Positions 1-49,630 of a stretch of 49,630 bases of DNA are shown here, one piece after another; within the stretch, counting starts at the first letter, position 1; the number at the start of each line of letters is the position of its first letter. The position numbers were made by a program, and so were the translations under genes. The notes beneath the pieces are model-generated. The model did not search any database and was not told the DNA's origin. It saw only the letters and a list, made by a program, of their open reading frames with translations. Where the stretch lies: NCBI GenBank assembly GCA_022340315.1, contig JAJDOD010000095.1, positions 1 to 49,630 of the forward strand. Direction: 5' to 3'. This stretch comes from Silicimonas sp. (lineage in GTDB: Bacteria; Pseudomonadota; Alphaproteobacteria; Rhodobacterales; Rhodobacteraceae).

Positions 1-140
1 CCCGCCCGTGTGAGTATTGTCGTGGTCCGCTCGCGCGCGATGGGCGTGTCCAGCAACACGACCTGATCGGCATGGTCCAGCAGAAGCATCCGCCGCGATG
101 AGATCGCGAGCAAATCGGTTTGCGCCACGATGTCGAGGGT
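1..140 (-). pseudogene. LysR-family regulator, C-terminal fragment
   Basis: The minus strand reads open from about base 140 to the window edge. It gives TLDIVAQTDLLAISSRRM, then HADQVVLLDTPIARE, then a TILTRAG tail. This spacing (TDLLA, RR, a VVLLD strand, then an I-L-TR turn) is how the last part of a LysR effector-binding domain usually looks. The DNA-binding helix-turn-helix and most of the effector domain are absent, because upstream of base 141 the same region belongs to an ABC ATPase tail on the other strand. The C-terminus probably continues past the left edge. I infer a truncated remnant. The identification rests on pattern recognition over about 46 residues, so it is moderate. Confidence 0.5.
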
Positions 141-145
141 CCGCG

Positions 146-352
146 ATGCTGACCGCCGGAGTCGTGGTCGTCGAACCGACCGGCGCCGATACCGAGTTGT
201 TCCTCAAGATCGGCGAGACTCGTTTCACCGTAACCCTGCGCGGCCGCGCCTCTGCCAAGCCGGGCGAGCGCATCGGTTTGAACTACGACACCGGCGCGGC
301 CCACCTGTTCGACGCCGAAAACGGCCTTCGGCTCGACTTGCCAGCCAGCTAG
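146..352 (+). pseudogene. MalK/UgpC-type ABC ATPase, C-terminal TOBE fragment
   Basis: From MLTAGVVVVEPTGADTE through HLFDAENGLRLDLPAS the frame matches the last TOBE segment of sugar-type ABC ATPases, where a VEPTG strand and a closing HLFD..G.RL motif are standard. Only about 68 residues remain. The Walker A, signature and Walker B region is missing, and the in-frame sequence upstream (bases 17-140) does not resemble an ATPase. Its TAG stop overlaps the fahA stop on the other strand in a shared CTAG. The ATG at 146 is only the first in-frame ATG inside the homologous part; I do not claim it is translated. A truncated gene is the simplest reading; an assembly join is possible. Confidence 0.6.
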
Positions 353-1581
353 CGCAATACACGGGAAGGCAGAAGCTTGCCAGAGCACTCGCCGAAGCCG
401 ATCTGGAAACCGTTGCCCAGTGCCGCGCCCCTCAGCGTCAGGGTGTCACCATCCTCGATAAACGTTCGGGTCCCGCCGTCGATCTCGATAGCTTCCCTGC
501 CGCCCCAGCTCATCTCCAGCAGCGACCCCCGGCTTGCCTTGCCCGGCCCCGAAATCGTGCCCGAACCCAAGAGGTCACCCACCCGCATCGGGCAGCCCGA
601 CGAGCTGTGGTGCGCAAGTTGCTGAGCGGTGGAGTAGTACATCTCGCGGAAATTCGTGCGCGAGATCACCGTCTCGCGCCCGCCCTCGGGCGTCAGTCCG
701 ATCTCAAGCGCGATGTCGTAGTTCATCGGCCCCGGCTCCGCGAGATAAGGCAAAAGCGGCAGTTCGCGTTCGGGCGGAGCGACGCGGAACGGCTCGAGCG
801 CTGCGGCGGTGACGATCCAGGGCGAAATCGTGGTGGCGGTCGCCTTGGCCTGGAAGGGGCCGAGAGGCTGGTATTCCCACCCCTGAATGTCGCGGGCCGA
901 CCAGTCGTTGAGGAGCACGAAGCCGAAGATGTTGTCGAAGGCCTCGCCCACCGCCAACGGCCCGTCCGAGGCCTGCCCGACCACGGCCCCCATCTCCAGT
1001 TCGATGTCGAATCGCCGGGAAGGCCCGAAGCGCGGCACCTCGTCATTCGGGCCCTTCAACTGGCCGTGCGGCCGCCTCACCGGCGTGCCCGAAACCACTA
1101 CCGACGAAGCGCGTCCGTTGTACCCGATGGGAATGTGCAGCCAGTTTGGTGGCAGAGCGTTCTCGGGCCCGCGGAACATCGAGCCGACGTTGAAGGCGTG
1201 GTTCCGGCTTGCGTAGAAGTCTGTGTACTCCGCGACCGTGAAGGGCATGTGCAGCCTGGCATTTTCCAGGGCAACCAGGTCGCCGGGGCGGGGCGGTTCG
1301 CCTTCGGACAGAAGCCTGGTCAGTTCGGTGCGAAGCCGCGCCCATTCCGCGAGCCCGCGCTCCATGAAACTGTTCCAGCTTCCCGTGCCCAGTGTCCCGC
1401 CGAAGTCGAGCACTCCCTCGGTTTCCAGCGCTGCCAGGTCGAGGATGCTGTCTCCGATCGCGGTCCCGCAGCGGGGTGCGCCGCCGTCCGTCGAGAATAC
1501 CCCGTACGGCAGGTTGTTGAGCGGAAAGTTGGTTTCGGGCGCATTGGCGCTCTCGACCCAGGAGCGGATCAGGTTGGTCAT
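349..1581 (-). CDS. fahA: Fumarylacetoacetase
   Basis: Hydrolyses 4-fumarylacetoacetate to fumarate and acetoacetate, the last step of the homogentisate branch of phenylalanine/tyrosine catabolism, in the cytoplasm. The 410-residue product matches the usual length of about 420. It has the family landmarks: an N-terminal NNLPYGVFS segment, DFYASRNHA, a FGPSRRFDIELEMGAVVG metal-site strand, NDWSARDIQGWEYQPLGPF, and a C-terminal GDLLGSGTISGP turn. I start at MTNLIRSW because ggagaaaat precedes it; the longer ORF-track start has no family support. It is the last gene of hmgA-maiA-fahA, 10 bases after maiA. Its stop overlaps that of the convergent ABC ATPase remnant. Confidence 0.95.
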   Translation of the reverse strand: MTNLIRSWVESANAPETNFPLNNLPYGVFSTDGGAPRCGTAIGDSILDLAALETEGVLDFGGTLGTGSWNSFMERGLAEWARLRTELTRLLSEGEPPRPGDLVALENARLHMPFTVAEYTDFYASRNHAFNVGSMFRGPENALPPNWLHIPIGYNGRASSVVVSGTPVRRPHGQLKGPNDEVPRFGPSRRFDIELEMGAVVGQASDGPLAVGEAFDNIFGFVLLNDWSARDIQGWEYQPLGPFQAKATATTISPWIVTAAALEPFRVAPPERELPLLPYLAEPGPMNYDIALEIGLTPEGGRETVISRTNFREMYYSTAQQLAHHSSSGCPMRVGDLLGSGTISGPGKASRGSLLEMSWGGREAIEIDGGTRTFIEDGDTLTLRGAALGNGFQIGFGECSGKLLPSRVLR

Positions 1582-1591
1582 ATTTTCTCCG

Positions 1592-2221
1592 TCAGGTGGC
1601 ATCTGGCTGGTTTTCAGGGCGCGCCGCGTCGAAGGCGGCAAGGGCAAGGCAGTGGGTTTCGATCTCGATCAGACGGTCGAACGGGCCAAGGTCACAGCCC
1701 CAGCGGTGCGCATTGTATAGCTGCGGTACCAGGCAAAGATCGGCCAGCCCCGGCGCATTCCCGAAACAGAACGCGGTGTCCGGCGCGATAAGCTTCGAAA
1801 AGGCGGCAAAGCCCCGCGTCATCCAGTCGTTCATCCAGGCGGCGGCTGCCTCCTGGTCGTGCCCCATCTCCTTGAGTTTCTGCACCACGCGCAGGTTGTT
1901 TACCGGATGCACGTCGGTCGCGATTCCTAACGCAGCGGCCCGCACTTCTGCCCGCTTGACGGGGTCGGCGGGCAGAAGTGCGGGGTCGGGACGAGTCTCC
2001 TCCAGCCAGTCGAGGATCGCCATTGACTGCGTCAGTACCGTGCCATCTTCCAGCACCAGCGTCGGCACGCCCAGTCCGGGGTTCAGCGCTGCGTATGCCT
2101 CGGTCTGCTGCTCACCCGCGGCCAGATTGACCGCCACCGTCTCGTAACCCACGCCCTTGAGGTTCAACGCGATCCGGACCCGGTAGGACGTTGTCGACCG
2201 CCAATAGGTGTAAAGCTTCAT
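1592..2221 (-). CDS. maiA: Maleylacetoacetate isomerase (zeta-class GST)
   Basis: Isomerises 4-maleylacetoacetate to fumarylacetoacetate, probably using glutathione, between HmgA and FahA. The 209 residues form a two-domain glutathione transferase: an N-terminal thioredoxin fold ([20 protein letters not shown], then [10 protein letters not shown] and [13 protein letters not shown]) and an all-helical C-terminal half with the [25 protein letters not shown] signature of maleylacetoacetate isomerases. The zeta-class SSC motif reads STTS here, so the usual cysteine is absent; my recollection is that this variation is common in bacterial homologues. Its ATG overlaps the hmgA TGA in an ATGA, indicating translational coupling. 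Confidence 0.93.
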
Positions 2222-3573
2222 TTCTCACCCGGCGCGCCGTCGAACTTCTTCTCCAGCGTCGCCCAGACGTCGATGTAGTCCTCTTGCAGCGGCGCTTCTT
2301 TCCCTGCGAATTTCGTCAGGTGCTGGGGGAAGCGCGTCTCGAACATGAACGACATGGTATTGTCCAGCTTTTCTGGCTTAAGCTCGGCATTGGACGCGCC
2401 CTCGAAGGCGTTTCGGTCCGGCCCGTGCGGCAGCATCATGTTGTGGAGCGAAAGTCCCCCCGGCACGAAGCCCTTCGGTTTGGCGTCGTACTGACCGTAG
2501 ATGTTGCCCATCAGCTCGGACATGACGTTCTTATGGTACCAGGGCGGGCGGAACGTGTCCTCCATCACCATCCAGCGCTCGCGGAAGAGCACGAAGTCGA
2601 TGTTTGCTGTGCCGGGAACCCCCGAGGGCGCGGTCAGCACGGTGAAGATCGACGGGTCAGGGTGGTCGAACAGGATCGCGCCAACCGGGCAATAGGTGCG
2701 CAGGTCGTACTTCAGCGGCGCATAGTTGCCATGCCAGGCCACCACGTCCAGCGGCGAATGCCCGATCTCGCAGCGATGGAACTGCCCGCACCACTTGACC
2801 GTCACCGTGGAAGGCGCTTCGCGGTCTTCGAACGCCGCCACGGGCGCCTTGAAGTCGCGCGGGTTCGCCATGCAATTTGCCCCGATCGGCCCGCGCCCCG
2901 GCAGTTCGAACTTTTGCCCGTAGTTCTCGCAGACGAAGCCGCGCGCCGGTCCCTCCAGCAATTCGACGCGGTAGACAAGACCGCGCGGGATGATTGCGAT
3001 CTCCTTCGGCTCGATGTCGATGATCCCGAGCTCGGTGGCAAAGCGCAGTTTGCCCTCCTGCGGGATCACCAGAAGCTCGCTGTCGGCCGAGAAGAAATAG
3101 TCGTCGTGCATGCTTTCGGTGACCAAATAGATGTGACTTGCCATGCCGGTCTGAGTATTCACGTTTCCCGCCGTGGTCATCGTGCGCATGCCCGCGATCC
3201 AGGTAAGCGGCGCATCGCTGTGCGGCACCGGGTCCCAGCGATACTGGCCCAGCGAGGTGACGTCGTCGACGATGTTAGGCGCCGATTTCCAATAGGGAAC
3301 TTCGATCTTCACGTAGCGGCTTGAATGGTTCACCGAAGGCCGGATGCGATAGCACCATGTCCGCTCGTTCTGGTGCGCGGGCGCGGTGAAGGCAGTGCCG
3401 GAAAGCTGCTCGCCATAAAGTCCATAGTTGCATTTCTGTGGGCTGTTTCTGCCGCGTGGGAGCGCGCCCGGCAATGCTTCGGTCTCGAAGTCGTTGCCGA
3501 AGCCGGGCATATAGCCTGGCGTGGTCGCGGTGCTTTCGGCCTGGATCATCACGCCGGGTTCGTAGTTGGTCAT
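2218..3573 (-). CDS. hmgA: Homogentisate 1,2-dioxygenase
   Basis: Fe(II) ring-cleavage enzyme converting homogentisate plus O2 to 4-maleylacetoacetate. The 451-residue product (family about 440) starts at MTNYEPGVM, with ggaggag upstream. Family blocks are complete: [35 protein letters not shown]-like [15 protein letters not shown], the cupin region [29 protein letters not shown], and the metal-ligand region [15 protein letters not shown] followed by [12 protein letters not shown]. First gene of the hmgA-maiA-fahA operon. Its promoter region holds repeated TTCGTT/AACGAA inverted repeats shared with the divergent marR gene, so MarR control is likely. Confidence 0.96.
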
Positions 3574-3596
3574 CGCGCTTCTCCTCCGGGACAATA

Positions 3597-3670
3597 TCGT
3601 TGCAAACGAAACGAAATACCAGTCGCAGATCCTTGCGCGAAAATCAAGTTCATTTCGTTTGCAACGAAAT
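3597..3670. promoter_or_regulatory. Probable MarR operators in hmgA-marR divergent promoter
   Basis: Bases 3652-3670 read ATTTCGTT-TGC-AACGAAAT, a perfect 8-bp inverted repeat with a 3-base spacer. Bases 3597-3609 carry a shorter version, TCGTT-GCA-AACGA, followed directly by another AACGAAAT half-site at 3610-3617. A third, degraded copy (catttcactcgaaacgaact) lies at about 3711-3730, just before marR. The repeats fall between the divergent starts of hmgA (3573) and marR (3741), where a MarR dimer would control both. Binding is inferred. Confidence 0.7.
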
Positions 3671-3740
3671 AGCTGCGCATCGGCATTGCGGCGCGGTGTG
3701 GAATCCATATCATTTCACTCGAAACGAACTCGAGTCTGCC

Positions 3741-4214
3741 ATGCCCACCGAAGACTTCCACCTTTCCGACTTCCTGCCCTACCGCCTCGCCGTGCTGGCC
3801 GAGCGGGTCAGCCGCCGCCTCGCCGCCGAGTATGGCAAGACCCACGGACTGACTGTGGCTGAATGGCGGGTCATCGCGCACCTGTCGCAAAACGGCGCGG
3901 TCTCGGTGCGGGACATCCAGAGAAACGTCAACCTTGAGAAACCTCGTGTCAGCCGCGCCGTCGCGCGCCTTGAAGCGACCGGCCTGGTCCGCAAGGTGCC
4001 GGGCAAAACCGACGCACGTTTGGTCTCAATTTCCCTGACGAAGAAGGGCGAGCAGGCGTTGACCGAGATCCTGCCCGCCGCCCGCACCGTTGAAGACCAA
4101 CTTCTCGCCGCCGCAGGGTCGAAGGACCTGAAGGCCTTCTTCAAGGTCATTGACAGCATGCACGCCGTACTGGACGCCGACGCGAAACCGAACGAGCGCA
4201 AGCGGGACGCGTGA
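3741..4214 (+). CDS. MarR-family regulator (homogentisate cluster)
   Basis: A 157-residue MarR winged-helix protein. The DNA-binding part runs through LTVAEWRVIAHLSQNGAVSVRDIQRNVNLEKPRVSRAVARLEATGLVRKVPGKTDARLVSISLTKKG, with the recognition helix at PRVSRAVARLE and the wing at DARLVSISLT. Flanking helices form the dimer interface. The start MPTEDFHL is chosen because the family's N-terminal helix begins there; the longer ORF upstream has no family sequence. Divergent from hmgA across repeated AACGAA operators, so it most likely represses hmgA-maiA-fahA and itself, with a pathway intermediate as ligand (inference). It ends two bases from the convergent pcaG stop. Confidence 0.88.
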   Translation: MPTEDFHLSDFLPYRLAVLAERVSRRLAAEYGKTHGLTVAEWRVIAHLSQNGAVSVRDIQRNVNLEKPRVSRAVARLEATGLVRKVPGKTDARLVSISLTKKGEQALTEILPAARTVEDQLLAAAGSKDLKAFFKVIDSMHAVLDADAKPNERKRDA

Positions 4215-4216
4215 GC

Positions 4217-4816
4217 CTACATGTCGAGGAACACTGTTTCGCCGTCGCCTTGCAACCGGATATCGAACCGGTAGGATTCGCCCCCCTGTGCCCTGGCAAT
4301 CATCGTCTCGACACGCGGGCGCTGCTCGATCCGCGAAAGAACCGGGTCGGTGGCGTTGTCTTCGTCGCTGAAATAGATTCGGGTCGAAAGCCCAACATTT
4401 ATCCCCCGCGCCACGATCCAAATCGCGATATGTGGCGCCTGCATCCGTCCGTCGCGCATTGCCACCCGCCCCGGCTTCACCGTGCGCAGCGTGAACTCAC
4501 CCGTCGTGCCATCAGCGGCGAAGCGGCAGAAGCCCGTCACCGCCGGGTCGGCGTTCGGCTGACCGGCATAAATCCCCGAAGCATCCGCCTGCCAACTTTC
4601 TAGGAGCGCGTCGCGCATTGCCCAGCCCGTGCCATCATAGACGCTGCCGGTGATGGTGATGACCTTGCCTTTTGCACCCTCCGAGATGGGCGATCCGCCA
4701 AGGTCCTCGGGATAGATGGCGCCAAGTCCGGCGAAAGTCGGAATGCAGCCGATGTGAACGTAAGGCCCGGCGGTCTGCGAGGCGGTCTCGGTGAGGGTCG
4801 TCAGTTTCTGCGTCAT
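4217..4816 (-). CDS. pcaG: Protocatechuate 3,4-dioxygenase, alpha subunit
   Basis: Alpha subunit of the intradiol dioxygenase that opens protocatechuate to 3-carboxy-cis,cis-muconate. The 199 residues begin LTETASQTAGPYVHIG, the conserved N-terminal strand. They include GSVYDGTGWAMRDALLESWQADASGIYAG, the RTVKPG strand, and APHIAIWIVARGINVGLSTRIYFSD. As in other alpha subunits, the iron-ligand tyrosines and HIH pair are not all present, which fits its non-metal structural role. It follows pcaH by one base, so the two are co-translated. It is the last gene of the nine-gene minus-strand aromatic operon. The ATG at 4816 is used since ggagggg precedes it. Confidence 0.95.
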   Translation of the reverse strand: MTQKLTTLTETASQTAGPYVHIGCIPTFAGLGAIYPEDLGGSPISEGAKGKVITITGSVYDGTGWAMRDALLESWQADASGIYAGQPNADPAVTGFCRFAADGTTGEFTLRTVKPGRVAMRDGRMQAPHIAIWIVARGINVGLSTRIYFSDEDNATDPVLSRIEQRPRVETMIARAQGGESYRFDIRLQGDGETVFLDM

Positions 4817-4817
4817 C

Positions 4818-5555
4818 TCACATCCCCTCCGGGCGGTTCTCAAAGAAAGTCTGGCGCCGGCCACGCAGCACGATGTCGAACTTGTAGGCCAGGAAATCCA
4901 TCGGTTTCGCCCGGCTCATGTCGAGCGGCGCTACCAATTGCTCGATCTGCCCCCGGTCCTTGATCGTCGCCACGATGGGGCAGCGGTCGATCAGCGGATC
5001 GCCCTCGAAATACATCTGGGTGATCAGCCGCTGCCCGAAGGCCCGCCCGAAGACCGAGAAGTGAATGTGCATTGGCCGCCAGTCATTCCCACGGTTCGGC
5101 CAGGGGTAGGCTCCTGGCCGGATGGTCAGGAACTGGTAGTGCCCTTGCACATCGGTCAGCGTCCGCCCGCAGCCGCCGAAGTTCGGGTCAAGCGGCGCGA
5201 AATAGGTGTCCTTCAAGTGGCGGTAGCGTCCGCCCGCATTGGCCTGCCAGATCTCGACCAGCGTTTCCGGCACCGGCCGCCCGGTTTCGTCCAGCACGCG
5301 TCCATGCACAAGGATGCGCTCGCCCACCGCGGGCGCCTCGCCCTTGGTCCAGTTCAGGATCAGGTTGTTGTCGAGCGTCCCTATCACCCCGTGACCGAAG
5401 ACCGGCCCGGTCTGCTCGGTCACAGTGCTGTCGAGCGACAGCAAGGGGAGCGAGGGCGCCCTCGTCATCGTCGTCTTGTAGCCCGGATCGTAGGGGTCGG
5501 GATGCACCGCGCGGTTGCGCGGGATCAGGGGCAGGGTGTCATAGTCGTCGGTCAT
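4818..5555 (-). CDS. pcaH: Protocatechuate 3,4-dioxygenase, beta subunit
   Basis: Catalytic, non-haem Fe(III) subunit. The 245 residues carry the four expected iron ligands: a tyrosine in KDTYFAPLDPNFGG, a tyrosine in RPGAYPWPN, and the two histidines of RPMHIHFSVFG. The substrate-binding region around RGNDWRPMHIH and QLITQMYFEGDPLIDR is also intact, and the N-terminus RNRAVHPDPYDPGYKTT is typical of the beta subunit. Twelve bases separate it from pobA upstream, and pcaG follows by one base. PobA supplies protocatechuate, so the operon can take 4-hydroxybenzoate to carboxymuconate. The next enzymes (pcaB, pcaC, pcaD) are not in the window. Confidence 0.96.
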   Translation of the reverse strand: MTDDYDTLPLIPRNRAVHPDPYDPGYKTTMTRAPSLPLLSLDSTVTEQTGPVFGHGVIGTLDNNLILNWTKGEAPAVGERILVHGRVLDETGRPVPETLVEIWQANAGGRYRHLKDTYFAPLDPNFGGCGRTLTDVQGHYQFLTIRPGAYPWPNRGNDWRPMHIHFSVFGRAFGQRLITQMYFEGDPLIDRCPIVATIKDRGQIEQLVAPLDMSRAKPMDFLAYKFDIVLRGRRQTFFENRPEGM

Positions 5556-5567
5556 GGTCCTCGCTCG

Positions 5568-7696
<2,129 letters not shown>

Positions 7697-7703
7697 GGCC
7701 GCC

Positions 7704-9008
7704 TCAGTTTATCATGGTGTTCGGGAGGAAGAGCGCGATCTGCGGGAAGGCGATCAGGATGGCGAGTGCCACCAGCATCATCACCCAGAACAGGACGACG
7801 CCCGAGAAAATCTGTCCCAGCGGTACGTTCGGCGCGACGGACTTGACGATAAAGACATTCAGCCCGACCGGTGGCGATATCAGCCCCATCTCGAGTGCCA
7901 GAACGACGAGAACGCCGAACCAGATCGGGTCGATGCCCATGTTTGTGATGATCGGAAAGAAGATCGGCAGGGTCAGCACCAGCATCGCGAAGCCTTCGAG
8001 AAAGCAACCGAGGATGACATAGATCGCGAGGATCACGACCAGCACGCCCGTCGGGCCGAGGTTCAGGTTTTCCATGAAGGCGCCGACTGCCTCCGGAATG
8101 TGACTCAGTGCCATGAAAGGGTTGATCATGTGGGCCGCGATCAGGATCAGCATGACCGTCGCTGTGGTCACCACGCTGTCCTTTGCCGCCGCCCACAGCT
8201 GGCGCAGACCGAGCGTGTGCGTAACGACCCCGATAAGGATCACGGCCGCCGCGCCCACCGCCGCCGCTTCGACCGGCGAGAAGAGCCCGCCATAGATACC
8301 GCCTATCGTCAGCATGATGATCGCGCCGATTGGCCCCGCACCGCTGATGGCCCGCAACTTCTCGCCGAGAGATGTCGACGGGCCCGCGGGTCCGTAGTTC
8401 GGCCGGATCCAGCAGAGGATGGTAACCGCCATCACGAACAGCCCAAGCAGCAGGATGCCGGGAAAGACGCCGGCAAGGAACAGCCGCCCGATGGATTGCT
8501 CGGTCAGGATGGCGTAGATCACGAAGCCCGTGGACGGAGGGATCAGGATGCCAAGCGTGCCGCCGGCTGCCACCACTCCGGTGGAGAGCCGTGGGTCGTA
8601 GTTGAAGCGGTCCATCTCGGCCAGCGCGACCTTGCCCATTGTCAGGGCCGAAGCGACCGATGATCCGGAAAGCGCGGCGAACCCGCCGCAGCCGATAACG
8701 GTTGCCGATGCCAGGCCGCCACGGACCGATCCGATGATGGCATATGCCGCGTCATAGAGCCTCCGGCTCATGCCCGTGATCGAAGCGACATTGCCCATCA
8801 GGATGAAGAGCGGCACCACCACCAGTTCCGGCGAAGACCCCAGGGTATAGGCCTCGGATGCCAGCAGGCTCACGGCGGCGTTCACGCTGTTGAGATGGAC
8901 GATGCCGAAAAAACCGACGACGAACATCGCGAAGGCGACGGGGATGCGCAGCACCAGCAGCACGAAAAGCGCAACGATGCCGAGGAGGCCGGCGGCGGAC
9001 GCGCTCAT
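7704..9008 (-). CDS. TRAP transporter large permease (DctM-like)
   Basis: A 434-residue inner-membrane protein of about a dozen hydrophobic segments. It matches the DctM channel subunit: GFGG-like GCGGFAALSGSSVASALTMGKVALAEM, TGVVAAGGTLGILIPPSTGFVIYAILTEQSIGRLFLAGVFPG, and the C-terminal GLISPPVGLNVFIVKSVAPN. It uses the sodium gradient to import an organic acid delivered by the DctP protein. Its ATG overlaps the dctQ stop (ATGA), so P, Q and M form one unit. Location in an aromatic operon suggests the cargo is an aromatic carboxylate such as 4-hydroxybenzoate or a methoxylated benzoate (inference). Confidence 0.93.
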   Translation of the reverse strand: MSASAAGLLGIVALFVLLVLRIPVAFAMFVVGFFGIVHLNSVNAAVSLLASEAYTLGSSPELVVVPLFILMGNVASITGMSRRLYDAAYAIIGSVRGGLASATVIGCGGFAALSGSSVASALTMGKVALAEMDRFNYDPRLSTGVVAAGGTLGILIPPSTGFVIYAILTEQSIGRLFLAGVFPGILLLGLFVMAVTILCWIRPNYGPAGPSTSLGEKLRAISGAGPIGAIIMLTIGGIYGGLFSPVEAAAVGAAAVILIGVVTHTLGLRQLWAAAKDSVVTTATVMLILIAAHMINPFMALSHIPEAVGAFMENLNLGPTGVLVVILAIYVILGCFLEGFAMLVLTLPIFFPIITNMGIDPIWFGVLVVLALEMGLISPPVGLNVFIVKSVAPNVPLGQIFSGVVLFWVMMLVALAILIAFPQIALFLPNTMIN

Positions 9009-9508
9009 TCAGCTTCTCCCTTGCGAACGTCGTAGCCGCGGATTGCCAGTTCAGCCGATCTCAGGGCCATGCCGAACGCGGTCAGCAGGCAGAAGGCAAC
9101 CAGCGCCCACTGTGTCCATGCCTTTGGTATATAAAGAAGATTGGTTGAAAGATTGAGCATCACCGACAGCTTGGCGCTCTGCCAGACCGCCCAGGCCAGT
9201 GCGACGAAGATAACCGCTCCAAGGGCGGCGGCGATCACGTCGATAGCGCGGTTCATCGCCGGCGGAAAGTTCTGCTCGAAAAGATCGACTGCGACGTGCC
9301 CGCCGTTGCGGTCGCAAAGCGCCATCGCCCCGAAGACGAGGATCACCATCGCCGTCATGGTCATGTCCTGAGAGCCATAGAGCGGGCTTCCGAATGCACG
9401 ACCGACAACGTCGATCAGGATCACGACGACCTGGAAAAGAAGCCCCAGGCCGCCGATGGACGCGGACAGGCCAATAAGCCCGTCCGCGATTTTCCTTGCT
9501 GCGTTCAA
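9005..9508 (-). CDS. TRAP transporter small permease (DctQ-like)
   Basis: A 167-residue protein with four hydrophobic helices: GLLFQVVVILIDVVGR, MTAMVILVFGAMAL, VIFVALAWAVWQSA, and WALVAFCLLTAFGMAL. These carry the DctQ landmarks DVVGRAFGSPL, GGHVAVDLFEQNFP and the late TQWALVAFCLL segment. It pairs with the DctM channel. The ORF-track start at 9508 is a TTG with only a weak gagcgg upstream, nine bases after the dctP stop; I accept it because the first helix would otherwise be lost. It overlaps dctM by four bases. Confidence 0.88.
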   Translation of the reverse strand: MNAARKIADGLIGLSASIGGLGLLFQVVVILIDVVGRAFGSPLYGSQDMTMTAMVILVFGAMALCDRNGGHVAVDLFEQNFPPAMNRAIDVIAAALGAVIFVALAWAVWQSAKLSVMLNLSTNLLYIPKAWTQWALVAFCLLTAFGMALRSAELAIRGYDVRKGEAE

Positions 9509-9517
9509 CGCGACCGC

Positions 9518-10489
9518 TCAGTTGTTGAGCGCGTCGAAAACCGACTGGCCGCCGACCTCGTCGACATAGGCTTGCGTGACGGGGGCGGTCAGCGCGTCGA
9601 AGGCCGCGATTTCCTCGGCGGTGAGATCGACGAAGGTATTCTTGGCGTCGCCGCGCGCGCGTTCGGTTCCGGCCACACCAGTGGCATTCCAGGCGGATTC
9701 CGCGTTGTTCGACACTTCACAGCGATAGTCGCCGCTGAGTTTCGCTTTCGCCTCATCCGGGAGCGCGTCGAAGGTCCCGGTGTTCATCGCTGCGAAGAAG
9801 CCGAGGCTGCCAAGCGGGGCGCCGATGGTGAAAGCGTTCGCGACCTCGTCCAGCTTGAAGTCGTCGAGCGTGGACGAGCCCGTGAATACGCCGTCGATCA
9901 GGCCGGTTTCAAGCGACTGGTAGACCTGGTTGATCGGCATCTGCACCGGAACAGCGCCAAGGGCCTCGACCACCTTGCCCGCAGTCGCGCCTGCCACGCG
10001 GATCTTGAGGCCCGCCAGGTCCTCCGGCTTGCGGATCACCTTTTCGCGCATGATCATGATATTCGGCTCGGACGACCAGAGCGCCACCGGAACGGTGCCG
10101 GGAAACTCGCCGCTGATCTCGTCGAAGACCTTGCAATAAGCGTCCGCCCCGGACATGCCCGTCGGGACCGCGCCCGGCAGTTCCATGATCATCGTTTTCT
10201 GGAACTGCGACGAGGTATATCCCTGCAACCCCCAGGTAATGTCGGCTGCGCCCTGAACGGCCCGCACGTATTGCTCGACCGGACCGGCACCCAATTCGCC
10301 GCCGTGATAGCCGCGTACCGTTACCGCGCCACCGGTCGCCGCGGACAGATCGGCGTTCAGCTTTTCGATGACACTGGCATTCACCGTATGTGCCGGCGAC
10401 GTGAAATTCGCGAATTTCAGCTCTTGCGCGTTTATGGCCGTTGCAGAGACCGCAAGAGCGCCCGCAAATGCAATTGAGTTCATTTTCAT
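9518..10489 (-). CDS. TRAP transporter substrate-binding protein (DctP family)
   Basis: A 323-residue periplasmic binding protein with a short Sec signal (MKMNSIAFAGALAVSATAINA, cleavage probably before QELKFAN). DctP-family blocks follow: a first strand LKFANFTSPAHTVN, GGELGAGPVEQYVRAVQGAADITWG, LAGLKIRVAGATAGKVVEALGAVPVQMPINQVYQSLETGLIDGVFTGSS. The arginine of KIRV is where family members salt-bridge the carboxylate of the ligand. Start chosen for ggagg six bases before the first ATG. It lies between the O-demethylase gene (89 bases upstream) and dctQ, so an aromatic or other organic acid is the probable cargo. Confidence 0.92.
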   Translation of the reverse strand: MKMNSIAFAGALAVSATAINAQELKFANFTSPAHTVNASVIEKLNADLSAATGGAVTVRGYHGGELGAGPVEQYVRAVQGAADITWGLQGYTSSQFQKTMIMELPGAVPTGMSGADAYCKVFDEISGEFPGTVPVALWSSEPNIMIMREKVIRKPEDLAGLKIRVAGATAGKVVEALGAVPVQMPINQVYQSLETGLIDGVFTGSSTLDDFKLDEVANAFTIGAPLGSLGFFAAMNTGTFDALPDEAKAKLSGDYRCEVSNNAESAWNATGVAGTERARGDAKNTFVDLTAEEIAAFDALTAPVTQAYVDEVGGQSVFDALNN

Positions 10490-10578
10490 TCTAGTCCTCC
10501 CAGATTTTCCCGGTCGCGGCCGGTTCCTTAATTGCTATGTTCTTGCAGGCCGGGCCACAACAGCCCGGCTGCGAACGA

Positions 10579-11988
10579 TTACGCGGATTTCGCCCGCCAG
10601 CTGTCGGCTGCATAAATTTCGCGTGCGTCAGATGAATAGGGCGTCGGCGACACCCGGACACGGATCTCGGCCTGCTTGTGTTTCTCGGTCGAAGTCTTCG
10701 CCGTGTCGTCGGGCTCACCCCATCGCAGGGTAAGAACATCGCCGATTTCGACGCTCTGATCGACCACTCCGAGTGAAAGCATGCAGCGCTCGTTGTAGCT
10801 GTAGCCGTTGAACATCGACATGCCCACCATCTTGTCGCCCTGCATCACCATGTCGGCCGACGAGGAGGCATAGTTCGGCTGCGGGAAGTCGATCCACTTG
10901 TAGTGCTCGGCGCCCGGCACGAAGGCCGAGGCGATGACTTTCACTACGTCTTCGGCGTTCCACTCGAAGGTTACCTTCTTGCGGTTGGTCTTGCTCCCCC
11001 TCATCGCCGCCAGAGCAGATTTCCCGATGAAATCTTCCTTCTTCCAGCCGATGTAGAAATCGTAACCCAGTTCGAACGGGTTGACGTAATAATCCTCGAT
11101 ATTGTCGCTGACAAAGCTGCCGCCGATGGCGCCCGCCGCCTCGTACATCTCCGAACCCAGCCAGTCGCGGTAATCCGCCATCATGCCATCGCCCGTGTAG
11201 ATGCCCGGTAGGGGCGAGGGGATCCAGCCCGACTCGAGCGTGTTCGTCGAATAGGCGCGGCTGCCGCACTGAACCAGCTTCACGCCCGCATCGCGCGCGG
11301 CCTGCAGGATGGTCGCGTTTATGTAATTCTTGTCCTCGTAAGGTCCCCAGACCTCCAGCCCAGGCGCACCCGACATGCCGTGGCGTAGCGCCTGCACCTT
11401 CTTCGATCCGATGTTGATCCAGTCGACATGGAAGAACTTGATGTCGGGGATCGGTCCGCCGTTCATCTTTTCGAAGATCGCCGGCGCGTCCGGCCCCTGG
11501 ATTTGGTAGCGGTAATGCGTCCGCAGAACCCGCTCGCCCTCGGGGCGGCTGGTCGAGCGCGGGTCATGCTTGATCCGCACGTTCCACTTCCCCCAGGCGG
11601 CGCAGAACATCAGCCAGTTCGAAGTCGGCGCGCGGCCAACGAGGATGAACTTGTCCTCGCGCTCACGGAAAATGATGTGGTCGCCGATGACATAGCCCGC
11701 CGGGGTGACCGGCACGAAGTGCTTGGCGCGGTTGAGGCTGAGATTCGAGAAGCTGTTGATCCCGTGATGGGCTAGGAATGCCTCGGCCTGCGGCCCCTCT
11801 ACGATCAACTCGTCCATGTGGTGAGACTGGTCGAAAAGCACCGCCGTTTCGCGCCAGGCCCGCTGCTCGTCCCGCCAGTTTGCAAATTCGGGCGTCACGA
11901 CCGGATAGACATACATACCGATTTGCGAGTTGCGAAGCATCTCGACGGGGTTCTTGTGTTTGGCCATCACATCGGACAGGCTCGGCAT
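10579..11988 (-). CDS. Tetrahydrofolate-dependent aromatic O-demethylase (LigM/DesA type)
   Basis: A 469-residue GcvT-fold protein. The length and sequence (MYVYPVVTPEFANWRDEQRAWRETAVLFDQSHHMDELIVEGPQ, HYRYQIQGPDAPAIFEKMNGG, the VWGPYEDKNYINATILQAARDAG region, MSMFNGYSYNERCMLSLGVVD) fit LigM/DesA, which move the methyl group of vanillate, syringate or 3-O-methylgallate to tetrahydrofolate. True glycine-cleavage T proteins are about 100 residues shorter. In this operon it would feed pobA/pcaHG products or the extradiol enzyme with dihydroxy rings. The exact methoxy substrate is not readable. Directly downstream of gntR (19 bases) in the same transcript. Folate genes to recycle the methyl group are not in view. 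Confidence 0.85.
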   Translation of the reverse strand: MPSLSDVMAKHKNPVEMLRNSQIGMYVYPVVTPEFANWRDEQRAWRETAVLFDQSHHMDELIVEGPQAEAFLAHHGINSFSNLSLNRAKHFVPVTPAGYVIGDHIIFREREDKFILVGRAPTSNWLMFCAAWGKWNVRIKHDPRSTSRPEGERVLRTHYRYQIQGPDAPAIFEKMNGGPIPDIKFFHVDWINIGSKKVQALRHGMSGAPGLEVWGPYEDKNYINATILQAARDAGVKLVQCGSRAYSTNTLESGWIPSPLPGIYTGDGMMADYRDWLGSEMYEAAGAIGGSFVSDNIEDYYVNPFELGYDFYIGWKKEDFIGKSALAAMRGSKTNRKKVTFEWNAEDVVKVIASAFVPGAEHYKWIDFPQPNYASSSADMVMQGDKMVGMSMFNGYSYNERCMLSLGVVDQSVEIGDVLTLRWGEPDDTAKTSTEKHKQAEIRVRVSPTPYSSDAREIYAADSWRAKSA

Positions 11989-12007
11989 CTCTGATATCTC
12001 CTCTTTC

Positions 12008-12742
12008 TTACTCTGAAGTCACCAGCGCCAACCCCGGAATGCGGGTTGCAAGGTGCGGTTCTGCCTTTGTCAGGAATGCGAAATTGTTGCGTGCGAGCCG
12101 CGCATGCTCGCGCGCGACACTTTCGGCACGGGTGCCTTCACCGTCACGGATCGCTTCCAAAATCGCCCGATGCTGGCCCTGCGCGCGAATGAGCGAGCGC
12201 ATGAAGTCCGGCACAAGGTCCTGCTCACGCAAGAATGCAGTGGGCGAAGCCAGCGGCAGGCGGTTTACCCGCTCAAGCTCGCGCTGGATGACCGCGCTTC
12301 CCGGCAGTTTCGCCAGCAGATTGTGAAACTTTCCGTTTAGCCGGACATAGGTGGGAAAGTCGATGTTGGCCGGTTCTGCGACAGAACGATCAAGCCCCTC
12401 GAGGAGTGCCTCGCCCTGCGCCAAAAGCTCGGGGTCGGCGCCGCGCTCGGCCGCCAGGCGCGCGGCAGTTCCCTCGATGACGCCGCGAAGTTCGATCGAG
12501 TCGCAGATGTCGTCGATATCGAGACTGGTGACACGGCAACCTCCGCTTTCAGCCCGTTCCAGCAGTCCCTCGGCAACCAGCGTGTCCATCGCCTGCCGCA
12601 ACGGTGTACGGGAGGTGCCAAGCCGCTCGGCCAACGCCACCTCCCGCAAACGCGTGTTCGGATGGAATGCGCCTTCCATAATGAGCGATCGCAAGCCAAT
12701 CGTGGCCTTCTCCGCCTGACTGACGCGCTCGGCTTTGCTCAT
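12008..12742 (-). CDS. GntR-family (FCD) regulator of the aromatic operon
   Basis: A 244-residue FadR-type GntR regulator. The N-terminal winged helix spans FHPNTRLREVALAERLGTSRTPLRQAMDTLVAEGLLERAESGGCRVTSLD, and the C-terminal FCD ligand domain contains DICDSIELRGVIEGTAARLAAERG, NGKFHNLLAKLPGS and HRAILEAIRDGEG.RAESVAREHARLA with the histidines that hold metal or ligand. The start at 12742 has ggggagg upstream. It opens the minus-strand operon and faces the ald/hydroxylase operon across two TGTATACA sites, a word typical of FCD-GntR operators. It probably represses both units until an aromatic ligand binds (inference). Confidence 0.9.
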   Translation of the reverse strand: MSKAERVSQAEKATIGLRSLIMEGAFHPNTRLREVALAERLGTSRTPLRQAMDTLVAEGLLERAESGGCRVTSLDIDDICDSIELRGVIEGTAARLAAERGADPELLAQGEALLEGLDRSVAEPANIDFPTYVRLNGKFHNLLAKLPGSAVIQRELERVNRLPLASPTAFLREQDLVPDFMRSLIRAQGQHRAILEAIRDGEGTRAESVAREHARLARNNFAFLTKAEPHLATRIPGLALVTSE

Positions 12743-12800
12743 TGTCCTCCCCAGGATACACGCATCCGCTTCTACGTACGCGTCGCAGTTAGGACTACAA

Positions 12801-12870
12801 TGTATACAATTATTCGTCAATCTAGGCTGTTTTGAACAAAATGACCTTCGAAGTTGTGAAATTGTATACA
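12801..12870. promoter_or_regulatory. Paired GntR operators TGTATACAAT / ATTGTATACA
   Basis: Bases 12801-12810 read TGTATACAAT and 12861-12870 read ATTGTATACA, exact reverse complements of each other. Each contains the perfect 8-bp palindrome TGTATACA. They are about 62 bases apart, in the divergent region between gntR (12742) and the aldehyde dehydrogenase gene (12987). TTGTATACAA-like words are typical targets of FCD-type GntR repressors. Two sites on one DNA stretch could let the repressor control each promoter separately or by looping (inference). Confidence 0.75.
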
Positions 12871-12986
12871 GGATTTGCCAGAGCAATAGAGGAGCGGGTC
12901 TTCTGCCAAGTCGCAGGCTTCGCCTTGCCAGTGATGCGCATCTTCGGCGAAAGTGGCCAGGTGAAAACATTCGGGAGCGGTGCTAC

Positions 12987-14426
12987 ATGAACGCAAGCGC
13001 GGGGCCGGCACGACATTTCATCGGCGGCGAATGGATCGCCGAAGGCGCGCTGGCAGACAGCCTCGACCCGGCCACGCTTTCCCCTGTGGGCCAATACCAT
13101 CCCGGCAGTGCAGAACTTGCTGAGGCTGCCGCGAAACGCGCCCGAAGCGCCTTTTTCGAGTCTCCATGGGCGCAGTCGCCGCGCCTCCGCGCCCAGACGC
13201 TCTACGAGATGGCCGATCGTCTCGAGGCCGCGAAGGACGAGATCGCGGATCTTGTCACCGCCGAGAATGGCAAACTGAGGCGCGAGGCGATGGGCGAGAC
13301 GATGGGCGCGATCTCCGAGACCCGTTACTACGCCGGACTCGCCCGGAACATCCGCGGCACAATGCAGGAAACCGCGCCAGGCAACCTTTCGCTATTTCAC
13401 CGCGAACCAGCAGGCGTCGCTGGCATCATTGTTCCCTGGAACGCCCCGGTAACGCTGCTCATGCGCTCACTTGCCCCGGCGCTCGCAGCAGGCTGCACTA
13501 CGGTCATCAAGCCCGCCCAGCAGACACCGCTTTCGCACGCCCGCATCATTGAGGCGCTCGCTGCCGCGCCATCGCTTCCACCCGGCGTCCTGAACTCGGT
13601 GAACGAGAACGGCATCGAGGTCGGCCGCGCCATGACAGCCTCGCCGGATATCGACGTCATCAGCTTCACCGGGTCCAGCCGCACCGGACAGGCCATCATG
13701 GCAGCCGCCGCGCCGACGCTGAAACGGGTTGGCCTAGAACTTGGCGGCAAGGCCCCGGCGGTGATCTACGACGACGCCGATCTCGACCTCGCCGTGCGAG
13801 AACTGACCCACGGCTCGCTTGCGATGGCGGGCCAGATCTGTGTCGCTGCCGCGCGCTACCTCGTCCACGAGAGCGTCGCGCAGGATTTCGAGAGCCGCAT
13901 CACCGCCGCCTTCCGCGCCGTGAAAACCGGCCCCGGCAACGATCTGACCAGCGAGATGGGCAGTCTCATCGACTTCGACAATCTTACCCGCGTGGAACGC
14001 CTGATTGAACAGGCGGGCGACGAGGGCAAACTGCTCCTGAAGGGCGAGAGGCTGGGGCAGGGGGCCTTCCTGACGCCGACGCTCTTCCGCATCGAAGACC
14101 TCAATTCGCAGCTTGTACAGGAAGAACTCTTCGGTCCGCTGGTGTCCATCGAAAGCTTCACCGACGAAGCCGAGGCTGTCCACAAGGCCAACGCCACCGC
14201 CTACGGCCTCGCCGCTTCCGTCTTCACCTGCGACGGCCCACGCGCCATGCGCACTTCCCGCGCCATCCGGGCGGGAACGGTCTGGATCAACTCACATCTC
14301 CGTCTATTCGCCGAGGGCGAGACCGGCGGCTACGGCAAGTCCGGCCTCGGCCGGCTGCACGGGCCAGAGGGTCTCCACGACTTCCTCGAAACCAAGCACA
14401 TCTACATGGAAAACGGCACGGTATGA
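12987..14426 (+). CDS. NAD(P)-dependent aldehyde dehydrogenase
   Basis: A 479-residue ALDH-superfamily enzyme oxidising an aldehyde to a carboxylate. It contains the Rossmann region AGIIVPWNAPVTLLMRSLAPALAAGCTTVIKPAQQTPLS, FTGSSRTGQAI, the catalytic glutamate in RVGLELGGKAPAVIYDDADLD, and the nucleophilic cysteine in AMAGQICVAAARYLVHESV. C-terminal QEELFGPLVSIESF and INSHLRLFAEGETGGYGKSGLGR are normal. I start at MNASAGPARHF because gggagcgg lies six bases upstream and the homology begins there. First gene of a plus-strand operon, overlapping the hydroxylase by ATGA. An aromatic aldehyde such as vanillin is plausible but unproven. Confidence 0.92.
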   Translation: MNASAGPARHFIGGEWIAEGALADSLDPATLSPVGQYHPGSAELAEAAAKRARSAFFESPWAQSPRLRAQTLYEMADRLEAAKDEIADLVTAENGKLRREAMGETMGAISETRYYAGLARNIRGTMQETAPGNLSLFHREPAGVAGIIVPWNAPVTLLMRSLAPALAAGCTTVIKPAQQTPLSHARIIEALAAAPSLPPGVLNSVNENGIEVGRAMTASPDIDVISFTGSSRTGQAIMAAAAPTLKRVGLELGGKAPAVIYDDADLDLAVRELTHGSLAMAGQICVAAARYLVHESVAQDFESRITAAFRAVKTGPGNDLTSEMGSLIDFDNLTRVERLIEQAGDEGKLLLKGERLGQGAFLTPTLFRIEDLNSQLVQEELFGPLVSIESFTDEAEAVHKANATAYGLAASVFTCDGPRAMRTSRAIRAGTVWINSHLRLFAEGETGGYGKSGLGRLHGPEGLHDFLETKHIYMENGTV

Positions 14427-15997
14427 GCGACCGCTATGATGTCCTCATAAATGGAGGCGGTCCTGTCGGAATCGGCCTCGCGCTTGAACTCGGCCAGCGT
14501 GGCATCCGCACATGCGTTATCGAGAAGTCTACCGAACCCGGCCCGATCCCCAAGGGCCAGAATCTAACCCAGCGCACCTGCGAGCACTTCCGCGCCTGGG
14601 GCTGCGAAGACCGTGTCCGAGCGGCACACGACATACCAAAGGGCGGCGGCATCGGTGGCATGACCACCTACGGCACGCTGCTTTCCGACTACCATTACGA
14701 CTGGCTCAACCGCGCCCATGTGAACGCTTACTACTTCGCAGCCAACGCCCGCCTGCCGCAATACGCCACCGAACGCGCGCTCCGCGCCCGCGCCGCCGAG
14801 CTTGACTGCGTCGACACGCTTTACGGCTGGGAAGGCACCGCCCTTGCGCAGGACGATAGCGGCGTGACGCTGACGATCCGCGACCGCGACACCGGCGAGG
14901 CCCGCGATCTCCGCGCCGCCTACCTCGCCGGGTGCGACGGCAGCCGGTCCTTCACCCGCGAGGCCGCCGGGATCACCGAGACCCGCGCCGAACACAACCG
15001 CCTCATGGCGCTCGTGCTCTTCACCTCGACCGAGCTGCACGAACTTCTGCAACGCTATCCCGGAAAGGCCTTCTACAACGTCCTGCACCCCGACTTCGAA
15101 GGCTACTGGCAGTTCTTCGGCCGCGTCGATCACGGGCGGACATGGTTCTTCCACGCGCCCGTTCCCTTCGGGACCAGGCCGGAGAACTTCGATTTCTCCG
15201 CACTTCTGAACAGCGCCGTCGGCCAGCCCTTTGCTCACCGGATCGACCACATAGGCCTCTGGGACCTCCGAATGTCGTTGGCCGACAGCTACCGGCAAGG
15301 CCGCGTCTTCATCGCCGGGGACGCCGCCCACAGCCACCCGCCCTATGGCGGCTTCGGCGTGAACATCGGCTTCGAGGACGCCCGCAACCTCGGCTGGAAA
15401 CTCGCCGCCACGCTGCAGGGCTGGGGCGGCCCAGAGTTGCTCGACAGCTACGAGGCCGAGCGACGCCCCCTCTTTCGTTCGACCTCCGACGACTTCATCG
15501 AGCGCTACATCACCGACGACCGAGCGTTCCTCGAAACCCACGATCCCGCACAGGACCGCGCCGCCTTCGAGGCCGCCTGGTCCACCCGCAACCTCGACGC
15601 TGACGACGTGCTGGCCTTCGAGCCCAACTACGAAGGCTCGCCCGTGATCGGCGGCGAAGGTACCCCCTCGGCGCGCGGATCGCACAGCTTCAAGGCCCGC
15701 CCCGGCCACCTCTTGCCGCCGCCCGGGCCGGGCAACGACCCGGCCGTGCTCGCCGCCCTCGGCACGGGCTACGCGGTTCTCGGCGACGAGACCCTCCGCG
15801 CCGAGTACCAGGCCGTCGCCCGTACCCTCGGCATCCGCCTCACGACCGCCCCCCTCGAAAGCGCCTGGCGTGACGCCTACCAGACCGACGCGCTCCTCCT
15901 CCGCCCCGACCGTTTCATCGCATGGACGGCAGGGCAGAGCGGCACACCCGATGACGTTCTCCGCTGCGCCGCAGGTTTCCCGAAAGGCACCCCATGA
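14423..15997 (+). CDS. FAD-dependent aromatic hydroxylase (PheA/TfdB/MhpA type)
   Basis: A 524-residue class A flavoprotein monooxygenase. It carries the FAD motif DVLINGGGPVGIGLALELGQRG, the DG motif LAGCDGSRSFTREAAGI, and the GD motif RVFIAGDAAHSHPPYGGFGVNIGFEDARNLGWKLA, followed by the Y-E-AERRP helix and a C-terminal region where phenol hydroxylases keep a thioredoxin-like fold. Such enzymes hydroxylate phenolic rings with NAD(P)H and O2. Length and motifs separate it from pobA. It is translationally coupled to both neighbours (ATGA overlaps at 14423 and 15994). It may create the catechol used by the extradiol dioxygenase of the divergent operon (inference). Confidence 0.88.
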   Translation: MSDRYDVLINGGGPVGIGLALELGQRGIRTCVIEKSTEPGPIPKGQNLTQRTCEHFRAWGCEDRVRAAHDIPKGGGIGGMTTYGTLLSDYHYDWLNRAHVNAYYFAANARLPQYATERALRARAAELDCVDTLYGWEGTALAQDDSGVTLTIRDRDTGEARDLRAAYLAGCDGSRSFTREAAGITETRAEHNRLMALVLFTSTELHELLQRYPGKAFYNVLHPDFEGYWQFFGRVDHGRTWFFHAPVPFGTRPENFDFSALLNSAVGQPFAHRIDHIGLWDLRMSLADSYRQGRVFIAGDAAHSHPPYGGFGVNIGFEDARNLGWKLAATLQGWGGPELLDSYEAERRPLFRSTSDDFIERYITDDRAFLETHDPAQDRAAFEAAWSTRNLDADDVLAFEPNYEGSPVIGGEGTPSARGSHSFKARPGHLLPPPGPGNDPAVLAALGTGYAVLGDETLRAEYQAVARTLGIRLTTAPLESAWRDAYQTDALLLRPDRFIAWTAGQSGTPDDVLRCAAGFPKGTP

Positions 15998-16767
15998 CAG
16001 ACCAGACCCGCCACGCCCTCGTCACCGGCGCAGCCTCGGGCATCGGCCGCGCCACCTCACTCCGCCTCCGCGCCGACGGCTACCGCGTCACCGCCATCGA
16101 CCGCGCCGACCCGGGCGAGGCCGCCGATGCCTGGTACCCGCTCGACCTCGACGACCCGACCGCCAACCTCTCGCCGATCCCCGGCCCGATCCACGTCCTC
16201 GTCAACGCCGCCGGACTGCCGCCCCGCCCCGGCACCGAGGCGCAGATCCTGCGCGTCAACTTCCTCGCCCTCCGCCGCCTGACCACCGCCTTGCTGCCGC
16301 ACCTTGCGGGCGGAGCCAGCATCGTCAACATGGCCTCCAAGGCGGGTGCGAAATGGCAGGAGAACATCGCTCAGGTCAAACGCCTCCTCGAAATGCCCGA
16401 CACCGACCGCCTAGACGCATTCGTGTCGCGGGAGGGTATCGACCCGGTTCGCGCCTACGACCTTTCTAAGGAAGCGGTTATCGTATGGACCAAGGCGTTG
16501 ACCGGCCAGTTGATCGAACGCGAAATTCGCATGAACTGCGTGAGCCCTGCCGCCGTCGAAACGCCGATCCTGTTGGATTTCATGTCTGCCTTTGGCGAGC
16601 GTGCGGCCCGCGGCGTGAAACTCTCCGGCCGCTCCGGCACGCCCGAAGAAGTCGCCGCAGTCATCGCCTTCCTCGCAAGCCCTGACGCATCCTGGGTCAA
16701 GGGATGCAACATCGAAGCCGATGGAGGCCTGACTGCGCAACTCGACTCCGTGAAATTTCTCGACTGA
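15994..16767 (+). CDS. Short-chain dehydrogenase/reductase
   Basis: A 257-residue classical SDR. Cofactor motif is ALVTGAASGIGRATS, and the second motif reads VLVNAAG in place of the usual NNAG. The active site has the serine strand SIVNMASKAGAKW and the tyrosine-lysine pair in RAYDLSKEAVIVW. An insertion of about 30 residues lies between serine and tyrosine (NIAQVKRLLEMPDTDRLDAFVSREG). This, with the overall length, recalls the 3-alpha-hydroxysteroid dehydrogenase/carbonyl reductase group, but the substrate cannot be read off. C-terminal SPAAVETPIL and GCNIEADGG are normal. Third gene of the ALDH-hydroxylase-SDR operon. Confidence 0.87.
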   Translation: MTDQTRHALVTGAASGIGRATSLRLRADGYRVTAIDRADPGEAADAWYPLDLDDPTANLSPIPGPIHVLVNAAGLPPRPGTEAQILRVNFLALRRLTTALLPHLAGGASIVNMASKAGAKWQENIAQVKRLLEMPDTDRLDAFVSREGIDPVRAYDLSKEAVIVWTKALTGQLIEREIRMNCVSPAAVETPILLDFMSAFGERAARGVKLSGRSGTPEEVAAVIAFLASPDASWVKGCNIEADGGLTAQLDSVKFLD

Positions 16768-16831
16768 CAAGCCATGCCTGAGGCCATTATACCCAGCCCC
16801 GACCCGATTCCCGGCCTGACTGACGACGCCC

Positions 16832-17836
16832 ATGCCCGACACGACAATGCCCCTCGACACGCTTCTCGGTCACCTTCACGGGCTGGCCAATGAAGCACTC
16901 CCGCTATGGGATCTCCCCGACGGTGCCACGGCGCGGCTGATCAACGTGTCGGAGAACGCCACCTATCTTGTCGAGGCGCCAGGCGGTCACAAATCCGTCC
17001 TCCGCGTCCATCGTGAGGCCTACCACACCCGCCGCGCAATCGAATGCGAGTTGGCCTGGATCGACGCGCTGGGGCAGGCTGGCGTGGTGACGACCTCCGG
17101 CTATTACCTAGGCCGGGACGGGGAACCCATCCAGTCGGCACGCACGAAGGGATTGCAGGCGCCCCGCTACCTTGTTCTCTTCCGTTTTCTCGACGGCGAC
17201 ACCCCAAGCGAAAGTGGCGATCTGACACCCGGCTTTGAGGAGCTTGGTGCTATCGCCGCCCGGTGCCACGTCCATGCGCTTGGCTGGCAGAGGCCCAAAC
17301 CTTTCGAGCGGCTTGCCTGGGATGTCGACAGCGTTTTCGGCGCCAACCCCACCTGGGGCAACTGGCGCGACGCGCCGAACGTCTCCCCGGGCATCCGCAC
17401 CACACTGGAAGCAGTCGAGCGGACCATCCGCTCCCGTCTTGCCGCCTATGGAAAAGCGCCCGAGCGTTACAACCTTATCCATGCCGATATGCGGCTCGCC
17501 AACCTTCTCATCGACCAGAACGGCACTCGCCTTATCGACTTCGATGATTGCGGCTTCGGCTGGCTGATGTACGACTTCGCCGCCGCCATTAGCTTTATCG
17601 AGGACGACCCCCGCATCCCCGAGTTCAAGGCGGCGTGGCTCCGGGGTTACCGCTCCGAACGTTCTCTGGCGGCCGAGGACGAGGCCGAGATCGACACCCT
17701 CATCATGTTGCGTCGCTTGGCGCTCCTCGCTTGGATCGGCAGCCATATCGAGGCCCCCGAACCGCAGGCGCTCGCCCCTGATTTCGCATTGACAACAGCG
17801 CGTCTCGGCCGCGCGTGGCTCGACCGGCTCTGCTGA
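16832..17836 (+). CDS. APH-family small-molecule kinase
   Basis: A 334-residue protein of the aminoglycoside-phosphotransferase/homoserine-kinase-like fold. The N-lobe has VSENATYLVEAPGGHKSVLRVHRE, with the ATP-binding lysine likely in KSVLRVH. The catalytic Brenner motif is NLIHADMRLANLLID and the metal aspartate is in TRLIDFDDCGFGWLMYDFA. The family includes kinases of homoserine, choline, sugars and some antibiotics; nothing here supports antibiotic resistance. It begins 64 bases after the SDR and 88 bases before dxr, on the same strand. A metabolic substrate linked to this operon is likely but unidentified. Confidence 0.8.
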   Translation: MPDTTMPLDTLLGHLHGLANEALPLWDLPDGATARLINVSENATYLVEAPGGHKSVLRVHREAYHTRRAIECELAWIDALGQAGVVTTSGYYLGRDGEPIQSARTKGLQAPRYLVLFRFLDGDTPSESGDLTPGFEELGAIAARCHVHALGWQRPKPFERLAWDVDSVFGANPTWGNWRDAPNVSPGIRTTLEAVERTIRSRLAAYGKAPERYNLIHADMRLANLLIDQNGTRLIDFDDCGFGWLMYDFAAAISFIEDDPRIPEFKAAWLRGYRSERSLAAEDEAEIDTLIMLRRLALLAWIGSHIEAPEPQALAPDFALTTARLGRAWLDRLC

Positions 17837-17924
17837 GCCGTTTCTTTACTGGAAAATCCTGCGCGCTTCGGGGAAAACGGGGAACGGCCCGCGCGAACTC
17901 GCGGGCGCGACCGCAAGGGTTTGA

Positions 17925-19088
17925 ATGAAACGTGTCTCCATTCTCGGCGCCACCGGCTCGATCGGCCAAAACACCGTCGATCTGATCGCCCGCGAGCCGG
18001 GTGATTTTCACGTCGTGGCGCTGACGGGCGGTCGAAACACTGCCCGTCTTGCCGATGACGCGATCCGGCTAGGGGCCGAAGTTGCCGTGATCGCCCACGA
18101 AAACGGACTCGATGACCTTCGGACCCGGCTTGCAGGCACCAGCATCGAGGCGGCGGCGGGTCGTGCGGCCCTTCTCGATGCCGCCTCACGGCCGACCGAC
18201 TGGACCATGTCCGCCATCGTCGGCTCGGCGGGGCTGGAACCTGGCCTCCGCGCCTTGGCGAACGGCACCTGCCTGGCGCTCGCCAACAAGGAAAGCCTCG
18301 TCTGCGCCGGTTCGCTGCTCCTGGCCGAGGCTGGGAGACATGACGCCACGATCCTTCCCGTCGACAGCGAGCATTCGGCGATTTTCCAGGCCTTGGCGGG
18401 TGAGGAAATCGCCGCCGTCGAGCGCATCGTCATCACCGCCTCTGGCGGCGCCTTCCGCGACTGGCCGCTTGAAAAGTTGCAGTCGGCGACATTGGCCGAA
18501 GCTTCGGCGCACCCCAACTGGGACATGGGTCAGCGTATCACCATCGACAGCGCCACTCTCTTCAACAAGGCAATGGAGATGATCGAAGCGCGCGAATTTT
18601 TCCGCGTCCGCCCCGAACAGATCGAAGTTGTCATCCATCCCGAAAGCCTTATCCACGCGCTCGTTGGTTTCCGCGATGGCGCGCTGATGGCGCATGTCGG
18701 ACCGCCGGACATGCGCCACGCCATCGGATACGCGCTCAACTGGCCCGAGCGCCGTCACCTGCCGGTCGAGCGGCTCGATCTCGTGAAGACAGGCCAGCTT
18801 ACATTCCGCGAGCCGGACGAGGCCCGGCATCCGGCGCTTCGTCTTGCCCGCGAGGTGATGGAGACCGGAGGTTATTCAGGCGCGGTGTTCAACGCAGCCA
18901 AGGAAGCTGCGCTGGATGGTTTCATAGCGGGACAGATTGGTTTTCTCGACATGGCGGGGGTGGTCGAAACTGTGCTGGAAAGGTTTGCTGCCAGGACTGA
19001 CTGCGGCACGTCAATGACGCTTGAGACCGTGCATGCCATTGATGGCGAGGCTCGACGCGTCGCCTCCGAGGTCATTGCAACTTTTTAG
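17925..19088 (+). CDS. dxr: 1-deoxy-D-xylulose-5-phosphate reductoisomerase
   Basis: A full-length (387 residues) DXR, the enzyme that converts DXP to methylerythritol phosphate with NADPH in the non-mevalonate isoprenoid pathway. Every landmark is present: GATGSIGQNTVDL for NADPH, ALANKESLVCAG, the metal-binding DSEHSAIFQAL, ASGGAFRDWP, and the active-site flap and phosphate region HPNWDMGQRITIDSATLFNKAMEMIEA. So catalysis should be intact. What is odd is the place: housekeeping dxr in this group usually sits with uppS, cdsA and bamA, whereas this copy follows a kinase in a catabolic cluster and meets a zinc dehydrogenase tail to tail. Whether it is the only copy cannot be seen here. Confidence 0.93.
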   Translation: MKRVSILGATGSIGQNTVDLIAREPGDFHVVALTGGRNTARLADDAIRLGAEVAVIAHENGLDDLRTRLAGTSIEAAAGRAALLDAASRPTDWTMSAIVGSAGLEPGLRALANGTCLALANKESLVCAGSLLLAEAGRHDATILPVDSEHSAIFQALAGEEIAAVERIVITASGGAFRDWPLEKLQSATLAEASAHPNWDMGQRITIDSATLFNKAMEMIEAREFFRVRPEQIEVVIHPESLIHALVGFRDGALMAHVGPPDMRHAIGYALNWPERRHLPVERLDLVKTGQLTFREPDEARHPALRLAREVMETGGYSGAVFNAAKEAALDGFIAGQIGFLDMAGVVETVLERFAARTDCGTSMTLETVHAIDGEARRVASEVIATF

Positions 19089-19109
19089 CGCAGGCCGCCG
19101 CTCCCTCTG

Positions 19110-20141
19110 TTACGAAAAGTCCAGCTGCACCTTGATCGCCTGTCCACGGTCCGAGGCCAACCGGAACGCGGCATCCGCCTCTGTCATTGGCATCACATGC
19201 GTCACAAGCGGCGACACGTCCAGCCGCTTGCGCTGCATCATCTCGACCGCCAGCCGGAACTCTTGGTGGAACCGGAAAGACCCCTTCAACGAAAGTTCCT
19301 TCGCCGTTATCGTCTGTACAGGCAGCGTCATGTCACCGCCCAGTCCAAGCTGAACAATGGTGCCGCCCGGCCGCATCGCCGGGATTGCGTCGGCCAGGGC
19401 AACGGCCACCCCGCTGCACTCGAAGAGCACATCGAAATGCCCCTTGTCGGACGTGAAACCCGACAGCCCATCGGGGGTCTCAGCCGCGTTCACGACCGTA
19501 TCCCCGCCCATCTCACGCGCCTTCCCAAGCGTGAAGTTCGAGATGTCGGTTGCCACAACCTCGACCGCGCCCGCCTCGCGCGCCACAGCGACTGCCAAAA
19601 GCCCGATCGGTCCGCAGCCGGTGACGAGCACCCGCTTGCCCATCAGCGCGCCCGCCTGGCGCGCCGCGTGCAGGACTACAGACAACGGCTCCGCCATCGC
19701 GGCTTCGGAAACGCTCAGCCCGTCAGCCGGCACGCATTGCGTCGCGTCGGCGACGAGGCTCTCGCGGAAAGCGCCCTGAATATGCGGAAACGGCATCGCC
19801 GAGCCGTAAAACCGCATGTGAAGACAATGGTTGTGCTGCCCGTTCTGGCAAAACCGGCACCGGTTACAGGGCCGCGATGGCGAGACCGCCACGAGTTGAC
19901 CAAGAGCCAGGCCTTCGACGCCCTCACCCAGCGCCGTTACCCTGCCGGCAACCTCGTGTCCAAGGATCATCGGCTCCCTCAACCGAACCGTGCCGAAACC
20001 GCCGTGGTTGTAGTAGTGCAGGTCCGAGCCACAGATGCCGCCCGCCTCCATGCGTAGCTGCACCTCGCCCGGCCCGCATTCCGGTTCGGGATGGTCCTCC
20101 AGGCGCAGGTCGCGCGCGGCGTGAACGGTGATCGTTTTCAT
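19110..20141 (-). CDS. Zinc-dependent polyol dehydrogenase (L-idonate 5-dehydrogenase-like)
   Basis: A 343-residue medium-chain dehydrogenase. The catalytic-zinc region GGICGSDLHYYNHGGFGTVRLREPMILGHEVAG is close to that of IdnD-type idonate dehydrogenases, and the structural-zinc loop CNRCRFCQNGQHNHC has all four cysteines. The cofactor strand is KRVLVTGCGPIGLLAVAVARE, with an acidic residue after the fold (VVATDIS), favouring NAD. It would oxidise a sugar acid or polyol to a keto sugar. It ends 21 bases from the dxr stop, and the LysR gene upstream on the same strand (99 bases) may control it. IdnD assignment is by resemblance, not proof. Confidence 0.85.
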   Translation of the reverse strand: MKTITVHAARDLRLEDHPEPECGPGEVQLRMEAGGICGSDLHYYNHGGFGTVRLREPMILGHEVAGRVTALGEGVEGLALGQLVAVSPSRPCNRCRFCQNGQHNHCLHMRFYGSAMPFPHIQGAFRESLVADATQCVPADGLSVSEAAMAEPLSVVLHAARQAGALMGKRVLVTGCGPIGLLAVAVAREAGAVEVVATDISNFTLGKAREMGGDTVVNAAETPDGLSGFTSDKGHFDVLFECSGVAVALADAIPAMRPGGTIVQLGLGGDMTLPVQTITAKELSLKGSFRFHQEFRLAVEMMQRKRLDVSPLVTHVMPMTEADAAFRLASDRGQAIKVQLDFS

Positions 20142-20240
20142 GAGGCTCGCATCCCAGCTTGTCGATGTCGCGAAATTCGCCCCGGCAAGGGCCTTTGCAG
20201 TAATGATGGAGAAGCGTTTCCATCTTGTCGAGTATGCAGA

Positions 20241-21203
20241 TCAGCCCGTCTGCTCGCCAGTTTCCCGAGCCTCAAGAACCAGCTTGCGCAACCAGGTGTT
20301 GCGGCCCGAGTGTTCATAGCGGCGGTGCCAGACGAGGTCGTAATTTAACGTGGGAAGCTTCAAGGGCGGGGCGCAGAAGGACAGGTTTCGATAGATCGAA
20401 TTGGCGAGTTGGCGGGGCATGGTGGCAATGATATTCGTCCCCTTGATCAGATCGCCCAGCATCGAAGTGGTGGGAGATACCAGCGACACTTTCCGTTTAA
20501 TACCCGCCTCCGCTATCGCACGCTCGACGACACTTTTCCCGCCGCTACCGAAACCCACGACAGCGTGGTTCGCTTCGGCATATGCCTCGACCGTTGCGAC
20601 CGGGTCACGGCACTCAGGATCGTAAAATATAACGAAATCGTCCCTGCCATATCGGCAGTGGTCGAGCGTCGCCGGGTACCGATTTCCCGCTACCGTGATT
20701 GCAAGGTCTGCGTCATCGTTACTCAAGAGGGTCGAAACCGCGCTCGACGGCGCCATGCGCTTCAATTCAAAGGTTACACTGGGCTCGACCTCGAGCAACC
20801 TGGCGTGCACCCGCTTCATGTCGGCATGCAGGGCGGGAGTCGGAATCGCGATCACAACCGGCTTGAAATCGAAGGTCGCATCATACTTTTCCGGCGCGAC
20901 CAGACCCTCGATATCGGATAGGATCTTCTGAACACGCGGCAAGATCGCCAGCGCCTTTTCCGTCGGCGTAATTCCGCGCCCGGACTTCACGAAAAGCGGG
21001 TCTCGCAGGGCGGTTCGCATCTTCTCAAGCGTATGGCTGATCGTGGACTGGTTGAGATCGACGATCTCCGCCGTCCTACTGACGGACCCGGTTTCGCACA
21101 CCGATGCGAAAATTCGCAGTGCATGCCCGTCGAGTTTGAAAAGATCGAAACTATCCATGAATCGATGCTGATACATCATTTGATTGGAATGAAACAGTTC
21201 CAT
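20241..21203 (-). CDS. LysR-family transcriptional regulator
   Basis: A LysR regulator with helix-turn-helix LRIFASVCETGSVSRTAEIVDLNQSTISHTLEKMRTALRDPLFVKSGRGITPTEKA, then the effector domain (VVIAIPTPALHADMKRVHARL, ADLAITVAGNRYPATLDH, VGFGSGGKSVVERAI). The start is uncertain: the first ATG (21203) has only a weak aggat site, and an internal MDSFDLFKLDGHALRIF at 21158 fits the family N-terminus better but lacks a clear ribosome site. It lies between the zinc dehydrogenase and a 380-base gene-free stretch, so the dehydrogenase is its most likely target. It is intact, unlike the LysR remnant at the window's left edge. Confidence 0.9.
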   Translation of the reverse strand: MELFHSNQMMYQHRFMDSFDLFKLDGHALRIFASVCETGSVSRTAEIVDLNQSTISHTLEKMRTALRDPLFVKSGRGITPTEKALAILPRVQKILSDIEGLVAPEKYDATFDFKPVVIAIPTPALHADMKRVHARLLEVEPSVTFELKRMAPSSAVSTLLSNDDADLAITVAGNRYPATLDHCRYGRDDFVIFYDPECRDPVATVEAYAEANHAVVGFGSGGKSVVERAIAEAGIKRKVSLVSPTTSMLGDLIKGTNIIATMPRQLANSIYRNLSFCAPPLKLPTLNYDLVWHRRYEHSGRNTWLRKLVLEARETGEQTG

Positions 21204-21583
21204 ATCCTAAACGAATAACGAGAACATCGGAACTGGTGTGGGATGACGCCGGGGCCCGAAATGTAAAAAATATAGCGTAGAGAGGGACTTGTCCGTTCAG
21301 TTGTGGTGATCGTCTAGGCAGCGCGAATTGCTGGGGAAGTGCGCTGAAAAGATGATCGCGCCTTGGCTGGAAAGAGCGGGTTCTTCATCTCTGGGTCGAA
21401 GGTTGACGGCTTCACGAGGCTGCATCCGTCGAGTGCGCGTCGGGAAATTGGGACACCCGATATCTGCATGCCGGAGAACGCCACTCGGTACTGGGACAGC
21501 TCAGCGGGGCAGATGGCAACCACCATCTGCCTCTTTTTCTTTTGCGTCGGACGCCAGCATGTGAACGCTTGCTCTGCGCAGTG
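21204..21583. other. Gene-free stretch with a terminator-like hairpin
   Basis: No ORF in either strand of this 380-base stretch looks like a known protein. It contains the promoter side of the LysR gene, and a plus-strand intrinsic-terminator structure at 21508-21543. Because no plus-strand gene lies upstream of the terminator, a short plus-strand transcript starting here is possible. The right end is just downstream of the polyol operon's last gene (mtlK), which is read on the minus strand. Confidence 0.4.
21508..21543 (+). terminator. Rho-independent terminator, plus-strand orientation
   Basis: GGCAGATGG - caacca - CCATCTGCC is a perfect 9-bp stem with a 6-base loop, followed by TCTTTTTCTTTT. 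The T-tract is on the plus strand, so it would stop plus-strand transcription. Read on the minus strand after mtlK it gives the hairpin without a trailing T-run; there it could still stabilise the operon's 3' end. Confidence 0.75.
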
Positions 21584-23077
21584 TTATCGGGACAGATACC
21601 GTTGCAGCGCAATTTCGGTTCCTTCGTCCCAAATCAGACGCAGCCAGCGGGCAAACGGTTCGGTGAAAGTCGTCGCATCCTGAACCCCGACATAGTATCG
21701 CTGCGCGAGCCACGCCGCAGGATCCGACCTGGCTTCTTTGGCAACCGCCTGGAGACTGCCCCAATGGGGATCGTTCGGCTCGATCGTGGTGCCATCCTCT
21801 CGCACGCCGGCACACATGCGGGCCCAGAGAGCTTGGACCAGAGCCATCCCTTCCACCGGAGTTCCCGCGGCAAGACCGTCGTTCAGCGGTTCCATCACCT
21901 GCCCGGCATGCTTGGCAGAGCCGTCCATCGCCACGCGCCGCACGGTGTCCACGATCATCGGGTTCGAGAACCGCATGTCGATAAGGTCCACATAGGCCTG
22001 CGGGGTCATGTCGGGCACGGACGGAACATGCGGAGCAACCTCTTCCAGAGCAACCTTGCGGAAGAGGCCGCGGATCAACGGGTTTGCCATCGTGTCGGCG
22101 ATCGTACGCAGGCCCAGAACCTCGCCCGGTATGGCAATCACCTGGTGGCCGCCATTCAAGATCCGGAGCTTCATCTTCTCGTAGTCGTGAACTCGGTCGG
22201 TGAAGGTCGCGCCGACATCCTCCCAGGGAGGGCGCCCGGCACAGAACCTGTCCTCAAGTACCCATTGGCGGAAACGTTCGTGAGTGACGGGTACCGCATC
22301 CTCGATGCCGAACTCGCGCGCGATCCCAAGCTCCCGTTCTCCGGTCGCGGGCACGATGCAGTCGACCATTGAGTTGGGAAAGCTGCCATGCTCCTCGATC
22401 CAGTCAGCCAGGCCGGGATTCGAAAGACGGGCAAGGCCAAGCACCACTTCCTTCAATAACCGTCCGTTGCCAGGCAGGTTGTCGCAACTTTGTCCTGCGA
22501 AGGGAACAAGCTCACGTTCTCGGCGCAGGCGCAGCGCTTCGACCATCGACCCGAATAGCGTGCGCGGCTGGCTGGGGTTCTGTGCGTCGTGAACGATATC
22601 CGGATGCTCTGCGTCGAAGCGCTTGGTGGCGGGGTTCAGGAAATAGCCCGCTTCAGTAACGGTCATCGCAACGATACGCGTTGCCGGGTCTGCCATGCGC
22701 GCTATCAGTGGTGCGTTGCCGGGCTCGATGGGCACGTAATCAATGATCGACCCCACGACCTCGGCAGAGGTACCCTCGGGGTCGAGTTCAATGGTCGTGT
22801 ATAGATAGTCCTGCGCCGCCAGCTTCACGCGCATTGCGGTATCGTAGGGGCGCACGCCTGCACCAATGATGGCCCAGTCATGCGCCCGTCCTTCTTCCAT
22901 CAACCGGTGCAGGTACCACGCCTGGTGCGCGCGATGGAAATTTCCCATTCCGATATGGACAATGCCCGGCGTCAGCTTCGACCGGTCATATGTCGGCCGC
23001 AGCACGTTTTCCGGCAATTTCCCCAAGGTGGCATTGCCCAACTTGATCGGCTCTTTCTGTTCCGCGTGATCGTCCAT
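21584..23077 (-). CDS. mtlK: Mannitol 2-dehydrogenase family enzyme
   Basis: A 497-residue long-chain polyol dehydrogenase oxidising D-mannitol (or a related polyol/hexuronate) to the keto sugar with NAD. The N-terminal domain starts PGIVHIGMGNFHRAHQAWYLHRLME, a modified Rossmann strand of the family. The catalytic block is YEKMKLRILNGGHQVIA, with the lysine, asparagine and histidine in the K-x5-N-x2-H arrangement. It is the last gene of the minus-strand polyol operon. Its ATG overlaps the SDR stop as TGATG. Order ATPase-SDR-MtlK matches smoK-smoS-mtlK of Rhodobacter sphaeroides as I recall it. Fructuronate reductase is the main alternative. Confidence 0.85.
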   Translation of the reverse strand: MDDHAEQKEPIKLGNATLGKLPENVLRPTYDRSKLTPGIVHIGMGNFHRAHQAWYLHRLMEEGRAHDWAIIGAGVRPYDTAMRVKLAAQDYLYTTIELDPEGTSAEVVGSIIDYVPIEPGNAPLIARMADPATRIVAMTVTEAGYFLNPATKRFDAEHPDIVHDAQNPSQPRTLFGSMVEALRLRRERELVPFAGQSCDNLPGNGRLLKEVVLGLARLSNPGLADWIEEHGSFPNSMVDCIVPATGERELGIAREFGIEDAVPVTHERFRQWVLEDRFCAGRPPWEDVGATFTDRVHDYEKMKLRILNGGHQVIAIPGEVLGLRTIADTMANPLIRGLFRKVALEEVAPHVPSVPDMTPQAYVDLIDMRFSNPMIVDTVRRVAMDGSAKHAGQVMEPLNDGLAAGTPVEGMALVQALWARMCAGVREDGTTIEPNDPHWGSLQAVAKEARSDPAAWLAQRYYVGVQDATTFTEPFARWLRLIWDEGTEIALQRYLSR

Positions 23078-23841
23078 CAGCTCATCCAGTTGCCACCATC
23101 CACGTTCAGCGTCTGCGCAGTGATATACCGCGCGTCATCCGAGGCAAGAAAGACGCAAGGATCCGCGATCTCTTCCGGCGACCCCATATGCCCCAGGGGC
23201 ACGGCTTCGCCAACCAACCGCTTCTTCTCGCCCTTTGCCCGATTCTCGTACTTGGCGAAGAGCGCGTCCACCGCATCCCACATTGGCGTATCGACCACGC
23301 CGGGCGCAATCGCATTCACCCGTATGTTGTCGCCCGCCAGTTCCAGCGCGAGCGACTGGGTGATCGAGATCACGGCCGCTTTCGTCGAGCAATACACAAC
23401 GATGTTCGGCTCGCCGCGCCGTCCGGCCTGGCTGGAAAAGTTGATGATCGCTCCTCCGCCCCGCTTCTTCATGCCCGGCACCACGGCCTGGCAGGCGAAG
23501 ATCGTGCCGCCCACGTTGACGTCGTACTGCCGGCGATAGTCCTCGACCGTGATCTCCTCGATCGGAGCCATGTTGAAGATGCCGGCATTGTTCACGAGGA
23601 TGTCGATGCCGCCGAAAGCCTGCTCGACCGCCCGAACGCCCTCGGCGATCGAGGCGAGGTCGGTCACGTCCATCGTGACACCCATGCCGCCGATGGCCGC
23701 CGCGGTCTCGGCGGCATCCGCGGCCAGCCGGTCGGCCACCGCGACGCGCGCGCCTTCCCGTGCGAAGGCCTCGCAGATGGCGCGCCCGATCCCGCGCGCG
23801 CCGCCCGTCACCAGGGCCGTTTTTCCCTCCAGCCGTTTCAC
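23077..23841 (-). CDS. smoS: Sorbitol/polyol dehydrogenase (SDR)
   Basis: A 254-residue classical SDR: cofactor motif [15 protein letters not shown], acidic VAVADR for NAD, VNNAG, serine in [13 protein letters not shown], and the tyrosine-lysine pair in [21 protein letters not shown]. The tail [10 protein letters not shown] is family-typical. It closely resembles sorbitol dehydrogenase SmoS/PolS, which takes D-glucitol to fructose and galactitol to tagatose. It is wedged between the ABC ATPase (ATGA overlap) and mtlK (TGATG overlap), so the operon both imports and oxidises polyols. The smoS name is by context and resemblance; another sugar-alcohol specificity is possible. Confidence 0.83.
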
Positions 23842-24839
23842 AGCCGCAACCCGTCCGCGCCGAACTTGTGAATGGCGTCGGCCCGCGGCGTCAGGTACAC
23901 GCGGTTGCCGCGCTTGAAGTCCACCTCGCCGTCGACCCGGACGGTGATGGACTCGGCCAGCCCGGTGTCATGGATATGAAAGAACGTGTCCGAGCCGAGA
24001 TGCTCCGAGACGCCGACCACGCCCGACCAATCGCCCTCGCTCGCGCTCACGCCGATATGTTCGGGCCGCACGCCGATGGTATGGGCGCCGTGGCGCTTGG
24101 CCTCCGCCCCCTCGATCAGGTTCATCTTCGGAGACCCGATGAAGCCCGCTACGAAGGTGTTGCGCGGGCTCCGGTAAAGCTCCAGCGGCGAGCCCACCTG
24201 CTCGATGTTGCCGGCCCGCAGCACAACGATCTTGTCGGCCATGGTCATGGCTTCAACCTGGTCGTGGGTGACGTAGATCATCGTCGTCGCCAGCTTCTTG
24301 TGCAGCTCCGAGATCTCCATCCGCATGCCGACCCGCAGCGCGGCGTCGAGGTTTGAGAGCGGTTCATCGAAAAGGAAGGCTGCCGGTTCGCGCACGATGG
24401 CGCGGCCGATGGCGACCCGCTGCCGCTGACCGCCCGAAAGCTGGCCCGGACGCCGGTCGAGATAGTCGGTCAGGTTCAGCGCCTTCGCGGCCGCCTCGAT
24501 CCGCCTGTTCTGCTCGTCCTGGCTGATCCCGGCCATGCGAAGCGGGAAGGCGATGTTCTTGCGCACGGTCATATGCGGGTAAAGCGCATAGGACTGGAAC
24601 ACCATCGCAAGGCCCCGCTTGGCAGGCGGCACGTGGCTCGCGTCGGTGCCGTCGATCATGATCGTGCCGCTGGTCAGGTCCTCCAGCCCCGCGATCAGGC
24701 GGAGAAGGGTGGACTTGCCGCAGCCCGACGGGCCGACGAAGACCGCGAACTCGCCATCTTCGATCGTCAGATCCAGCGGCGGGATAACCTGCACATCGCC
24801 GAAACTCTTGGTGACATCTTCAAGTACGATACGTCCCAT
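23838..24839 (-). CDS. smoK: ABC polyol transporter ATP-binding protein
   Basis: A 333-residue MalK-type ATPase energising the neighbouring permeases. It has Walker [11 protein letters not shown]-loop [11 protein letters not shown], signature LSGGQRQR, Walker [12 protein letters not shown] and switch histidine [10 protein letters not shown]. The C-terminal TOBE half ([44 protein letters not shown]) is complete, unlike the broken copy at the window's left edge. The order permease-permease-ATPase-SDR-mtlK follows the R. sphaeroides smo operon. Eleven bases separate it from smoG and its stop overlaps the SDR start. Confidence 0.9.
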
Positions 24840-24850
24840 TGGTCAGCTCC

Positions 24851-25681
24851 TTATTTCACCGCGCCGAAGGTCAGGCCGCGGACAAGTTGTTTCTGGCTGA
24901 ACCAGCCAAGGATGAGGATCGGCGCAATGGCCATGGTCGAGGCCGCGCTGAGCTTCGCGAAGAACAGGCCCTCGGGGCTGGAGTAGCTGGCAATGAACGC
25001 CGTAAGCGGGGCCGCGTTGACCGCCGTCAGGTTGAGCGTCCAGAATGCCTCGTTCCAGGCGAGAATGAAGTTCAGAAGGATCGTCGAGGCGATGCCCGGC
25101 ACCGCCATCGGTGTCAGCACATAGAGGATCTCTTCCTTCAGAGACGCTCCGTCCATGCGCGCTGCCTCCAGGATTTCTCCCGGAATCTCCCGGAAGTATG
25201 TATAGAGCATCCAGACGATGATCGGCATGTTGATCAGCATCAGCACGATCGTCAGGCCCACCCGGCTGTCGAGCAGCCCAAGCTGGATGAACATGAGGTA
25301 GATCGGGTAGAGAACGCCGACCGCCGGAAGCATCTTCGTCGACAGCATCCACAAGAGTATGTCCTTGGTCCGCTTCGAGGGCACGAAGGCCATCGACCAT
25401 GCCGCCGGCACCGCGATGATCGTGCCGAGAATGGTCGACCCGCCCGCGATGATTACCGAGTTCCAAAGGAAGCGCATGTAATCCGAGCGTTCCTGCACGA
25501 CCCCGTAGTTCTCCAGCGTCCAATCGAAGAACAGGAATACCGGAGGATCGGCGATGGCCTGGGCTTCGGTCTTGAAGCTGGTCAGAATCGTCCAGAGGAT
25601 CGGGAAGAAGATCAGTAGACCAACGCCCCAGGAGACAACAGTGTTGATGGTCTTGCGTTGCGTAGTGACTGCGCGTGCCAT
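24851..25681 (-). CDS. smoG: ABC polyol transporter permease 2
   Basis: A 276-residue MalG-type inner-membrane permease with six hydrophobic segments, starting VVSWGVGLLIFFPILWTILTSFK. The cytoplasmic coupling loop EAARMDGASLKEEILYVLTPMAVPGIAS carries the EAA motif that docks onto the ATPase. LNFILAWNEAFWTLNLT and GLFFAKLSAASTMAIAPILILGWFSQKQLVRGLTFGAVK are typical C-terminal sequence. ATG at 25681 follows ggaggg. It is the second permease of the binding protein-permease-permease-ATPase series and pairs with the gene immediately upstream. Confidence 0.9.
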   Translation of the reverse strand: MARAVTTQRKTINTVVSWGVGLLIFFPILWTILTSFKTEAQAIADPPVFLFFDWTLENYGVVQERSDYMRFLWNSVIIAGGSTILGTIIAVPAAWSMAFVPSKRTKDILLWMLSTKMLPAVGVLYPIYLMFIQLGLLDSRVGLTIVLMLINMPIIVWMLYTYFREIPGEILEAARMDGASLKEEILYVLTPMAVPGIASTILLNFILAWNEAFWTLNLTAVNAAPLTAFIASYSSPEGLFFAKLSAASTMAIAPILILGWFSQKQLVRGLTFGAVK

Positions 25682-25695
25682 GTCTCAGCCCTCCC

Positions 25696-26562
25696 TCAAG
25701 CGTCCAGGTTCTTGCCGACGATGCGCATCAGGAAGATGGCAACGATGTTGGCGAGAATGATTGCATAGACACCGCCTGCCGAACCCAGTCCGACGTTCTG
25801 GCTCTCCAGCACGCGCTGGAAGATCAGGTAGGTCAGGGTCCGCGTGCCGAAGGCACCGCCGGTGGTAACGAAGATTTCCGCGAAGATCGACAGCAGGAAA
25901 ATCGTCTGGATCAGGATCACGATGGTGATCGCGCGGGAGAGGTGCGGCAGGATGATGTAGCCGAACCGAGAAAGTGGCGGAGCGCCGTCCATCTCGGCAG
26001 CCTCAAGCTGCTCGCTGTCCAGCGACTGGATCGCGGTCAGCAGGATCAGCGTTGCGAAGGGCAGCCACTGCCAGGACACGATCAGGATGATTGAAAATAT
26101 CGGGGCGTCGCTCAGCCACACCACAGGATCGGCTCCGAAAAACCTCCATAGATGCGCAAGTAGACCGTTCACCGGGTCCATGAACATGTTCTTCCAGACC
26201 AGCGCCGAGACGGTCGGCATGACGAAGAAGGGTGCGATGACCAGAATCCGGACCACGCCCTGTCCCCACATCGGTTGGTCCAGGAGCATCGACAGCAACA
26301 CGCCTAGCACGATGGTGATGACAAGAACGCCGCCGACGATCACAAGCGTCGTCTGTACGGCGGGCCAGAAGGAACTCGAAGATACGAACCGGACGTAGTT
26401 CTGAAACCCGACAAAGCCCTGGTCGCCCCCTCTCAGCGGCAGATACTGCCGGAAGGAAAACCAGAGTGTCATGATAAGCGGAACCAACATCCAACCGAGT
26501 AGCAGGATCACCGCGGGTGCCATCATAAGACGGGCTGCGGATCTGGAGTGCTGCGTAGCCAT
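25696..26562 (-). CDS. smoF: ABC polyol transporter permease 1
   Basis: A 288-residue MalF-type permease. Segments include MMAPAVILLLGWMLVPLIMTLWFSF, TTLVIVGGVLVITIVLGVLLSMLLDQP, and the coupling loop EAAEMDGAPPLSRFGYIILPHLSRAITIVILI with the EAA motif. The final helices AGGVYAIILANIVAIFLMRIVGKNLDA are normal. The ATG at 26562 follows gggggag. It is preceded by a strong hairpin separating it from the binding-protein gene, a layout common in ABC operons that produces more binding protein than permease. Note that 'smoF' also names an unrelated sulfoquinovose-binding protein in other bacteria; here it refers to the polyol permease. Confidence 0.9.
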   Translation of the reverse strand: MATQHSRSAARLMMAPAVILLLGWMLVPLIMTLWFSFRQYLPLRGGDQGFVGFQNYVRFVSSSSFWPAVQTTLVIVGGVLVITIVLGVLLSMLLDQPMWGQGVVRILVIAPFFVMPTVSALVWKNMFMDPVNGLLAHLWRFFGADPVVWLSDAPIFSIILIVSWQWLPFATLILLTAIQSLDSEQLEAAEMDGAPPLSRFGYIILPHLSRAITIVILIQTIFLLSIFAEIFVTTGGAFGTRTLTYLIFQRVLESQNVGLGSAGGVYAIILANIVAIFLMRIVGKNLDA

Positions 26563-26633
26563 TGGACAAATCTCCCCCGTTTACGGACTTCAGCCCGTAT
26601 CAGTCGTTGGTAGCCGATTTTGGACTAGAGTGG

Positions 26634-26661
26634 CAGAGGGCAGGGCGAACCCCGCCCTCTG
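26634..26661 (-). promoter_or_regulatory. Intercistronic stem-loop after the polyol-binding-protein gene
   Basis: The plus strand reads CAGAGGGCAGGG - cgaa - CCCCGCCCTCTG, a 12-bp stem with one A-C mismatch and a 4-base loop. It starts 16 bases past the binding-protein stop in the minus-strand transcript and lacks a U-run. It is more likely a 3'-end-stabilising or partial-termination structure than a full terminator, because the permeases depend on the same promoter. Confidence 0.7.
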
Positions 26662-26676
26662 ACTTGGGAGGAAGCC

Positions 26677-27984
26677 TTAGCGATAACCGGCTGCTTCCAG
26701 AGCTTCGTTGGTGATCGTCTGCGCCTTGGCAAGCGCTTCTTCCACCGATTGCTGGCCCGCATAGGCCGCCGAGAACTCCTGGCTCACCTCGGTCCAGAAA
26801 CCGCCCCACTCAGGAATCGCGGCGAACTGGATGCCGACGTAAGGCACGGGGTCCACGGTCGGATTGTTCGGATCGGCCGCCAAAATTGAGTCGAGTGTCT
26901 TCTGCGCGAAAGGCACAGAGATATAGTCGGGGTTCTCGTAAAGCGAGGTGCGCGCGCCCGGCGGCACGTTTGCCCAGCCTTCGTTCGCCGCGACTAGCTC
27001 GATGTAGTCCTTCGAGGTCGCCCATTCGATGAACTGCTTTGCAGCGTCAGCTTTCTGAGTGCCCGCCGGAATGGCGAGAGCCCATGCCCACAGCCAGTTG
27101 GCTTTCTTGTCGACACCTTCGGCATTCGGCGCGAGCGCAAAGCCGACGCTGTCAGCGACTTCCGAGTCGTTGGGGTTGGTCACGAAGGATGCCGCAACGG
27201 TCGCGTCAATCCACATGCCGCACTTGCCCTGGTTGAACAGCGAAAGGTTCTCGTTGAACCCGTTCGTCGCGTAGCCGGAGGGGCCCGATTCTTCCATCAT
27301 GCCGACATAGAAGTTCAGGGTCTCAGACCATGCCTCGGAGTCGAGCTGTGCGTTCCAGTCCTCATCGACGGGACGCGCGCCGAACGAGTTGGCCATGGTG
27401 TTGATGAAGGCACCGCCCTCACCCCAGCCGGCCTTGCCGCGCAGGCAGATACCGTTGATGTCGTTTTCCGGGTCATCCATGGCCGCAGCGGCTTCACGAA
27501 TGAACTGCCACGTCGGTTCGTCCGGCATTTCCAGGCCGGCCTTCTCCATCAGGTCGGTACGATACATGACCATCGAGCTTTCGCCATAGAACGGAGCCGC
27601 ATAAAGCGTGCCGTCGTGGCTCAGTCCCGCCGCCATCGCGGGCAGAATGTCGTCGGCGTCGTACTCGGCCGAAAGATCGTCAAGCGGGACGAGCCAGCCG
27701 TTCGCACCCCAGATCGGCGTTTCGTACATGCCGATGGTCATGATGTCGAATTGACCGCCCTTGGTGGTGATGTCGGTCGTGACACGCTGGCGGAGAACGT
27801 TCTCTTCCAGAGTGACCCACTCGACCGTGTGACCGGTCTTTTCGGTGAAATCGTCCGTATAGCCCTGCATACGGATCATGTCGCCGTTGTTCACGGTGGC
27901 GATGGTCAGCGATTCAGCGAAAGCGCCGCTCGTCGCAATCAGCGACATCGCAGTTGCCGCACGAAGTGCGTTCTTCAGGTACAT
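26677..27984 (-). CDS. smoE: ABC polyol-binding protein
   Basis: A 435-residue periplasmic binding protein of the family-1 (maltose/sorbitol) type. The signal peptide MYLKNALRAATAMSLIATSGAFA is probably cleaved before ESLTIATVN. Binding-protein blocks include GHTVEWVTLEENVLRQRVTTDITTKGGQFDIMTIGMYETPIWG and WLWAWALAIPAGTQKADAAKQFIEWATSKDY. It should present sorbitol, mannitol or a similar polyol to SmoFG. I start at MYLKN, with ggagg upstream, rather than 13 codons earlier. A LacI-type operator lies about 70-90 bases upstream, the best candidate for its control. Confidence 0.9.
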   Translation of the reverse strand: MYLKNALRAATAMSLIATSGAFAESLTIATVNNGDMIRMQGYTDDFTEKTGHTVEWVTLEENVLRQRVTTDITTKGGQFDIMTIGMYETPIWGANGWLVPLDDLSAEYDADDILPAMAAGLSHDGTLYAAPFYGESSMVMYRTDLMEKAGLEMPDEPTWQFIREAAAAMDDPENDINGICLRGKAGWGEGGAFINTMANSFGARPVDEDWNAQLDSEAWSETLNFYVGMMEESGPSGYATNGFNENLSLFNQGKCGMWIDATVAASFVTNPNDSEVADSVGFALAPNAEGVDKKANWLWAWALAIPAGTQKADAAKQFIEWATSKDYIELVAANEGWANVPPGARTSLYENPDYISVPFAQKTLDSILAADPNNPTVDPVPYVGIQFAAIPEWGGFWTEVSQEFSAAYAGQQSVEEALAKAQTITNEALEAAGYR

Positions 27985-28049
27985 CCGGATTCCTCCCAGT
28001 TGGATGTTATGACTGCTTTCCATTTAGGCAGGAAGGTAACGCGGTGTCA

Positions 28050-28078
28050 ATAAAAATTTTACGCGCGCAAATTTTTAT
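28050..28078. promoter_or_regulatory. LacI-type operator of the polyol operon
   Basis: ATAAAAATTT - tacgcgcgc - AAATTTTTAT forms a perfect 10-bp inverted repeat with a 9-base centre. The core, tttACGCGCGCAAA, closely repeats at 29177-29190 in front of lacI itself. It lies between the binding-protein start (27984) and the lacI stop (28083), where the operon promoter must be. LacI regulators commonly bind pseudo-palindromes with a central CG. Confidence 0.75.
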
Positions 28079-28082
28079 GGTT

Positions 28083-29114
28083 TCAAGCAGACTCTCTCAT
28101 GATCAGGCGCGCCGGGAAGAGCGTTTCGGTTCGCGTCGAGAATCGCCCGTCGCTCTCAATAAGGCGGAACAGAGTCTCAACCGCAGTGTCCGACACTGCG
28201 GCATAGTCATGCGCGGCCGTGGTGAGCGATGGGCAGGTGAAGCGGGAGAACGGGTGGTCGTCGTGGCTCGCGACCCGCAGATCGCAGCCCGGATGTCGCC
28301 CGACCTTCACCCCGCTCTCGAAACATGCGGCAAGAAAGCCAATGGCAAGCCGGTCGTTGCTGCAAAGTACGGTGTTGGTCGGAAGGCTCTTCTCGGACAG
28401 GATTTTCAGCCCGCCCTGACGTCCTATCTCCTCGAACGCCCAACCCTCGCCGTCGACCTTGATGACATGCGGTTCCATTCCGACCTCTTCCATCATGTCG
28501 AGATAGGCGATCCGGCGCTTGTTCGCGTTCGGGTTGGCAGGAGTGCGCATCTCGAAAAAGCAAGGTGGTTCTCCCGTGCGGCTCAGGTACTGCACTGTCT
28601 GCGACACGAAACTGTGGTTGTCAGAACCGACAAACGCTTCGCCCATTCCGTCGAGGTTGCTGTCGAACAGGACCGTTGGCACATGGCGGCAGAATGCCTC
28701 GATGGCCGCCTTGTCCGACGCGCGCCCCAGTGGCGCCAGCAAAACCCCGGCCGGCTTCAGCGACCTGAGCGTGTCCAGCACATCTTTCTCCAGGCCGGTC
28801 TCACCATGCGAACTGAAGATCGTGGGCGAAAAGCCGGCGGCCAGGCATTGCCGCTCGATCACCCGTACGATCTCGCCGAAGAACGGGTCTGCCAAGTAAG
28901 GCACGACGATACCCACGTTCTTCGTGAGCTTTCGGTTCTGGTTCATCGCAAAGATGTTCGGCCGATAGTCAAACTCGGCAATTGCGGCTTCGATGCGAGT
29001 GCGCGTGCTGGGCCGCACGCTGTCAGGATCGTGAAAGTATTTGGACACGGTCGGCCGCGAGATTCCGATGCGCGCAGCGAACTCCTCCATGTTCCTGATC
29101 CCGTCGCCGCTCAT
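28083..29114 (-). CDS. LacI-family regulator of the polyol operon
   Basis: A 343-residue LacI-family protein. The N-terminal helix-turn-helix reads NMEEFAARIGISRPTVSKYFHDPDSVRPSTRTRIEAAIAEFDYRPNIFA, then a binding-protein-like ligand domain (VGIVVPYLADPFFGEIVRVIERQ, VLLAPLGRAS, NTVLCSNDRLAIGFLAACFESG). It lacks the usual short hinge lysine-arginine stretch seen in E. coli LacI but is otherwise normal. Start MSGDGIRNM has aaaggagg upstream. It stands directly upstream of the polyol operon on the same strand, and matching operators precede both lacI and the operon, implying autoregulation and control by a polyol or its keto product (inference). Confidence 0.9.
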   Translation of the reverse strand: MSGDGIRNMEEFAARIGISRPTVSKYFHDPDSVRPSTRTRIEAAIAEFDYRPNIFAMNQNRKLTKNVGIVVPYLADPFFGEIVRVIERQCLAAGFSPTIFSSHGETGLEKDVLDTLRSLKPAGVLLAPLGRASDKAAIEAFCRHVPTVLFDSNLDGMGEAFVGSDNHSFVSQTVQYLSRTGEPPCFFEMRTPANPNANKRRIAYLDMMEEVGMEPHVIKVDGEGWAFEEIGRQGGLKILSEKSLPTNTVLCSNDRLAIGFLAACFESGVKVGRHPGCDLRVASHDDHPFSRFTCPSLTTAAHDYAAVSDTAVETLFRLIESDGRFSTRTETLFPARLIMRESA

Positions 29115-29474
29115 GGCGTGGCCTCCTTTTCGCCTCGTCCCGGGCCATTCACTCATTTACGAACTTTACATAGTAATTAGCGCGCGCAAACAATAAATTT
29201 TTCTCGCATCGCTTTGCCGGACAGCCAGATCAAGCGTCGGCGCGGACTTTTTCATCATCCGAAACAATGGCCTTTCCGCTGGAAGCCGCATTGCACCCGT
29301 TTCGCCCGATTCGAGGTCCGGTGGGCGTTCGTGCCAAGCACTGAAAGGCAGGGTGCAGCGAAGCAAAATGCGAGCGACCTCGCAAATCCGCCGCGTTCTC
29401 ATCACAAAAAAGCCCAAAACCAATCGTTTACAAAGTCTGCACAACGAACCGGGAAAAAGCATTGGGGTGGTGCA
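29115..29474. other. Divergent promoter region, lacI / kinase 1
   Basis: This 360-base stretch separates lacI (minus) from the first kinase (plus). It contains the second GCGCGCAAA operator near the lacI side. The rest shows no ORF worth calling. The long ORF in the track that begins at 29214 extends the kinase frame into this region, but its product there (basic, histidine-rich) has no kinase sequence. A promoter for the kinase pair should be here; I could not single out its -35/-10. Confidence 0.5.
29177..29190. promoter_or_regulatory. LacI-type operator upstream of lacI
   Basis: TTAGCGCGCGCAAA matches the core at 28058-28071 (TTTACGCGCGCAAA) at 12 of 14 positions and is itself nearly palindromic. 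It lies 63-76 bases upstream of the lacI start, consistent with autoregulation. Confidence 0.7.
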
Positions 29475-31889
29475 ATGCAAAGAAACGACGTCGTCGACCT
29501 GCAATCGTTCCGAAACCATGACACGCGCAGCGAAGCGAGCGATCTGCCGCACCTGCCCGCAGGCACGACGTTGCTGCTCGGTCAGTACACGATCGAGGAT
29601 TATCTCAACTGCGGCGGTTTCGGTATCACCTACATTGCCACCGACAGCTTGCACAGAAAGGTCGTGATCAAGGAATGCTTCCCCGGCGAGATGTGCTTTC
29701 GCGACGGCGAGTCGGTGGTGCCGCGCAGCCCGAGATTCCGCGACGAACTGAAGTCCATCATCCGCCATTTCGTGATCGAGGCCCACAACCTTGCCAACAT
29801 CCGGCACCCGAATGTCGTCCACGTCCACCAGGTCTTCGAGCAGAACGACACCGCCTACATTGCGATGGACTTCGTCGACGGACCCGACCTGCTCGATCTG
29901 GTCGAAACTGGCAGCCGCCGACTCTCGCCGAAGCAGGTCCAACGCATCACACGCACCATGCTGGGCGCGATCGAGCACATCCACTCCAAGGGGATGCTGC
30001 ATCGCGACATTTCGCCCGACAACATTCTGATCGGGCCTGACGGAGAGCCAGTTCTGATTGATTTCGGAGCGGCCCGGCAGCACCTCAAGCAAAGCCACAA
30101 GGCTAATGCCAAAATGAAGTGCGTGAAGGACGGATACTCACCCCAGGAGTTTTACGTCGGCGGCAGCGAGCAGGGGGCATTCAGCGATCTCTATTCATTT
30201 GCGGCGACGATCTATCACATCATCGCGGGTGTGGCGCCGGCCGACGGTCAGAGCCGTTTCAACGCCTTGGCCGCGAAGCGGGCCGACCCTTACGTGCCGC
30301 TTGTGGGAACCGTCACCGGTTACCCCTGGCGTTTCCTCAAAGCACTCGACACCGCTTTGGCTGTCCTGCCAGAGGACCGCCTCCAGAACGCAGATGACTG
30401 GCTCGATCGAATCCGGCCGCGCACGGCCAACATTGCCGCGTCGATCTCGCGACCCGCGACCGCAGTGCTCGAGAGCCTCTCGGGCTTCGAGACAAGGGAG
30501 CCATCAGTTCCGGCGACCCGGCTGATGGGTGGAAATCGGAAACTGTACACCAGCATTGCCGCCTCGGCGCTTCTGGCGATTGGCTGCATCGCCGTCACCG
30601 GCTTTCCCGGCCCAGGCAGCACAACCAGCGCTGAACCAGTCAATCTCGCCGCAGCATCCCACACCCCGATCGAGACGACCCATCCCGTCGTTGCCCCCGG
30701 ACGCATATCGCCTGCACCGTCGGCTATGCCCATGCCCGCGCGGCTTCCCCAGGACATCTCGATAACCGCCGCGCTCCCAACTATTGGAGAGGCGGGCGCG
30801 TTGGAGCCTGCAGATCGCCTCGTCGCTTCAGGGCGCGAACTCGTCTCTACCTCCGTGCCCGCGGACGACAATACGCTCAGGGATTTGGCATCTTCCATGC
30901 AGAACTCCGGGTCCGAAGCTGCGGACCCTCCGCGTTTCGCGCTGTCGGTCGCCGACCTTTCGGGCGCCCCCGGCACAACAGGCGCCAGGTTTGCGGTTTC
31001 CCCGATACGTGCCGTGGACAGGAGCGGTGTTCGCAGCAAACTTTCGGTGCCCGCGGGCAAAGGTCTGCTTCCCGATGATTTCTTGCCGCTTTCGCAGGTG
31101 GTGGCACCAATTCTGACGCTTGAAGCGCCGGCGTTCACGTCTGCCAGCCGCGACATCGTCCCGCCGCTAGGCACCAGTTCCGTCCCGCGGGCGCCTCTCG
31201 TCGCCACTCTGCCCGACCCGTTGGCCGAAAAGCTCTACACCGGCGACACCAAGCCGCCAAATGGCGCCGCGCCTGCCGTACACGGTGCCGAAACGATCCC
31301 GCAGGTCGGGTACACGCGATGGGACGTCCGTCTTCCTTTCGTCGCGCAAATGGAGGCCTTGGATGACAGGACCGTCGCGAGGATCGCGTTCCTTCTCGCG
31401 GATGCCGACCTTGCCAACTCCGGCGACTGGATCGCAGAGGGGGTGACGATCCATGCCGTGAATGGCGAGACACTGGACCCAGATACCCCGCTCGAGGAAC
31501 AGATCGCAGCTTCGATGACCCTCGGTGCCGACGGCTTCACTCGTCCAACCGTCCACTACCGTGTTCCCGGCAGCGACTTACTGGACATCGGGACGCTTGC
31601 GTTACCGGTGATGCGTCGGACGACGCTCGCGGACGGAACCATCCTGACCACCAGTGCCGAGGGCTTCGTACCAGTAACTCGCGTTACGGCCGTTGGCGGC
31701 GCGGGTACTGGCCTTCGGGTAGGCGATATCGTCGTGGAAGAGGCGCAGACCGGGACATGGCTCGCCAGCCCCCAGGATATCGAGGATGCTCTCGGCGCGC
31801 TAGTTGCGCTCAACCTGGGCGAAGCAGCTTTCACAGTCTTGCGCAACGGGCGCCGCCAAACTGTCCGCTGGACCATGAAAAGCGAGTAA
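29475..31889 (+). CDS. Transmembrane Ser/Thr protein kinase with PDZ-like periplasmic tail
   Basis: An 804-residue kinase. The cytoplasmic domain (about 36-312) has glycine loop NCGGFGITYIATD, lysine 66 in VVIKECFP, glutamate 102, catalytic HRDISPDN (Asp178) and DFGAAR (Asp196). The loop lysine after HRD is replaced by serine. A single helix at about 358-377 (LYTSIAASALLAIGCIAVTGF) crosses the membrane. A low-complexity Pro/Ala/Ser linker follows to about residue 610. The C-terminal 130-150 residues contain a PDZ-like module (GAGTGLRVGDIVVEEAQTGTWLASPQDIEDALGAL, then FTVLRNGRRQTVRW) and, before it, a similar GVTIHAVNGETLDPD segment, perhaps a second. Periplasmic sensing is implied. No cognate phosphatase is visible. 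Confidence 0.88.
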   Translation: MQRNDVVDLQSFRNHDTRSEASDLPHLPAGTTLLLGQYTIEDYLNCGGFGITYIATDSLHRKVVIKECFPGEMCFRDGESVVPRSPRFRDELKSIIRHFVIEAHNLANIRHPNVVHVHQVFEQNDTAYIAMDFVDGPDLLDLVETGSRRLSPKQVQRITRTMLGAIEHIHSKGMLHRDISPDNILIGPDGEPVLIDFGAARQHLKQSHKANAKMKCVKDGYSPQEFYVGGSEQGAFSDLYSFAATIYHIIAGVAPADGQSRFNALAAKRADPYVPLVGTVTGYPWRFLKALDTALAVLPEDRLQNADDWLDRIRPRTANIAASISRPATAVLESLSGFETREPSVPATRLMGGNRKLYTSIAASALLAIGCIAVTGFPGPGSTTSAEPVNLAAASHTPIETTHPVVAPGRISPAPSAMPMPARLPQDISITAALPTIGEAGALEPADRLVASGRELVSTSVPADDNTLRDLASSMQNSGSEAADPPRFALSVADLSGAPGTTGARFAVSPIRAVDRSGVRSKLSVPAGKGLLPDDFLPLSQVVAPILTLEAPAFTSASRDIVPPLGTSSVPRAPLVATLPDPLAEKLYTGDTKPPNGAAPAVHGAETIPQVGYTRWDVRLPFVAQMEALDDRTVARIAFLLADADLANSGDWIAEGVTIHAVNGETLDPDTPLEEQIAASMTLGADGFTRPTVHYRVPGSDLLDIGTLALPVMRRTTLADGTILTTSAEGFVPVTRVTAVGGAGTGLRVGDIVVEEAQTGTWLASPQDIEDALGALVALNLGEAAFTVLRNGRRQTVRWTMKSE

Positions 31890-31997
31890 CTCGATGCAGA
31901 GGACACATCATTGCCACAGTGATCACTCAAATCCATCACATTCCCGCGCAAGATCGGATTGGTTGATCAACACGTTAGGGGCTGACCCCCGGTGCCG

Positions 31998-33530
31998 ATG
32001 ACTGACAAGAAGACGGCGCATATGGCTGACTTGGCCGAACAGGCGCTCCCGATTGGCACGGTCCTCTCGGACGACCAGTTCACGATCACGGACCACCTTG
32101 GTGCCGGGGGCTTTGGTATTACCTACAAGGCCAAGGACAACGTGCTAGGCCGCACGGTCGTCATCAAGGAGTGCTTTCCCGAGGATTTCTGCGTTCGCGA
32201 GAACCACGAGGTGTTCGCTCGAAGCAAGACCTACGCGAAGCCGATACGCTCGATCATCAAGATGTTCATGCGCGAAGCCCAAAGTCTCGCCAAACTGCGC
32301 CACCCCAATATCGTCTCCGTCCATCGCATATTCGAGGAGAACGGCACCGCCTACATGGTATTGGACCTGATCGAGGGCAAAGATCTCTTCGACATAATCG
32401 AAGGCAAGAAAATCCGGCTGTCGCCCGCCCGCGTCAAGGATATCCTGTTTCAGCTTCTCGATGCGATCGACAAGGTGCACGCAATGGGCCTCCTGCACCG
32501 CGACATCTCACCGGACAACATCCTGATCGAAAGGACCGGCACGCCGGTCTTGATCGACTTCGGAGCGGCCCGCGCAGACGCCACTCGCCACACCCGTGCA
32601 ATCTCGTCATTCCTGGTGGTCAAGGACGGATACTCGCCCCAGGAATTCTACGTTGCAGGAAGCGAGCAGGGGCCAAGCAGCGATCTTTATGCGCTTGCCG
32701 CCAGCTTCTATCATGTCCTAAGTGGCAGCGCGCCGCCCAACAGCCAGACGCGCCTGCTGGAAATCGCCGGCGGCCGGACCGACCCCTGCGTTCCGCTTGT
32801 CGGCCGCATTCCCGGGTATGACGACGCGTTTCTTGAAGCTATTGACCGCGCAATGACTATCCACCCGGCCGACCGCCTGCAATCGGCGGCGAAGTGGCGC
32901 CGATTGATCGAGGAATCGGTATCGGCGAGCGAGGGCCCGAAGTCCGAGGTGATCCTGAAACCCTCCAGCCAGGGTATTCCTCTCGATCTGGAACTGTCGC
33001 TTACCAAACTGGTGGAAGAGACCAACGACGAGGTGCGCAAGACCAGCGAGATCATTCTGCCGGAAGAACCGAAAGCCGAGCCGCCTAAACCCGAGGCCAA
33101 ACCTGCCTGGGTCGAAGAGTTCAACGCCGAGTCCCTTTCCCGTCCGCACCGCTCGAAGCGGAGCAGCCGGCAAGCCTATCTTTCAAAGCCGGCACCAACA
33201 TCAGGCGAGGATGAAGGTTGGGTCGATACCCGCCGCGCCTATATAAACTCGCATCCTACCCATACGGGAACCAACTGGATTGATCGGGCGCTGGAAAAGC
33301 AGGGCCGCATCCGCAGTGAGCGTGAACTTGCGCTTGAGGCGCTCGAGAAAGAGGCGACTGGCAGGGCAGGGCCCGTCCCTTCCCAACAAGGGCGACATGC
33401 CGAGGTGGAAATTCCGCGCGGTGTCGCCGCGGCCCCGGCTGTCGCCGCCCGTGGACCACTCCGGACGATCGGAATATTGATCTGTCTGGCGCTCAGCGTG
33501 TCCTGCCTCTTCTTCCTTCCCGCTCCCTGA
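31998..33530 (+). CDS. Tail-anchored Ser/Thr protein kinase
   Basis: A 510-residue kinase, paralogous to the preceding one. The kinase domain holds GAGGFGITYKAKD, lysine 57 in TVVIKECFPEDFCVRE, HRDISPDN (Asp169), DFGAARAD and KDGYSPQEFYVAGSEQGPSSDLYALAA. The first kinase has the same SPQEFYV.GSEQG block. A charged, Pro/Lys-rich linker (EEPKAEPPKPEAKP) leads to a single C-terminal hydrophobic helix TIGILICLALSVSCLFFLPAP at the extreme end, so it is tail-anchored with all catalysis inside and almost nothing outside. The ATG at 31998 is favoured over the GTG two codons upstream. It lies 108 bases after kinase 1, likely in the same transcript. Confidence 0.87.
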   Translation: MTDKKTAHMADLAEQALPIGTVLSDDQFTITDHLGAGGFGITYKAKDNVLGRTVVIKECFPEDFCVRENHEVFARSKTYAKPIRSIIKMFMREAQSLAKLRHPNIVSVHRIFEENGTAYMVLDLIEGKDLFDIIEGKKIRLSPARVKDILFQLLDAIDKVHAMGLLHRDISPDNILIERTGTPVLIDFGAARADATRHTRAISSFLVVKDGYSPQEFYVAGSEQGPSSDLYALAASFYHVLSGSAPPNSQTRLLEIAGGRTDPCVPLVGRIPGYDDAFLEAIDRAMTIHPADRLQSAAKWRRLIEESVSASEGPKSEVILKPSSQGIPLDLELSLTKLVEETNDEVRKTSEIILPEEPKAEPPKPEAKPAWVEEFNAESLSRPHRSKRSSRQAYLSKPAPTSGEDEGWVDTRRAYINSHPTHTGTNWIDRALEKQGRIRSERELALEALEKEATGRAGPVPSQQGRHAEVEIPRGVAAAPAVAARGPLRTIGILICLALSVSCLFFLPAP

Positions 33531-33628
33531 TCCGGCGCGGGGGTCTCCCAACCGACCCGACGGCTCGTCGGTCGAAATTCTTGCGGGCGACAGACCCGAA
33601 CCCGCAGTCCCGCCGGCGGCAAGGATGC

Positions 33629-34393
33629 TTACGTGTCGCTTAGAACCTCGGCCAGATCGCGCGCCGCAGCCCCCAGTAGTCGTGCAAAGGATGCCGCCCG
33701 CTCGATCGAATAGCGTTGAACCGGTCCATGCACGCCGATTGACGCCATATATCGCCCTTGCCTGTCGAAGATAGGAACGGCAATCGCAACCATACCCTCG
33801 ATGAACTCCTCATTATCCAATGCGAACCCCTGCCCGGCAATCGCCCTAAGTTCGGCCTTCATTTTCGCCGGATCAGTGATCGTGTTTGGCGTGCGATAAT
33901 CCAGTTTGCCGGACCCGATGATCCGCTCGCGGTCGCGCTTTCGCAGTGTGGCGAGGAAAGTTTTGCCGCTTGCAGTGCAATGAAATGGCACGTGACTGCC
34001 GACGGGCAGTTGAACGCGGAAAGGCCAGTCCGTTTCGACCCTGTCCTTGTAACTCATGCCCTTTTCTTCGGGGACAACATAATTCACCGTTTCCCGCGTC
34101 TCTTCCGCCAGGCGCCGCAGAATCTGGTGGCGCGCAATATGGCTGGTCGAGGCATGGAGCAACCCTGACGCCATCTCGCGGGCCCGCCGCCCCGGGCGCA
34201 GACCGCCTCCGTCTCGCACCAGAAATCCCTCGTCCATCAGAGTATTGCAGAGCCGGTGCACCGTCTGTTTAGGGAGGTTCACCGCGCGACCGATCTCGGC
34301 GGCACTCATCGGCTCAACTTGCCGCCCCACGAATTCCATTATCAGCAGCACACGAAGGTTGGTCGGAATTCGCAACTCCTCCTGTCCGTCCAT
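33629..34393 (-). CDS. IclR-family regulator
   Basis: A 254-residue IclR protein. Winged helix: LLIMEFVGRQVEPMSAAEIGRAVNLPKQTVHRLCNTLMDEGFLVRDGGGLRPGRRA. Effector domain: VPFHCTASGKTFLATL, LDNEEFIEGMVAIAVPIFDRQGRYMASIGVHGPV, with the expected YSIERAASFARLLGAAARDLAE helix. The start is the ATG at 34393 because the ORF-track start is a TTG six codons upstream; gggagag lies 16 bases before the ATG. It is divergent from the GMC oxidoreductase gene and a perfect palindrome lies between, so it probably controls the GMC/TerC/TRAP genes. Its 3' end converges with kinase 2. Confidence 0.9.
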   Translation of the reverse strand: MDGQEELRIPTNLRVLLIMEFVGRQVEPMSAAEIGRAVNLPKQTVHRLCNTLMDEGFLVRDGGGLRPGRRAREMASGLLHASTSHIARHQILRRLAEETRETVNYVVPEEKGMSYKDRVETDWPFRVQLPVGSHVPFHCTASGKTFLATLRKRDRERIIGSGKLDYRTPNTITDPAKMKAELRAIAGQGFALDNEEFIEGMVAIAVPIFDRQGRYMASIGVHGPVQRYSIERAASFARLLGAAARDLAEVLSDT

Positions 34394-34456
34394 CCGCCAC
34401 GACTCTCCCAATCAAAGATCTTGCAACAGAGAAAGGAATCATGTTGCATTAAAAAG

Positions 34457-34479
34457 TGAGACTGAAAGTCTCATTTTTT
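34457..34479. promoter_or_regulatory. Perfect palindrome TGAGACT-gaa-AGTCTCA with flanking A/T tracts
   Basis: Seven-base arms with a three-base centre, preceded by AAAAAG and followed by TTTTTT. It lies 63 bases before the iclR start and 31 bases before the GMC start. It could be the IclR operator, or an intrinsic terminator/attenuator in the leader of either gene, because the hairpin with a T-run works in both directions. Confidence 0.6.
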
Positions 34480-34509
34480 GGCGTTCGCGTCAAATATGGG
34501 AGGAAGCGT

Positions 34510-36138
34510 TTGGAATTCGACTACGTCATCATTGGCGCGGGTTCGGCTGGGTGCGTTCTGGCCAACCGTCTTAGCGATGGCGGCACATTCCAGGTGGCCC
34601 TTCTCGAGGCGGGGGGCAGGGACAACTATCCCTGGATTCACATCCCAGTCGGCTACTTCAAGACGATGGGTAATCCGCGAACCGACTGGGGCTACGAGAC
34701 CGAGCCCGACCCCGGTCTGAACGGACGGTCGCTCAAGTGGCCACGTGGCCGGGTTCTGGGCGGGTCGAGCTCAATCAATGGGTTGCTCTATGTCAGGGGA
34801 CAAGCGGCGGACTACGATCACTGGAGGCAATTGGGCAACGCCGGCTGGGGGTGGGAAGATGTCCTCCCGCTGTTCAAGCGTTCCGAGGCCTATGCCGATG
34901 GCGATTCCGAGATCCGGGGGCGGTCGGGGCCGCTCTCGGTCTCCAACTCGTTGGTCAAACGCGAGGTGGTTGATCTTTATCTCGACGCCGCCGAGAACGC
35001 GGGCTACCGGCGCAATCCCGACTACAATGGCAGGACACAGGAAGGCGTCGGACATTTCCAGCTGACCATGCGCAACGGGCGGCGTTGTTCATCCGCCGTT
35101 GCCTATCTCGGCCCGGCAAAGCGGCGCCAGAACCTGACAATCCTGACCGAATGCCCTGCCAAGTGCCTTACCTTCGACGGCAAGCGCGCAACCGGTGTCG
35201 AGGTCACTTACAAAGGTCGCACCACGACGATCCGCGCGCGCAGGGAAATCGTGCTCTCCGCCGGTGCCATCGCCTCGCCGCAGCTTCTTATGGTCTCGGG
35301 CATTGGCGACCCGGATCACCTGAAAGACCACGGAATCGAGGTGCTGCAGCCGCTGAAAGGTGTTGGCAGGAACCTGCAGGACCACCTTCAGGCGCGACCC
35401 GTCTACAAGACGACACTTTCGACGATCAACACCGAGATCAACAGCCTCGTCAAACAGGGCCTCATCGCGCTCCACTACGCCGCGACCCGAACCGGCCCGA
35501 TGACGATGGCGGCGAGCCTCGGAACAGCGTTTCTGAAGACCCGCCCGCAGTTGGCGGAACCGGATATCCAGTTCCATGTCCAACCCTTCAGCGCCAGCCA
35601 GAAAATCAACAAACCCCACGATTTCAATGCCTTCACCGCCAGCGTCCTGCAGCTTCGACCAGAAAGCGCGGGTCATCTGGAACTCAGGTCGGCTGATATG
35701 CGCGACTATCCCGCGATACACCCCAACTACCTCGCCACCAAGACCGACCAAGATACGATCGTCGAGGGCATCCGCATCGCCCGACGTATTGCCCGCACTG
35801 AACCTGTGGCCGCGGTCATCACCGAGGAATACACTCCCGGCCCGAACATCGCAGACGACGATTACGACGCACTCCTCGACTGGGCGCGATCCAATGCTAC
35901 GACGATCTATCATCCCACCGGCACCTGCAAGATGGGCAGCGACCCGATGGCAGTGGTCGACGACCGCCTTCGTGTCCACGGGGTCGAAGCATTGCGCGTG
36001 GCCGACGCCTCGATCATGCCCGTGATCGTCTCCGGTAACACCAATGCACCCGCAATCATGATCGGTGAAAAAGCGAGCGATCTGGTGCTGGCCGACGCCC
36101 GCGCGTCGGCACCCCTAGAATTGGAGGCGGCTCAATAA
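34510..36138 (+). CDS. GMC-family FAD oxidoreductase (choline-dehydrogenase type)
   Basis: A 542-residue flavoprotein alcohol dehydrogenase. FAD motif DYVIIGAGSAGCVLANRLS is at the very N-terminus, then PRGRVLGGSSSINGLLYVRGQAADYDHW, REIVLSAGAIASPQLLMVSGIGDPDHL (GMC signature 2) and the catalytic C-terminal histidine in YHPTGTCKMGSDPMAVVDDRLRVHGVEALRVADASIMPVIVSGNTNAPAIMIGEKASD. The start is a TTG at 34510: gggagg lies six bases upstream and codon two begins the FAD strand, while the ORF-track ATG adds 18 unrelated residues. An alcohol or polyol substrate is likely, not known. The stop overlaps the terC ATG (TAATG). Confidence 0.9.
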   Translation: MEFDYVIIGAGSAGCVLANRLSDGGTFQVALLEAGGRDNYPWIHIPVGYFKTMGNPRTDWGYETEPDPGLNGRSLKWPRGRVLGGSSSINGLLYVRGQAADYDHWRQLGNAGWGWEDVLPLFKRSEAYADGDSEIRGRSGPLSVSNSLVKREVVDLYLDAAENAGYRRNPDYNGRTQEGVGHFQLTMRNGRRCSSAVAYLGPAKRRQNLTILTECPAKCLTFDGKRATGVEVTYKGRTTTIRARREIVLSAGAIASPQLLMVSGIGDPDHLKDHGIEVLQPLKGVGRNLQDHLQARPVYKTTLSTINTEINSLVKQGLIALHYAATRTGPMTMAASLGTAFLKTRPQLAEPDIQFHVQPFSASQKINKPHDFNAFTASVLQLRPESAGHLELRSADMRDYPAIHPNYLATKTDQDTIVEGIRIARRIARTEPVAAVITEEYTPGPNIADDDYDALLDWARSNATTIYHPTGTCKMGSDPMAVVDDRLRVHGVEALRVADASIMPVIVSGNTNAPAIMIGEKASDLVLADARASAPLELEAAQ

Positions 36139-36803
36139 TGGAACTGCTCTTCGACGCCGGCGCTATCATCCTCGCCGACCTGATCCTCAGCGGCGACAAT
36201 GCGCTGATCATCGGCATGGCCGCCGCCGGTCTTTCGCCGGAGTTACGTGCCCGCGCAATCCTGTTCGGCATGGTCATCGCCGCAGTGCTCCGCATAGTCT
36301 TCGCCGTCGTCGCCACCAAGCTACTCGGAATCCCAGGCCTGCTGTTTCTGGGCGGACTGTTGCTCTGTTGGGTGTGCTACCGGCTCTTCATCGAGATCCG
36401 GGAAAGCGTGGGCGAGAAAGGCGAGTTGGCGCTGGAAGCTGCCGGTGACGCCGAGGCAGGCTATACCGGACCACCGCGCAGAACTCTGGCCCAAGCGCTC
36501 TGGACCATTACGATCGCGGACGTGTCGATGTCGCTCGACAATGTCCTGGCCGTCGCGGCAATCGCGGACGGAGACACCACGCTCCTGATCTTCGGACTTG
36601 GACTCGCAATCCTGTTGATGGCCTTCGCCGCCACGCTCATCATGAAGCTGCTCACGCTCTTCCCGATGATCTCGTGGCTTGGTCTGATTGTTCTGATCTA
36701 CGTGGCGGGCGAAATGCTGTTCCGTGGCGTTTTCGACATCAACTATGGGGTCGGCCCGATGCTGGGCCTGATCGAGGGAATGGACTTAAGCAAGGGACAC
36801 TAA
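36138..36803 (+). CDS. TerC-family integral membrane protein
   Basis: A 221-residue protein with about seven membrane helices (ILADLILSGDNALIIGMAAAGL, GMVIAAVLRIVFAVVATKLLG, LLFLGGLLLCWVCYRLFIEI, WTITIADVSMSLDNVLAVAAIA, LIFGLGLAILLMAFAATLIMKLL, SWLGLIVLIYVAGEMLF). The paired acidic motifs LSGDNAL and MSLDNVLA are the family hallmark and line a presumed metal-ion path. This is the short YjbE-like form of TerC. Family roles include metal ion (manganese) efflux and tellurite tolerance. Its translation is coupled to the GMC gene (TAATG), an unusual pairing. What it moves here is unknown. Confidence 0.88.
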   Translation: MELLFDAGAIILADLILSGDNALIIGMAAAGLSPELRARAILFGMVIAAVLRIVFAVVATKLLGIPGLLFLGGLLLCWVCYRLFIEIRESVGEKGELALEAAGDAEAGYTGPPRRTLAQALWTITIADVSMSLDNVLAVAAIADGDTTLLIFGLGLAILLMAFAATLIMKLLTLFPMISWLGLIVLIYVAGEMLFRGVFDINYGVGPMLGLIEGMDLSKGH

Positions 36804-36810
36804 CCGGATA

Positions 36811-36838
36811 GCCGGGCACATCGCCTTCTTCGCCCGGC
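36811..36838 (+). terminator. Possible weak stem-loop after terC
   Basis: GCCGGGC and GCCCGGC are exact complements separated by 14 bases, followed by cactctttct. It lies between terC and the TRAP binding-protein gene and may give partial termination. The T-run is short, so the call is weak. Confidence 0.4.
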
Positions 36839-36884
36839 CACTCTTTCTAGACCTGACATGAAGGCAAAACTGGGAGGAAAACGA

Positions 36885-37991
36885 ATGTTTTCAAGACTAA
36901 CAAAAATGGCCACGGCAACTGCCGTCGGTGCGGCCCTTATGGCTAGCACTGCATGGGCCGAAACCGTGATCCGCGTGCAGTCGGTAATTCCGAACTCGGC
37001 CGACGAGGTCGTGATGCTCGAGGAATTTGCCTCTGACGTGCTCGCGCTGACCGAGGGCGAAGTCAAGATCGAAGTGCTGCCCGCAGGCGCGGTCGTCGGC
37101 GTGCAGGAAGTGCTCGACGCGGTCGACGCCGGACTCGTTGAAGGTGGTTTCGCCTGGACGCACTACTGGTCAGGCAAGCATCCCGCTGCCATGCTCTTCG
37201 GCTCCCCCGTCGCGGGAGCCGGTGTCGGCATGGACAATATCGCCTTCATGTCCTGGTTCCTCTCTGCCGGTGGCAAAGAACTCTACAACGAGCTTTGGGA
37301 TGAAATGGGCGTCAACGTGGTCGGCTTCATGCTCCAGCCGGTTGGTCCCGAAGCGCTCGGCTGGTTCAAGGAACCGATCGCCTCGATGGAGGACTTCCGC
37401 AAGTATCGCTTCCGCACGCCGCCGGGCATCCCCGGACAGACTTACAAGGACATCGGCGTGGCCTCGGTCGCAATGGGTGGCGGTGACATCCTGCCGGCAC
37501 TTGAAAAGGGTACCATCGACGCCGCCGAATGGTGCTGCCCGAAACCGGATTCGGTTTTCGGCTTCCAGAAGGTGCTCAAGCACTACTACCTGCAAGGCCT
37601 ACACCAGGTCGTCGTGAACGCCGACATCTACATCAATAAAGATGTCTACAACTCGCTCACGCCGACCCAGCAAAAGGCGATCGAAGTGGCCGCCAATGCG
37701 TCGCTCATGAAGTCGATGGCCTACCGCATCTGGGAGAACGGAAAGGCGCTCGACAAGCTGGTGAACGAAGATGGCGTCATCCTGCATGACACCCCGGCGG
37801 ACTACTTCAGCGAGTATATGAACGCCGCCAACAAGGCCCTTGAGACGAACGCGGCGGAGAACGAGTTCTTTGCCAAGGTCTGGCAGTCCCAGAAGGACTT
37901 CGCCAAGCTCGCCGTCCCGTTCTGGGCAGGCGCGCAAACCTCGAACGCCAACCTGGGCCGGGCTTACGCCGATCAGTTGCTGGCCAAGTAA
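36885..37991 (+). CDS. TRAP transporter binding protein (TakP-like)
   Basis: A 368-residue periplasmic protein. The signal MFSRLTKMATATAVGAALMASTAWA is probably cleaved before ETVIRVQSVIP. The length and blocks (EVLDAVDAGLVEGGFAWTHYWSGKHPAAMLFGSPVAG, DFRKYRFRTPPGIPGQTYKDIGVASVAMGGGDILPALEKGTIDAAEWCCPKPDSVFGF) fit the TakP/2-oxoacid branch of TRAP binding proteins, where the arginine of RFRTPPG and a region at EW..P contact the carboxylate. I use the ATG at 36885 with ggagg upstream rather than nine codons earlier. The cargo is likely a keto or hydroxy acid. It opens the dctPQM set. Confidence 0.92.
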   Translation: MFSRLTKMATATAVGAALMASTAWAETVIRVQSVIPNSADEVVMLEEFASDVLALTEGEVKIEVLPAGAVVGVQEVLDAVDAGLVEGGFAWTHYWSGKHPAAMLFGSPVAGAGVGMDNIAFMSWFLSAGGKELYNELWDEMGVNVVGFMLQPVGPEALGWFKEPIASMEDFRKYRFRTPPGIPGQTYKDIGVASVAMGGGDILPALEKGTIDAAEWCCPKPDSVFGFQKVLKHYYLQGLHQVVVNADIYINKDVYNSLTPTQQKAIEVAANASLMKSMAYRIWENGKALDKLVNEDGVILHDTPADYFSEYMNAANKALETNAAENEFFAKVWQSQKDFAKLAVPFWAGAQTSNANLGRAYADQLLAK

Positions 37992-38004
37992 GCCATAAGA
38001 TCAG

Positions 38005-38030
38005 TCGGGACGGAGTAATCCCCGTCCCGA
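38005..38030 (+). promoter_or_regulatory. Intercistronic stem-loop after the TRAP binding-protein gene
   Basis: TCGGGACGG - agtaatcc - CCGTCCCGA, a perfect 9-bp stem 14 bases past the binding-protein stop, with no U-run. As in the polyol operon, a hairpin between the binding-protein gene and the permeases probably sets their relative expression. A second small hairpin (gggcggagccc) lies near 38078. Confidence 0.65.
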
Positions 38031-38167
38031 TTATCGGCCGGAAAGTATCCCGGGTGAATTGGCCAACAGGCCAAGAGGGCGGAGCCCTCGCACAAAAACA
38101 AGAAACTTGCGCCGCGAAGCGGCGTGCTGCCTGATACTCAAAAGGCAACGGAAAATGGGAGGGTGAG

Positions 38168-38782
38168 GTGAACGACGAGTTGGAAGACGTCAACCTCGAC
38201 GCCGGGGATGAACTCCTGGCCGAGGCGCGTGGCGGGCCGGAAACCCCGCTTCCCGATGACATGCACCCCCTGGCGAGATATCTCGTCTGGGCTATCGACT
38301 GGTTCTCGGAATGGCAGGGCAGGCTGGTCTGCCTACTGGTTGTCCCGATAATCTTCGCGATGGTCTACGAAGTCGTGATGCGCAAATTCTTCATTGCGCC
38401 GACGCTTTGGGCCTTCGACATCAGCCGAATGCTCTACGGCGTGTCCTTCATGCTCGGCGCAGCCTATGCGCTGATGCGGGGCCTGCACATCCGCGCCGAT
38501 TTCCTATATCGCGGCTTCTCAGTAAAGACCCAGGGACGGGTCGATCTCGTGCTCTACGTGCTCTTCTTCATGCCGGGCATGATCCTGCTCTACATTGCTG
38601 CGCAGGAATTCGCGCTGAAGAGTTTCGCCCAGAACGAGAGCGCCGGTGACAGCACATGGGCACCGATCGTCTGGCCGGTAAAGATGGCACTCGCCGCCGG
38701 TGTTGCTTTCCTGGTTCTTCAGGGCATCTCTGAAATTCTAAAATCATGGTACGCGGCGACCCGCGGGAGGTGGCCGCGATGA
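38168..38782 (+). CDS. TRAP transporter small permease (DctQ-like)
   Basis: A 204-residue protein, longer at its N-terminus than most DctQ (about 30 charged residues NDELEDVNLDAGDELLAEARGG before the first helix). Four hydrophobic segments follow: LVCLLVVPIIFAMVYEVVM, YGVSFMLGAAYALMRGL, VLYVLFFMPGMILLYIAAQ and MALAAGVAFLVLQGISEILKSW. The TakP-type transporters have such long Q subunits. The start is GTG with gggaggg upstream. It is coupled to dctM by an ATGA overlap. Confidence 0.88.
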   Translation: MNDELEDVNLDAGDELLAEARGGPETPLPDDMHPLARYLVWAIDWFSEWQGRLVCLLVVPIIFAMVYEVVMRKFFIAPTLWAFDISRMLYGVSFMLGAAYALMRGLHIRADFLYRGFSVKTQGRVDLVLYVLFFMPGMILLYIAAQEFALKSFAQNESAGDSTWAPIVWPVKMALAAGVAFLVLQGISEILKSWYAATRGRWPR

Positions 38783-40149
38783 TCGACATCATTCAAGCAC
38801 TTTTCGATCTTCTGCCGGACTTCGCACCGCAGACGATCGGCATCCTGATGATCTGCGCGATGCTCTTCGCGATCTTTGTCGGCTTCCCGATCTCTTTCAC
38901 GCTGATCTTCCTTGGCATCTTCTTCGGAGCCTGGGGATTCGGGCTGAAGCTGACGATTTTCCTGATGAATCTGCAAATCTATGGCTCGATGATGGAGCAG
39001 ACGCTGGCCGCTGTGCCGCTCTTCGTCTTCATGGGCTTCATGATGGAGCAGGCGGGACTGATGGAACGACTGTTCGCAGCCATCCAGCTCATGCTCGCGC
39101 GCATGAAGGGTTCGCTCTTCGTCGCGGTGCTTTTCGTCTCCGTCATCTTCGGCGCGGCGACCGGCATCGTCGGGGCCTCGGTCACCATCCTCGGGATCAT
39201 GGCGGCCACGACGATGAACCGGTCCGGTTACGACGTACGGCTTGCGTCCGGTACGATTACCGCAGGCGGCACCCTCGGTATCCTGATCCCGCCTTCGATC
39301 ATGCTCGTCGTCATGGGCCCAGTGCTGGAGATTCCCGTCACCGACCTCTTCGCGGGTGCGATTATCCCTGGCATCCTGATGGCCGTCCTTTACCTCATCT
39401 ACTCGGTCGGCCGCTGCTGGATCAATCCGTCGCTCGGACCAGCGCTGCCCGAGGACATGATCCCCGAGGACCGCTCCTATGTCTGGCGCGAATTCTTCCT
39501 CGGGCTCGTGCCACCGACGATCCTGATCGCCTTTGCGTTGGGTTCGATCCTCTCTGGATGGGCCACGCCGACCGAAGGTGCCGGCATGGGTGCTTTCGGT
39601 TCGGTGATCCTGACGCTGCTCTACAAGAAGTTCAGCTTCGGAGCGACGTACAAGGCGCTTAAGAAGACGCTTGAGATCTCGGTCCTGATCCTCTTCCTGG
39701 TGGCGGCCTCGAATTTTTTCGGCGCGGTCTTCTCTCGGCTCGGAACACCTCAGATGATCACAGATTTGCTTTTGTCGCTCGATCTATCGGCGAACATGGT
39801 CATCATTTTGATCCTTGCGCTGGTCTTCATTCTCGGCTGGCCGCTGGAATGGGTGCCGATCGTGCTGATCATCCTGCCAATCCTGGCGCCTGTGCTGATC
39901 GAGTTGCAGGTCGACATGCTCTGGTTTGCTATTCTGGTTGCAGTCTGTTTGCAGACGGCTTGGCTCAGTCCACCCGTGGCCCTCTCGGCCTATTTCCTCA
40001 AGGGGGTGGTGCCAAGCTGGGATCTCAAGGACATCTACCTGGGCATGATGCAGTTCATGTGCATCCAGATTCTGGGCCTTGCGATCGTGTTCCTGATCCC
40101 GAGCATTGTCACCTGGCTGCCGACGTATCTTTACGGCGGCGGCAACTGA
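38779..40149 (+). CDS. TRAP transporter large permease (DctM-like)
   Basis: A 456-residue channel subunit with about 12 membrane segments. Landmarks are FGAATGIVGASVTILGIMAATTMNRSGYD, SGTITAGGTLGILIPPSIMLVVMGPVLEIPVTDLFAGAIIPGILM, LILALVFILGWPLEWVPIVLIILPILAPVL, and AVCLQTAWLSPPVALSAYFLKGVVPSW. I use MIDIIQ at 38779, which overlaps the dctQ stop, instead of the ORF-track start 11 codons upstream. It ends the GMC-TerC-TRAP series; a palindromic repeat follows and the sulfotransferase gene converges. Confidence 0.93.
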   Translation: MIDIIQALFDLLPDFAPQTIGILMICAMLFAIFVGFPISFTLIFLGIFFGAWGFGLKLTIFLMNLQIYGSMMEQTLAAVPLFVFMGFMMEQAGLMERLFAAIQLMLARMKGSLFVAVLFVSVIFGAATGIVGASVTILGIMAATTMNRSGYDVRLASGTITAGGTLGILIPPSIMLVVMGPVLEIPVTDLFAGAIIPGILMAVLYLIYSVGRCWINPSLGPALPEDMIPEDRSYVWREFFLGLVPPTILIAFALGSILSGWATPTEGAGMGAFGSVILTLLYKKFSFGATYKALKKTLEISVLILFLVAASNFFGAVFSRLGTPQMITDLLLSLDLSANMVIILILALVFILGWPLEWVPIVLIILPILAPVLIELQVDMLWFAILVAVCLQTAWLSPPVALSAYFLKGVVPSWDLKDIYLGMMQFMCIQILGLAIVFLIPSIVTWLPTYLYGGGN

Positions 40150-40181
40150 GCGACCTTGACCCGCTGGCGCGCGCCGCTCTA

Positions 40182-40223
40182 CCGGGGAGGCTCTGCCTCC
40201 CCGGACCCCTCCGGGATATTCTC
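40182..40223 (+). repeat. Palindromic intergenic repeat, copy 1 (likely terminator)
   Basis: CCGGGGAGGC - tct - GCCTCCCCGG is a perfect 10-bp stem, followed by ACCCCTCCGGGATATTCTC. The same architecture and tail occur in inverted orientation at 41605-41645. Copy 1 is oriented downstream of dctM on plus and overlaps the first base or two of the convergent sulfotransferase stop, so it may end transcripts from both sides. Confidence 0.7.
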
Positions 40224-41514
40224 AGACCAGTGACAAAGCCGGTTTCCGCATTTGCTCCGCCCGGGTACCAAATTTGACCCAAGGCCGGTCGAAGGGATTG
40301 CCGATTAAAGGCGCCATGTCGCCTGGCTCCGGCATTTCGAGACGGCGCATCAGCCGGCCCTTTGCGAAGAACTTTTCCCTGTCGGCCCTGTTCTGCTCCA
40401 AAGCCTCGCGGCCAATCCGGTCCATCGTCCAGCGGTCGGTCGTTAGCAACCAGGCCTTATCAAGGAACTGCTTCGCAAGTGCTGGATTGTCACAATGTTT
40501 TCGAGCGTTCAGGTACATTCGAAGCGCACGTTCGTTCTGGGCTAGCCTGCCCTGTTCGGCAAAGACCTCGGCAAACGCCTCCAACTCCTCGCGCTCGTCC
40601 CCGTACCACTGGTCTCGTGGCATATCCGGGAGTTCCTGGGGCGCAAAAGCCGAATGCCCCAGGCAGTGATTTGTCCAGTCGCGTTCTGCCTCGAGCGCTT
40701 CATTCCAGGTTTCAACCGTCTCCCTCGGCAACTGGAACCGCCGCCCCGGAAGGCGGCCGTCTTGGATCAGATCAAAACTTCGCAACGGATTGTGGCGGCA
40801 GTCCGCAAACGGCGGGGTGAGAGCATTGAACTTCGAGAAAAGAATCGCGCTGCGATGCGATACCCCGGCATTCTGGCGTAGTGTTCCTGTTGTCGGCAGA
40901 GGACGACTCAAGCCGATGACGCGCGCGAATTTGGCCGCCACATCGCTTTTGTCATAAGCCAAGACATCCATGCTCTCGCGACCCAATTCCGCGATCCACG
41001 GTCCCAGCCGTGTTTGGTATCCGGGTAGGCGGGGCGCATCGAAGAGCATGTCAAGAGTATCGCCGGACCATTGCGTTGCTTGTTGCGAGGCCGATGTAGC
41101 CCAGTCCAGAGGATCGCGCAGGAAAGCGACGACCCTGACCCGATCGAACCGCGCACCGAGAAAGTCATGCAGGCGGGCCACCTCGCTTGGCCGGAAGCCT
41201 GACAGGTCCTCCCCGCAAAGGATCAGGTGGCGTGTCGAATTTTCCTCGATCTCGGAGGCCAGTTCCGCGCGGGTCGCCTCGATGTATTGCTCCGCAGCAG
41301 ACCCATCCTTCCAGCGCAGGCCTGCAAGGTGAAGCGCATCGGGCCGATCCCAGAATGCCAACGCCAACCGTTCGCCGTGGTTCCGATCGCCCGCGAGATA
41401 GTGATATCCCTCCGACCGCAATCGGTCGCGGGCAGCGGAAAACGCCGCCTGGATGGCTGTCGAACCGGTCTTCGGCACGCCGATATGAACATAGGCCGTG
41501 CGCGGCGGCTGCAT
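40222..41514 (-). CDS. Sulfotransferase-family protein
   Basis: A 430-residue soluble protein. The N-terminal strand-loop HIGVPKTGSTAIQAAF is the PAPS 5'-phosphosulfate loop, and VVAFLRDPLDWATSA has the arginine and serine of the 3'-phosphate site, as in sulfotransferases. The rest matches nothing I recognise; the C-terminal 150 residues are helical, charged and rich in tryptophan/arginine (WLLTTDRWTMDRIGREALEQNRADREKFF). It would transfer sulfate from PAPS to an unknown acceptor, perhaps a carbohydrate or exopolysaccharide. It sits between a TRAP transporter and a C3-sulfonate cluster and is flanked by two copies of a palindromic repeat, so it may be an inserted singleton. Confidence 0.75.
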   Translation of the reverse strand: MQPPRTAYVHIGVPKTGSTAIQAAFSAARDRLRSEGYHYLAGDRNHGERLALAFWDRPDALHLAGLRWKDGSAAEQYIEATRAELASEIEENSTRHLILCGEDLSGFRPSEVARLHDFLGARFDRVRVVAFLRDPLDWATSASQQATQWSGDTLDMLFDAPRLPGYQTRLGPWIAELGRESMDVLAYDKSDVAAKFARVIGLSRPLPTTGTLRQNAGVSHRSAILFSKFNALTPPFADCRHNPLRSFDLIQDGRLPGRRFQLPRETVETWNEALEAERDWTNHCLGHSAFAPQELPDMPRDQWYGDEREELEAFAEVFAEQGRLAQNERALRMYLNARKHCDNPALAKQFLDKAWLLTTDRWTMDRIGREALEQNRADREKFFAKGRLMRRLEMPEPGDMAPLIGNPFDRPWVKFGTRAEQMRKPALSLV

Positions 41515-41604
41515 TCTCGTTCGTCCTGTCTCTCCGTGATCGGTTGAACGACAGGAATGCTACGAAACCGTTACCGGAGCATCGCATCCGCAGATTCTTC
41601 CTGG

Positions 41605-41645
41605 GAGAAATATCCCCAGGGGGTCCGGGGGACGGCGTCCCCCGG
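41605..41645 (-). repeat. Palindromic intergenic repeat, copy 2 (likely terminator)
   Basis: On the minus strand: CCGGGGGAC - gcc - GTCCCCCGG, then ACCCCCTGGGGATATTTCTC, aligning with copy 1 (GCCTCCCCGGACCCCTCCGGGATATTCTC). It lies 3' of comE in the minus-strand transcript. Confidence 0.7.
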
Positions 41646-41650
41646 CGGGT

Positions 41651-41669
41651 CGCCGCGCCAGGCGCGGCG
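41651..41669. terminator. Hairpin immediately downstream of comE
   Basis: CGCCGCGCC-a-GGCGCGGCG is a perfect 9-bp inverted repeat 12 bases beyond the comE stop in the minus-strand transcript. Together with repeat copy 2 it forms a tandem hairpin and probably terminates the sulfonate operon. Confidence 0.6.
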
Positions 41670-41681
41670 AAACCTGAAGGA

Positions 41682-42236
41682 TCAGGCCTCGACGGCCTTC
41701 ATGAAGCGATCCCGGATCACCACCGGGTCCATGGTGATCACCGGCATCTTGGCGTTGCCGCTCTCGCATTTCGAGACGATCACCGTCATCTCGCCAGCGT
41801 CCAGCGCTTCCTGCAGCACTTGGCCTGTCTCCTCGGCCCGGCACTCGATAACCCGTTCGCAGCCTGCCGCCTCGGCCATCTTCGCAAGCGAGGTCTTGCG
41901 CCCTGCATAGGTCGGCTGATCGCCGGTCGAGCCGTAGGAGCCGTTGTCGATGATCAAGAGGATGTAATTCGGTGCCACGTTGTTCGCGATGGTGGGCAGC
42001 GTGCCGAGGTTGGTCAGCACCGAGCCGTCGCCGTCGATCACGATGACCGGCTTTTTCTGCACCAGCGCCAGCCCCAGACCGATCGACGACGCAAGCCCCA
42101 TCGTTCCCAGCATGTAGAAATTGGTCGGCTGATCGTCGATGGCGTGCAATTCCTGGCTGGGAATGCCAATGTTGCAGATAACCAACTGGTCGCGAAGGAT
42201 CGGGGCGATCTCTTTCAGGATTTCAGAACGGATCAT
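41682..42236 (-). CDS. comE: Sulfopyruvate decarboxylase, beta subunit
   Basis: A 184-residue thiamine-diphosphate domain. TPP/Mg binding is in VIVIDGDGSVLTNLGTLPTIANNVAPNYILLIIDNGSYGSTGDQPTYA, the GDG-x(25+)-N motif, and LGTMGLASSIGLGLALVQKKP is the preceding loop. With ComD it decarboxylates 3-sulfopyruvate to sulfoacetaldehyde. The start MIRSEIL is chosen because its ATG overlaps the comD TGA, so the two halves are co-translated. The long ORF-track entry upstream is a shadow of comD. Phosphonopyruvate decarboxylase is the main alternative; the split subunits and the hpsN-like neighbour favour sulfopyruvate. Confidence 0.88.
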   Translation of the reverse strand: MIRSEILKEIAPILRDQLVICNIGIPSQELHAIDDQPTNFYMLGTMGLASSIGLGLALVQKKPVIVIDGDGSVLTNLGTLPTIANNVAPNYILLIIDNGSYGSTGDQPTYAGRKTSLAKMAEAAGCERVIECRAEETGQVLQEALDAGEMTVIVSKCESGNAKMPVITMDPVVIRDRFMKAVEA

Positions 42237-42739
42237 TGGTCGCCGTAGCCTCCCCAGAAATTGGCGTCGGTCAGGATCGCGACCGGCTTGTTGCACATGA
42301 AGGTATAGTCGAGGATGTTCGGTAGTTCGTCCGCATCCGACTGCTTGTGAAAGTGGTAGGTCGGAATCTTGAGTTCCGCGAGCAACGCCTTGGTATGTAC
42401 CGCCATTTCCACCTGGCAGGCGACCGGCTCGCGCAACTCGCCCCGGTACGAGATCAGCATCGGCAGCGGCATCCGGTAGTACTGAATCAGTGTCGCAAGC
42501 GTGTTGATCGTCACGCCGATGGCGGTGTTCTGCATGATGATGGCCGGCCTCGTGCCGCCCATCCACGCCCCGGCGCAAAGGCCCATGCCCTCGTCTTCCT
42601 TGTTCGAGGGAATGTGGAAAATGTCCGGGTGGCGGTCAATCTCGTCGATGACGCCGGCCAGCTGCTTGCAGGGCACGGTTGTGACGAATCCGATCTTCGC
42701 GGCGACCAGGTCCTCGGTGATTTTCTTGTCGATGCTCAT
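42233..42739 (-). CDS. comD: Sulfopyruvate decarboxylase, alpha subunit
   Basis: A 168-residue PYR-type domain of split TPP decarboxylases. Recognisable parts are GIGFVTTVPCKQLAGVIDEI-like TTVPCKQLAGVID, HIPSNKEDEGMGLCAGAWMGGTRPAIIMQNTAIGVTINTLATLIQYYRMPLPMLISYRGE, where NKEDEG holds the glutamate that activates thiamine in the partner subunit. The enzyme turns sulfopyruvate into sulfoacetaldehyde, normally passed to Xsc, which is not in this window. Start ATG at 42739 follows aaggagc. It lies 10 bases after the zinc dehydrogenase in one minus-strand operon. Confidence 0.88.
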   Translation of the reverse strand: MSIDKKITEDLVAAKIGFVTTVPCKQLAGVIDEIDRHPDIFHIPSNKEDEGMGLCAGAWMGGTRPAIIMQNTAIGVTINTLATLIQYYRMPLPMLISYRGELREPVACQVEMAVHTKALLAELKIPTYHFHKQSDADELPNILDYTFMCNKPVAILTDANFWGGYGDQ

Positions 42740-42749
42740 GGGCGCTCCT

Positions 42750-43715
42750 TCAGGGCACGAGAACGATTTTCGGCGCGGCAACCTTGCCGGCACGGATGTC
42801 TTGGAAGGCGCGGTGGCCCTCGGAAAGCGGGCGTTCCTCGATCCAGTCCAGTGGTCCAAGCCGCCCGTCGAAGATCGCCGCTGCGGTGTCGCGGAAATCC
42901 TTGTAGGTATAGGTGTAGGTGCCGATGAAGGTCACCTCCTGCAAAGTGAAGCGGCGCACATCCAGCCCCGGCTCGCCACCGCCCAGCCCGATATGCATGA
43001 TGACACCACCCGGCACCGCGGCGGACGACGCCGTTTCCCGCGTCGCTGTGAACCCCACGCCGTCGATCACGAGGTCATAGCTGTCGGGTGCATCGAGTTC
43101 CGCCAGAACCTTCAGTCCGCAACGATCCATGAGAAACCTGCGCCGCATCTCGTTCGGCTCGGTCACGGTGATGTCGGTGATCCCCATCGCGGCCGCTGAC
43201 AGCGCCGCGCCCAGCCCGATCGGGCCACCGCCGATCACCAGCGTCTTCGGGGCCTCGACCCAGCCGGCCTCCAGCCCCAGCCGTACCGCGTGCCAGCCGC
43301 AGGCGAGAGGCTCGGCCAGCGAGGCCTTGGCGGGGTCAACCCCGTCGGGCACCACGATCAGGTTCTCTTCCCGCATCACCGCGGCCTCGGCAAACGAGCC
43401 CTGGCGCGGCAGGATCGACATGATCGAGCGCTCGCGGCAGATATTCTCGCGCCCCGCCACGCAGGCAGGGCAGGTGCCGCATGTGACCATCGGGTTGATG
43501 GTGACGCGGCGTCCGTCGGCCGTCACCCCGCAGGCTTCGTGGCCGAGGATCATCGGCGGGACCCGGCGCGGATCGTGTCCGAGATAGGAGTGCATGTCCG
43601 AGCCGCAAATCCCGACACGCTCGATGCGGATCAGCGCATCGCCCGGCTGGGGGTCGGGGTCGGCGAAGTCCTGGTAGATCAGCTCCTCCGGCCCGGTATA
43701 CACAAGCGCCTTCAT
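42750..43715 (-). CDS. Zinc-dependent alcohol dehydrogenase of the sulfonate cluster
   Basis: A 321-residue medium-chain dehydrogenase. GICGSDMHSYLGHDPRRVPPMILGHEACG holds the catalytic-zinc cysteine and histidine, CGTCPACVAGRENIC gives the four structural-zinc cysteines, and KTLVIGGGPIGLGAALSAAAMG binds the cofactor. It is shorter than typical sorbitol dehydrogenases. Flanked by comD and the hpsN-like gene, it may act on the same C3 sulfonates, either interconverting dihydroxypropanesulfonate enantiomers (as proposed for HpsO/HpsP) or oxidising sulfolactate to sulfopyruvate, a step otherwise without a gene here. Neither role can be settled from sequence. Confidence 0.85.
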   Translation of the reverse strand: MKALVYTGPEELIYQDFADPDPQPGDALIRIERVGICGSDMHSYLGHDPRRVPPMILGHEACGVTADGRRVTINPMVTCGTCPACVAGRENICRERSIMSILPRQGSFAEAAVMREENLIVVPDGVDPAKASLAEPLACGWHAVRLGLEAGWVEAPKTLVIGGGPIGLGAALSAAAMGITDITVTEPNEMRRRFLMDRCGLKVLAELDAPDSYDLVIDGVGFTATRETASSAAVPGGVIMHIGLGGGEPGLDVRRFTLQEVTFIGTYTYTYKDFRDTAAAIFDGRLGPLDWIEERPLSEGHRAFQDIRAGKVAAPKIVLVP

Positions 43716-43754
43716 CGTTCTTCTTCCCTCAATGTCACCGGATACCGGGCGGCT

Positions 43755-45059
43755 TCACCCGTCCGCGCTCAGATCGAAGTTCACGCCGGGGAAATACTTC
43801 GCCAGCCGCACATCCGCCGTCCGCGCATGCCCCTCCATCCCTTCCAGCCGCGAAATCCGCGCCGTCGCTTCCGCCACCGGCCGCGATCCATCGCGCGTGG
43901 CCCGCTGCCAGGTCACGATCTTCATGAACTTGTGCACCGAAAGCCCGCCCGTGTACTTGGCCGCACCGGAAGTGGGCAACACGTGGTTGGTGCCCGAGGC
44001 CTTGTCGCCGAAAGCGACCGTGGTCTCCTCCCCGAGGAAAAGCGAGCCATAACAGGTCAGCCGCGAAAGCCACCAGTCGAGGTCGGCGGCCTGTACCGTC
44101 AGGTGCTCGGGCGCATAGGCGTCCGAGGTCGCCGCCATCTCCTCGCGGTCGGCGCAGAGGATCACCTCGGCATAGTCGCGCCATGCCTTGGTGGCATTGT
44201 CGCGGTTCACCTCTGGCAGATCGTCGATCAGTTCGGGCACGCGCTCCATGACGGCCTCGGCCAGTTCGCGGGTATCGGTCACAAGCCAGACTGGCGAGTT
44301 GTAACCATGCTCGGCCTGTCCCACCAGGTCCGTTGCCACGATCTCGGCGTCCGCGTCCTTGTCCGCCAGGATCAGGCTGTCGGTCGGTCCCGCGATCATG
44401 TCGATGCCGACCTGTCCGAAGAGAATGCGCTTGGCCTCCGCCACGAACTGGTTGCCAGGACCGACAAGGATGTTTGCCTTGGGCAGACCGAACAGGCCAT
44501 AGGCCATCGCGGCCACGCCTTGAACGCCACCCATCGACAGGATGGTGTCGGCGCCACAGATATGTGCTGCATAGATGATCGCCGGAGCGATGCCTTCGCC
44601 CGGACGTGGCGGCGAGCAGGCGGTGACATGCGACACACCCGCGACCTTTGCCGTGGTCACCGTCATGATCGCGCTGGCGACATGACTGTATCGGCCTCCC
44701 GGCACATAGGCGCCCGCGGCATGAACGGGGATGGTCTTCTGCCCGGCGACAAGACCCGGCACGACCTCGAGCTCGGTGTCGATCAGCGTCGAACGCTGCG
44801 CCTCGGCGAAACGGCGCACGTTGTCGGCTGCAAAACGGATGTCGGCCTTCAGTCGCTCGGGCACGGCCGCGATGGCCGCGTCGATGTCCTCCTGGGTAAG
44901 GATCACGTTGCCCTCGTAGCCGTCGAACTTGGCAGCATACTCCAGCGCCGCGTCGTCTCCGCGTGCCTCGATATCGGCGAGGATGCCTTTCACCGTCGCA
45001 TGGACGTCCGAGGCGTCCGACTTCGAGGTGAGCGTTGCTTTTTTCAAGTATTCGGGCAT
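43755..45059 (-). CDS. hpsN: Sulfopropanediol 3-dehydrogenase (HisD-like)
   Basis: A 434-residue protein of the histidinol dehydrogenase family. HisD landmarks are present: PVHAAGAYVPGGRYSHVASAIMTVTTAKVAGV, NILVGPGNQFVAEAKRILFGQVGIDMIAGPTD, AYAPEHLTVQ, SGTNHVLPTSGAAKYTGGLSVHKFM. In HpsN such an enzyme oxidises 2,3-dihydroxypropane-1-sulfonate to 3-sulfolactate with two NAD, feeding sulfopyruvate decarboxylase. The comDE neighbours make that role far likelier than histidine synthesis. I start at MPEYLKKATL (45059), with ggagg nine bases upstream, not the ORF-track start 17 codons earlier. First gene of the minus-strand operon, behind a perfect LacI operator. Confidence 0.83.
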   Translation of the reverse strand: MPEYLKKATLTSKSDASDVHATVKGILADIEARGDDAALEYAAKFDGYEGNVILTQEDIDAAIAAVPERLKADIRFAADNVRRFAEAQRSTLIDTELEVVPGLVAGQKTIPVHAAGAYVPGGRYSHVASAIMTVTTAKVAGVSHVTACSPPRPGEGIAPAIIYAAHICGADTILSMGGVQGVAAMAYGLFGLPKANILVGPGNQFVAEAKRILFGQVGIDMIAGPTDSLILADKDADAEIVATDLVGQAEHGYNSPVWLVTDTRELAEAVMERVPELIDDLPEVNRDNATKAWRDYAEVILCADREEMAATSDAYAPEHLTVQAADLDWWLSRLTCYGSLFLGEETTVAFGDKASGTNHVLPTSGAAKYTGGLSVHKFMKIVTWQRATRDGSRPVAEATARISRLEGMEGHARTADVRLAKYFPGVNFDLSADG

Positions 45060-45088
45060 GGACGGCCTCCCCAGTTTCACGATTCTCT

Positions 45089-45102
45089 TGTAAGCGCTTA
45101 CA
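45089..45102. promoter_or_regulatory. Perfect LacI/GalR-type operator TGTAAGCGCTTACA
   Basis: A fully symmetric 14-bp palindrome with the central CG and TGWAANCG arms typical of LacI/GalR operators (the same word fits the CcpA cre consensus). It is 30 bases upstream of the hpsN start and 36 bases upstream of the divergent lacI start, so one bound dimer could cover both promoters. Confidence 0.85.
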
Positions 45103-45137
45103 TCCCTCAATACAAGGAGTTTCGAGGAGGCGATGAG

Positions 45138-46142
45138 ATGCCGCGAACACCAACGCTTGAAGACGTCGCCACGCGGGCGGGCGTTTCGACCGCGACGGTT
45201 TCGCGCTGCCTGAACATGCCCGAAAAGGTGGTCGAAGCAACGCGCCAGCGGGTCATGGAAGCAGTGGAAGCACTTGGTTACGCGCCAAACTTCAGCGCGC
45301 GCGCCCTCGTCGCGAAGCGTACGCTGACCATCGGGGCGGTCATCCCGACGATGGAGAATGCGATCTTCGCGGAAGGCATCCAGGCGTTCCAGGATATCTT
45401 GCAGGCCGCGGGCTACACGTTGCTGATCGCCAGTTCGGGTTACGATCCTGCGACCGAGGCGGAAGCGATTCGCACGCTGGTCGCACGCGGAGCCGACGGT
45501 CTTCTGCTCATCGGGTTCGACCGCGACCCGGCGCTCTACTCATTTCTCGACAAGCAAGGCATCCCCGCCGTCGTCGCCTGGGCCTACGACGCCGCTGGCC
45601 CGCTGGTCTCGGTCGGGTTCGACAGCCGCGCCGCAATGCACCATCTTGCGTGCCATGCCATCGGACTTGGCCACCGCCACATCGGCATGATCAGCGCCCG
45701 GCAGTCAGGGAACGATCGTGCCCGCGCGCGTGTTGAGGGCGTGACCGAGGCGATGCGAGATGCGGGCCTCGGTGCGCCTGTCCTTGAGGAAACCGACTAT
45801 GGCATCGAGGAAGGCGCGGCGGCTTTTTCCAGGCTGCTTGACCGCGATCCGGCACTCACGCTTGTCATGTGTGGCAACGATGTCCTCGCCGCTGGCGCGA
45901 CACGGCAGGCGGAACAGCATGGACTTTCCGTCCCCCGCGATATCTCGCTGACAGGTTTCGACGACCTGGAACTCGCCCGTCTCGTCACACCTGCGCTGAC
46001 CACCGTCCGCGTGCCGCACCGCGCTATGGGCGAAGCCGCTGCGCGCACCATCCTGGCGGCGCTTGCCGGCGAGACGCCGAGCGCACGCCTCTTGCCGACC
46101 GATATCAAGCTGCGAGAGAGCCTTGGCCCGCCTCGCGCCTGA
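45138..46142 (+). CDS. LacI-family regulator of the C3-sulfonate operon
   Basis: A 334-residue LacI/GalR protein. The helix-turn-helix and hinge read PTLEDVATRAGVSTATVSRCLNMPEKVVEATRQRVMEAVEALGYAPNFSARALVAKRT, and the ligand domain has IGAVIPTMENAIFAEGIQAFQDIL, DGLLLIGFDRD, GHRHIGMISARQSGNDRARARVEGV, TLVMCGNDVLAAGATRQAEQHGLSVPRDISLTGFDDLELA. The true start is MPRTPTLED (ggagg upstream). The long ORF beginning at 43290 is a shadow before that point. Divergent from the hpsN-like gene across TGTAAGCGCTTACA. Probable repressor released by a sulfonate such as sulfolactate (inference). Confidence 0.92.
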   Translation: MPRTPTLEDVATRAGVSTATVSRCLNMPEKVVEATRQRVMEAVEALGYAPNFSARALVAKRTLTIGAVIPTMENAIFAEGIQAFQDILQAAGYTLLIASSGYDPATEAEAIRTLVARGADGLLLIGFDRDPALYSFLDKQGIPAVVAWAYDAAGPLVSVGFDSRAAMHHLACHAIGLGHRHIGMISARQSGNDRARARVEGVTEAMRDAGLGAPVLEETDYGIEEGAAAFSRLLDRDPALTLVMCGNDVLAAGATRQAEQHGLSVPRDISLTGFDDLELARLVTPALTTVRVPHRAMGEAAARTILAALAGETPSARLLPTDIKLRESLGPPRA

Positions 46143-46255
46143 CTGTCGTGCCGATCTGGCTGCCCGTTGAAAATCCCGTGTGGCCAGCTGCCAAGACAGA
46201 ATCCCCGGAAAGGCTGTTCGGACAATTCCTGACCGGCCTTCACCAAACCTTCACG

Positions 46256-46283
46256 CCTCCCGCCCCAGGATAGGGGTGGGAGG
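46256..46283. terminator. Convergent hairpin between lacI and the ABC ATPase gene
   Basis: CCTCCCGCCCC - aggata - GGGGTGGGAGG, an 11-bp stem with one G-T pair, located in the 189-base gap between the stops of lacI (plus, 46142) and the ATPase gene (minus, 46332). No U-tract is adjacent, so it may act with Rho or as an RNA end stabiliser for both transcripts. Confidence 0.6.
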
Positions 46284-46331
46284 ACGGGGGCTTTACGAAA
46301 TATTCGCGTTAACGATTCGTTAGCCAGTGTA

Positions 46332-47393
46332 TCAAAGCAGCCGCGCCTCGGTTGCAGCGTCGAAGAACATCACACGGCTTGCGTCGTAGCCGACGCGCAC
46401 TTCCGTGCCAGCCTTGATCGCGTCGTCTCCCTTGCTCTCGATAACCAAAGCTTCGCCCGTCGGCGTCGAGAGATACTCATAGGCCACGCCGCCCAATTGC
46501 TCGGTGATGTCCACTTTCAGGGGGGAAGCTTCGTGGCTCAGCGTCGCTTCCTGCGGGCGGATGCCAACGATAACATCTGTGCCCGCCGCCGGCAGAGCAA
46601 CCGAGGTCGGGATAACCTCACCGCCCAGCGCGGCCACTTCGACGCCACCTTCCGTGACAGTGCCTTTGAGAAAGTTCATCGACGGCGACCCGATGAAACC
46701 CGCCACGAAACGGTTGTCGGGGTTGCGGTAAAGCTCCATCGGCGCGCCCACCTGTTCGATCCGACCCGCCCGCAGCACCACGATCTTGTCAGCCAGAGTC
46801 ATCGCCTCCACCTGGTCGTGGGTGACGTAGATCATCGTCGTGCCAAGCTCGTTGTGCAGTCGTGCAATCTCGACACGCATATCGACGCGCAACTCGGCAT
46901 CGAGGTTCGACAGCGGCTCGTCGAAAAGAAACACCTCCGGTCCACGCACGATCGCACGCCCAATGGCCACCCTCTGCCTCTGGCCGCCCGAAAGCGCGGC
47001 TGGCTTGCGCGCAAGATAGTCGTCGAGCTTCAGAATTCGGCTCGCTTCCGAAACCTTACGCTTGATCTCGTCCTTCGGATGCCCAGTCATTTTCAGCCCG
47101 AACCCCATGTTTTCCTCTACCGTCATATGCGGGTAGAGCGCATAGGTCTGGAACACCATGGCCACGCCACGTTCGGCGGGATCGACATGGGTCACGTTGC
47201 GGTCGCCGATGCTGATCTTGCCGTCGCTGGTTTCCTCCAGCCCTGCAACCATCCGAAGCAGCGTGGACTTGCCGCAGCCCGAGGGGCCGACGAAGACGCA
47301 GAACTCCCCATCTTCGATATCGAGGTCCACACCGTGGATTACCTGAACATCGCCGTAGCGCTTGATCACCTTTTCGAGCGTGACGCCTGACAT
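46332..47393 (-). CDS. ABC transporter ATP-binding protein (MalK/UgpC type)
   Basis: A 353-residue ATPase of sugar-type importers. Walker [11 protein letters not shown]-loop VFQTYALYPHM, signature LSGGQRQRV, Walker [12 protein letters not shown], switch histidine [10 protein letters not shown]. The TOBE half is complete ([50 protein letters not shown]). It is unlinked to its permeases in the window; the binding-protein gene on the other side of the IclR gene is its likely partner. It is read on minus, 18 bases after iclR, so the two are co-transcribed. It closely resembles the polyol operon's SmoK but is a separate gene. Confidence 0.9.
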   Translation of the reverse strand: MSGVTLEKVIKRYGDVQVIHGVDLDIEDGEFCVFVGPSGCGKSTLLRMVAGLEETSDGKISIGDRNVTHVDPAERGVAMVFQTYALYPHMTVEENMGFGLKMTGHPKDEIKRKVSEASRILKLDDYLARKPAALSGGQRQRVAIGRAIVRGPEVFLFDEPLSNLDAELRVDMRVEIARLHNELGTTMIYVTHDQVEAMTLADKIVVLRAGRIEQVGAPMELYRNPDNRFVAGFIGSPSMNFLKGTVTEGGVEVAALGGEVIPTSVALPAAGTDVIVGIRPQEATLSHEASPLKVDITEQLGGVAYEYLSTPTGEALVIESKGDDAIKAGTEVRVGYDASRVMFFDAATEARLL

Positions 47394-47411
47394 ATTTCTT
47401 CGTCCCTTCCG

Positions 47412-48200
47412 TTATGCAAGGTGCCAGGACGACGCCTGGTCACCGATGTCGCGAGCTGTTCTGAGCAGTCTTTCGCGGAAGGCCTGCAGGCCTTCCGTGT
47501 TCTGTCTTGCGGTCGACGTTGCGACCGAGAGGGCGCCGATCACCCGTCCCTTCGAAATGAAGATCGGCGCCGCGATCGAATTGATGCCTTCCTCGTGTTC
47601 TTCCCGGTCGAAGGCGATGCCCTCGCGCCGGACCTCCGCGATCTCCTCAAGCAGCGTGTCGGGCGACCGGTGCGTGGCACGCGTGTAGGGAAAGAACGAT
47701 TGCTGCTGCAGAACGACCTCAAGCTGCTGCGGCGGAAGGAACGCCAGCATCGCCTTGCCCACGCCGGTGCAATAGGCAGGCGCGACCTTGCCGACCTGCG
47801 CCAGCGTCTCGAATCGGTCGGTTGCCTTCAACTTGTCAACGAAGATCACCTGCCCGTTGTCGAGCTGTGCCAGGTGCACGCTTTCTCCCGACTCGGAGGC
47901 GAGTCGCTCCAGAAACGGCCGCGCAACCGGCGCGAGCGAGGCATGCTCCCATGCGGTATGGGCCAGCCGGATCAGCCGCAGCCCCAGCGTATACGTGCCG
48001 GTATCGTGGTCATGCGCAACCAGGTTCTGGTTCGTCAAAGTCTGCAAAAGCCGGTATAGTGTGGCCTTCGGATAGTGGGAATTCTCCTGCAATTCCGAAA
48101 ACTTGACCGGGCGCTCGAAGGCTGCAACAGCCTCGAGCACTTCAAGCGCCTTTCCCACGGTGCCGTCCGATCGGCCAAGATCGTTCCCGCGTGCGTTCAC
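47412..48200 (-). CDS. IclR-family regulator of the sugar ABC locus
   Basis: A 262-residue IclR protein with helix-turn-helix VGKALEVLEAVAAFERPVKFSELQENSHYPKATLYRLLQTLTNQNLVAHDHDTGTYTLGLRLIRLAH and effector domain RFETLAQVGKVAPAYCTGVGKAMLAFLPP, DREEHEEGINSIAAPIFISKGRVIGALSVATST. The start is a GTG at 48200 behind gggagg. It precedes the ATPase gene on the same strand and diverges from the sugar-binding-protein gene, so it most likely controls that importer. The ligand is unknown; related regulators sense sugar acids or hydroxy acids. Confidence 0.9.
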   Translation of the reverse strand: MNARGNDLGRSDGTVGKALEVLEAVAAFERPVKFSELQENSHYPKATLYRLLQTLTNQNLVAHDHDTGTYTLGLRLIRLAHTAWEHASLAPVARPFLERLASESGESVHLAQLDNGQVIFVDKLKATDRFETLAQVGKVAPAYCTGVGKAMLAFLPPQQLEVVLQQQSFFPYTRATHRSPDTLLEEIAEVRREGIAFDREEHEEGINSIAAPIFISKGRVIGALSVATSTARQNTEGLQAFRERLLRTARDIGDQASSWHLA

Positions 48201-48338
48201 CGCCAGTTTCCTCCCATTGCAGACCCGTTCGGAAAACGAGACTGTTGACTTTCATAAACGCATTCGGCATGAATTTCAATATCTGGTACTCAGTTTCAAA
48301 TACTGGAACCAAAAAATAGGAACTCAGGGAGGACACCA

Positions 48339-49577
48339 ATGTTCCGCAAACTCAACCTGTCGCTCGCGGCGCTGGCCGCTGGCGCGGCTCTTTCGTCGTC
48401 AGCATTCGCCGGTGATCTGGTCATCAACTTTGATGACCTCAACCCTGGTCCCAAGGGCGCCTTCGATGCCGCCGTTGCGAAGTTCCAGGAAGAAAACCCG
48501 GACATCAACGTGATCGCCAACAACAACGACCGCGAGGCGCACAAGACCGCGATCCGCAACTTCCTCACCGCCGACGCACCCGACGTGACGTCCTGGTACC
48601 CGGGCAACCGCATGGGGCCCTTCGTTGATGCCGGCCTCTTTCAGCCGGTAGACGATGTCTGGGAAGCCAACGGCTTCAACGAGGACCTGGCAGCCATCAA
48701 GGCCACGATGACCCGCGACGGCAAGATCTGGGGCGTTCCCTATACCTACTACCAGTGGGGCATCTACTACCGGAAAGACATCTTCGACCTGCTCGAGATG
48801 GAAGAGTTCGAAACCTGGGACGACATGCTCGCAGGTTGCGCCAAGATGAAGGAAAACGGCGTGACGCCGTTCACCATCGGCACCAAGTTCCTCTGGCCCG
48901 CCGGCGGGGTGTTCGACTACCTGAACCTGCGCACCAATGGCTACGACGTACACAACGCGCTGACCGCCGGTGAAATCAAGTACACCGATCCGCGCATCGT
49001 CAAGACGATGGACAACTGGGAAACGTTGATCAACGAGTGCGGCTGGGTCGACAACCACGCCTCGATGAGCTGGCAGGATGCCATCGCGCCCTTCGCCAAC
49101 GGCGACGCGGCGATGTATGTGATGGGCAACTTCGCCGTCGACGGCTTCAAGAACGCCGGTCTCACCGACGAGCAGATCGACTTCATGCCGTTCCCGAACA
49201 TCGACCCGAACGTGCCGCTCGCTGAAGAAGCCCCGGCCGACGCGTTCTTCATCCCGACCAACGCCAAGAACGTCGAGGACGCCAAGAAATGGCTCGCCTT
49301 CGTCGCGCGCCCGGATGTGCAGACCGAATGGAACAAGGCCATCGGCCAGCTTCCGATCAATGCCAAGGCCGAGATCTCGGATGACAAGTTCATCCAGCAG
49401 GGCTTCGCACTCCTGAACTCCGCCACCGGCATCGCGCAGTTCTACGACCGCGACGCCCCGGCCGAGATGGCCAAGGCCGGCATGGAAGGCTTCCAGAGGT
49501 TCATGCTTGATCCGTCCACCAAGATGGAAGTTCTCGAGCGCCTCGACGAAGTTGCGGCTGACGTCTACGCGAAGTGA
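48339..49577 (+). CDS. ABC sugar-type substrate-binding protein
   Basis: A 412-residue periplasmic binding protein. The signal MFRKLNLSLAALAAGAALSSSAFA is probably cleaved before GDLVINFDD. Family-1 features: GAFDAAVAKFQEENPDINVIANNNDREAHKTAIRNFLTADAPDVTSWYPGNRM, DGKIWGVPYTYYQWGIYYRKDIFD, and DAFFIPTNAKNVEDAKKWLAFVARPDVQTEWNKAIGQLPINAKAEI. ATG at 48339 follows ggagg. Tryptophan/tyrosine-rich YTYYQWGIYYR suggests aromatic stacking on a sugar. The sugar is not identifiable. The permeases should lie just past the window's right edge. Confidence 0.92.
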   Translation: MFRKLNLSLAALAAGAALSSSAFAGDLVINFDDLNPGPKGAFDAAVAKFQEENPDINVIANNNDREAHKTAIRNFLTADAPDVTSWYPGNRMGPFVDAGLFQPVDDVWEANGFNEDLAAIKATMTRDGKIWGVPYTYYQWGIYYRKDIFDLLEMEEFETWDDMLAGCAKMKENGVTPFTIGTKFLWPAGGVFDYLNLRTNGYDVHNALTAGEIKYTDPRIVKTMDNWETLINECGWVDNHASMSWQDAIAPFANGDAAMYVMGNFAVDGFKNAGLTDEQIDFMPFPNIDPNVPLAEEAPADAFFIPTNAKNVEDAKKWLAFVARPDVQTEWNKAIGQLPINAKAEISDDKFIQQGFALLNSATGIAQFYDRDAPAEMAKAGMEGFQRFMLDPSTKMEVLERLDEVAADVYAK

Positions 49578-49590
49578 TCGACGACAAGGG

Positions 49591-49615
49591 CAGGGGCCGG
49601 CCAGACCGGCCTCTG
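49591..49615 (+). promoter_or_regulatory. Stem-loop after the sugar-binding-protein gene
   Basis: CAGGGGCCGG - ccaga - CCGGCCTCTG, a 10-bp stem with one G-T pair, 14 bases after the stop. It has the same position and form as the hairpins behind the polyol and TakP-like binding-protein genes. Confidence 0.65.
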
Positions 49616-49630
49616 CGCATTATTGGCCCG

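Follow-up and report, generated by a model that had tools for sequence, protein, structure and literature searches.

A whole-turn operator pair as the probable double operator of a GntR-controlled vanillate-demethylation operon in Silicimonas sp.

Atu1419 of Agrobacterium fabrum is a tetrameric repressor of known structure; its operator is ATGTATACAT, with R45 reading the operator's G (PMC7797058). The atu1418-1419 region contains two operators, one located between the −35 and −10 boxes of atu1419, and the two sites serve the divergent atu1418 and atu1419 promoters (PMC7797058). Electron microscopy of Atu1419 on DNA gave loops as well as tetramers bound separately to each site, and 5,10-methylene-tetrahydrofolate is its proposed effector (PMC7797058).

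We analyzed a 49,630-nt stretch of DNA from Silicimonas sp. (Rhodobacteraceae), here called the window, in which two short palindromes lie upstream of a gntR gene. We consider it likely that together they act as a double operator for autoregulation of a vanillate-demethylation operon (gntR-ligM-dctPQM-VOC-pobA-pcaHG), that an Atu1419-type tetramer bridges them and that a folate releases it. The sites, their specificity, the regulator's homology and residues, the promoter placement and the whole-turn spacing were all read from sequence; binding, the tetramer, the bend or loop, the effector and repression are proposed on that basis.

The core TGTATACA is present at 12801 and 12863, with 62 bp between copies, and both copies fall within an exact 11-bp inverted repeat whose arms are TGTATACAATT (12801-12811) and AATTGTATACA (12860-12870). 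We refer to them as the predicted proximal operator (12801-12811, minus strand; core 12801-12808) and the predicted distal operator (12860-12870, plus strand; core 12863-12870). The initial annotation had described two 10-bp words as reverse complements with a palindromic core, about six helical turns apart. Both observations hold: TGTATACAAT (12801-12810) is the exact reverse complement of ATTGTATACA (12861-12870), the exact repeat extends to 11 bp, and the centers of the 8-bp palindromic cores are 62 bp apart, or 5.9 turns at 10.5 bp per turn. The exact mirroring is real in the window, but since the core is itself palindromic, it comes down to three flanking bases, and relatives (for example, L054) do not keep it. 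Mirror symmetry was consequently rejected as a meaningful feature; comparison with relatives indicates that the core and the spacing are what is conserved.

Under a dinucleotide-Markov model, between 0.0002 and 0.0025 such 8-mers are expected in the 244-bp intergenic region, and therefore the probability that two would arise by chance is at most a few per million. Pattern searches of the assembly (3.33 Mb, 86% complete) found three copies of TGTATACA, two of which are this pair, compared to 14 for the reversed control word, while WTTGTATACA matched this pair alone. The third exact copy (C49:1391; L033:1391) lies inside a DctM-like gene and is probably a chance copy. When one mismatch was allowed, the whole assembly contained 143 sites including exact ones, fewer than the 242 for the control, and no further regulon was found. 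A literature search for TGTATACA together with GntR returned no match.

The adjacent gene (12008-12742, minus strand) encodes a GntR/FCD regulator, with matches to PF00392 (N-terminal GntR winged helix, 54.9 bits) and PF07729 (C-terminal FCD domain, 66.1 bits) that each exceed the cut-off. Its closest solved relative by far is A. fabrum Atu1419 (PDB 6z74; phmmer E = 1.6e-55, ~46% identity). In Atu1419 numbering, R45, R86, Y133, N137, H141, H192, H214 and N221 all occur in the window GntR and are invariant in 20 orthologs, a set that covers the complete zinc site (Asn137/His141/His192/His214) and the shared ligand residues (Arg86/Tyr133/Asn221). By these features, the window GntR is an Atu1419-type regulator of the FCD/VanR group. 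The mobile-loop ligand positions Ser169/Lys175/Arg183 are Thr, Gln and Arg, respectively; position 175 is Gln in 18 of the 20 orthologs and position 183 varies across them. The tetramer-interface loop of Atu1419 (residues 123-125) is not conserved. Because this loop is not conserved and the mobile loop differs (S169 to T, K175 to Q), we infer, rather than read directly, the subunit number and the effector.

We scanned 397 genomes of the family blindly for two exact TGTATACA cores separated by a gap of 45 to 65 bp. Such pairs were found in 18 genomes, with a gntR ortholog adjoining in all 18 and ligM adjoining in 17 (fetched 3 kb examined). Gaps of 66 to 96 bp yielded seven genomes, in which the cores are 74, 83, 84 or 104 bp apart; a close gntR ortholog adjoined in three of the seven, and in L065 the pair lies 3′ of gntR, ahead of ligM. 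An independent sample of 80 loci, chosen by GntR sequence alone, contained exact pairs below 150 bp at 52 (3 loci), 62 (19), 63 (10), 64 (1) and 74 bp (4), also at 83, 84, 105, 136 and 146 bp, and one more at 282 bp. The commonest operon order in this sample is gntR-ligM-dctPQM, often with pobA, and some GntR orthologs have a single site only. One further locus (L062:1501-1602) has three exact cores, 84 and 10 bp apart, and the window gntR had no match in the fetched 3 kb. The Atu1419-type core is thus present in two exact copies in the window and conserved, by sequence match, beside orthologs. Because the homologue Atu1419 binds ATGTATACAT and the pair co-occurs with GntR orthologs across the family, the neighboring GntR very probably uses both sites as its operators.

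Downstream of gntR, the minus strand continues with ligM, dctP, dctQ, dctM, a glyoxalase/extradiol-superfamily gene, pobA, pcaH and pcaG, and the intergenic gaps from gntR to pcaG are short, the widest being 89 bp, ahead of dctP. The ligM product (10579-11988), a tetrahydrofolate-dependent vanillate/3-O-methylgallate O-demethylase, passes the NF047885 cut-off (618 bits versus 580) and matches 5x1i, a solved enzyme of this activity, at 7.6e-159 by phmmer; the linkage to a tetrahydrofolate-dependent demethylase seen for Atu1419 is therefore found here too. A TRAP transporter follows, comprising the solute-binding protein DctP (9518-10489, PF03480), the small permease DctQ (9005-9508, PF04290) and the large permease DctM (7704-9008, PF06808). 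The glyoxalase/extradiol-dioxygenase-superfamily gene (6734-7696; PF00903, PF22247) sits between dctM and pobA, beside an ortho-cleavage pathway (pcaHG). The 4-hydroxybenzoate 3-monooxygenase gene pobA (5568-6734, TIGR02360 above cut-off) starts near 6734 and not at 7121, as the 517-aa open reading frame is too long, with TIGR02360/PobA homology only from its residue 130, which falls at the end of the glyoxalase-like gene. The operon ends with the protocatechuate 3,4-dioxygenase genes pcaH (beta, 4818-5555, TIGR02422) and pcaG (alpha, 4217-4864, TIGR02423), both above cut-off. Beyond pcaG, fumarylacetoacetase and homogentisate 1,2-dioxygenase genes occupy 349-3708 (minus strand), and therefore a second ring-cleavage pathway adjoins the operon.

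We aligned the proximal site with 83 distinct proximal sites of relatives. In 40 of these 83, the first base of a TTGACA-like box lies exactly 12 bp ahead of the proximal core, and in 47 it lies within 1 bp of that position, against a background of 0 to 4 elsewhere. A TA at +11 of the core, allowing 1 bp of leeway, is found in 48. In the window, the predicted −35 box of the gntR-ligM promoter is TTGACG (12812-12817, minus strand), at the same offset as in relatives, and the relatives' TA places a weak predicted −10 box, TAGTCC, at 12789-12794 (minus strand), giving a 17-bp spacer. Therefore, the proximal operator is predicted to fill the −35/−10 spacer of a σ70-type gntR-ligM promoter.

These features suggest the following mechanism. 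One GntR dimer would occupy the proximal site within the gntR-ligM spacer and directly exclude RNA polymerase, while a second dimer would bind the distal site, six turns upstream and on the same face of the helix. The two dimers, joined as a tetramer, would bend or loop the DNA between them and tighten repression. During demethylation of methoxylated aromatics, the repressor would be freed by a ligand beside the zinc of its pocket, for which 5,10-methylene-tetrahydrofolate, the effector proposed for Atu1419, is the most likely candidate. Counted against this reading are the unconserved interface loop 123-125, the variation of K175 and R183, the orthologs with single sites, the out-of-phase pairs at 152, 299 and 310 bp outside the family, and the unlinked metF.

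The effector allows a different reading, in which the same regulator and sites respond to vanillate or another aromatic acid, not to a folate. This is a serious alternative, although we judge it the less probable one. In its favor, K175 and R183, which in Atu1419 contact citrate from the mobile loop in one of its orientations, vary across orthologs; against it, the core residues of the pocket are invariant. The linked metF is likewise absent from the window locus, and this too favors an aromatic ligand: no metF was found in the window, and the single PF02219 match of the assembly is on another contig (C124). Linkage to metF, as to atu1418, is a trait of the A. fabrum locus and not of the protein; a Rhizobium leguminosarum locus (L142:4800-5681, minus strand) has a metF homologue upstream of the GntR ortholog and on the opposite strand, as atu1418 is in A. 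fabrum.

Further support for an aromatic effector comes from other alphaproteobacteria, where GntR orthologs (43-56% identity) lie beside the Rieske gene vanA in place of ligM. LigM yields 5-methyl-tetrahydrofolate and Rieske demethylation releases formaldehyde, and both products can feed methylene-tetrahydrofolate. A folate signal shared by the ligM- and vanA-linked orthologs is therefore plausible, and the vanA linkage is compatible with a folate effector because formaldehyde can form methylene-tetrahydrofolate. At six such loci (L126, L129, L140, L152, L158 and L160), with vanA rather than ligM beside the regulator, TGTATACA pairs 84-310 bp apart, some out of phase, lie ~0.8-1.3 kb upstream of gntR, near the vanA start.

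We also weighed whether the pair controls one operon or two. The initial annotation had one GntR governing both the O-demethylase/PobA operon and the divergent operon of an aldehyde dehydrogenase (ALDH; 12987-14426, plus strand, PF00171) and an FAD-dependent aromatic hydroxylase lying 3′ of it (14423-15997, plus strand, PF01494 and PF21274); under such a model, each promoter would have one site. Its first half is well supported, but the divergent tie is not, and co-regulation of both operons now appears rather unlikely. In its favor, the ALDH start is 116 bp past the distal site, and Atu1419's own two sites serve divergent promoters. The ALDH, the hydroxylase and a short-chain dehydrogenase (SDR; 15994-16767, plus strand; best NCBIfam match the coniferyl-alcohol dehydrogenase subfamily NF009092, 233 bits, below the cut-off of 242) are plausible genes for aromatic catabolism, and homologues of the hydroxylase and the SDR adjoin gntR in two other loci (L043 and L056).

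Across relatives, however, 41 loci have a divergent gene upstream of gntR and another 41 a codirectional one (approximate gene calls), with the pair equally present in both and at a similar distance from gntR. The sampled upstream genes are unrelated, including AraC-like regulators, permeases, an aminotransferase-like protein, TauE-like transporters and others (named by eye). Read toward the divergent gene, the distal site has no comparable −35 box at the matching position in any of 39 divergent loci, and nothing convincing was found in the window as an ALDH promoter, the best guess being weak and downstream of the distal site. In Marivita, a codirectional upstream gene ends ~10 bp or less from the distal site, too close for a second promoter to fit between them. 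That the geometry serves to tie two divergent operons together is therefore not supported, and marking divergent promoters was rejected as the pair's main role. Because the neighbors vary in orientation and identity and Marivita lacks room, we assign the pair to the gntR-ligM promoter; it is not maintained by the divergent ALDH of the window. The equal orientations, the varied upstream genes and the distal site's missing −35 box make control of the ALDH/hydroxylase operon by the pair only possible. The best reading is that the pair would mainly serve double-operator control of a single operon, gntR-ligM-TRAP-pobA-pcaHG.

The spacing between sites bears on how the two dimers would interact. We compiled 74 nonredundant loci by merging similar upstream regions (60% filter, relatedness partly removed; some pairs have one one-mismatch site). 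Their spacings of 52, 62-64, 73-74, 83-85, 105, 116, 136 and 146 bp correspond to 5, 6, 7, 8, 10, 11, 13 and 14 helical turns, with a phase coherence of R = 0.935 at 10.5 bp, and 0.93 when the 6-turn class is excluded (n = 20). When only one spacing per turn class was used and the period could float from 10 to 11, 8 of 20,000 random draws equaled the observed coherence. The GntR protein tree requires at least 18 changes of turn class, an approximate figure because branch support is mixed. In a class-wide sample, pairs from outside the family at 152, 299 and 310 bp do not keep the phase, and the whole-turn rule is therefore limited to short pairs.

The same-face sites could instead be occupied by two separate dimers, binding independently or with simple cooperativity and with no bridging tetramer. 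The unconserved interface loop and the separately bound Atu1419 tetramers speak for this arrangement. We nonetheless find it improbable, as whole-turn phasing extends over spacings of 52 to 146 bp. Independent binding has no need of such phasing, and direct dimer-dimer contact could hardly reach across such distances. The whole-turn spacing thus lends indirect support to a tetramer (a dimer of dimers) in the window GntR. That the palindromes arose by chance and have no regulatory role can be set aside, as the core is rare genome-wide, the same regulator adjoins it across relatives and its promoter position is fixed, comparative data that already contradict such an origin.

More broadly, we tentatively propose, at somewhat short of even confidence, that in Rhodobacteraceae and their neighbors a tetrameric GntR acts on two whole-turn operators (5 to 14 turns, mostly 6) and bends or loops the DNA upstream of its promoter, in a short-loop repression that senses one-carbon folate flux and not the aromatic substrate. 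If true, this would be a general short-loop design for repressing vanillate demethylation, and these alphaproteobacteria may adjust the demethylation of lignin acids to one-carbon flux. The proposal that tetrameric GntR repressors loop DNA came from a single protein with one main spacing. The natural promoters compared in this work, dozens in number, provide a spacing series that changes by whole turns, as looping or same-face bridging predicts, and the short, phase-locked pair makes the looping proposal testable by insertions.

Among known systems, DesR of Sphingobium sp. SYK-6 (PMC6888825) likewise regulates vanillate and syringate catabolism, including ligM, but belongs to the MarR family and not to GntR. 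E. coli NanR (PMC8012715) is a GntR repressor that also places several dimers on one operator region; there, three dimers occupy a contiguous (GGTATA)3 repeat, compared to two palindromes whole turns apart. The closest likeness is to Atu1419 (PDB 6z74, 6za0, 6za3, 6za7 and 6zab; PMC7797058), which shares the FCD/VanR group at ~46% identity, the core TGTATACA, two operators with one between the −35 and −10 boxes of its own gene, the same zinc and shared ligand residues, and control of a pathway with a tetrahydrofolate-using O-demethylase. It differs in that its operators are 190 bp apart in A. fabrum versus 62 bp in the window, and serve atu1418 (a putative methylene-tetrahydrofolate reductase) as well as atu1419, and another site lies at atu1420; in the window, metF is unlinked, and ligM, the TRAP transporter, pobA and pcaHG directly follow gntR. 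The window system is thus another example of the kind that Atu1419 represents, in which the operator pair is shorter and locked in phase.
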